NCBI GenBank assembly: GCA_945917985.1
Contig: CAMEIH010000024.1
Coordinates: 1-37,415 of the forward strand
From: an uncultured Clostridium sp.
GTDB lineage: Bacteria; Bacillota; Clostridia; Lachnospirales; Lachnospiraceae
DNA: 37,415 nucleotides
Direction: 5' to 3'
The translations under genes and the position numbers were made by a program. The notes beneath the pieces are model-generated. The model did not search any database. It saw only the letters and a list, made by a program, of their open reading frames with translations, and had not been told where the DNA came from. Below are positions 1 to 37,415 of this stretch, piece by piece; position 1 is the first letter of the stretch, and every line of letters begins with the position of its first letter.

Positions 1-72
1 AACACACATTTCAAAAAACTGGCAGGCATAGAATAGAATTTACCTTTCGGAGCTGTAAATATTGGGTATAGC

Positions 73-101
73 TGGACTTAATATCTTTATTCTGTTAAAA
101 T
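73..101 (+). promoter_or_regulatory. Possible sigma-A promoter for the glycosyltransferase operon
   Basis: TGGACT (73-78) and TAAAAT (96-101) are separated by 17 bp and lie about 80 bp before the first gene. The -10 matches the consensus at 5 of 6 positions and the -35 at 4 of 6. A GAAGGAG ribosome site follows at 166-172, ahead of the ATG at 184. The rest of 1-183 holds no gene that I can support. Confidence 0.4.
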
Positions 102-183
102 AATATATGGTTTTGAGCCTGGAGGAAGAAAAACCGGTACAGGCGAAGTATATCGCAATATAGGTGAAGGAGATTTCATATAA

Positions 184-1128
184 ATGGACAAGATCGCAGT
201 CTTAATTCCATGCTATAACGAGGAGAAAACCATTGCAAAGGTAGTTGCAGACGCTAAGGCTGCACTTCCGGAGGCAGTGATTTATGTATACGACAACAAT
301 TCCACGGACCGCACCGCAGAGCTTGCGAAGGCTGCAGGAGCGGTGATCCGCCATGAGTACATGCAGGGAAAAGGAAATGTGATCCGCAGGATGTTCCGGG
401 AGATTGAGGCAAGATGCTATATCATGGTGGATGGTGATGACACCTATCCCATGGAATTTGCACCGGAAATGGTGGACAAGGTGTTAAACCACAATGCAGA
501 TATGGTGGTGGGTGACAGACTTTCCTCCACTTATTTTTCCGAGAACAAGCGTCCTTTCCACAACATGGGAAATTCTCTGGTGCGCTCCAGCATTAACCGT
601 CTCTTCGGTTGTGATGTGAAAGATATTATGACAGGCTTTCGCGCTTTCAGCTACGGCTTTGTAAAAACCTTTCCCGTTCTTTCCAAGGGCTTTGAGATTG
701 AGACGGAGATGACCATTCACGCGGTGTACAATCATATGCAGATTGACAATGTAGTCGTGGAATACAGGGACAGACCGGAAGGAAGTGTCTCTAAATTGAA
801 TACTTATTCGGACGGTTTCCGGGTGCTTGGCACAATCTTCCGGCTTTACAGGGATTATAAGCCTTTTGGCTTTTTCAGCCTCTTTGCCCTTTTGCTGGCA
901 GTGATTTCTGTTTTGTTTTTTATTCCGGTATTGTTCGAATATATTGCAACAGGGCTGGTGTTAAAATTTCCTACCCTGATTGTGTGCGGTTTTGTGATGC
1001 TGGCAGCCATTCAATCTTTCTTTGCGGGACTGATGCTTTCCAATATGGCACAGAAGAACAGAAGAGATTTTGAATATCGTTATACCCTTGTTTGTGAAAA
1101 AGAGAGAAGACAGCGGGAGGAAGAGTAA
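184..1128 (+). CDS. GT2 family glycosyltransferase, polyprenyl-phosphate sugar transferase type with two C-terminal TM helices
   Basis: This 314-residue protein probably transfers a sugar from a nucleotide donor to a membrane polyprenyl phosphate, working at the inner face of the membrane (DPM1/GtrB/CsbB-like). It opens with the GT-A strand VLIPCYNEE (residues 6-14), followed by the YDNNSTD loop (36-42) and the metal-binding DGDD at 83-86. Residues 230-290 hold two hydrophobic helices, the usual membrane anchor of GtrB/CsbB relatives. The ATG at 184 has GAAGGAG about 11 bp upstream. The next gene starts 3 bp after the stop, so the two are almost certainly co-translated. In Bacillus, CsbB loads GlcNAc on undecaprenyl phosphate and the GT-C protein YfhO passes it to lipoteichoic acid; the neighbouring GT-C-like protein suggests a similar division of work here. 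The sugar cannot be read from the sequence. Confidence 0.85.
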   Translation: MDKIAVLIPCYNEEKTIAKVVADAKAALPEAVIYVYDNNSTDRTAELAKAAGAVIRHEYMQGKGNVIRRMFREIEARCYIMVDGDDTYPMEFAPEMVDKVLNHNADMVVGDRLSSTYFSENKRPFHNMGNSLVRSSINRLFGCDVKDIMTGFRAFSYGFVKTFPVLSKGFEIETEMTIHAVYNHMQIDNVVVEYRDRPEGSVSKLNTYSDGFRVLGTIFRLYRDYKPFGFFSLFALLLAVISVLFFIPVLFEYIATGLVLKFPTLIVCGFVMLAAIQSFFAGLMLSNMAQKNRRDFEYRYTLVCEKERRQREEE

Positions 1129-1131
1129 GCT

Positions 1132-4100
1132 TTGAAGAAATTAGTTCAGAGATGGTATGTGTTTGCTGCGGCAGGATTTGTCCTGTTCGCAGCACTTGTA
1201 TTTTGTATTTTCGGAGAGGGCAGCATTATTTCGGTACATGATAATCTGGATTTGTTTGTTGCTCAGTTTCAAATGTTGAAAAATACGGACTCTTTTTTTG
1301 CACACGGAGTGGATGTGCCTTTTCTCGGTGGAATCAGCAGGGATAATCTTCCGTCGGAATTTTCTCTTTATACGATACTTTATATGATTCTGCCCTCCTA
1401 CTGGGCTTATATAACAGGATATCTTCTGAAGATTATTATCGCTATTTTTTCGGCAGTACTTCTCGCCAGGGATTTTTGCGGGGAAAAGTATGAAAAATAT
1501 AAGCCTATTGTGTATATGACCGGACTTGCCTATGGCGTTCTGAATGTTTTTCCGGCTTTCGGTATTCCCTTTGCGTCCATTCCTCTTGCGGTGTATCTGG
1601 TAAGGAAGATTTATAAGACGCCATCTCTCAAATGGTATGCCGCACTATTTGTGTATCCCTTTGTTTCTTATTTTTCCTATTTCGGATTATTTATTCTGGC
1701 CTATATGGCAGTTTCTCTGATCTGGCTGTGGATCAGGGACAGAAAATTCCCATTGAGAATTCTGACAGCCATACTTGTATTGTCTTTAGGGTGTATTGTC
1801 TTTGAATACAGGTTGTTTGATGTAATGCTCTTCGGAGAGGAGGAAACCATTCGTTCCACTATGGAGGCGGGGAGCTTCGGGTTTGCAGAGATTGTAAAAA
1901 CAATTCTGGAAGGCTTTACAAAAGGAATGTTCCATGCGGAAAGTGTCCACACTTATCTGGTGATGCCGGTCTGCCTTCTCTATTTCCTGTATCTGAACAT
2001 TGGTTATATCAGAAATAATAACGGAAAAGCAATTTTTCATGATACCTTCAACCTGCTTATGCTGGTTCTTTTGTTCAACAGTGTGATATATGGCGTTTAT
2101 TACTTTGAACCCTTCCGTAAGCTGGTAGAAACAATCTGTCCTCCTCTGACGGGATGGCAGTTTAACCGGACTATCTTTTTCAATCCCTTTGTCTGGTATG
2201 CGGCCTTTTTCCTGGTGCTGAAACGAATGTATGATGCGGATAGGAAGCTGTGGAAGTATATAGCAAACGGATTGTCTATTCTTGCCGTGCTTGTGATTGT
2301 GCTCTCCGGCACCAGATACAATGATCTGTATCATACCTGTGTGGCAAAGGCGTATGAACTGTTAAAGGGAAAGCAGTCCAATGATTTAAGCTATGAGGAG
2401 TTCTATTCCACAGAGCTTTTTGAAAAGGCAAAGGAAGATTTACAGTACAGCAGCCAATGGTCGGCAGCATACGGTTTCCATCCTGCTATTCTGGAATATA
2501 ATGATATTGCTACGGTGGACGGGTATCTTGGCTTTTATGAACAGTACTATAAAGAAGATTTTCGTAAGGTGATTGCACCTGCCCTCGAGAGAGTTCCCGA
2601 GTCAAGGGAGTATTTTGACTCATGGGGTGCCAGAGCTTATCTATATTCCGGTACGGATCTGTCTATTGTGGCAGCTGTCCGGGACTATCAGGTGACAGAT
2701 CATGATATTTATATTGACATTGACGCGTTCAAGGCGATCGGTGGAAGATATATTTTCTCACGGATTGAACTTTCCAATGCCGGGGAAGCAGGACTTTCAT
2801 TAGCCGGCGTTTATACGGATGAGAGTTCTCCCTATACCTTATATGTTTATCAGACAACTTCAAGGTACCAGTCAAAGGAACATTCACAGCTTACTTTTGA
2901 TGAGATGAAGGAGCTTGCTTACGACGAAAATAAACTTTATCAGGATATTGATGAGATTACGGCATTAGAGGAAGCAGCACTGGAAAGTGAAGAGGCAAAG
3001 GAAGAAGAGAAGGTTCTTGCGCTTTATGCGGAAATTGTGGATGAGATCACAAGGGCTCAGACTTGCTATACCCTTGCCGAGATCAGGTATTATCAAAATG
3101 TGCTGGATGAAGAGAATGCCGCAAGACAGCAGGAGCTTCTTGAAGATGTCATGGATATGCAGGATAAAGCTTACAGCGCACTTGCAAAGATATGCCAATC
3201 TCCTTATAAGGATACAATGGAGACCGTGCTGGAAGCTTCCGTAGTGCAAAGTCTCGCGGAATATGAGGAAATGACAGAGGAAGAGAAAGAATTTTATCTG
3301 AAGGAAAACAGTCTTACGCAGGAATATGAGCAGGCTGCCCAGGAAGACTATTATTTTACATATGATGGAGAAGAATGGAGTTTTTCACGTTTCATGGAGG
3401 AATACGACCGGCTTGATCAGGATGATTACATAGAGATTTATCAGGGATTATATCGGGAAAAGAACAGTGTCCTGGGAGAAATTTATCTGGAGCTTGTACA
3501 GCTCCGCAATGAAAGTGCAAAGCTGGAAGGGTACGATAATTATGCGGAATATGCTTACGATGCTCTTTATGTGAGAGATTATTCCATTGAGGATGTGGAA
3601 GGGCTGCTTCAGGAAATCAAGAAGAGCGTGGTTCCTGCCCTGTATGATGTTCAGGAGATTTATTACTCCACGGACTTTTCGCCGCTTTATGATCTGCCGC
3701 AGACCACGGCAAAGGAGAGATTTGAAAAGGTAAGTCCTTATCTTGAGCAGATAGATTCTGAACTCATGGAATGCTTTGAATATATGGAGAAATATGAGCT
3801 GTATGATATGGACCCGGGAGAGGGAAAAGCGGACATCGGATTTACAGTTACACTCCCTTACTATAATGATGTCTTTATTTTTGATTCACCCTATGGTCAT
3901 TATTACGATTACACCACAGCTATCCATGAGTTTGGTCATTATAATTATTTTTTCCACAATACGGAGGATATTCTGACACAACAGAGCAATATTGATCTCA
4001 ATGAGATCCATTCACAGGGACTTGAAATGCTTTACTATGATTATGCAGATGAACTCCTTGATGGGGAAGAAGGAGAATTATTCCAATTTATGGAAGTGTA

Positions 4101-4533
4101 TCAGATGGCAGAAAATACAGTGGAGGCAGCAATGGTTTCCGAATTTGAAATTCAGGTATATGAAAATCCTGGTATGACTCTTGCGGATATGAATAAACTG
4201 TATTACAATCTCGCGGCTAAGTATGGGATCTATTATGACGAAAATATTTCGGAGGTTTACTCCTGGGTGGACATATCCCATATTTTTAGCGCACCCTGTT
4301 ATTATATCGGGTATTCCACATCTGCTTTCTCCAGTCTTGATCTTTTGACGCTTTCGGAAGAAAACCGTCATGAGGCTGTGGAAAAGTATATGGAGCTTAC
4401 CACGCTTCCCTCTTATGTTCCCTACTGCGCAGCGGTGGAGTATGTGGGATTAAGAGATATTTTTGAGAAGGGAACAGCAAAGGAAATCATACAGGAAACA
4501 GTGAATATTCTGGAAGCATCTGCAGAAAACTGA
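1132..4533 (+). CDS. Fusion protein: multi-pass YfhO/DUF6044-like GT-C membrane region plus C-terminal M3 zinc metallopeptidase
   Basis: The gene encodes 1133 residues, twice the size of either parent family. Residues 8-27 form the first membrane helix, followed by an extracytoplasmic VHDNLD motif (35-40) that resembles the acidic first loop of GT-C glycosyltransferases. Further membrane segments run to about residue 400, then a soluble region to about 580. From about 588 the protein reads like an oligoendopeptidase-F/M3 peptidase: an acidic helical lobe, then the zinc site HEFGH (932-936) and third-ligand candidate E958 in LNEIHSQ. The start is TTG, with GGGAGG 11-16 bp upstream inside the previous gene; no ATG is better placed. 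The reading frame is continuous across the junction. If the topology is as in DUF6044/YfhO proteins, the peptidase faces outside the cell. The GT-C assignment is inference; the M3 assignment is firm. Confidence 0.8.
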   Translation: MKKLVQRWYVFAAAGFVLFAALVFCIFGEGSIISVHDNLDLFVAQFQMLKNTDSFFAHGVDVPFLGGISRDNLPSEFSLYTILYMILPSYWAYITGYLLKIIIAIFSAVLLARDFCGEKYEKYKPIVYMTGLAYGVLNVFPAFGIPFASIPLAVYLVRKIYKTPSLKWYAALFVYPFVSYFSYFGLFILAYMAVSLIWLWIRDRKFPLRILTAILVLSLGCIVFEYRLFDVMLFGEEETIRSTMEAGSFGFAEIVKTILEGFTKGMFHAESVHTYLVMPVCLLYFLYLNIGYIRNNNGKAIFHDTFNLLMLVLLFNSVIYGVYYFEPFRKLVETICPPLTGWQFNRTIFFNPFVWYAAFFLVLKRMYDADRKLWKYIANGLSILAVLVIVLSGTRYNDLYHTCVAKAYELLKGKQSNDLSYEEFYSTELFEKAKEDLQYSSQWSAAYGFHPAILEYNDIATVDGYLGFYEQYYKEDFRKVIAPALERVPESREYFDSWGARAYLYSGTDLSIVAAVRDYQVTDHDIYIDIDAFKAIGGRYIFSRIELSNAGEAGLSLAGVYTDESSPYTLYVYQTTSRYQSKEHSQLTFDEMKELAYDENKLYQDIDEITALEEAALESEEAKEEEKVLALYAEIVDEITRAQTCYTLAEIRYYQNVLDEENAARQQELLEDVMDMQDKAYSALAKICQSPYKDTMETVLEASVVQSLAEYEEMTEEEKEFYLKENSLTQEYEQAAQEDYYFTYDGEEWSFSRFMEEYDRLDQDDYIEIYQGLYREKNSVLGEIYLELVQLRNESAKLEGYDNYAEYAYDALYVRDYSIEDVEGLLQEIKKSVVPALYDVQEIYYSTDFSPLYDLPQTTAKERFEKVSPYLEQIDSELMECFEYMEKYELYDMDPGEGKADIGFTVTLPYYNDVFIFDSPYGHYYDYTTAIHEFGHYNYFFHNTEDILTQQSNIDLNEIHSQGLEMLYYDYADELLDGEEGELFQFMEVYQMAENTVEAAMVSEFEIQVYENPGMTLADMNKLYYNLAAKYGIYYDENISEVYSWVDISHIFSAPCYYIGYSTSAFSSLDLLTLSEENRHEAVEKYMELTTLPSYVPYCAAVEYVGLRDIFEKGTAKEIIQETVNILEASAEN

Positions 4534-4565
4534 GAGAGAAGACATATGACACAAGATACACAATA

Positions 4566-4598
4566 AAAGCAGGAGACATTTAAGTTGTCTCCTGCTTT
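4566..4598. terminator. Bidirectional intrinsic terminator between convergent operons
   Basis: A perfect 13-bp stem (4566-4578 with 4586-4598) has a 7-nt loop. It lies 33 bp after the metallopeptidase fusion stop and 17 bp after the stop of the opposite-strand PRPP synthetase. Read on the minus strand the stem is followed by TTTTATT; on the plus strand the T-tract is shorter (TTTCT). It therefore serves the minus-strand operon better. Confidence 0.85.
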
Positions 4599-4614
4599 CT
4601 AATGTCAGTCAGAA

Positions 4615-5799
4615 TTAAAGTTCTCCTTTTTTATATCTGGAGACGACTTTCTGAATACGTTCATTAGGATTTAAGAGATCACTGATAGAGGCATCATGGT
4701 TTAAGGTATCGATCAGGTAGGCGATGTACTTACTCATGTCGCAGTTGATATACCATTCCCTGCCAAGAAGCTCGGGAGTCTGATAGATCAGATTGGTGGT
4801 AAGAACTCTGTCGATCACACCGCTCTCATAAGCCTTATCAAAACGTTCCAGTCCGTTGGTAAATAAACCGAAGGAAGCACAGATAAAAATCTTTCTGGCT
4901 TTACGCTCTTTCAGAGCAGTGGCAACCTCGATCACACTCTCGCCGGAGGAGATCATGTCGTCGATAATAATCATATCTTTGCCTTCCACGGAGGAACCAA
5001 GGAATTCGTGGGCAACGATGGGGTTGCGTCCGTCAACCACTCTGGTGTAATCACGTCTCTTATAGAACATACCCATATCAAGACCAAGTACGTTTGCCAT
5101 ATAGATAGCACGGCTCATGCCGCCTTCATCAGGACTGATCACCATCATGTGATCGGAATCAAGCTGCAGATCCTTTACATTTTTCAAAAGGCCTTTGATA
5201 AACTGATAGGTAGGCTGTACCGTTTCAAAGCCATGTAAGGGAATTGCGTTCTGAACTCTGGGGTCGTGGGCATCAAAGGTAATGATGTTATCCACACCCA
5301 TACGAACCATCTCCTGAAGGGCGAGTGCGCAGTCAAGAGATTCTCTGGCAGTTCTCTTATGCTGTCTGCTTTCGTAGAGGAAAGGCATAATAACAGTGAT
5401 TCTGCGGGCCTTGCCGCCTACTGCCGCAATAATTCTTTTTAGGTCCTGATAATGGTCATCCGGGGACATATGATTTTCATGTCCGCAGAGGGAATAGGTT
5501 AAGCTGTAGTTTGCCACATCTACAAGAAGGTAGAGATCTGTTCCCCGGACGGATTCCAGAATCATACCTTTTGCTTCGCCCGATCCGAATCTGGGCACCT
5601 TTGCTTTTAAAATATAGGAATCTCGCTGATAGCCTGCAAAAGCAAGACTGTTCTTATGCTCGCTTTCTCTGACGGTCCTCCATTTCACCAGATAGTCATC
5701 GACTTTTTCACCGAGGGCCTTACAGCCTTCCAGAGGGATAATACCGAGAGAACCTACGGGTATTGTCTCCAAATTTCTTGTTTCTTCACGCTGAGCCAT
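4615..5799 (-). CDS. prs: Ribose-phosphate pyrophosphokinase (PRPP synthetase), long divergent type
   Basis: The enzyme makes phosphoribosyl pyrophosphate from ribose 5-phosphate and ATP, for nucleotide, NAD, histidine and tryptophan synthesis. With the ATG at 5799 it has 394 residues, against about 315 for classic Prs. Family marks are SRQHKR (equivalent of the ATP-site RQDRK region), FDAHDPR, VISPDEGG and the PRPP loop IIIDDMISSGES at 277-288; classic Prs has DDIIDTAGT at that point. The usual N-terminal KIF..GNSN segment is absent, so this is a distant branch. I chose 5799 because GTGAGG lies about 7 bp upstream and 8 bp separate it from the dnaC-like stop; an in-frame ATG at 5868 would overlap dnaC and has no clear ribosome site. 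It is the last gene of a dnaD-dnaC-prs operon. Confidence 0.85.
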   Translation of the reverse strand: MAQREETRNLETIPVGSLGIIPLEGCKALGEKVDDYLVKWRTVRESEHKNSLAFAGYQRDSYILKAKVPRFGSGEAKGMILESVRGTDLYLLVDVANYSLTYSLCGHENHMSPDDHYQDLKRIIAAVGGKARRITVIMPFLYESRQHKRTARESLDCALALQEMVRMGVDNIITFDAHDPRVQNAIPLHGFETVQPTYQFIKGLLKNVKDLQLDSDHMMVISPDEGGMSRAIYMANVLGLDMGMFYKRRDYTRVVDGRNPIVAHEFLGSSVEGKDMIIIDDMISSGESVIEVATALKERKARKIFICASFGLFTNGLERFDKAYESGVIDRVLTTNLIYQTPELLGREWYINCDMSKYIAYLIDTLNHDASISDLLNPNERIQKVVSRYKKGEL

Positions 5800-5807
5800 G
5801 AGATACC

Positions 5808-6779
5808 TCACTTTCTGTTCTGCTGTCTTTTTTTGAACATCCGGATATCGGGTCCGGTTATTTTGCATATTTCATAATTGCTGGTAATTCTGGAAAAGAT
5901 CCGGTCGGAATAACGGTTCCTGAAATCTTCCAGAGAAAGATTGGTGGAAATAATGGTAGCCTTCTGACGAAGATGTCTGTCATTGATGAGAGAAAACAAT
6001 TCGGAATTTACAAGGTTGTTGGTATATTCCGTTCCAAGATCATCAATGATCAGCAAATCGCACTGAAATAAATCCTCATATTCTTTATGAAGTTCATCCG
6101 CATTTTTATAGTCAAACTTAAATTTGGATAACGTATCAAAGAGTCCGGCGGCACTGAAATAAATGACAGAATGTCCATTTTCAATGAGCTCCTTTGCCAC
6201 ACAGCCGGAAAGAAAGGATTTACCTGTACCCACTGTACCATAAAAGAATAAATTATGGTAGTCCGAATTAAAATTATTGATAAAATTTTTGCAGGTCAGG
6301 ACAGTATTTTTAAAGCGGGTCAGATCCTCACCCTGATAATAATCGTAGGAAAGAGTAGAAAAATTTTCACTTTCAAGCATTTCGCGGATTCCGGATTGTT
6401 GATAAAGAAGTGTAATTTCCGCCTGCTTAAAGCAATGGCATTTGACACCTTCGCAGTAGCCTGTATCCTTACAATCAGGACAATCGTAAACCGGTTCCAG
6501 GTAATTTTCCGGAAGCCCGGATTTCAGAAGAAGCTTTTTCTTTCTGTCAGAGAGTTCACGAATGGTCTGTTTCAGTGTGACAAGAGCATTTTCGTCTCCT
6601 TCAAGAAGCCTTCTGCCCTGCGCTACAGAAACAGAAGAAACAGTCTCATCAAGCTCCTGATAACCGGCCACATGAGAATAAACATAAGCAGTACGCTCTT
6701 CAAGCAGTTTCCGGTTTCTGTTCTGCTTTGCCTCAAAGCCTTTTATAATGGTATCATACTGGGAATTTGTGAGTGCCAC
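5808..6779 (-). CDS. dnaC: DnaC/DnaI-like AAA+ helicase loader
   Basis: This 323-residue ATPase should load the replicative helicase onto DNA at the origin or at restarted forks. The N-terminal part (1-130) is helical and carries a cysteine cluster C100, C103, C109, C114 and C116 that could bind zinc. The AAA+ core has Walker A GTVGTGKS (181-188) and Walker B LLIIDD (242-247). The start is GTG at 6779, with AAAGGAG 6-8 bp upstream partly overlapping the stop of the dnaD-like gene; the gap between the two genes is 11 bp. Pairing with a DnaD protein matches the Firmicute primosome, where DnaD, DnaB and DnaI recruit the helicase. The product could equally be named DnaI; the family call itself is firm. 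Confidence 0.9.
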   Translation of the reverse strand: MALTNSQYDTIIKGFEAKQNRNRKLLEERTAYVYSHVAGYQELDETVSSVSVAQGRRLLEGDENALVTLKQTIRELSDRKKKLLLKSGLPENYLEPVYDCPDCKDTGYCEGVKCHCFKQAEITLLYQQSGIREMLESENFSTLSYDYYQGEDLTRFKNTVLTCKNFINNFNSDYHNLFFYGTVGTGKSFLSGCVAKELIENGHSVIYFSAAGLFDTLSKFKFDYKNADELHKEYEDLFQCDLLIIDDLGTEYTNNLVNSELFSLINDRHLRQKATIISTNLSLEDFRNRYSDRIFSRITSNYEICKITGPDIRMFKKRQQNRK

Positions 6780-6790
6780 GGTATTCTCCT

Positions 6791-7855
6791 TTAGTTGCTT
6801 AAAATTTCTTTTTCAAGAGCATCAAAATCATAGTCGGTCTGCATAAACTGGTTAAACTGTGAGGCTCCGGTTCCTGACTTCTTTGAACGCTTTCTGGAAT
6901 GGGCCTCATCAATTGCCATAATATCAGCCTTGTGATGTACATTTTCTTTATACCAGCTCCTTAAAATACTGTCAGCATATTCAAAACGGTGCTTATCAGT
7001 TGCAAGAACAGTACGCTCACAGGCTTCCATGATGATATCGGAAGTAAAACCGTATTCCTTGATCCATTTGATGGCGTAATCGGCCTCCGCTTTTGTGGGA
7101 GCGGAAGATTTACCGAGAGCTTTCATAATATCATAGACAACCTTATCATATTTGCGGGCATATTTGGCAGCCTGCTTTGGCGTGGTGATGCCTTCCTCTG
7201 CCCAGCTGATAGCTACCTTCTCTATGTATCTGAAGTCTTTTTTGCCTTTATCCACGCAGTACTGGATCAGATAGTCGATAAGATCGCTGGAAAATCCCAG
7301 CTTGTCAGAGAAGAACAGGATTGTTCTGATTTCATTTGCACTTAACGGTCTTCCGATGTACTGTTCCGCTACAAAAAGAATCTGGGAAGTCTCTTCATTA
7401 TTTTTAAATTCGCGCAGCCTGTCCAGACTGTAAGAAGGTTTCTCATAGGCAGAAGACCTGTCCTCTTCCGGAGTATGAGCTTCTTCTTTGGAAGGAGCTG
7501 CAGTTCTGGAAGGAAGGGGAACAACAGTTGTAAGGGGGACAATATCTGCACACGGTTTGCTGTCAACATTGAGAAGACGGATGCCGGATATGTTTTTGGC
7601 ATCATCGTATTCTAAAGAAAGAAGATGATTCTTTTCCCAATATTTGAGCGCACGCATAACGTCCTTTTCCGTATGGTTAAATTTATCCGCGATATCAGAA
7701 ATGCTGGTAGCCATGTGGGCACTCATCATTCTGAGGAGATAAAGATATATTTTGAGCTGGGCATCATTGGCATCCTTCATGTATTCATCAATAAATAAAT
7801 TGGATACAATGGTGGTATCAGCATAATTATCCTGATAAATCGTAAAACGACTCAC
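6791..7855 (-). CDS. DnaD-domain replication initiation/primosome protein
   Basis: The protein has 354 residues. The N-terminal part (1-105) resembles the winged-helix domain of DnaD/DnaB, starting SRFTIYQDNYADTTIV. A linker of about 50 residues rich in Pro, Ser and Glu follows, then two consecutive DnaB_2/DDBH2-type modules. These carry the YIEKVAISW and YADSILRSW motifs, the YxxxIxxxW signature of the family. Two such modules make it more like B. subtilis DnaB than a minimal DnaD. It probably binds DNA with the helicase loader encoded next. The start is GTG at 7855; the only upstream ribosome-like sequence is the weak GAGAGTAGGT, so initiation may be inefficient. The gene lies downstream of a sigma-A promoter and a DnaA-box cluster. 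Confidence 0.87.
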   Translation of the reverse strand: MSRFTIYQDNYADTTIVSNLFIDEYMKDANDAQLKIYLYLLRMMSAHMATSISDIADKFNHTEKDVMRALKYWEKNHLLSLEYDDAKNISGIRLLNVDSKPCADIVPLTTVVPLPSRTAAPSKEEAHTPEEDRSSAYEKPSYSLDRLREFKNNEETSQILFVAEQYIGRPLSANEIRTILFFSDKLGFSSDLIDYLIQYCVDKGKKDFRYIEKVAISWAEEGITTPKQAAKYARKYDKVVYDIMKALGKSSAPTKAEADYAIKWIKEYGFTSDIIMEACERTVLATDKHRFEYADSILRSWYKENVHHKADIMAIDEAHSRKRSKKSGTGASQFNQFMQTDYDFDALEKEILSN

Positions 7856-7903
7856 TTTTTCTACCTACTCTCTGCTGTTTACATTTTCTTCAAAGCAAAA
7901 TGA

Positions 7904-7931
7904 ATTATAGCACAAGAGCATAAAATTGCAA
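7904..7931 (-). promoter_or_regulatory. Sigma-A promoter of the dnaD-dnaC-prs operon
   Basis: On the minus strand TTGCAA (7931-7926) and a perfect TATAAT (7909-7904) are spaced by 16 bp, ending 48 bp before the GTG start. An inverted repeat AAAATTGC-5-GCAATTTT (7922-7942) covers the -35 hexamer and could be an operator. Confidence 0.7.
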
Positions 7932-7979
7932 ATAGCAATTTTGCCGAAAAACCCAGTGTTTTCAAGGGATTGCGGCGAT

Positions 7980-8128
7980 TGTGGATGGTGTGGATAATGT
8001 GGATAGAAAAGCTCTTAAAAGGGAAAAGCAATGTAAAAAACAAGTAAAATTAATAACTTTGGTGAAAAGAAAATATCCACATAATAAAGGTTTGATTTCA
8101 GCTTTTAAAATGTGGATAATGTGGATAA
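7980..8128 (-). promoter_or_regulatory. DnaA-box cluster (six TTATCCACA-like 9-mers)
   Basis: The consensus box TTATCCACA reads TGTGGATAA on the plus strand. Perfect copies are at 7989-7997, 8111-8119 and 8120-8128. Near copies are at 7980-7988 (7/9) and 7998-8006 (8/9), and one in opposite orientation at 8073-8081 (8/9). The first three abut head to tail with exact 9-bp spacing, as do the last two. The DNA between 8007 and 8072 is AT-rich. The cluster lies just upstream of the dnaD-operon promoter and ends 3 bp before the murC stop codon. A role in DnaA-dependent control of the operon or in DnaA titration is inferred. Confidence 0.75.
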
Positions 8129-8131
8129 AAA

Positions 8132-9508
8132 TTATTTTAAGAGATTTTCGCCGACTTTTACAACATCTCCGGCCCCCATAGTTATCAACAAGTCACCGGG
8201 TGTGCAATTTTCCAAAATAAATTTTTCAATTGTCTCATAATCGGGAAAATAAAAACAGCTTTTTCCGAGAGCTTCTATTTCTTTTTGAAGGGTTGCTGAA
8301 CTGATCCCCAGATCATCGGTTTCTCTTGCAGGATATATTTTAGCCAGTATGACCCTGTCTGCAAGGGAGAGTGCCGCGGCAAACTCTTTCATAAATGCTT
8401 TGGTGCGTGTATAGGTATGGGGCTGGAACAGGCACCAGAGTGTTTTGTGGGGATAATTTACCGCAGCTTTTAAAGTTGCAGTAATTTCTGTAGGGTGGTG
8501 TGCATAATCATCTATTATAGTAATTCCATTTACAGTTCCTTTATATTCAAAACGACGGTCAGTTCCCTTAAATTCCGAAAGCGCCTTTTGGATTATAGAT
8601 GTTTCAATGGAAAGGAGCTCTGAGAGGGCAATGGCGGCAAGTGCATTATAGATATTGTGTTCGCCGGGTACACCCAGCGTATAGACGGAAGCCTTATGTC
8701 CTTTTTTTATTAATGTAAAGGTGGCACACCCTTTCTCATTGTAGGAGATGTCTGCTGCACTGTAGTCAAAGCAGGAGGAATTGCCGAAGGTAATGATGGG
8801 ACAGGCAATCTGCTTTGTGATGGATTCGATGCCCGGAATATTGCCGTTTATGATCAGGGCCCCGTCCTTAGGAAGAAGCAGGGCAAACTGATGAAAAGAA
8901 TTCCGGATATCATCAATGTCCTTGAAAAAATCCAGATGGTCTTCCTCCACATTAAGAATCAGTCCTATTTTAGGATAAAAGCTGAGAAAGCTGTTGGTAT
9001 ATTCGCAGGCTTCGGTGACAAAATAGCCGGAATGTCCAACCCGGATATTGCCGTTTATGGTTTTTAAGATTCCGCCGATGGAAAGTGTGGGATCGGTATC
9101 GGCAGCAAGCAGAATTTCGGAGACCATAGAGGTGGTGGTGGTCTTACCGTGGGTTCCGCTGATGGCAATGGGGGTTTCGTAATTCCTCATCATCTGGCCG
9201 AGGAGCTGTGCTCTTGTAAGAATAGGAATATGAAGATCCTGTGCGGCCACATATTCCGGATTATCTGTGTGGATAGCGCTGGTATAGACCATCAGGTCGA
9301 TGTCGGAAGTGAGATTTTCATATTTTTGGCCGTAATAGATTGTCGCGCCTTTGGAGGAAAGCAGCTGCGTCAAAGGAGTCGGCTTAACATCGGAACCGGA
9401 AACGGTAAATCCTTTTTCCAGAAGAACTTCCGCTAGTCCGCTCATACTGATACCGCCGATACCAATAAAATATATATGAATGGGGTGGTCAAAATTGATC
9501 TGATACAT
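8132..9508 (-). CDS. murC: UDP-N-acetylmuramate--L-alanine ligase
   Basis: MurC adds L-alanine to UDP-MurNAc with ATP, the first amino acid of the peptidoglycan stem peptide, in the cytoplasm. The 458-residue length is normal. The N-terminal UDP-binding fold carries FIGIGGISMSG (14-24), the ATP loop is GTHGKTTTT (118-126), and the EACEY and HHPTE (DDYAHHPTE) motifs of the Mur ligase central and C-terminal domains are present. The ATG at 9508 has GGAGG about 8 bp upstream. No hairpin terminator follows the stop, so messages may run through the DnaA-box region into dnaD. Confidence 0.96.
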   Translation of the reverse strand: MYQINFDHPIHIYFIGIGGISMSGLAEVLLEKGFTVSGSDVKPTPLTQLLSSKGATIYYGQKYENLTSDIDLMVYTSAIHTDNPEYVAAQDLHIPILTRAQLLGQMMRNYETPIAISGTHGKTTTTSMVSEILLAADTDPTLSIGGILKTINGNIRVGHSGYFVTEACEYTNSFLSFYPKIGLILNVEEDHLDFFKDIDDIRNSFHQFALLLPKDGALIINGNIPGIESITKQIACPIITFGNSSCFDYSAADISYNEKGCATFTLIKKGHKASVYTLGVPGEHNIYNALAAIALSELLSIETSIIQKALSEFKGTDRRFEYKGTVNGITIIDDYAHHPTEITATLKAAVNYPHKTLWCLFQPHTYTRTKAFMKEFAAALSLADRVILAKIYPARETDDLGISSATLQKEIEALGKSCFYFPDYETIEKFILENCTPGDLLITMGAGDVVKVGENLLK

Positions 9509-9556
9509 GGTAATAGCCTCCGATAACTAAATAGTATATTCATTTTTACAAATATC

Positions 9557-9584
9557 ATTATAATGAATATGTAAGAAAAAACAA
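9557..9584 (-). promoter_or_regulatory. Possible murC promoter
   Basis: On the minus strand a perfect TATAAT (9562-9557) lies 16 bp after TTGTTT (9584-9579), which matches only the first three -35 bases. The -10 sits inside the palindrome CATTATAATG. This is the best candidate in the gap. Confidence 0.4.
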
Positions 9585-9731
9585 ATGGCATTTTGAACAA
9601 AATGTATGGATGAGAATGCTCGCAGGATACTAAATGTTGTAAATGAGATAAAAAAAGGTCTTATAAAACACATAAAAAATTGTAAAATATTTACATAAAA
9701 ATAGCAAAATACAGTAATTTTTTTGTAAAAA

Positions 9732-9753
9732 ATATTCACATTCAGGTGAATAT
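9732..9753. repeat. Inverted repeat overlapping the glgC -35 box, candidate operator
   Basis: ATATTCAC (9732-9739) and GTGAATAT (9746-9753) are perfect 8-bp arms with a 6-bp spacer. The left arm contains the -35 hexamer of the glgC promoter. The regulator cannot be named. Confidence 0.5.
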
Positions 9754-9763
9754 ATGGTATACT
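9735..9763 (+). promoter_or_regulatory. Sigma-A promoter of glgC-glgD
   Basis: TTCACA (9735-9740) and TATACT (9758-9763) are spaced by exactly 17 bp, each matching consensus at 5 of 6 positions. The glgC start is 95 bp downstream, preceded by AGAGGTGATG. Confidence 0.75.
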
Positions 9764-9857
9764 ATTCGTAAATTTAATAATTGCTACATATATCGGTAGA
9801 CCGATTATTAAATGATGGCTTTATTGCAAAAAAAAATTACTGGTAAGAGGTGATGAC

Positions 9858-11132
9858 ATGATTAAGAAAGAAATGATTGCCATGTTATTAGCTGGCGGTC
9901 AGGGAAGCAGATTGGGCGTTCTTACTTCAAAAGTAGCCAAGCCCGCGGTATCTTTTGGAGGAAAATACCGGATCATTGATTTCCCGCTGAGCAACTGCAT
10001 TAATTCGGGTGTTGATACGGTAGGTGTGTTGACACAGTACCAGCCCTTAAGACTGAATACACATATCGGTATCGGTATTCCGTGGGATCTGGACAGAAAC
10101 ATCGGAGGTGTGAGTGTACTTCCGCCATATGAAAAGGTTACCAACAGTGAATGGTATACAGGAACTGCGAATGCCATTTACCAGAATATTGATTATATGG
10201 AAAGCTTTAATCCCGAATATATTCTGATTTTGTCAGGTGACCATATTTATAAAATGGATTATGAGGTTATGCTTGATTTCCATAAGGAAAAGGGAGCAGA
10301 ATGTACCATTGCCGTTATGCCGGTTCCCATGGAGGAGGCAAAGCGTTTTGGTATCATGATTACGGATGAGGACAGAAAGATCACTGATTTTGAGGAAAAA
10401 CCGGCAAATCCCAGAAGCAATCTTGCGTCTATGGGTATTTACATCTTTAATTGGAAGACATTGAAAGAAGCATTGCTTGCCAATGCAGAACAGCCCGGCC
10501 TCGACTTCGGTAAACACATTATCCCATACTGCCACGGCAAGGGAGCACCTTTATATGCGTTTGAATTTAACGGATACTGGAAGGATGTGGGAACGCTGAA
10601 TTCCTATTGGCAGGCCAATATGGAACTGATCGATATCGTACCCGAATTCAATCTGTATGAGGAATATTGGAAGATTTACACAAAGAGTGAAATCCTTCCT
10701 CCTCAGTACATAGCAGATAACAGCGTGGTGGAGAGAAGCATTATCGGTGAAGGAAGCGATATTTACGGCAAAGTGTATAATTCCGTGATAGGCTGTGGCG
10801 TTACCATCGGAAACGATACCGTTGTTCGCGACTCCATTATCATGAACGGCACCGTAATCGGTGACGGCTGTGAATTGAATAAGGCTATTATTGCAGAGAA
10901 TGTAATAGTAGGCAATCAGGTAAAGCTGGGTATCGGTGCTGAGGCTCCTAATGAAACAGATCCTCATATTTACAATAACGGTATTGTCACCATCGGCGAA
11001 AAGAGTATCATACCTGATGGTGTGACGGTTGGTAAAAATACATGCGTGTTTGGTGTTACTACGGCTGAAGATTTCCCGGATAACTGCCTCGCAAGCGGTA
11101 AAACATTAATTAAGGCAGGTGATGAAAAGTGA
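9858..11132 (+). CDS. glgC: Glucose-1-phosphate adenylyltransferase, catalytic subunit
   Basis: GlgC makes ADP-glucose from glucose 1-phosphate and ATP, the committed step of glycogen synthesis. The 424-residue protein begins with the nucleotidyltransferase signature LAGGQGSRL (11-19), and the [15 protein letters not shown] segment follows. The substrate-site motif FEEKP and the ADP-glucose-pyrophosphorylase YWKDVGT motif are both present, and the C-terminal third is a run of hexapeptide repeats forming a left-handed beta helix. AGGTGATG lies close before the ATG. It overlaps glgD by 4 bp, so translation is coupled. The pair form is typical of Bacillus and clostridia. Confidence 0.95.
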
Positions 11133-12250
11133 GAGCAATCGGTATTATTTTAGCAGGTGGAAGCAGCTACAGGATGAAAGAGCTTTCCACAAAAAGAGCA
11201 GTGTGCGCCATGCCTATTGCAGGCAGCTACAGAAGTATTGATTTTGCACTGAGTAATATGACAAACTCCCACATTCAGAAGGTAGCAGTCCTGACTCAGT
11301 ACAATGCAAGAAGCCTGAATGAACACTTAAGTTCATCCAAATGGTGGGATTTCGGACGGAAGCAGGGAGGCTTATATGTACTCACACCTTCCGTTACGGC
11401 GGAAAGCAATTCCTGGTATAGGGGAACTGCCGATGCCATTGCACAGAATCTTGCTTTCCTTAAGAACAGTCATGAGCCTTATGTGGTTATCGCATCCGGA
11501 GACTGTGTTTACAAGCTGGATTACAATAAAGTTCTGGAATACCATATTGCAAAGAAAGCAGATATTACTGTTGTCTGCAAGGATATGGGACCGAATATCA
11601 ATGTGGACCGTTTCGGTACAATCAAGATGAATGAAGAGAGCCGGATCGAAGAGTTTGAAGAGAAGCCGGTAGTGGCAAAGTCGAATACCGTTTCCTGCGG
11701 TATCTATGTGGTAAGAAGACGACAGCTGATTGAAATGATCGAGAAGTGCGCTGAAGAAGAGAGATATGATTTTGTAAAGGATATTCTGATCCGTTACAAG
11801 AACATGAAGAGAATTTATGGTTATAAGCTTCAGGAATACTGGAGTAATATTGCGACTGTCAACGACTATTTCAATACGAATATGGACTTCCTGAAAGCGG
11901 AAACCAGAGATTACTTCTTCAAGCAGTATCCTGATATTTACTCTAAGGTTGATGATCTGCCTCCGGCCAAGTACAATGTTGGATCCAAGATCAAAAACAG
12001 TTTGATCTCCAGCGGCTGTATTGTAAATGGTACAGTGGAAGATTCTGTTGTATTTAAGAAAGCATATATTGGAAATAACTGTTATATTAAGAATTCCATT
12101 ATTTTGAATGATGTTTATATCGGTGACAATACTCATATTGAAAACTGTATTGTGGAGAGCCATGGTACCATCAGAGCGAACTCCTATCATATGGGAGAAA
12201 ACGGAAATATTAAGATTGTCATTGAGAGAAATGACAGATTTGTTATTTAG
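11129..12250 (+). CDS. glgD: Glucose-1-phosphate adenylyltransferase, regulatory subunit
   Basis: GlgD is the non-catalytic partner of GlgC that modulates its activity. The 373-residue protein keeps the fold ([11 protein letters not shown], then [11 protein letters not shown]), but the nucleotide loop GGQGSRL of GlgC is changed to GGSSYRM, consistent with loss of catalysis. A C-terminal set of hexapeptide repeats is present. The start is GTG at 11129 inside the GTGA overlap with glgC; the ribosome site AGGTGATG is in the glgC end. No branching enzyme or glycogen synthase gene follows, so the rest of the glycogen pathway must lie elsewhere. Confidence 0.93.
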
Positions 12251-12306
12251 AGAAGGAGAAGCAGCTACAGGGATTATAGTATACTAAACTAGGGGGACGG
12301 ATTGAA

Positions 12307-12579
12307 ATGCAGATTACAGATGTACGAGTAAGAAAGATTACGAAGGAAGGAAAGATGCGAGCTATCGTTTCCATTACCATTGATGATGAGTTCGTAATCC
12401 ATGACATTAAAGTGATTGAGGGCGAAAAGGGAATGTTCATAGCAATGCCCAGTAAGAAGGCCACTGATGGTGAGTACAGGGATATTGCCCATCCTATTAA
12501 TTCCGGTACAAGGGAAAACATCCAAAAAATTATTTTGGAAAAATATGAACAAGCATTGCTGGAGCCGGACATTGAATAA
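12307..12579 (+). CDS. spoVG: Septation/sporulation regulator SpoVG
   Basis: This 90-residue nucleic-acid-binding protein matches SpoVG along its length, starting [11 protein letters not shown] and including MPSKK and the DIAHPI segment. In Firmicutes it affects septum formation, sporulation and surface or virulence genes by binding DNA and RNA. GGGGGA lies about 9 bp before the ATG. It starts 56 bp after glgD with no terminator between, so it may be read from the glgC promoter as well as from a local one. A strong terminator follows. Confidence 0.96.
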
Positions 12580-12616
12580 AAGCGGTGAAAGCATGCCAAT
12601 AAAGCCTAAACCAGTA

Positions 12617-12652
12617 AGAAAAACAGAGGTGCTTTTGCACCTCTGTTTTTCT
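12617..12652 (+). terminator. Intrinsic terminator after spoVG
   Basis: A perfect 16-bp stem (12617-12632 with 12637-12652) closes on a TTTT loop; its 3' arm includes TTTTT. The core is ACAGAGGTGC with its complement. It ends the glgC-glgD-spoVG transcript and may also work on the other strand. Confidence 0.9.
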
Positions 12653-12688
12653 GCACATCGAGGTCAGATATTTTCTCAAAACCTTCTT

Positions 12689-12715
12689 TTGACAACCGTT
12701 TCATTTCATTATAAT
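12689..12715 (+). promoter_or_regulatory. Promoter of pth-mfd
   Basis: A perfect TTGACA (12689-12694) is followed by TATAAT at 12710-12715 (15-bp spacing) or TAATAT at 12712-12717 (17-bp spacing). It lies between the spoVG terminator and pth. Confidence 0.7.
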
Positions 12716-12758
12716 ATAGAGTAGCAAATTGAACAAAATAGTGAGACAGGAGTAAAAA

Positions 12759-13376
12759 ATGTATATCATTGCAGGATTGGGCAATCCGGGAAAACAATAT
12801 GAGGGAACAAGACATAATATAGGCTGGCAGGTTATTGATGAACTGGCAGGGAAATATAATATTAGAGTGACGGAGAGTAAATTTAAAGGGCTGATCGGTA
12901 AGGGAGTGATAGGCGGGGAAAAGGTAATTCTTGTCAAACCTCTTACCTTTATGAACCTGAGCGGAGAATGCATCCGGGGAGTCACTAATTTTTACAAGAT
13001 AGATGAAACGTCGCAGCTCATTGTTGTGGCTGATGATATCAGTCTGGATGTTGGACAAATCCGGATGCGGAAAAAGGGTAGTGCCGGGGGCCACAATGGT
13101 CTTAAAAATATTATTGCCCATTTGGGACATGAGAACTTCATGCGGATTAAAATGGGAGTAGGAGATAAACCGGCAGGTTATGATCTGGCGGATTATGTCC
13201 TTGGTCATTTCAGCAAAGAAGAAGAAAAAATCCTTGCGGAAAGTAAAAAGACTGCGGTTCTCGCCATAGAGACCATTATGAGTGACGGTATCGATAAAGC
13301 AATGAATCTTTATAATACAAAAAAGACCGCAAAAAAAAGTGAAAAAGAGGCAGAGAGCTCTGCCGATAACGGTTAA
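12759..13376 (+). CDS. pth: Peptidyl-tRNA hydrolase
   Basis: Pth cleaves peptidyl-tRNA released from stalled ribosomes and recycles the tRNA. The protein (205 residues) starts YIIAGLGNPGKQYEGTRHN, with the catalytic histidine in TRHNIG. It also has the LVKPLTFMNLSG strand and VADDISL with the catalytic Asp. The C-terminus is a Lys/Glu-rich tail beyond the usual end. AGGAG stands before the ATG. It is followed after 13 bp by mfd, as in many Firmicutes. Confidence 0.96.
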   Translation: MYIIAGLGNPGKQYEGTRHNIGWQVIDELAGKYNIRVTESKFKGLIGKGVIGGEKVILVKPLTFMNLSGECIRGVTNFYKIDETSQLIVVADDISLDVGQIRMRKKGSAGGHNGLKNIIAHLGHENFMRIKMGVGDKPAGYDLADYVLGHFSKEEEKILAESKKTAVLAIETIMSDGIDKAMNLYNTKKTAKKSEKEAESSADNG

Positions 13377-13389
13377 GGAGATACAGATT

Positions 13390-16300
13390 ATGAGGGCACT
13401 GACGGCGCCGCTTCATGAACTTTTAGAATTTGAAGAGGTAAGATCGCTTCTGAAAAAGCCGGGAAAGGCGGCAACACTTACCGGATGTGTGGAATCTCAG
13501 AAGCTTCATATGGTATACGGGCTTAGCGATGGGTTTAAAGAGAGACTCATCGTTACTTTCAGTGACCTCAGGGTGAAGGAAATCCAGGAGGATTACCGCT
13601 TTTATGACAGAAATGTCACCTGCTATCCCGCAAAGGACCTTATTTTTTATCAGGCTGATATTCATGGAAATGAGTTGACAAAGGAGAGGCTGAAGTGCCT
13701 TCGCCGGATGGCGGAGGGAAAGCCTTTTACCGTAGTGACAACCTTCAGCAGCCTTATGTCACAGCAGATTCCTCTTTCTGTCTGGAAGGAAAATGTTATT
13801 TCAATTAACGGACAGACGACAGTAGATGAAAGCGAATTATCGCGTGAACTTGTGAAGCTTGGCTATGAGAAAACCTATCAGGTAGAGGCTCCGGGACAGT
13901 TCAGCATTCGGGGCGGCATTGTGGATATTTTTGATCTGACGGAGGAAAACCCTTACCGTATCGAGCTCTGGGGAGACGAAGTGGAATCCATCAGGAGCTT
14001 TGATATTTTAAGTCAGCGCTCTATTGAGAAGCTTTCCAGTATCAGTATATATCCGGCCTGTGAAATGATTCTGTCTGAGGAACAATTGAAAAAGGGTATG
14101 GAAAAAATCGAAAAGGAAGGAAAAAGCTTTGCACAAAAGCTGCGAGAGAATTTCCATACCGAAGAAGCACACCGGGTAGAGACTCAGATAAAAGAATTAA
14201 AAGAAGAAGTTTTTGAGTTTAAAAATTTAGTCAATCTGGACAGTTATGTACATTATTTTTATGAGGAAACAGTTTCGTTTTTGGAACTTTTTGACAAGGA
14301 CAGAACCTGTGTATTTATTGATGAACCTGCCAGAGTGAAGGAGCATGCGGATGCGGTAGAATTGGAATTCAGGGAAAGCATGATGCATCGCCTTGAAAAG
14401 GGGTACATTCTTCCCGGCCAGACAGACCTTTTGTATTCTCTTTCCGAAATTACTGCCAAGCTGACAAATTACAGAACAGTAACGCTTTCCACCCTTGATC
14501 TGAAAACATCCCTGATCAAGGTAGATAGGAAAGCAGATATCTCAGCCAAGAGTATTTCTTCTTATAACAATAGCTTTGAGGCGCTGCTTCAGGATCTGAA
14601 AAGGTATAAGAAGAACGGTTTCAGGGTGTTGCTTCTTTCAGGTTCAAGGACTCGTGCTGCAAGACTGGCCAGGGATCTCAGTGAAAATGATCTGGCTGCT
14701 TTTTATACGGAAAACCCCGATAGGGAAATAAAGCCGGGGGAGATCATGACCTTTTACGGCAGAGTATTAAAAGGATTTGAATATCCGCTGTTAAAGTTTG
14801 CCGTGATTTCCGAAAGTGATATTTTCGGAGCAGAAAAGAAAAAAAAGAAAAAGAAAAAACAATACGAAGGAAGAAAAATTAATGACTTTTCGGAACTACA
14901 GATCGGAGATTATGTGGTTCATGAAAATCACGGACTGGGAATTTATAGGGGCATTGAAAAGGTTGAGGTAGACAAAGTAGTCAAAGATTACATCAAAATT
15001 GAGTACCGCGATGGCGGCAATCTTTATGTCCTGGCAACCGGTCTTGATGTGATACAGAAGTATGCTTCCGCGGACGCAAGGAAGCCAAAGCTGAACAAGC
15101 TGGGAACGCAGGAGTGGACAAAGACTAAGAATAAGGCAAAGGAAGCTGCCTGCGAAGTGGCCAGGGATCTGGTAGAACTTTACGCTGTCAGGCAACAATC
15201 GGAAGGATACGCTTTCGGAAAAGATACAGTATGGCAGAGAGAATTTGAGGAGATGTTTCCCTATGAGGAGACAGAAGATCAGCTGGCAGCCATTGAAGCC
15301 ACAAAAGCGGATATGGAAAGTAACAAGATCATGGATCGTCTGATCTGTGGAGATGTAGGTTATGGAAAGACTGAAATTGCTATCCGCGCTGCTTTTAAAG
15401 CGGTACAGGAGGGAAAACAGGTGGTGTATCTGGTGCCCACTACAATTCTGGCACAGCAACACTACAACACATTTGTACAGAGAATGAAGGATTTTCCGGT
15501 CAGAGTGGATCTGCTGTCGAGATTCAGGAGCAGCTCCCAACAGAAAAAGACAGTGGAAGATTTGAAAAAAGGATTAGTGGATATCGTGATTGGTACGCAC
15601 AGGGTCCTTTCTTCCGATGTTACTTTCAAAGATCTGGGGCTTTTGATCGTTGATGAGGAACAGCGTTTTGGCGTGGCGCATAAGGAAAAGATTAAGAAGA
15701 TGAAGGAACAGGTGGATGTGCTTACACTGACGGCAACGCCTATTCCCAGAACTTTGCACATGAGCCTGATCGGAATTCGGGATATGAGTGTTCTTGAGGA
15801 AGCGCCCGGTGACAGACTGCCTATCCAGACTTATGTTCTTGAATATAATGAAGAGATGGTGAGGGAGGCTATTGTCAGAGAACTTTCCAGAAACGGTCAG
15901 GTGTATTATGTATACAACCGTGTCAATAATATTGCGGATGTTTCATCCAGGATTCAAAGCCTGGTGCCGGAGGCTAATGTTGCATTTGCCCATGGTCAGA
16001 TGCAGGAGCGCGAACTGGAAAAGATCATGTACAACTTTATCAACGGAGAAATCGATGTGCTTGTTTCCACTACCATTATAGAGACGGGTCTTGATATATC
16101 CAATGTGAACACCATGATCATTCATGATTCGGATAACATGGGGCTTTCCCAGCTTTATCAGCTTCGGGGTCGTGTGGGAAGAAGCAACAGAACGGCATAT
16201 GCTTTTCTGATGTATAAGAGGGATAAGGTTCTGAAAGAAGTGGCAGAAAAGAGACTGGCGGCCATCAAGGAGTTTACCGAGCTGGGAAGCGGATTTAAAA

Positions 16301-16911
16301 TAGCTATGCGTGATCTGGAGATCAGAGGTGCCGGCAATCTTCTCGGTGTGCGGCAGCATGGACATATGCAGGCGGTAGGTTACGACCTGTATTGCAAGAT
16401 GCTGAATGAAGCCGTTAAGAGTTTGAAAGGCATCAGCACAAAAGAGGACTTCAATACCACAGTTGATCTTGACGTGGATGCGTTTATACCGCCCACCTAT
16501 ATTGTGAACGAAGTGCAGAAGCTGGATATCTATAAGAGGATAGCAGGACTTGAGAATCAGACGGAATGCGATGATATGAAGGAAGAACTTTTAGACCGTT
16601 TTGGGGAAACTCCTTTGCCGGTTATCAATTTGTTCCGCATTTCCATGATCAGGGTGCAGGCGCATCAGCTATATATTACTGATGTAAAAGGAAAAAACGG
16701 AGAACTCTCTTTTATTCTTAAGAAAGATGCGGATATTCATGCGGAGAGAATTCCCGAACTGCTAAAAAAGAGGGAAAAACTTACTTTTAACTATAAACAG
16801 GTGCAGTTCATGCACCGCTATCAGCGATGCGGTGTAGCGGAGAAAGACGGTCAGAGACTTCTTTCCCTCGCAGAAGAACTATTAAAGGAAATGCAGGAAA
16901 TATTGCTTTAA
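13390..16911 (+). CDS. mfd: Transcription-repair coupling factor
   Basis: Mfd removes RNA polymerase stalled at DNA damage and recruits UvrA for repair. The 1173-residue protein has an N-terminal UvrB-like region (about 1-400), an RNA-polymerase-interacting domain after residue 490 (IGDYVVHENHGLG), the translocase with Walker A GDVGYGKT (654-661) and DEEQ (755-758), the RGRVGR motif, and a C-terminal TRCF domain. I chose the ATG at 13390 because AAGGAG sits 9 bp upstream, just at the pth stop; an in-frame ATG at 13339 would overlap pth. Odd feature: eight consecutive lysines (483-490) form the hinge before the polymerase-interacting domain, coded by an A-rich tract. Confidence 0.96.
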   Translation: MRALTAPLHELLEFEEVRSLLKKPGKAATLTGCVESQKLHMVYGLSDGFKERLIVTFSDLRVKEIQEDYRFYDRNVTCYPAKDLIFYQADIHGNELTKERLKCLRRMAEGKPFTVVTTFSSLMSQQIPLSVWKENVISINGQTTVDESELSRELVKLGYEKTYQVEAPGQFSIRGGIVDIFDLTEENPYRIELWGDEVESIRSFDILSQRSIEKLSSISIYPACEMILSEEQLKKGMEKIEKEGKSFAQKLRENFHTEEAHRVETQIKELKEEVFEFKNLVNLDSYVHYFYEETVSFLELFDKDRTCVFIDEPARVKEHADAVELEFRESMMHRLEKGYILPGQTDLLYSLSEITAKLTNYRTVTLSTLDLKTSLIKVDRKADISAKSISSYNNSFEALLQDLKRYKKNGFRVLLLSGSRTRAARLARDLSENDLAAFYTENPDREIKPGEIMTFYGRVLKGFEYPLLKFAVISESDIFGAEKKKKKKKKQYEGRKINDFSELQIGDYVVHENHGLGIYRGIEKVEVDKVVKDYIKIEYRDGGNLYVLATGLDVIQKYASADARKPKLNKLGTQEWTKTKNKAKEAACEVARDLVELYAVRQQSEGYAFGKDTVWQREFEEMFPYEETEDQLAAIEATKADMESNKIMDRLICGDVGYGKTEIAIRAAFKAVQEGKQVVYLVPTTILAQQHYNTFVQRMKDFPVRVDLLSRFRSSSQQKKTVEDLKKGLVDIVIGTHRVLSSDVTFKDLGLLIVDEEQRFGVAHKEKIKKMKEQVDVLTLTATPIPRTLHMSLIGIRDMSVLEEAPGDRLPIQTYVLEYNEEMVREAIVRELSRNGQVYYVYNRVNNIADVSSRIQSLVPEANVAFAHGQMQERELEKIMYNFINGEIDVLVSTTIIETGLDISNVNTMIIHDSDNMGLSQLYQLRGRVGRSNRTAYAFLMYKRDKVLKEVAEKRLAAIKEFTELGSGFKIAMRDLEIRGAGNLLGVRQHGHMQAVGYDLYCKMLNEAVKSLKGISTKEDFNTTVDLDVDAFIPPTYIVNEVQKLDIYKRIAGLENQTECDDMKEELLDRFGETPLPVINLFRISMIRVQAHQLYITDVKGKNGELSFILKKDADIHAERIPELLKKREKLTFNYKQVQFMHRYQRCGVAEKDGQRLLSLAEELLKEMQEILL

Positions 16912-16931
16912 AAATAACAGAGTATGGATCG

Positions 16932-16964
16932 TTCCGGAAGTTTATATGCTTCCGGAATTTTTTT
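16932..16964 (+). terminator. Intrinsic terminator after mfd
   Basis: TTCCGGAAG (16932-16940) pairs with CTTCCGGAA (16949-16957) over an 8-nt loop and is followed by seven T residues. Confidence 0.9.
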
Positions 16965-16992
16965 GCCCTGATGCAGAGTAAAAACAGAGAGT

Positions 16993-17020
16993 TTTACATA
17001 AAAATTACAAACATCTTACC
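16993..17020 (+). promoter_or_regulatory. Candidate PhoP box array before pstS
   Basis: Three related hexamers, TTTACA (16993-16998), ATTACA (17004-17009) and CTTACC (17015-17020), start exactly 11 bp apart. That matches the spacing of TT(A/T/C)ACA direct repeats bound by PhoP in Bacillus. A -10-like TACTAT follows at 17053-17058. A PhoP/PhoR pair is encoded downstream in the same cluster, which supports the reading. Confidence 0.6.
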
Positions 17021-17069
17021 TGAACATGATATTTTCGGAAGTAACAGAATGCTACTATGTCATTACTAA

Positions 17070-17108
17070 GATGAAGAGCGGCATTTTTCAGGCTGCCGTA
17101 TTTTCATC
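17070..17108 (+). promoter_or_regulatory. Possible stem-loop in the pstS leader
   Basis: GATGAA (17070-17075) pairs with TTCATC (17103-17108) and inside it CGGCA with TGCCG. The result is an interrupted hairpin just before the ribosome site AGGAG at 17129-17133. No T-run follows, so it is not a simple terminator. Confidence 0.3.
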
Positions 17109-17143
17109 TGAAGATATGATAGAAAATGAGGAGAAATGAAAAG

Positions 17144-18073
17144 ATGAAAATGAAGAAAATTCTTGCACTTACATGTGCAGCAGCAATGACATTCAGTTTA
17201 ATGGCTTGTGGCGGTTCCGCGCAGGAAACAGCAGCTACAGAGACAACAGAAAACACAGATACTGCAGCAGAAACTGCAGAAGCAACAGAGGCACCTGCAG
17301 AAGAAGCACCTGAACAGGAGGAGGCAAATGCTGACCTTAGCGGTTCTGTTTCCATGGCAGGAAGCACATCTATGGAAAAACTTGCCAATGCGGTTGCAGA
17401 AAGCTTTATGGCAAAATATCCCGGTGTTACCGTAACGGCAGAATTTACAGGTTCTTCCGCAGGTATTGAAGCAGTTACAGCGGGCAGCGTTGATATCGGC
17501 AATTCATCAAGAGCATTAAAAGATGAGGAAAAAGCTGTAGGAGTTGTAGAGAACATAGTGGCAATCGACGGTATTGCAGTAGTCGTTGATCCTGCGAACA
17601 CAGTTGCGGATCTGACCAAGGATCAGCTGATCGGTATCTATAAAGGAGAAATTAAGAACTGGAGCGAGCTTGGCGGAGAGGATGCACCTATTGTAGTGGT
17701 AGGACGTGAGGCAGGTTCCGGTACAAGAGGAGCATTCGAGGAGCTTCTTGAACTCAAGGATGCATGTGTGTATGCAAGTGAGCTTGACAGCACAGGTGCA
17801 GTGATCGCCAAAGTGGCAGCCACACCCGGTGCAATCGGATATGTTTCCCTTGACGCAATCGATGATTCCGTTGCAGCTGTATCACTGGAAGGCGTGGAAG
17901 CTACAGCAGAAAATATTAAGGCAGGCAGCTATTTCTTAAGCAGACCTTTCGTAATGGCAACCAAGGGCGAGATTTCAGAGCAGAGTGAAGCAGTTCAGGC
18001 ACTGTTTGAATACCTTGCATCTGACGAAGGTAAGGAAGTAATAGCAGGCGTTGGCCTGATCAATGTTGACTAA
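17144..18073 (+). CDS. pstS: Phosphate ABC transporter, substrate-binding lipoprotein
   Basis: PstS captures phosphate outside the membrane and hands it to PstCA. With the ATG at 17144 it has 309 residues: a lipoprotein signal ending in the lipobox LMAC (C22), then a flexible Thr/Glu/Ala-rich linker of about 45 residues. The phosphate-binding fold follows, with AGSTSMEKL, GSSAGIEAV and GREAGSGTRG. AGGAG is 10 bp upstream of this ATG. An ATG at 17126 is in frame but overlaps the ribosome site, and one at 17150 is also possible. A 23-bp gap leads to pstC without a terminator. Transcription is probably induced by phosphate shortage through the repeats at 16993-17020. Confidence 0.93.
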   Translation: MKMKKILALTCAAAMTFSLMACGGSAQETAATETTENTDTAAETAEATEAPAEEAPEQEEANADLSGSVSMAGSTSMEKLANAVAESFMAKYPGVTVTAEFTGSSAGIEAVTAGSVDIGNSSRALKDEEKAVGVVENIVAIDGIAVVVDPANTVADLTKDQLIGIYKGEIKNWSELGGEDAPIVVVGREAGSGTRGAFEELLELKDACVYASELDSTGAVIAKVAATPGAIGYVSLDAIDDSVAAVSLEGVEATAENIKAGSYFLSRPFVMATKGEISEQSEAVQALFEYLASDEGKEVIAGVGLINVD

Positions 18074-18096
18074 CTAATTGACGCATTAGAGAGGTA

Positions 18097-19041
18097 ATGG
18101 TTTTGGAGAATCAGCAGACTTTTTCAATCATAGGAAACAGAAGAAATAAGTCAGCAGTGGAAAAAGCGGCACAGGGTATTTTTACCCTGTGTGCGCTTAT
18201 TGCTATACTGGCAGTTGTTTCCATCACGTTGTATATGATCATAAACGGTACACCGGCATTGTTTCAGGTAGGAATCAAGGAAATTCTTTTTGGAACTCTG
18301 TGGAAGCCTACGGCGGAGAATCCCTCCTACGGAATTCTATATGTTATTTTGACTTCTATTGTGGGAACAACCCTTGCGGTTCTTCTGGGAGTTCCCATCG
18401 GACTTTTGACGGCGGTCTTTTTGGCGGAAACGGCACCTAAGAAGCTGGCGGCCGTTGTGAAACCGGCAGTGGAGCTGCTTGCCGGCATTCCTTCTGTTAT
18501 TTATGGACTTCTGGGACTTATGATCTTAAATCCGCTGATGTATAAACTGGAACTGGCTCTTTTTAAGGGCTCGGAAACTCATCAGTTTACGGGAGGAGCC
18601 AATCTGCTTTCGGCGGTATTGGTACTTGCAATCATGATTTTGCCCACAGTGATCAATATTAGTGAATCGGCACTCCGCGCTGTTCCCGCATCCTTAAAAT
18701 CAGCCTCGCTGGCTCTTGGCGCTTCCGAAATACAGACCATTTTTAAGGTGATCATTCCGGCTGCAAAGTCCGGTATTATCACGGCAATCGTGCTGGGAGT
18801 GGGCCGGGCTATCGGTGAAGCGATGGCAATCACACTGGTGTCGGGAAGCTCGGTCAATATGCCTCTGCCGTTCAATTCCGTGCGATTCCTGACAACAGCG
18901 ATCGTAGCGGAAATGGGATATGCAGCAGGTTTACACAGACAGGTTCTCTTTACCATAGGGCTGGTGCTGTTTGCATTTATTATGATCATCAATATATCCC
19001 TTACAAGAATCTTGAAGAAGGGGGATAAGAAACATGAATAA
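18097..19041 (+). CDS. pstC: Phosphate ABC transporter permease
   Basis: PstC is one half of the phosphate channel. The protein (about 314 residues) has a cytoplasmic N-terminus and six hydrophobic helices. The EAA loop lies around SLALGASEIQTIFKVIIP and the GVGRAIGEAMAI segment is family-typical. The start is ambiguous: ATG at 18097 is only 2 nt after GAGAGG, whereas TTG at 18103 is 8 nt after it and gives MENQQTFS; the TTG may be the real start. The stop overlaps pstA by 8 bp, indicating coupled translation. Confidence 0.93.
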   Translation: MVLENQQTFSIIGNRRNKSAVEKAAQGIFTLCALIAILAVVSITLYMIINGTPALFQVGIKEILFGTLWKPTAENPSYGILYVILTSIVGTTLAVLLGVPIGLLTAVFLAETAPKKLAAVVKPAVELLAGIPSVIYGLLGLMILNPLMYKLELALFKGSETHQFTGGANLLSAVLVLAIMILPTVINISESALRAVPASLKSASLALGASEIQTIFKVIIPAAKSGIITAIVLGVGRAIGEAMAITLVSGSSVNMPLPFNSVRFLTTAIVAEMGYAAGLHRQVLFTIGLVLFAFIMIINISLTRILKKGDKKHE

Positions 19042-19906
19042 CAGTATAATGAACGGCAAAGCCAGAATATCGGATACTGTCATTAGAATAATGATTTATA
19101 TTTCGGCCGGTTTTTCGGTCATTCTGCTGATCGGCATCATCGGCTATGTGTTTATAAAAGGAATCGGCAGTGTGAATCTTCAGTTCTTGACCACAGTGAC
19201 GAGCACTCTGAAAAAAACGGTAGGTATTGCCGGAAATATTGTGAATACACTCTATATCATTGTGATCACTCTTCTGATAGCAACACCGGTGGGAATCGGT
19301 TCCGCTATTTATCTGAATGAATATGCAAAGCCGGGAAAGCTGGTACGTGCCATTGAATTTACCACAGAGACTTTATCGGGAATTCCTTCCATTATTTTTG
19401 GCCTGTTCGGAATGGTGTTTTTCGGAAATGTGATGGGATTTGGATATTCGATTTTAACAGGTTCTCTGACTCTGACCATCATGGTGCTTCCTCTGATTAC
19501 CAGAAATACTCAGGAAGCTCTAAAAACAGTGCCTGACAGTTACAGAAGCGGTGCTCTGGGAATGGGCGCTACCAAATGGTATATGATAAGAACGATTCTT
19601 CTTCCCTCTGCCATGCCGGGCATCATTACGGGTGTCATTCTTGCAATCGGCCGTATTGTAGGGGAATCAGCAGCCCTTCTGTTTACGGCAGGAAGCGGAT
19701 ATCTTTTGCCGAAATCAGGAATGGGCTTTCTTACGAAAATTATGGAGTCGGGAGGAACACTTACGATCCAACTGTACCTTAGTATGGCAAAGGCGGAGTA
19801 TTCCACTGCATTCGGAATTGCGGTAGTACTTCTGGCCATTGTACTTTTTATCAATTTTCTTACCAAATATCTGGCAAAGAAATTTGATGTCAGCAAAGTG
19901 GATTGA
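19034..19906 (+). CDS. pstA: Phosphate ABC transporter permease
   Basis: PstA forms the channel with PstC. The 290-residue protein has six hydrophobic segments, the motif LSGIPSIIFGLFGM, the EAA loop GALGMGATKWYMIRTILLP and the GRIVGESAA segment. The ATG lies inside the pstC end with GAAGGGGG upstream. pstB follows after 33 bp. Confidence 0.94.
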   Translation: MNNSIMNGKARISDTVIRIMIYISAGFSVILLIGIIGYVFIKGIGSVNLQFLTTVTSTLKKTVGIAGNIVNTLYIIVITLLIATPVGIGSAIYLNEYAKPGKLVRAIEFTTETLSGIPSIIFGLFGMVFFGNVMGFGYSILTGSLTLTIMVLPLITRNTQEALKTVPDSYRSGALGMGATKWYMIRTILLPSAMPGIITGVILAIGRIVGESAALLFTAGSGYLLPKSGMGFLTKIMESGGTLTIQLYLSMAKAEYSTAFGIAVVLLAIVLFINFLTKYLAKKFDVSKVD

Positions 19907-19939
19907 GCAAAAGGATGGAGAAAAACAGGAGTAGAAATT

Positions 19940-20704
19940 ATGAGTGAAAATCAGTATAAAATTGTTACAGAGCACCTGAATCTACATTACGGTGAAAATC
20001 ATGCATTAAAGGATATCAATATGAAGATATCACCCGGTGCGGTCACTGCATTTATCGGACCTTCCGGTTGCGGAAAATCTACTTTTTTGAAAACACTGAA
20101 CAGAATGAATGATCTGATTGACTGTGTAAAAATAGACGGAAAGGTATTCCTTGACGGGGAGGATATTTATGACCCCAAGGTAGATACTACTCTGCTTCGC
20201 AAGAAAATGGGCATGGTATTCCAACAGCCCAATCCTTTTCCTATGAGTATTTATGATAATATTGCTTACGGTCCCAGGATTCATGGTATTAAGAACAAAG
20301 CAAAGCTTGATGAGATTGTGGAGACATCCCTGCGCGGAGCAGCCATTTTTGACGAGGTAAAGGATCGGCTTAAAAAGTCGGCACTTGGACTTTCAGGTGG
20401 TCAGCAGCAGAGACTCTGCATTGCAAGAGCTCTGGCAGTAGAGCCGGAGATCCTTCTGATGGATGAACCAACGTCGGCACTTGACCCTATTTCCACGTTA
20501 AAGGTTGAGGAACTGATGGAAGAATTGAAAAAGAAATATACGGTAGTGGTAGTAACACACAATATGCAGCAGGCAGCCAGAGTTTCGGATTATACGGCCT
20601 TCTTCCTGGTAGGAGAAGTGATTGAATTTGATACTACCGATAATATTTTCTCGAGGCCAAAAGATAAGAGGACAGAAGACTATATTACAGGACGTTTCGG
20701 CTGA
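19940..20704 (+). CDS. pstB: Phosphate ABC transporter ATP-binding protein
   Basis: PstB drives phosphate import by ATP hydrolysis at the cytoplasmic face. The 254-residue protein carries Walker [10 protein letters not shown] (40-48), a Q-loop in VFQQPNPFP, the signature LSGGQ (151-155) and Walker B ILLMDEP with D175/E176. [10 protein letters not shown] supplies the switch histidine. The length is normal. AGGAG is present before the ATG. Confidence 0.97.
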
Positions 20705-20732
20705 TGCGTCCTACCTAAGGAGGAAAGCAAAA

Positions 20733-21395
20733 ATGTCACCAAGAACAGTGTTTTATAATGAATTAAGACAGTTAAAAGAAAATGTTACCGGTATGGCGCA
20801 GCGGGCCACACAGAATTATGAGAGGCTCTTTGAGTCATATGAAAAGAAAGATGAGGAAGAACTCAGAAAAATCATTACGATTGATAAGGAAATTAATAAG
20901 AAGCAGAGAGAAATCGAATCACAGTGTCTTTTCCTCATCACAAAGCAACAACCCATTGTAAGTGACCTGAGGGTGGTAACAGCCAGCCTTAAGGTTGTTA
21001 CGGACATTGAGAGAGTGGGTGATCATGTTGCAGATATGGCAGAGCTTTTACTTCGTCTCAATATGAAAGAGCTTTCAGGATACTCCGCTCATCTGCTTCC
21101 CATGATTGATGCGGCAAAGGAGATGATCCTTACAGCTGTAAGTGCATTTGTGGACAGGGATCAGGAAGCAGCGAAGGAAGTGATCAGGAAGGATGACGAG
21201 GTAGATGAACTTTTTAATCAGGTCAAAACAGATGTCATTGAATCTTTGAAAAAAGAGGCAGGAGATGTGGATGAATTGACAGATATCCTCATGATAGCCA
21301 AATATCTGGAAAAGATAGGAGATCACGCCGTTAATATCGGAGAATGGGAAATTTTTCAGGAAACAGGCAATATCAGAGATATGAGATTGCTGTAA
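20733..21395 (+). CDS. phoU: Phosphate signalling/transport regulator PhoU
   Basis: PhoU links Pst transport to the PhoR kinase and damps phosphate uptake. The protein has 220 residues in two PhoU helical-bundle repeats, each with a metal-binding-type motif: DIERVGDHVADMAE in the first and YLEKIGDHAVNIGEW in the second. The ATG at 20733 has AAGGAGG about 8 bp upstream; in-frame codons further upstream overlap pstB and have no ribosome site. It closes the pstSCAB-phoU set. Confidence 0.95.
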   Translation: MSPRTVFYNELRQLKENVTGMAQRATQNYERLFESYEKKDEEELRKIITIDKEINKKQREIESQCLFLITKQQPIVSDLRVVTASLKVVTDIERVGDHVADMAELLLRLNMKELSGYSAHLLPMIDAAKEMILTAVSAFVDRDQEAAKEVIRKDDEVDELFNQVKTDVIESLKKEAGDVDELTDILMIAKYLEKIGDHAVNIGEWEIFQETGNIRDMRLL

Positions 21396-21501
21396 TAAAT
21401 AAGCGTTTTGTAAAGAAATGAAAATTTTTATACCCAAAAGGTTGCAAATAGTGTAAAATGAATACCAAAGTGTGTTTTATACGAAAACCCGGAGGGATGA
21501 A

Positions 21502-23274
21502 ATGGACATTTTTTCGCTGTTAACTATGATTGGTGGTCTGGCTCTGTTCCTGTATGGAATGGAAGTGCTGGGTGACGGACTAAAAAAAGCATCAGGCGGC
21601 AAGCTGGAGCACATTCTTGAAAAACTCACCAGTAATAAACTGATGGCGGTGCTTCTCGGTGCGGGAGTTACGGCTGTCATTCAGTCTTCGTCGGCTACCA
21701 CGGTTATGGTGGTAGGTTTTGTAAATTCCGGAATTATGAAGCTGTCACAGGCGGTTGGAGTCATCCTGGGTGCCAACGTCGGTACTACGGTGACAGCTTG
21801 GATCTTAAGTCTTACGGATGTTGGCGGTACAAGCTTCTTCCTGAAGCTTCTGAAACCAACCTCTTTTTCTCCGATTCTGGCGATCATAGGTGTGGCACTC
21901 CTCAGTATGGGCAATAAGGAGAAACATAAGAATATCGGAACCATTCTGATTGGATTTGCGGTTTTGATGTTTGGTATGGATACCATGTCCACGGCGGTGG
22001 AACCTCTTTCCGAAATGCCGGAGTTTTCTCATATTCTGCTTATGTTTTCCAATCCTGTGCTCGGTATGCTGGTAGGTCTTGTCTTAACGGCGATCATTCA
22101 ATCCTCATCGGCTTCCATCGGTATTTTGCAGGCACTTTGCGCCACCGGTGTTGTGAGCTATGCAACGGCGATTCCCATCATAATGGGACAAAATGTAGGT
22201 ACCTGTGTGACTGCTATGCTCTCAAGTGCAGGTGCCAGTAAGAATGCGAAGCGTGCAGCACTTGTACATTTGTATTATAATATTATTAAAACAGTCGCAT
22301 TTATGGTTGTATTCTATGCTGTGAATGCTTTTGTACATTTTACGTTTTTAAATGAGGCGGCCAGTGCGCTGGGGATTGCTGTGATTCATACAGCTTTTAA
22401 TGTGGCAGCGGTTGTGATTATGTTCCCTGTTTCTTCAATTCTTGAAAAACTGGCATATCTGACGATACCGGAAACAGAGGAAGAAAAGCAGGAAAGTGTT
22501 CATGATAAAAAAGAAATTCAACTGCTCGATCCCCGTTTTTTAAATACACCGGGCTTTGCGCTGGAGCAGTGTAAGAATGTTGCGGTAGACATGGCTGAAT
22601 ATTCAAAAGAAGCCTTATTTCTTGCCATTCAGATGATTGACAAATATGACAAGCAGGCAGCGGAAAAAGTGATAGAACTGGAGAATGTGGTAGATCACTA
22701 TGAGGATGAAATCGGCACTTATCTGGTGAAATTAAGCAGCAGGCATTTGACGGAAAAAGACAGTCAACAGCTTTCGGTTCTTCTCCACAGTATCGGTGAT
22801 TTTGAAAGAATTTCCGATCATGCTATTAATATTATGGAGTCTGCCAGAGAGATGTATGAAAAGGAATTGTCATTTTCAAAGAAAGCTCAGGAGGAACTGG
22901 CAATTTATACGGGAGCGATCAAAGATATTGTGAGTACTTCCGTGCTGGTATTCCAGGAAGAAGACTTGAAGCTTGCGGCTATGATAGAGCCTTTGGAAGA
23001 AGTGATTGATTGTTTGAGCGTGGAAGTAAAGAAGCGTCATATGAAGAGACTGCGCAAAGGCAAGTGTACCATTGAAATGGGATTTATCCTTTCAGATATC
23101 ACCACTAATTATGAGAGGGTATCTGACCATTGTTCCAATATCGCACTTTCTCTGTTGCAGTTAAATGAAGAAAACTTTGATACCCACGAGTATCAGGAAA
23201 CCATATCCAGTAAGGATAACGTGGCTTTTACCTCAGAGGTAGAGCATTTAAAGGAGCGTTATCAGCTGCCCTAA
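21502..23274 (+). CDS. Na+/phosphate cotransporter with C-terminal PhoU-like domain
   Basis: This probable low-affinity phosphate importer is driven by sodium. The 590-residue protein has an N-terminal membrane part of about 330 residues with the duplicated QSSSA motif of NaPi transporters (61-65 and 200-204). A cytoplasmic PhoU-like bundle runs to the end, with ERISDHAIN and ERVSDHCSN repeats. The ATG at 21502 has GGAGGG 5 bp upstream; an in-frame ATG at 21472 lacks one. It is 106 bp from phoU, so it may have its own promoter. The response regulator follows after 12 bp. Together with PhoU it may allow two entry routes to be sensed by one kinase. Confidence 0.9.
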   Translation: MDIFSLLTMIGGLALFLYGMEVLGDGLKKASGGKLEHILEKLTSNKLMAVLLGAGVTAVIQSSSATTVMVVGFVNSGIMKLSQAVGVILGANVGTTVTAWILSLTDVGGTSFFLKLLKPTSFSPILAIIGVALLSMGNKEKHKNIGTILIGFAVLMFGMDTMSTAVEPLSEMPEFSHILLMFSNPVLGMLVGLVLTAIIQSSSASIGILQALCATGVVSYATAIPIIMGQNVGTCVTAMLSSAGASKNAKRAALVHLYYNIIKTVAFMVVFYAVNAFVHFTFLNEAASALGIAVIHTAFNVAAVVIMFPVSSILEKLAYLTIPETEEEKQESVHDKKEIQLLDPRFLNTPGFALEQCKNVAVDMAEYSKEALFLAIQMIDKYDKQAAEKVIELENVVDHYEDEIGTYLVKLSSRHLTEKDSQQLSVLLHSIGDFERISDHAINIMESAREMYEKELSFSKKAQEELAIYTGAIKDIVSTSVLVFQEEDLKLAAMIEPLEEVIDCLSVEVKKRHMKRLRKGKCTIEMGFILSDITTNYERVSDHCSNIALSLLQLNEENFDTHEYQETISSKDNVAFTSEVEHLKERYQLP

Positions 23275-23286
23275 GGAAGGAAAAGT

Positions 23287-23961
23287 ATGTCACTGATTTA
23301 TGTTGTAGAGGATGATAAGAATATCAGGGAGATTGAAGTGATCGCTCTGAAGAATTCGGGCTTTGAGGTAGAGGAGTTTGAAACTGCCTGTGATTTTAAC
23401 AAAGCGTTGGAGCAGAAGGAGCCAGACCTTCTTTTGCTCGATATCATGCTTCCCGATGCGGATGGCCTTACGATTGTGAAAAACATTCGTCAAAGTAAGC
23501 GGGGAAGACAACTTCCCATCATTTTGGTGACGGCAAAGACGACAGAAATCGATAAAGTGAGAGGACTGGATATCGGAGCAGATGATTATCTGACAAAACC
23601 CTTTGGAATTATGGAACTGATTTCCAGAGTGAAGGCATTGCTGCGTAGGACAAGCAAGGAGCAGCAGGAGAAGGTAATCACAATCGGACAGATCTGTATG
23701 GATGATGAAAAGCACAGAGTAACCGTGAACAGTACAGGCTGTGAACTGACGTATAAAGAGTATGAACTGCTTAAGCTTCTCATGAATAATGCGGGAATTG
23801 TGACTTCGAGGGAAGATATTCTGGAAAAAGTTTGGGGAACTAACTTTGAGGGAGAATCCCGTACCCTTGACATGCATATTAAAACGCTGCGCCAGAAACT
23901 GGGAGAAGCCGGAAGTATGATCAGGACAGTACGTAATGTGGGTTATATATTTAACGCATAA
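23287..23961 (+). CDS. OmpR-family response regulator, PhoP/PhoB-like
   Basis: This 224-residue two-domain regulator has a receiver with the acidic pair in VEDD (7-10), the phosphoacceptor D52 in LLLLDIMLPD, T/K marks in VTAKT and TKPFG, then an OmpR-type winged helix from about 128 (ELTYKEYELLKLL ... VRNVGYIF). It sits 12 bp after the phosphate cotransporter and 12 bp before a PhoR-like kinase, so it very probably is the phosphate-starvation regulator acting on the pst promoter. OmpR-family membership is certain; the PhoP role is from context. Confidence 0.88.
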   Translation: MSLIYVVEDDKNIREIEVIALKNSGFEVEEFETACDFNKALEQKEPDLLLLDIMLPDADGLTIVKNIRQSKRGRQLPIILVTAKTTEIDKVRGLDIGADDYLTKPFGIMELISRVKALLRRTSKEQQEKVITIGQICMDDEKHRVTVNSTGCELTYKEYELLKLLMNNAGIVTSREDILEKVWGTNFEGESRTLDMHIKTLRQKLGEAGSMIRTVRNVGYIFNA

Positions 23962-23973
23962 AGGATAAATGAA

Positions 23974-25353
23974 ATGAAAAGAAAAATTAATAAAAGACTT
24001 TTTTCAACAGCTACTTTGGCAATATTGGTGACACTATTGCTGACGGTAGCTGTTTGTTATAATTTATTGAAAAAACAGATTATGGATGACCTCCGGGTAT
24101 ACGCAAAGTCCATGGTATATTATCTGGAAACAGACAGAGACAGAGGGACAAAAGGAGATGATATCGGACAAAAAATAGTACCTTTTGAGGAGGAACTTGC
24201 CGGGGATGATATCAGAATCACGTTGATTGCTTCAGATGGAAGTGTGGTATATGATTCGGCGATACCGGCAGAAAAACTGGCGAATCATAAAAACAGACCG
24301 GAGGTGAAAGATGCCTTTGAGATTGGAGAGGGAAAGAACATCAGAAAATCCGACACCCTGGACAAAAACACTTATTATTACGCCACTCTTCTTGAGGATG
24401 GGTGTGTCCTCAGAGTGGCAAAGGACGCGGACAGCATATATATGCTGATGGAATATGCGGTGCCTTATCTGCTTGTGATAGTAGTGTGTCTTGTTTTTAT
24501 CTGTGGTGTACTTGCTCATTATATGGCAGAGGGGATCATGCAGCCGGTAAAGCAGATTGCGGAAAACGCGGAAAATATCGATCAGGTAGAATCCTACGAG
24601 GAAATGAAACCCTTTATTGATGCAATCAAAAGACAGCATGACGATGTGTTGGAAAATGCAAAGCTTCGTCAGGAATTTACGGCGAATGTTTCCCATGAAC
24701 TGAAAACGCCATTGACCGCTATTTCAGGATACTCTGAATTGATTGAAAACGGGATGGTGATTGATGAAGGGGAAACCAGGAGATTCTGCGGAGAAATTCA
24801 TAAAAATGCAGGAAGACTGCTTACCCTGATCAATGATGTGATCCGGTTGTCGGAGCTGGATGACTCAGAAAACAGTGAAATACTGGAACCTATAAATCTG
24901 CTGGAGAGTGCAAGAGCTTGCGCCGGTATGCTGCAGATCAATGCTGAAAAACATCACGTCACATTGACGGCAGAGGGCGAGAATACTGTTATTATGGCTA
25001 CCAAACAGATGGTGGAGGAAGTTCTTTACAATCTCTGCGATAATGCCATACGTTATAACAGGGAAAACGGGAGTGTTACCGTTATTGTGGAGGATCGGCT
25101 GGATACGGCCGTTCTTACGGTGAAGGATACAGGAATCGGCATCCCGAGGGAACATCAGGAAAGAATCTTTGAACGTTTTTATCGTGTGGATAAGAGTAGA
25201 AGCAAATCTACGGGAGGAACCGGTTTAGGACTTGCTATCGTGAAGCATATTCTGTTAAAATTAGATGCGACCATCTCACTGAAGAGTGAACCTGACAAAG
25301 GCACGGAAATAACCGTATCGTTTCCGGCAGTGAGAGATGCAAAGTTCAAATAA
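23974..25353 (+). CDS. Membrane sensor histidine kinase, PhoR-like
   Basis: The kinase has 459 residues: TM1 at about 12-30, an extracytoplasmic segment of about 130 residues, TM2 at about 163-182, a short HAMP-like stretch, and HisKA with phosphoacceptor H241 in VSHELKTPLTA. The ATPase domain carries NLCDNAIRYN, DTGIGIP and GTGLGLAI. There is no cytoplasmic PAS domain, making it shorter than B. subtilis PhoR (about 579). It is coupled to the response regulator before it. Phosphate sensing through PhoU and PstB is likely but inferred from gene order. Confidence 0.88.
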   Translation: MKRKINKRLFSTATLAILVTLLLTVAVCYNLLKKQIMDDLRVYAKSMVYYLETDRDRGTKGDDIGQKIVPFEEELAGDDIRITLIASDGSVVYDSAIPAEKLANHKNRPEVKDAFEIGEGKNIRKSDTLDKNTYYYATLLEDGCVLRVAKDADSIYMLMEYAVPYLLVIVVCLVFICGVLAHYMAEGIMQPVKQIAENAENIDQVESYEEMKPFIDAIKRQHDDVLENAKLRQEFTANVSHELKTPLTAISGYSELIENGMVIDEGETRRFCGEIHKNAGRLLTLINDVIRLSELDDSENSEILEPINLLESARACAGMLQINAEKHHVTLTAEGENTVIMATKQMVEEVLYNLCDNAIRYNRENGSVTVIVEDRLDTAVLTVKDTGIGIPREHQERIFERFYRVDKSRSKSTGGTGLGLAIVKHILLKLDATISLKSEPDKGTEITVSFPAVRDAKFK

Positions 25354-25371
25354 GATGGAGATGATTTTTAA

Positions 25372-26535
25372 ATGAACCAAAAACAGTTAAAACAGCTGGA
25401 TGCACTGTTTGAAAAGGAGATGCAGGAGGAACGTATAAAAGGTGCCTCCCTGCTTGTGCAACACAGAGGAAAGACAGAATTCAGAAACGTGTACGGGTCT
25501 GACAGGGAAGACAGTATTTACAAAGTTTTTTCCATGACAAAGCCAATTACCACAGTGGCTTTCATGATGCTGTATGAGAGAGGACTTGTAGATATTTTTG
25601 ATCCGGTATCCAAATATCTTCCCGGATATGAACATATGCAGGTAGCTACCATGCGCGGGCTTGTAGATGCAGATAAGCCGATTACGTTAAAGCATCTGCT
25701 TAATATGACATCCGGCCTTGTTTATCCCGGTGATATGTCGGAGCCTGAGAGGATCATGGATGATCTTTATCACGAGCTTCATGAAAAAGCTGTTCAAGGT
25801 GCTAACATGTCGAATCTTGATATTATCAATGCACTGGGAAGCGTACCTCTTTTATTCCAACCCGGAGAGAGATGGCATTACGGAATCTCTGCAGATGTAA
25901 TTGCCGGAGTGGTAGAGGTTGTGACGAAAGTTCCCTATGGTGAATTTTTGAAAAAAGAAATTTTTGAGCCGCTTGAGATGAAAGACACAGGCTTTTATGT
26001 AAAGGAAGAGGAGTACGGACGACTTGCGCAGATGTATTCCAGAATAGATGATAAAGGTCGGCTGCAGGAGTCAGATGAAAAAGCATATGCGTGGCTTAAC
26101 ATGTATGCACCTACGAAGCCGCCTTATATTGAATCCGGCGGAGGTGGACTTTATTCCACTCTGGAAGATTACAGTCATTTTGTACAGATGCTGGCAGCAA
26201 AGGGAACCTATCAGGGAAAGAGAATACTCGGAAGAAAGACTGTTGACTATATTTCAAAGAACCAGCTTACGCCGGAGCTGGAAAAAACGATTGATTTTGA
26301 CAGTATTCTGGGTTATGGATACGGCAATTTTATGCGTGTCATGAAAGACCCTGCGAAAGCAGGCAGCAACGGAAGCGTTGGGGAATACGGTTGGGACGGT
26401 CTTCCCGGAACTTATTTCTTTATTGATCCGGAAGAAGAGCTGACTCTGGTTTATATGCAGCAGATTGAGCAGGGCGGGGACCTTGAACTCCGAAGAAAAA
26501 TGCGCCAGATTATTTACGCTGCACTGGATGATTGA
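25372..26535 (+). CDS. Serine hydrolase, class C beta-lactamase/EstB-like (S12 family fold)
   Basis: The product is 387 residues long. The nucleophile motif SMTK (S54, K57) and a second motif at Y170 in HYGIS resemble the S12 penicillin-binding/esterase family, with GGGGLYSTLEDY towards the C-terminus. There is no signal peptide or membrane helix, so it is probably a cytoplasmic esterase or amidase rather than a secreted beta-lactamase. It starts 18 bp after the phoR-like gene with GGAGATG upstream and is likely co-transcribed. The substrate is unknown. Confidence 0.82.
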   Translation: MNQKQLKQLDALFEKEMQEERIKGASLLVQHRGKTEFRNVYGSDREDSIYKVFSMTKPITTVAFMMLYERGLVDIFDPVSKYLPGYEHMQVATMRGLVDADKPITLKHLLNMTSGLVYPGDMSEPERIMDDLYHELHEKAVQGANMSNLDIINALGSVPLLFQPGERWHYGISADVIAGVVEVVTKVPYGEFLKKEIFEPLEMKDTGFYVKEEEYGRLAQMYSRIDDKGRLQESDEKAYAWLNMYAPTKPPYIESGGGGLYSTLEDYSHFVQMLAAKGTYQGKRILGRKTVDYISKNQLTPELEKTIDFDSILGYGYGNFMRVMKDPAKAGSNGSVGEYGWDGLPGTYFFIDPEEELTLVYMQQIEQGGDLELRRKMRQIIYAALDD

Positions 26536-26564
26536 TGGTGAGATGCTGAAATGGAGATAGGAAG

Positions 26565-27200
26565 ATGGAACTGATTTATGGAACCGGTAATCCGGCCAAG
26601 TTGAGTTTCATGAAACGTGCGCTTGAAGGGCTGCCCTGTGAGATCGTCGGTCTTACGGAGGCAGCCCTAAAGATGAAAATCGTTTTGCCTGAAATAGAAG
26701 AAAGCGGGAAAGATCCTCTGGAGAATGCAAAGATCAAGGCCAGGGCCTATTTCAATTTGTTTGGGAAACCTGTATTTTCCTGTGATTCGGGATTATACCT
26801 CTGGAATTATGAAACAGGGGAAATGCTGCCGGAAGCACTTCAACCGGGCATTCATGTGCGGGGAAGGGGAGAACGACGGCTTACTGATGAGGAACTGATA
26901 CAGCATTATACAGAATTGGTGAAAAAATATGGCACTGTTCTGGCAAGATATAAGAATGGAATTTGCCTCATTTTTGATGAGGAGCATGTTTATGAGGGGA
27001 TGGGGGAAGAACTTTGGGGAGAACCCTTTCTGCTCACAGATACGCCTCATAAGAAACGGATCCCCGGTTTTCCACTCGACAGCGTTTCAATCCAGATTGC
27101 CAGCGGAAAATATTATTATGATTTGGAGACAGATGCACAGGATGATGTAGCGGCAGAAAATGGATTCAGGAAATTCTTCGAAAACTGTCTTGGAATATAG
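26565..27200 (+). CDS. Ham1/RdgB-like nucleoside triphosphate pyrophosphatase, divergent
   Basis: The protein has 211 residues. Family marks are TGNPAK (7-12), ENAKIKA (53-59) and CDSGL (73-77), the three conserved parts of the ITPase fold that binds NTP and metal. The usual PGxxSARY loop is replaced by PGIHVRG, and the C-terminal SHRxRA motif by HKKRIPGFPLDS. Substrate choice may therefore differ from the classical ITP/XTP house-cleaning activity. It lies 29 bp after the serine hydrolase and closes the phosphate-regulon transcript. Confidence 0.7.
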   Translation: MELIYGTGNPAKLSFMKRALEGLPCEIVGLTEAALKMKIVLPEIEESGKDPLENAKIKARAYFNLFGKPVFSCDSGLYLWNYETGEMLPEALQPGIHVRGRGERRLTDEELIQHYTELVKKYGTVLARYKNGICLIFDEEHVYEGMGEELWGEPFLLTDTPHKKRIPGFPLDSVSIQIASGKYYYDLETDAQDDVAAENGFRKFFENCLGI

Positions 27201-27221
27201 ATTTTTGCGATGCTTAACAAC

Positions 27222-27250
27222 TTTTCACGATAAATGCCTTGTCCTATACT
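27222..27250 (+). promoter_or_regulatory. Probable promoter of the Spo0A_C-pseC-GT2 operon
   Basis: TTTTCA (27222-27227) and TATACT (27245-27250) have 17-bp spacing, followed by AT-rich DNA. It lies in the 97-bp gap after the pyrophosphatase gene. Confidence 0.5.
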
Positions 27251-27297
27251 TATAAGAAAATATCGGGCTTTGCCTTGAAGTGTATGGAGTGATAGGA

Positions 27298-27675
27298 ATG
27301 GAATGTATTGATGAGAAGAAACTGGAGCAGGCGGTTTCGCAGCTGATGATCGATATGGGTATTCCTGTACATTTACGAGGATATCACTATATGCGCACAG
27401 CTGTCATGATGGCAGTGGAGGATATGAAAGTGGTGGGAAGTGTAACTAAACTGCTTTACCCGGAGATTGCAAGGCGTTATAATACTACTAATGGTAAAGT
27501 GGAACGCGCAATTCGCAATGCGGTTGAAATCTCATGGGAGCGTGGAAACAGGCGCACCTTTGAGAGAATGTTTGGTTATTGCATGGAAAGTGGACAGGGA
27601 CGTCCGACAAACAGTGAGTATATTGCTGCTATTGCGGATGCTGCATTCGTACATATAAAAGAGGCAGCTTCATAA
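27298..27675 (+). CDS. Stand-alone Spo0A C-terminal (effector) domain DNA-binding protein
   Basis: The protein has 125 residues and corresponds to the DNA-binding half of Spo0A alone, with no receiver. Diagnostic segments are MGIPVHLRGYHYMRTA, TKLLYPEIARRYNTT, KVERAIRNAVEISWERGN and the end motif PTNSEYIA. In Spo0A these make the helix-turn-helix that reads the 0A box. Lacking the phosphorylatable receiver, it cannot be switched by the phosphorelay in the usual way. The ATG at 27298 has GGAG about 10 bp upstream; an ATG at 27280 in frame has no clear site. The pseC-like gene starts 12 bp after the stop, which suggests a shared transcript and possibly self-regulation. Confidence 0.88.
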   Translation: MECIDEKKLEQAVSQLMIDMGIPVHLRGYHYMRTAVMMAVEDMKVVGSVTKLLYPEIARRYNTTNGKVERAIRNAVEISWERGNRRTFERMFGYCMESGQGRPTNSEYIAAIADAAFVHIKEAAS

Positions 27676-27687
27676 GGAGAGATACAT

Positions 27688-28881
27688 ATGGATAAACCGG
27701 CAATTTGCGGAGGAAAACCAATCCGCGATACAAAAATTTTTTATGGACATCAATATATTGATGATGCAGATATCCAGGCAGTGGTAGAGGTGCTGAAAAG
27801 CGATTATCTTACCTGTGGGCCTAAGATTGAAGAATTGGAAAAGAAGCTGTGTGCAGTGACCGGTGCCAAATATGCTGTAGTCTGCAGTAACGGAACCGCA
27901 GCTCTTCATATGGCATGTCAGGCGGCGGGAATAGGAGCCGGGGACGAGGTGATCACCACACCCATCACCTTTGCAGCATCTGCCAACTGTGCTCTCTACT
28001 GTGGAGCAAAACCGGTATTTGCAGATATCAATGAAGAAACTTACAATATTGATCCGGCTAATGTGGAATCACTTACCACAGAGAAGACGAAGGCTGTGGT
28101 AGCAGTGGACTATACCGGACAGTCGGTGGAGCTTGACAGATTACTCTCTCATTGCAGAAAACATAATCTGGTATTGATCGAAGACGGAGCGCATGTGATC
28201 GGGACCAGCTATAATGGAAAGAAAAACGGTTCCATTGCAGATATGACTACATTAAGCTTTCATCCCGTGAAAACGGTGACAGGCGGTGAAGGCGGAGCAG
28301 TTCTCACAAACAGTGAGGAGTATTACCAAAAACTGTTGCTTTACAGATCCCACGGGATTACCAAAAATCCTGCCAAGATGGAGCACGAGCCGGATGGTCC
28401 CTGGTATTATGAACAGGTAGCCCTCGGTATGAACTACCGAATGACAGATATGCAGGCAGCACTCATTATCAGTCAGCTCGATAAACTGCCTCTGTTTATG
28501 AAAAGAAGAAAAGAAATTGTCGAGGCATATGATGAAGCGTTTTCAAAACTGCCTCAGTTGTTTGTGCAGAAAGAAATTCCACAGTCAGATACCACAAGAC
28601 ATCTTTATATTTTACGTATCAGACCCGAGAAATTAAAGATTGACAGAAAACAGTTTTTTGAAGCACTTGCTGCTGAAAACATCTGTTGTCAGGTACATTA
28701 TATTCCCGTTTACTATTTCCCTTATTATGAAAAACTGGGATATCAAAAGGGACTCTGTCCGAAGGCGGAAAAACTGTATGAAGAAGAGATCAGTCTGCCG
28801 TTATATTATGCGATGACGGATCAGGACGTAGATGATGTGATTCAGGCAGTTACAAAAATTGTGGAATATTTTAAAAGATAA
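27688..28881 (+). CDS. PseC-like DegT/DnrJ/EryC1 family aminotransferase
   Basis: This 397-residue PLP enzyme closely resembles PseC, which aminates the C4 keto group of a UDP-4-keto-6-deoxy-N-acetyl sugar during pseudaminic acid synthesis. Visible marks are GPKIEELEK, CSNGTAALH, ITTPITFAASANCALY, IEDGAH (D166) and the PLP lysine K195 in FHPVKTVTGGEGG. RSHGIT and YNYRMTD-like NYRMTD motifs follow. AAGGAG stands before the ATG. No dehydratase (PseB) or other pathway gene is adjacent, so the substrate is uncertain and may be another 4-keto sugar. The glycosyltransferase that follows may use the product. Confidence 0.82.
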   Translation: MDKPAICGGKPIRDTKIFYGHQYIDDADIQAVVEVLKSDYLTCGPKIEELEKKLCAVTGAKYAVVCSNGTAALHMACQAAGIGAGDEVITTPITFAASANCALYCGAKPVFADINEETYNIDPANVESLTTEKTKAVVAVDYTGQSVELDRLLSHCRKHNLVLIEDGAHVIGTSYNGKKNGSIADMTTLSFHPVKTVTGGEGGAVLTNSEEYYQKLLLYRSHGITKNPAKMEHEPDGPWYYEQVALGMNYRMTDMQAALIISQLDKLPLFMKRRKEIVEAYDEAFSKLPQLFVQKEIPQSDTTRHLYILRIRPEKLKIDRKQFFEALAAENICCQVHYIPVYYFPYYEKLGYQKGLCPKAEKLYEEEISLPLYYAMTDQDVDDVIQAVTKIVEYFKR

Positions 28882-28916
28882 GCCGCAGTACAAAAAAGGA
28901 AAGAGCAGGGAATAAA

Positions 28917-29954
28917 ATGAAACTGAGCATCATCGTACCGGTCTATAATATGGCAGCTGACGGAAAACTTCAGTTTTGTCTCAACAGTCTGGTGAATCAG
29001 ACGATTACTGATTATGAAATCATAGCAGTGGACGATTGCTCCACAGATAACTCATTGGAGATATTGCACTCATATGAAAAGAAATTCCCGGAGAAGGTTA
29101 AGGTGATTGCCTCTCCTGTCAACAAAAAGCAGGGGGGAGCAAAAAATCTTGGGTTGTCTTTGGCGACAGGAGAGTGGATTGGATTCATCGACAGCGACGA
29201 CTGGGTGACTGTTGACTTTTATGAGCGACTTTTGAAAAGGGCAGAAGAGACAGGCGCAGACATGGTGGGGTGTGATTATCATCTGACTGATGAACACAGT
29301 ATGAAAATCGGCCAGATTATTCATAATAACAAACAGTCGCAGACAGGAGAGCTGAGCAAGGAAAAATACCGCTCCCTGATCCTTGACAGTGGCAGTCTTG
29401 TAGTAAAGATTTACAGACGCCATATTATTCTGGATTATCCCAATCGCTTTCCCGAGAATATCTTTTATGAGGACAACGCCATCAGCAATTCCTGGATGCT
29501 GCGGGCGAAACATTTTGAGTATATTGAAGAGCCTTTGTATTACTATTATCAGCATGATACCTCCACTGTCCACACGATCACAAAAAAGAGATGTGAAGAC
29601 AGGATGGAAGCAGCCAGAGTAATGCTTAAGGAGGCGAAGGAGTTTGGATTTTTAGAGGAATATTATCCTGAAATTGAAAGCAGTTTTACCACACTGTTTT
29701 ATGTTAATACGCTTTTTTCCTACATGGCCGGTGTCAGAAAAAAGGAATATGGGTTTGTGAAAGCCCTGGGGAAGGAAATGAAAGAAACCTTCCCACGCTT
29801 TCGAGAAAATTCCTATTATGGAGAGAGGGTGCATGAGGAAGAACGAAAACTGATCGATATGCATATGAAGTCTACACTCTTTTTTATGCTGTATTATATG
29901 CTGCTCTGGTCCTACCGGAATTTTCGGAAAAAGAGAAAAGGAGCGGGGTTGTAG
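28917..29954 (+). CDS. GT2 family glycosyltransferase (GT-A fold)
   Basis: The protein has 345 residues with the classic GT2 start IIVPVYNM, VDDCSTDNS (38-46), the KNLGL segment and the metal site DSDDW (92-96). The C-terminal part is helical, ending in a hydrophobic stretch and basic KRK tail that may rest on the membrane; there is no firm multi-pass region. It follows the pseC-like gene by 35 bp. It probably adds a sugar to a surface polysaccharide or glycoprotein; donor and acceptor cannot be read. Confidence 0.82.
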   Translation: MKLSIIVPVYNMAADGKLQFCLNSLVNQTITDYEIIAVDDCSTDNSLEILHSYEKKFPEKVKVIASPVNKKQGGAKNLGLSLATGEWIGFIDSDDWVTVDFYERLLKRAEETGADMVGCDYHLTDEHSMKIGQIIHNNKQSQTGELSKEKYRSLILDSGSLVVKIYRRHIILDYPNRFPENIFYEDNAISNSWMLRAKHFEYIEEPLYYYYQHDTSTVHTITKKRCEDRMEAARVMLKEAKEFGFLEEYYPEIESSFTTLFYVNTLFSYMAGVRKKEYGFVKALGKEMKETFPRFRENSYYGERVHEEERKLIDMHMKSTLFFMLYYMLLWSYRNFRKKRKGAGL

Positions 29955-29977
29955 ACAGACTTTAAATTATGTATAAT
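29949..29977 (+). promoter_or_regulatory. Possible promoter of pfk-dnaX
   Basis: TTGTAG (29949-29954, overlapping the preceding stop codon) and a perfect TATAAT (29972-29977) are separated by 17 bp, 66 bp before pfk. Confidence 0.5.
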
Positions 29978-30043
29978 ATACAATGGAAATGATCTTCAGA
30001 GTTATTAGTTACAGTCGGATAAGGAGAAAGGAAGGGAATTGAA

Positions 30044-31117
30044 ATGAAGAGAATCGGTATGTTAACAAGCGGTGGTGACTGTCAGGCACTGAATGCAGCG
30101 ATGAGAGGTGTTGTAAAGTGTCTGGTGAACAGCAATGAGGAAGTAGAGATTTACGGTTTCCTGGATGGATATAAGGGTTTGATTTATGGAAATTTCCGTA
30201 TGCTTACAGGAAGCGATTTCTCCGGTATTCTTACGAAAGGCGGCACCATTCTCGGAAGTTCCAGAACCCCCTTTAAAACCATTAAGGATCCCGATGAAAA
30301 CGGTCTCAATAAAGTAGAAGCCATGAAGCAGAATTATTATAAGCTTCGCCTCGATTGCCTGGTGATCCTTGGTGGCAACGGTACCCATAAGACAGCCAAT
30401 CTTCTCAGAGAAGAAGGCTTAAATGTAATCACCCTTCCGAAAACAATAGATAATGATCTTTGGGGTACCGACATGACCTTTGGTTTCCAGAGCGCCGTCA
30501 ATATTGCAACGGAGGCAATTGACTGTATCCATACAACAGCTTCCTCCCATGGCAGAACCTTTATTGTGGAAGTAATGGGACATAAAGTAGGATATCTTAC
30601 TCTGAATGCCGGTATGGCGGGAGGAGCCGATATCATTCTGATCCCTGAGATACCTTACGATATCAATAAGGTTGTGGAGGCAATCGAAAAGAGAAATAAA
30701 AACGGCAGCCGCTTTACGATTCTTGCAGTGGCAGAAGGCGCTATCTCCAAAGAGGATGCAAAGCTTTCCAAGAAGGAATATAAAGAAAAAATGAAAAACT
30801 ACAAATATCCTTCCGTTTCCTATGAACTGGCAGACCAGATTCAGAAGATGACAGGAGGAGAGGTCCGTGTCACGGTTCCCGGACATACCCAGAGAGGCGG
30901 AAGTCCCTGCCCGTATGACAGAGTGTTTGCAAGCCGTCTCGGTGCGGAAGCCGGCGAATTGATCTTAAAAGGTGAATACGGCTTTATGGTGGGTTATAAA
31001 AACAGAGAAATCGTAAAAGTTCCGCTTGAGGATGTAGCAGGTAAGCTTAAGATGGTTTCACCTGATTCCGATATTGTAAAAGAAGCCAAATTACTTGGCA
31101 TCAGCTTTGGGGATTAA
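30044..31117 (+). CDS. 6-phosphofructokinase, clostridial mixed-type (GGNGT/PKTIDND)
   Basis: The enzyme phosphorylates fructose 6-phosphate in glycolysis, or a related sugar phosphate. Its 357 residues include TSGGDCQALN (8-17), GGNGTHK (110-116), PKTIDND (132-138, with the catalytic base D136) and GHTQRGG. E. coli Pfk has GGDGS with metal-binding D103 and PGTIDND with Gly at 124; here these positions are N112 and K133. The Lys is the type seen in PPi-dependent or group III enzymes, while Gly at 113 is the ATP type. Donor specificity is therefore open. The dnaX gene starts 2 bp after its stop. Confidence 0.88.
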   Translation: MKRIGMLTSGGDCQALNAAMRGVVKCLVNSNEEVEIYGFLDGYKGLIYGNFRMLTGSDFSGILTKGGTILGSSRTPFKTIKDPDENGLNKVEAMKQNYYKLRLDCLVILGGNGTHKTANLLREEGLNVITLPKTIDNDLWGTDMTFGFQSAVNIATEAIDCIHTTASSHGRTFIVEVMGHKVGYLTLNAGMAGGADIILIPEIPYDINKVVEAIEKRNKNGSRFTILAVAEGAISKEDAKLSKKEYKEKMKNYKYPSVSYELADQIQKMTGGEVRVTVPGHTQRGGSPCPYDRVFASRLGAEAGELILKGEYGFMVGYKNREIVKVPLEDVAGKLKMVSPDSDIVKEAKLLGISFGD

Positions 31118-31119
31118 AC

Positions 31120-32754
31120 ATGTCATATACAGCCCTATACAGGAAATTTCGTCCTGCCACCTTTGAGGATGTAAAGGGGCAGGACCATATTGTTACAACG
31201 CTGAAAAATCAAATAAAGTCAGGACGTACTTCCCATGCTTATCTGTTTTGCGGAACAAGAGGTACTGGTAAGACGACCATAGCAAAGATATTTGCCAAAG
31301 CTGTCAATTGCGAAAGTCCGGTGGATGGAAACCCTTGCGGAGAATGTGCCGTGTGCAAAGCCATTGCAGCGGGTGCCAGCATGAATGTGATTGAGATTGA
31401 TGCGGCTTCCAATAATGGTGTGGATAATATCAGAGAAATTGTGGATGAAGTGTCCTATTCACCTGCGGAGGGAAAGTATAAGGTTTACATTATTGATGAA
31501 GTTCATATGCTTTCCATAGGAGCTTTTAATGCGCTCTTAAAAACGCTGGAGGAACCCCCTTCCTATGTGATCTTTATTCTGGCGACTACGGAAGTTCACA
31601 AGATTCCCATCACGATTTTGTCAAGATGTCAGAGATATGATTTTAAAAGGATTACCATAGATACAATTTCCGACAGAATTAAGGAACTGACGCAGATTGA
31701 ACAGGTTGCCATAGAGGATAAGGCAATCCGCTATATTGCAAAAATCGCGGACGGCTCCATGAGAGATGCCTTAAGTCTTCTTGACCAGTGCATCGCCTTT
31801 CATTTCGGGCAGGAGCTGACGTATGATAAAGTACTGGATGTACTGGGAGCAGTGGATACAGCGGTGTTCAGCAGACTTCTCCGGGTAGTACTTGAAGGAA
31901 ATGTATCCGGTGCTATTGGCATTCTGGAAGAAATGGTGGTACAGGGACGGGAATTGACACAGTTTGTTGCCGATTTTACATGGTATCTTCGAAACCTTCT
32001 GCTGATTAAGACCGCAGACGGCATTGAAGATGTTATCGATGTCTCGACGGAAAATCTTCAAAAACTGAAGGAAGAGGCAAAGATGACGGACAATGATACG
32101 ATTATGCGCTATATTCGTGTGCTGTCCGAACTTTCCGGACAGATCAGATTTGCTGCCCAAAAGCGTATTTTGATTGAAATCGGACTGATTAAGCTTTGCA
32201 AGCCGGCTATGGAGACGGATACACAGTCATTGGCAGACCGTATCAGGCAACTGGAAGATAAAATGGACAAAGGCATTCCGGCCTCTCTGGATCCTGCTCT
32301 TCTTCAGGCGATGCAGGCAAATGCGTCTTCTGCGCAGAACGGGAGCGGTGGGATGGAACAGACGGTAAGAGCACCCCTTCCCAAAGCAATTCCCGAGGAC
32401 ATTAAGAAGGTAGTGGGCAAATGGTCAGCGGCGGTATCGGAGACACCAAATCCCATGAAAACTTACTTGAAGAGCGCATATCCAAGCCTTTCAGCAGACG
32501 GAAAACTTTTGATCGTGGTACAGGATGGACTGCCTGCAGATTATTTCAGACAGGAAGGACACAGAGAGGAACTTCAAAAGATCCTTTCTGATTATGCCGG
32601 CAGAGAAATTGAAATTGTGATACAGAATGCTGACGGAGGCAGAAATCCGGAGGATACTTTCCCTGATCTGACAAAACTTGTCTCTGATAATATTAACATG
32701 GATATTGAAGAGATAGAGGAGGAAGACGAAGAGTCTTTCGAGGATGAGTTCTAA
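31120..32754 (+). CDS. dnaX: DNA polymerase III subunits gamma/tau
   Basis: DnaX is the ATPase of the clamp loader, which places the sliding clamp on DNA and ties the polymerase to the helicase. The 544-residue protein starts YTALYRKFRP, with Walker A GTRGTGKT (45-52), the zinc site C64/C73/C76/C79, the DEVHML Walker B and the ILSRCQRYDF sensor. The C-terminal third is variable and ends in an acidic tail. It starts 2 bp after pfk with GGGGAT upstream. The order dnaX-ybaB-recR is conserved across bacteria. Confidence 0.96.
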   Translation: MSYTALYRKFRPATFEDVKGQDHIVTTLKNQIKSGRTSHAYLFCGTRGTGKTTIAKIFAKAVNCESPVDGNPCGECAVCKAIAAGASMNVIEIDAASNNGVDNIREIVDEVSYSPAEGKYKVYIIDEVHMLSIGAFNALLKTLEEPPSYVIFILATTEVHKIPITILSRCQRYDFKRITIDTISDRIKELTQIEQVAIEDKAIRYIAKIADGSMRDALSLLDQCIAFHFGQELTYDKVLDVLGAVDTAVFSRLLRVVLEGNVSGAIGILEEMVVQGRELTQFVADFTWYLRNLLLIKTADGIEDVIDVSTENLQKLKEEAKMTDNDTIMRYIRVLSELSGQIRFAAQKRILIEIGLIKLCKPAMETDTQSLADRIRQLEDKMDKGIPASLDPALLQAMQANASSAQNGSGGMEQTVRAPLPKAIPEDIKKVVGKWSAAVSETPNPMKTYLKSAYPSLSADGKLLIVVQDGLPADYFRQEGHREELQKILSDYAGREIEIVIQNADGGRNPEDTFPDLTKLVSDNINMDIEEIEEEDEESFEDEF

Positions 32755-32788
32755 AAAAAATAATAATAGAGAGATGAGGAATAAGAAA

Positions 32789-33142
32789 ATGGCAAAACGC
32801 GGAGGATTTCCGGGTGGCGGAATGCCCGGCAACATGAACAATCTGATGAAGCAGGCACAGAGAATGCAGCGTCAGATGGAAGAAAGCCAGAAGGAAGTGG
32901 AAGCTAAGGAGTTTACTGCAAAAGCAGGCGGCGGAGCCGTTGAGGTTACGGTTACGGGAAAGAAAGAAATTACCAAAGTAAAGCTTTCAGAGGAAGTGGT
33001 GGATCCCGATGATATTGAAATGCTTGAGGATCTTGTTATGGCAGCGACCAATGAAGCCCTTCGTATGGCAGATGAGGCAAATGCGGAGATTATGAATAAG
33101 ATGACAGGCGGACTGAATCTGGGAGGAGGCTTTCCCTTCTAA
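32789..33142 (+). CDS. YbaB/EbfC family nucleoid-associated protein
   Basis: This small DNA-binding protein (117 residues) forms dimers on the nucleoid. A Gly-rich start ([12 protein letters not shown]) leads into the helix [14 protein letters not shown], then the strand [15 protein letters not shown] and the [12 protein letters not shown] helix. The ATG at 32789 has GATGAGGA before it; an upstream in-frame ATG at 32744 lies inside dnaX and gives a poly-Asn/Lys extension that is unlikely to be real. The stop overlaps recR by one base (TAATG). Confidence 0.93.
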
Positions 33143-33738
33143 TGGACCTGTACAGCGGATATATTAATAAGTTAATAGATGAGCTTGCGAACCTTCCGGG
33201 GATTGGAGCGAAATCTGCCCAGCGTCTTGCATTTCACTTAATTAATATGCCAAAGGACAAGGTTAACAGGCTGGCAAAAACAATTCTGGACGCAAAAGAA
33301 AATGTCCGCTACTGTAGTGAGTGTTATACGCTGACAGATAAGGAGACCTGCCCTATTTGTGCCAATCAAAAGAGAGATCACAGTACGATTATGGTGGTGG
33401 AAAATTCCAGAGATCTGGCAGCCTATGAAAAGACAGGAAAATACGAAGGTGTTTATCATGTGCTCCACGGAGCCATTTCGCCTATGTTGGGGATCGGACC
33501 GGGAGATATCAAGCTGAAGGAATTGATTAAGAGACTGGAAGGAAATGTTACAGAAGTCATTATTGCAACAAATTCCAGCCTGGAGGGTGAGACAACGGCC
33601 ATGTATATCGGAAAACTGATCAAGCCTACGGGAATAAAAGTAACCAGAATTGCCAGCGGTGTGCCTGTTGGGGGCGATTTGGAGTACATTGATGAAGTAA
33701 CACTGCTTCGTGCGCTGGAAGGAAGAACAGAGTTGTAA
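33142..33738 (+). CDS. recR: Recombination mediator protein RecR
   Basis: RecR acts with RecF and RecO to load RecA at gaps. The protein (198 residues) has the helix-hairpin-helix [14 protein letters not shown], a C4 zinc finger (C58, C61, C70, C73), and a Toprim domain with VVENSRDL and the NSSLEGE segment. The TAATG overlap with ybaB couples the two. Confidence 0.97.
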
Positions 33739-33765
33739 GATAAAGAGGGAAGAGAGGATTATGCT

Positions 33766-34806
33766 ATGGCAGTAACAAGGGAAACATTCGGAACAACAAA
33801 ATGCGGTAAAAACATTACTAAATATTATATTTCCAACAGTAAGGGAATGAAGGCAGGGATCATTAACTATGGAGCTATTCTGGTAAATCTGTTTGTACCT
33901 GATAAAAATGGTGAAACAGCTGATGTAGTGCTTGGCTATGACACTTTGGAACCTTATTTTGAAAATGGAAGTTGTTTTGGTGCCACAATAGGACCTAATG
34001 CCAACCGAATTGGCGGAGCATCTTTTGAGCTTGACGGAAAAAAATATCAACTGGATGTCAATGATGGTGTCAATAATCTTCACAGTCACGCAGATCTCGG
34101 TTATCACAAGAGAGTCTGGGATGCGGAGGAGGGAACGGACAGTGTCACCTTTTCTCTTGCGGATGAAGACGGGTCTATGGGATTCCCGGGTAATAAAAAG
34201 GTGAAGGTTACCTATACCGTTACGGAGGAAAATGAGCTTAAGATCCATTATGAAGCAGACAGTGATAAAAATACGATTATCAATATGACCAATCATTCTT
34301 ATTTTAATCTTGCAGGTCACGATGCAGGCAAAATATATGATCATAAGCTTCAGCTTCTTGCATCCTGCTATACTCCGGTGGTGGCAGGTGCCATCCCTAC
34401 AGGAGAGATTGCATCTGTAAAGGGAACACCTTTTGATTTTCTGAAAGAAACAAGAGTAGGGGACCGTATCGAAGATGACAATGAACAATTGAAGCTGGTA
34501 AAGGGCTACGATCACAATTGGGTTATTGATGGAGCTGACGGCTCTTTGAGAGAGTTTGCAACTGTTTCAGAGGACAAATCAGGCAGGGTGATGAAATGCT
34601 ATGCGGATTTGCCCGGAGTACAGTTCTATGCAGGAAATTGTATCGGTGAGACGGTCGGAAAAGGCGGGACTGTCTATGGACCAAGATGCGGGCTGTGCCT
34701 TGAAACACAGTATTATCCTGATACAGCCAACAAACCGCAGTTCCCGTCCGCTGTTTTTGGACCGGACAGAAAATATGTGAGCACCACTGTCTATAAATTT
34801 CTTTAA
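33766..34806 (+). CDS. galM: Aldose 1-epimerase (galactose mutarotase family)
   Basis: GalM interconverts alpha and beta anomers of galactose or glucose. The 346-residue protein contains NNLHSH with H106, NHSYFNL with H177 and CLETQYYPD with E313, which correspond to the substrate and catalytic residues H96, H170 and E304 of the Lactococcus enzyme. GPNANRIG is also present. AGAGG lies upstream of the ATG. It starts 27 bp after recR; no Leloir-pathway genes adjoin, so it serves general sugar use. Confidence 0.93.
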   Translation: MAVTRETFGTTKCGKNITKYYISNSKGMKAGIINYGAILVNLFVPDKNGETADVVLGYDTLEPYFENGSCFGATIGPNANRIGGASFELDGKKYQLDVNDGVNNLHSHADLGYHKRVWDAEEGTDSVTFSLADEDGSMGFPGNKKVKVTYTVTEENELKIHYEADSDKNTIINMTNHSYFNLAGHDAGKIYDHKLQLLASCYTPVVAGAIPTGEIASVKGTPFDFLKETRVGDRIEDDNEQLKLVKGYDHNWVIDGADGSLREFATVSEDKSGRVMKCYADLPGVQFYAGNCIGETVGKGGTVYGPRCGLCLETQYYPDTANKPQFPSAVFGPDRKYVSTTVYKFL

Positions 34807-34929
34807 TTGTGGGATGTCAGATTCTTTAAATTTTGTCGATGGATAAAAGGAAAAGAGAGACAGGCTGTGACATTAAATGCATAGATTTTCTGTTAAGGTG
34901 ATTACAAGGAAAATCATCGGAGGAAAAGT

Positions 34930-35541
34930 ATGCGTTTGCCGTCAGTTGTGAAACAAATGGGAAAAGTCACAGGAGAAAGCAGAGTCTACATTGAAGATTA
35001 TGTTTATACATATCTGAATGAATTAAAAAAAGAAAAGAACAGTCTCCCGGTGAGAGTGGCACTTTACGGACATGCCTTTTGCCGGGAGAATATCCATTAT
35101 TATTTAATCTATGGAGCCTCCGGCGTTGTGGAGGAAATGGAGAATGGCAGAGATCAGGAAGAGATAGGAAAACAGTTTTTTGCCGGATACAGCCTTATCG
35201 GATATGTTAATATTTATGAAAAGCAGAATCTTCCGGGAACGGAAGAAGGCTGCTATATTTTTTATGAATCCAATGAAGCAATGCAGAACTATATGTTATC
35301 TTGCTTTAAAAGAAAAAAGGAACTGAATGAAGAGGAAAAAGATAAGTGTCAGGCTTACGGAGGTAATAAAAAAGCAGGAGAAAAATTTGCTTTATCCTTT
35401 ATCAGGGAACTGTTTTGTAAGACTTTTCTGGGGCTTACGGTTATGCTAACTGCGGTGGCGGTGGTAACAATTGATAATTACAGGTGTATGTATGACTTTA
35501 CAATGATGGCGGTGCGAGTCTTGCAGGCAGCAGGACAATAG
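34930..35541 (+). CDS. Unrecognised protein with one C-terminal membrane helix
   Basis: I do not recognise this 203-residue protein. The first 150 residues alternate strands and helices (VRVALYGHAFC, YYLIYGASGVV, YSLIGYVNIYEKQ), faintly like an MPN/JAB fold but without the HxH...D metal residues. A charged stretch follows, with many Lys/Glu (130-150). A hydrophobic helix at about 167-184 (FLGLTVMLTAVAVVTI) and a short tail make it a likely tail-anchored membrane protein. GGAGG precedes the ATG. It is 24 bp before the DUF5711-like gene, so the two probably share an operon and possibly a complex. Confidence 0.7.
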   Translation: MRLPSVVKQMGKVTGESRVYIEDYVYTYLNELKKEKNSLPVRVALYGHAFCRENIHYYLIYGASGVVEEMENGRDQEEIGKQFFAGYSLIGYVNIYEKQNLPGTEEGCYIFYESNEAMQNYMLSCFKRKKELNEEEKDKCQAYGGNKKAGEKFALSFIRELFCKTFLGLTVMLTAVAVVTIDNYRCMYDFTMMAVRVLQAAGQ

Positions 35542-35565
35542 GACACAGGCCATGGAGATGAATCA

Positions 35566-36777
35566 ATGTCTAATGTGCGGGATTATTTAAAAGAGAGAGA
35601 AAAAAGGCTGGGAGCTTCTCAGCCTGTTAATTATAAGGATAAAATCAAAAGCCATAAATTAACGATTCTTTATCGGGCGGCCCTTGTAATCGTATTGATT
35701 GCTGCAGTGGCTGTCTTTTTGGTCGTGCAATGGAAAAACAAGGTTTTCAGCGAAAGCGTGGTTGTCAGTTCAACACCGGTCACGATTGTCCAGGGGGCTA
35801 CGGTTGAGAATCTTGGAGGTAATATTCTCCTGTACAGCAAGGACGGTGCCAGCTGTATTGATGCCAAAGGGAATGCTCTCTGGAATCAAACGTTTGAAAT
35901 GCAGGAACCAATGCTGTCAGTGTGCAATAATGTGGCGGCAATTGGTGATTATAATGGCAGAACAGTGTATGTGGTAAGCAGTACGGGACAGCTCGGGACA
36001 GTAAATACCAATCTTCCTATCCGAAAAATATGTGTTTCACAGAACGGTGTTGTGGCAGCAGTGCTTGATGATGCCGAAGTTACCAGAATATTACTTTATA
36101 ATGGAAATGAGAATACAGATACCTCCATTGTGGATATTAAGGCAACCATGGATAAAAGCGGATATCCCATGAGCCTTTCCCTGTCTCCGAATGGAAAACT
36201 TCTGGCAATTTCTTACCTCCATGTTAACAGTGGAGAAATGAAATCCAGTGTGGCATTCTTTAATTTTGGTGAAGTGGGAAAAAACGAAAGTGATAATTAT
36301 GTAAGCGGATATGATTATCCCGATACCGTAATCCCTTATGTTCAGTTTATGAATAATAGTGCGGCATTTGCTGTTTCTGATGACAGAATTGTGTTCTTTG
36401 AGGGAGGCGAAAAGCCGGCCAATAAAGCAACAGCCCTTCTGAACGAGGAAGTTCAGGGTATTTATTATAATGAAGATTATGTGGGACTTGTCTTTCATAA
36501 TCAGACAGGAGAGAGTGCATACCGTCTTGATGTATACAATACTGCAGGTACCAAGATTCATTCCCAATTATTTGATATGGAATATACGGATATTATTTTC
36601 AGCAGAGATCAGGTAATCATTTACAATGACATGGATTGCAAGATCTGTAATATGAGTGGGGTAGACAAATTTACCGGTACTTTTGAAAAGCCGTCTTCAC
36701 TGCTGGTACCCACTTCTTCTAATTATAAATATGTCTCGGTGACAAGCAATTCTGTCGATGTCATTGAACTGAAATAG
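35566..36777 (+). CDS. DUF5711-like membrane-anchored beta-propeller protein
   Basis: The protein has 403 residues: a charged cytoplasmic N-terminus (1-35), a single helix (about 38-54, ALVIVLIAAVAVFLVVQW), then an outside domain of repeated beta blades with turns such as SKDGAS, DYNGRT and SPNGKL. The pattern fits the DUF5711 family of clostridia, whose function is unknown. GGAGATG lies before the ATG. A 44-bp gap leads to the CvpA-like gene. It could be a scaffold or sensor at the cell surface. Confidence 0.75.
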   Translation: MSNVRDYLKEREKRLGASQPVNYKDKIKSHKLTILYRAALVIVLIAAVAVFLVVQWKNKVFSESVVVSSTPVTIVQGATVENLGGNILLYSKDGASCIDAKGNALWNQTFEMQEPMLSVCNNVAAIGDYNGRTVYVVSSTGQLGTVNTNLPIRKICVSQNGVVAAVLDDAEVTRILLYNGNENTDTSIVDIKATMDKSGYPMSLSLSPNGKLLAISYLHVNSGEMKSSVAFFNFGEVGKNESDNYVSGYDYPDTVIPYVQFMNNSAAFAVSDDRIVFFEGGEKPANKATALLNEEVQGIYYNEDYVGLVFHNQTGESAYRLDVYNTAGTKIHSQLFDMEYTDIIFSRDQVIIYNDMDCKICNMSGVDKFTGTFEKPSSLLVPTSSNYKYVSVTSNSVDVIELK

Positions 36778-36821
36778 TGGTGAAGCTTAATTGATCTTTT
36801 TAAACATGAGGATAAAAGTAA

Positions 36822-37214
36822 ATGTATTACGCAGCACTTGTTGTGATTGTTTTCATTTTTATATGGCGAATAGTGGCAGGCTTTAAGAGAGGAATGATAC
36901 AGGAACTTGTTTCTCTGATCGCTATGGTCGTTGCAGGATTTTGCATGATTCTGATTTTGGGAGCTGTCGGTAGTTATCTTGAACGGGAAATCGGACAATT
37001 GATCCAGTTTATCAGTGTTCTTCTTGTAGTGTGCATTGTGTATAGACTGGTGAATATTTTGTTTACATCTCTGAAACTTATTTCAAAACTTCCTATTATA
37101 AGATGGGTGGATAAGCTGCTCGGAGTAGTTGTAGGCGGAGCAGAGGCAGTGCTTCTTGTAGGTGTGGCAGTTCATTTCTTGAAAAACTGGGGACTTTCTC
37201 AAATTATCCATTGA
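36822..37214 (+). CDS. CvpA family membrane protein
   Basis: This 130-residue protein has four hydrophobic helices. The short basic loop FKRGMIQELVSL after the first helix and the DKLLGVVVGGAEAVLLVG segment are typical of CvpA/colicin-V-production proteins. The family is linked to envelope stress and septation, with no clear biochemical role. It is a little shorter than usual (about 160-200) and ends without the common C-terminal tail. A perfect promoter starts inside its last codons. Confidence 0.75.
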   Translation: MYYAALVVIVFIFIWRIVAGFKRGMIQELVSLIAMVVAGFCMILILGAVGSYLEREIGQLIQFISVLLVVCIVYRLVNILFTSLKLISKLPIIRWVDKLLGVVVGGAEAVLLVGVAVHFLKNWGLSQIIH

Positions 37215-37240
37215 CAAGAAAAATAGACTGATGCTATAAT
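37211..37240 (+). promoter_or_regulatory. Strong promoter P1, both hexamers perfect
   Basis: TTGACA (37211-37216, over the stop codon of the CvpA-like gene) and TATAAT (37235-37240) are separated by 18 bp. Both match consensus at all six positions. Confidence 0.8.
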
Positions 37241-37306
37241 AAAAATCCACCGCGAAAAACAAAGTGGAAGTGGTGGAAAAGAAATTTAAAAAATTTGAAA
37301 AAAGTC

Positions 37307-37335
37307 TTGACACAGAATAAAGCACATGATATTAT
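37307..37335 (+). promoter_or_regulatory. Strong promoter P2, tandem with P1
   Basis: TTGACA (37307-37312) and TATTAT (37330-37335) have 17-bp spacing, 96 bp downstream of P1. A tandem pair of this strength is typical of rRNA operons. Confidence 0.8.
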
Positions 37336-37415
37336 ATCAGAGTTGCGTCTGAACAAGACAAAACAACTTCCAATCGAGAGAAAGGAAGCGTACCTTGACA
37401 AATAAACAGCAATGC
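37336..37415 (+). other. Leader of a highly expressed unit, possibly an rRNA operon, cut by the window end
   Basis: No stable RNA or complete gene is inside the window. The stretch GTACCTTGACAAATAAACA (37390-37408) resembles the conserved CTTGAAAACTAAACA-type leader or spacer box of Firmicute rRNA operons. An alternative is a protein start at TTG 37395 preceded by AAAGGAAG, open to the window end, with only seven codons visible. Confidence 0.4.

Follow-up and report, generated by a model that had tools for sequence, protein, structure and literature searches.

The gene at positions 1132 to 4533 of the stretch of DNA analysed here (the window, 37,415 nucleotides of contig CAMEIH010000024.1 from an uncultured Clostridium sp.) raises the question of why a putative membrane glycosyltransferase and a metallopeptidase are carried on one polypeptide. 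The initial annotation, made from the sequence alone, read the gene as a GT-C-like membrane protein joined in frame to a complete M3 zinc metallopeptidase, placed the peptidase outside the cell and considered the whole a candidate for an undescribed system. In this paper we ask what the two halves are, on which side of the membrane the peptidase lies, how widely the fusion occurs and where its M3 module came from. The reading that we prefer, with a probability of roughly 0.6, is a surface M3 oligopeptidase that has a CsbB/YfhO-like glycosyltransferase partner, the GT-C-like DUF6044 protein, as its membrane anchor.

The fused gene and its neighbours

The gene starts with TTG at 1132, ends with the stop codon at 4533 and is a single open frame with no internal stops in the window translation (Table 1). 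That it is one intact gene of 1133 residues, in which two families are truly fused, is borne out by the profile matches, which place DUF6044 at residues 5-575 and M3 at 609-1128, inside a half that takes up 586-1133; there is neither a stop nor a frameshift between them, and a hydropathy scan of the fused protein finds no membrane helix past residue 391. The domain switch, initially put near residue 585, is located by junction alignments in the stretch from about residue 576 to residue 586, and VHDNLD of the first loop (residues 35-40), HEFGH (932-936) and E958 all lie where they had been reported.

Table 1. Features of the fused gene and its surroundings, in window coordinates
Feature	Position	Strand	Basis or remark
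GT2 (GT-A type) glycosyltransferase, CsbB/AglJ-like, two C-terminal hydrophobic segments	184..1128	+	PF00535, E 2.5e-20
Shine-Dalgarno-like GGAGG	1116..1120	+	direct reading; 11 bases 5' of TTG start
Fused gene DUF6044-M3, 1133 aa	1132..4533	+	ORF, profile matches; fusion in 17 genomes
DUF6044 half, residues 1-576	1132..2859	+	PF19510, hydropathy, predicted structure
Membrane/non-membrane split in DUF6044 half			multi-pass as far as about residue 391; no clear membrane helices in the domain that follows (about 392-575)
DNLD, residues 37-40, past first membrane helix	1240..1251	+	D37/D40 invariant in 22/22 aligned DUF6044 proteins
Junction, residues 577-585, SRYQSKEHS	2860..2886	+	C-termini compared, M3 N-termini aligned
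M3 metallopeptidase half, residues 586-1133	2887..4530	+	
Zinc-binding motif HEFGH, residues 932-936	3925..3939	+	HE[FY]GH in 17/17 fused proteins
E958, third zinc ligand by alignment	4003..4005	+	kept in 17/17 fused proteins
Perfect 11-bp inverted repeat, terminator-like, between fused gene and convergent prs	4568..4596	.	direct reading
prs-like PRPP synthetase, convergent, conserved locus marker	4615..5868	-	NF005299, 605 bits, over cut-off

The GT2 gene lies directly upstream of the fused gene; its product matches the NCBIfam AglJ model with an E-value of 7e-59, under the cut-off of that model, and has hydropathy peaks at residues 233-251 and 258-276. In the window's genus, all 11 fused loci have both this gene and prs, which is outside the fusion, next to the fused gene. 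Two GtrA-family genes (PF04138, over cut-off) are present in the window's genome, both on other contigs, and an adjacent GT-A enzyme with C-terminal helices together with a GtrA-type flippase gene is the gene set of multi-component transmembrane glycosylation. Ordinary murF and ddl genes are found upstream of the operon in G014 and in G479, a member of the second genus that carries the fusion, and in G480 they are not directly upstream; their presence is no pointer to a peptide polymer.

Family, active site and topology of the two halves

The membrane half is a DUF6044 protein. PF19510 matches residues 5-575 with an E-value of 1.9e-174 and 581.7 bits (cut-off 27), and the match takes in positions 6-563 of the 564 in the model, that is, its full length. 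The initial description of this half as YfhO/DUF6044-like holds for the second name and not for the first, as none of 22 DUF6044 halves matches the Pfam YfhO model at E up to 1 (a search in which HMMER filters may mask weak matches). When the PDB was searched with a DUF6044 sequence profile, nothing matched at E up to 5. The predicted structure of residues 1-575 has a pLDDT of 90.7 and a pTM of 0.90, and 31 or 32 of 32 invariant DUF6044 residues are retained in 16 of the 17 fused proteins. GT-C enzymes have a DxD or modified DxD motif in an outer loop; the DNLD spacing of D37 and D40 differs from the motifs quoted in the available part of PMC5836110.

The M3 half is matched by the NCBIfam model TIGR02289 over residues 609-1128 (E 9.7e-56) with 189.5 bits, below the cut-off of 442, which weakens the claim to membership of TIGR02289 and not that to family M3. 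The full protein has no Pfam M3 match at E up to 0.001, and PF01432 does not match the window's M3 half at E up to 0.01; the same model matches 2 of the 11 members of set A1. Among the profiles that the initial annotation had named, DUF6044 (PF19510) is matched over its cut-off, and PF01432 and YfhO are not. The PDB oligoendopeptidase F 2h1j matches the M3 half with an E-value of 3e-31, the M3 fold extends over the whole domain, and an HExxH motif with a downstream Glu is present (H932, E933, H936 and E958), as it is in 17 of 17 fused proteins. The supposition of a complete peptidase agrees with the intact zinc motif and with the predicted structure, in which this half is confidently folded (mean pLDDT 90.3, pTM 0.85).

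A folded M3 half could nevertheless be a non-catalytic binding or structural domain, which would, for example, hold the acceptor for the glycosyltransferase; according to the available sections of PMC8035078, some larger GT-C enzymes have extracellular carbohydrate-binding domains that are thought to bind the acceptor. The M3 half of G014 lacks 37 residues, so that some of the fused M3 domains may be inactive, and the residue two past the third zinc ligand is altered from H to C in G014 and from H to D in G476. Conservation of HExGH and of the third-ligand Glu in all 17 proteins would be needless for binding alone, however, and we regard such a role as improbable.

The location of the peptidase depends on the number of membrane segments, and the outside position initially claimed is the favoured one. 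A plain scan counts 8 helices in the window protein and in L077, 9 in L010, L014 and L074, and 7 in the decayed L076, and an alignment-based count gives 11, 12 or 14, varying with threshold, to be compared with 8-13 membrane helices for GT-C proteins. With 14 segments (counting 446-462) the charge distribution favours N-in and an inner C-terminus, which would leave the peptidase in the cytoplasm, and the 8 segments of the plain scan are also an even number. With 11 segments, in contrast, N-in and an outer C-terminus are favoured, and with 12 segments N-out and again an outer C-terminus. The most positive loop is 364-375 (K+R 4.2 versus 3.9 for the next). Because this loop precedes the last membrane helix and the nearest M3 relatives look exported, the peptidase most likely lies outside, so far as charge and kinship can indicate, and a cytoplasmic peptidase is very improbable.

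Distribution of the fusion and origin of the M3 module

Seventeen genomes carry the fusion. Eleven belong to the window's genus, in which 31 genomes have the DUF6044 gene, and the other six are all those examined from a second genus. The junction run is recognisably similar in 15 of the 17. For the three closest of 15 pairs, dN/dS was 0.076-0.103 over residues 1-390, 0.054-0.115 over M3 and 0.068, 0.237 and 0.247 over the linker, values which indicate purifying selection on both halves in these pairs; the other 12 pairs were left unused because dS was near or beyond saturation. An assembly chimera, against which relatives with the same junction had been proposed as a check, or read-through of two neighbouring genes might be suspected in a draft genome of 111 contigs. 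As 17 genomes from two genera carry the fusion, the frame has no stop and dN/dS is well under 1 on either side of the junction in the three closest pairs, a chimera or frameshift is rejected and its probability is negligible. The fusion looks about as old as the split of the two genera, and this apparent age, together with its presence in 6 of 6 genomes of the second genus, makes it more than a passing accident.

In the window's genus, the remaining 20 of these 31 genomes have a DUF6044 gene without M3. Their DUF6044 proteins stop at about residue 576, a few residues past the point at which the domains join in the fused proteins. The initial annotation had suggested that fused genes be counted against separate, adjacent ones: in 14 of 19 unfused loci, those in which both GT2 and prs are seen, the gap from DUF6044 to prs is 38-336 bp, too small for an M3 gene, and a separate adjacent M3 gene is therefore rejected in those 14. 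The remaining 5 of the 19 loci are only partly seen, and the unfused G021 is outside the 19. Family-wide and order-wide PF19510 searches, in which up to three candidates were scored per genome, matched 43 of 397 and 28 of 344 genomes, respectively; frames of more than 1000 aa were found only in G000 and G270, and an 803-aa DUF6044 frame in G369 has no M3 match.

A DUF6044 tree of 57 rows excluded the duplicate loci L049, L052, L054, L057, L078 and L079, and a careful tree of 40 rows excluded L076, L041 and other distant unfused rows. L003 and L007 contain masked bases, and L052 and L079 are partial copies of fused loci, which appear unfused in the C-terminus comparison for that reason alone. 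When the 11 fused and 19 unfused DUF6044 proteins of the window's genus were compared, a single fused clade was rejected (p-AU 2.5e-9); as the fused halves are not one clade, the M3 module has evidently come and gone. In G480, 11 of the 32 invariant DUF6044 residues and a membrane stretch have been lost, HExGH and the Glu are retained, and a second, unfused DUF6044 gene is present; such decay of the membrane half was seen in this single case.

All 17 fused M3 domains group together in a single clade (bootstrap/SH-aLRT 100/99, recovered in 100% of 200 bootstrap trees), which is nested among 18 surface-type M3 proteins and separate from 10 of cytosolic type; support for its exact sister is weak (92/70). 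The initial statement that M3 relatives are simply secreted or cytosolic is thus to be corrected, as the fused M3 domains fall inside an envelope-type branch. An N-terminal hydrophobic stretch is present in 16 of the 18 surface-type proteins versus none of the 10 cytosolic ones, and among the surface type we find a lipobox-like Cys in 8 of 18 (by eye), a C-terminal helix in 6 (by scan) and LysM in 3. The window's KEHSQLTFDEM lines up with the residues at which the mature part of surface M3 proteins begins, its H being common to 9 of the 14 surface rows compared, and the DUF6044 protein occupies the place of their signal peptide. The tree was made without L039 (the same as L082), without matches not retrieved as loci, among them the surface-type G241:C64, and without L106, which is an abhydrolase-M3 fusion. 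Around standalone surface M3 genes (16 loci: L039, L040 and L120-L133), M3 itself is the one family present throughout, and no neighbour family occurs in more than 4 loci; the leading clusters occur in 4 and 3 loci (sensor-like and ABC-ATPase-like by eye, both common) and the others in at most 2. A phage or viral origin of the M3 module was also considered and rejected, with 139 pattern matches in viral contigs and none confirmed.

Proposed function and comparison with known systems

On the anchor reading, which the computations above support in its evolutionary steps, the M3 domain would have its origin in an apparently exported and envelope-anchored branch of Lachnospiraceae M3 peptidases and would have been joined to the C-terminus of DUF6044 nearly without extra residues, so that the membrane protein replaces signal peptide and anchor; the module would then have been lost or exchanged several times while the DUF6044 gene was retained. 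The DUF6044 half probably still partners the upstream GT2; that enzyme would charge undecaprenyl phosphate with a sugar, which the DUF6044 half may pass to an envelope acceptor. The M3 half would lie on the outer face, bind zinc and cleave short peptides close to the membrane; the two activities would be tethered and not obligately coupled.

The function initially proposed was the trimming of a peptide or protein that receives its sugar from the membrane half, or the clearing of signal peptides. In the corresponding coupled reading both halves would serve one product, the peptidase either trimming what DUF6044 has as its glycosylation substrate or removing peptides set free at that step. A single polypeptide with a short junction that is similar in 15 of 17, selection on both halves and an apparent age beyond the split of the two genera count in favour of this idea, and a near-direct fusion with a confident model (pTM 0.85) would also fit a coupled enzyme. 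The modularity of M3 weakens the trimming idea, however, as the module comes and goes and most DUF6044 genomes of the genus do without it; G480 retains M3 on a decayed membrane half, and the acceptors named for such systems in the available sections of PMC8035078 are glycopolymers and not peptides. We consider coupled processing doubtful. Similarly unlikely is an envelope enzyme with two functions, whose outer-face glycosyltransferase and peptidase would work on the same or neighbouring products in physical coordination; among the literature matches listed from one library there was no precedent for connecting Und-P-sugar glycosylation with surface proteolysis.

If the anchor reading holds, an enzyme serves here as a display scaffold. 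The term undescribed system overstates the case: what is seen in two genera is a domain fusion and not a new pathway. The surface-type Lachnospiraceae M3 proteins (L040, L082-L098) are the nearest tree branch, apparently exported and with a similar mature N-terminus, but have a lipobox-like Cys, a C-terminal helix or LysM where the fusion has the DUF6044 protein; this M3 branch would thus be one that swaps anchors, here for a membrane enzyme. The solved chains of oligoendopeptidase F-type M3 (2h1j, 3ahm and 3sks) consist of M3 alone, with 564-567 residues. The putative surface oligoendopeptidase F of Mycoplasma hyopneumoniae (MHJ_0522), which like the proposed enzyme cuts short peptides, differs in having no signal peptide according to the available part of PMC6787215, and the whole protein has about 70 kDa, which leaves no second half of DUF6044 size.

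The CsbB-YfhO-GtcA and YkoT-YkoS systems resemble the window in that a GT2 with two C-terminal hydrophobic segments adjoins a protein that spans the membrane several times and bears an acidic motif past helix 1, and GtrA-family genes are present in the window's genome. They differ in that the available sections of PMC8035078 mention no peptidase, the word protease being absent, and in that DUF6044 has no Pfam YfhO match. The target of YkoS, or of YkoST, is treated as an open question in the available part of PMC5836110. A search of one library returned no paper on DUF6044 and, among the matches listed, nothing pertinent to a fusion of GT-C and peptidase. The window's genus offers natural pairs with and without M3 in which one could test whether a peptidase acts jointly with a glycosyltransferase of a class about which little is known, and a peptidase retained at the outer face might help to show where the glycosyltransferase acts. 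In B. subtilis, the PF19510 search gave one DUF6044 match, which we take to be YkoS.

The fused gene and its distribution

A single stop-free open frame of 1133 residues runs from a TTG codon at 1132 to 4533, and both halves of the protein it encodes are members of known families. Pfam places DUF6044 at residues 5-575 (E 1.9e-174), while the M3 half, which has no Pfam match at E up to 0.001, is recognized at 609-1128 by an NCBIfam M3 oligoendopeptidase model (E 9.7e-56; 189.5 bits, under the curated 442); a PDB search with the fused protein matched oligoendopeptidase F. The motif positions given in the initial annotation (VHDNLD at 35-40, HEFGH at 932-936 and E958) were correct when checked in the sequence.

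Features of the fused locus (positions in the window)
Feature	Position	Strand	Remark
GT2 gene	184-1128	+	adjoins fused gene upstream
GGAGG	1116-1120	+	precedes TTG start; read directly
Fused gene DUF6044-M3	1132-4533	+	open frame read directly; begins 3 bases past GT2 gene
Perfect 11-bp inverted repeat	4568-4596	.	between fused gene and convergent prs

A search of 37 genomes of the window's genus gave a match in 32. A DUF6044 gene is present in 31 (search table read by eye), fused in 11 and unfused in 20; in one further genome, G013, a cytosolic-type M3 is the only match, and genome G027 has an unfused second copy alongside the fused one. The isolate Parablautia muri, of the same genus, has DUF6044 unfused. 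All six genomes examined of a second genus carry the fusion. The gene fusion proposed in the initial annotation is therefore real, being carried by 17 genomes, 11 of the window's genus and 6 of the second. Neither a family-wide nor an order-wide search turned up DUF6044 frames longer than 1000 aa outside these two genera, and the literature searches made did not bring up the DUF6044-M3 architecture. A control search found a DUF6044 match in B. subtilis, which we take to be YkoS.

GT2 lies upstream and prs downstream in 11/11 fused loci of the window's genus. Both neighbours were seen in 14 of 19 unfused loci, where the DUF6044-prs gap is 38-336 bp; GT2 only was seen in three (L020, L028, L038) and neither in two (L012, L029). 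Beyond prs come dnaI-like, dnaD-like and murC genes in the window and in genomes G003, G016, G027 and G032; murF and ddl lie on the upstream side in two genomes, G014 and the second-genus G479. In three of the four second-genus loci compared (G270, G479, G480) the fused gene is followed by a gene of 566-577 codons, which was Acyl_transf_3 by Pfam in both cases tested; in the fourth locus, G476, the fused gene is placed elsewhere, without a GT2 gene. These membrane acyltransferases, 3' of the fused gene in two second-genus genomes, occupy 4698-6407 of locus L114 and 10858-12591 of locus L112, and could point to acylation of the glycan as well.

Origin of the M3 half and the junction

Of 397 family genomes searched with an M3 profile, 114 had matches at E up to 1e-20, and the strongest non-fused matches (E 2.9e-82 or lower) were standalone proteins. 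Seventeen proteins from this search and L040 make up the surface-type set of 18. By hydropathy scan, an N-terminal hydrophobic stretch is present in 16 of the 18 (in L086 it is visible only by eye, and L093, read from its first start codon, lacks it) and absent in all 10 cytosolic-type M3. Anchoring of the surface type by LysM, lipobox or helix is suggested by LysM domains in 3/18 (Pfam), a lipobox-like cysteine in 8/18 (by eye) and a C-terminal helix in 6/18 (scan). The LysM domains lie at the C-terminus of the standalone peptidases L092, L093 and L096, perhaps a wall-binding form of M3. Such an anchor-swapping M3 branch was not found in the literature searched, by searches not aimed at LysM-bearing M3.

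The 17 fused M3 domains group as one clade (100/99, and 100% of 200 bootstrap trees) in a careful 45-row tree. This clade is nested within surface-type M3; the cytosolic-type proteins stand separately (100/100), and the exact sister of the fused clade is weakly supported (92/70). A different fusion was seen in L106 of genome G443, an 882 aa protein with an Abhydrolase_3 alpha/beta hydrolase and a cytosolic-type M3 in one frame.

Unfused proteins of the window's genus end at about residue 576 with SPYTLYVY, or a near-identical run, plus 2-8 residues, and a Tx(S/T)xY run is found at about the same residue in 15 of the 17 fused proteins, across both genera; those of G014 and G480 differ. When aligned with standalone M3, the fused M3 homology begins level with the start of the two cytosolic-type proteins shown. 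A histidine a few residues before that start (KEHSQLTF in the window) is common to 9 of the 14 surface rows shown; by eye, it lies at most about 15 residues past the end of the hydrophobic stretch in L082, L083, L084, L092 and L096, and farther from it in the lipoprotein rows. Judged from these alignments, the position of the signal peptide is taken in the fused proteins by the membrane protein.

History of the DUF6044 half

The fused state requires at least five changes on the careful DUF6044 tree (40 rows) and six on the quick tree (57 rows). Both trees fit an M3 module that arose once and was later lost or exchanged, and loss and exchange would each be compatible with the data. Placing the 11 fused DUF6044 domains of the window's genus as one group against 19 unfused was rejected (p-AU 2.5e-9). 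The clearest puzzle in the history of the module is G014 (L011/L046), whose DUF6044 half lies near unfused neighbours and whose M3 half forms a long branch of its own and lacks 37 internal residues. Compared with L002, from a close genome, the window gene has a dS of 0.04-0.11 over its DUF6044 half versus 0.31 over its M3 half, a contrast that hints at recombination within the gene.

Proposed function and separability of the halves

We give a probability of about 60% to a reading in which the GT2 enzyme would put a sugar onto a lipid carrier, the DUF6044 half would hand this sugar on, on the outside, to an acceptor in the envelope, and the M3 half, on display beside it, would cleave short peptides. 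The transfer step is modelled on CsbB-YfhO and YkoT-YkoS, as described in PMC8035078, PMC5836110, PMC11081497 and PMC11898649, and the flippase could come from two GtrA-family genes found in the window's genome away from the fused gene. Mycoplasma has a surface oligoendopeptidase F that cleaves short peptides (PMC6787215), and degradation of pheromone inside the cell is described for streptococci (PMC9173638).

The dN/dS ratios were taken from the three closest of 15 pairs, the third itself at dS 0.9-2.0 and the remaining pairs near or past saturation. They were 0.103, 0.087 and 0.076 for residues 1-390; 0.166, 0.068 and 0.048 for residues 391-575; 0.237, 0.247 and 0.068 for the linker; and 0.113, 0.115 and 0.054 for M3. 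Thirty-two residues are invariant across 22 DUF6044 proteins, and 16 of the 17 fused proteins retain 31 or 32 of them. That the sugar step and peptide cleavage are coupled we consider unlikely. The fused protein of G480 (L076/L112, 1074 aa) offers the strongest individual hint that the membrane half may be able to act purely as an anchor: it has lost 11 of the 32 invariant positions, along with a membrane stretch, yet its zinc motif is intact; a second, unfused DUF6044 gene (L077) lies on another contig of the same genome.
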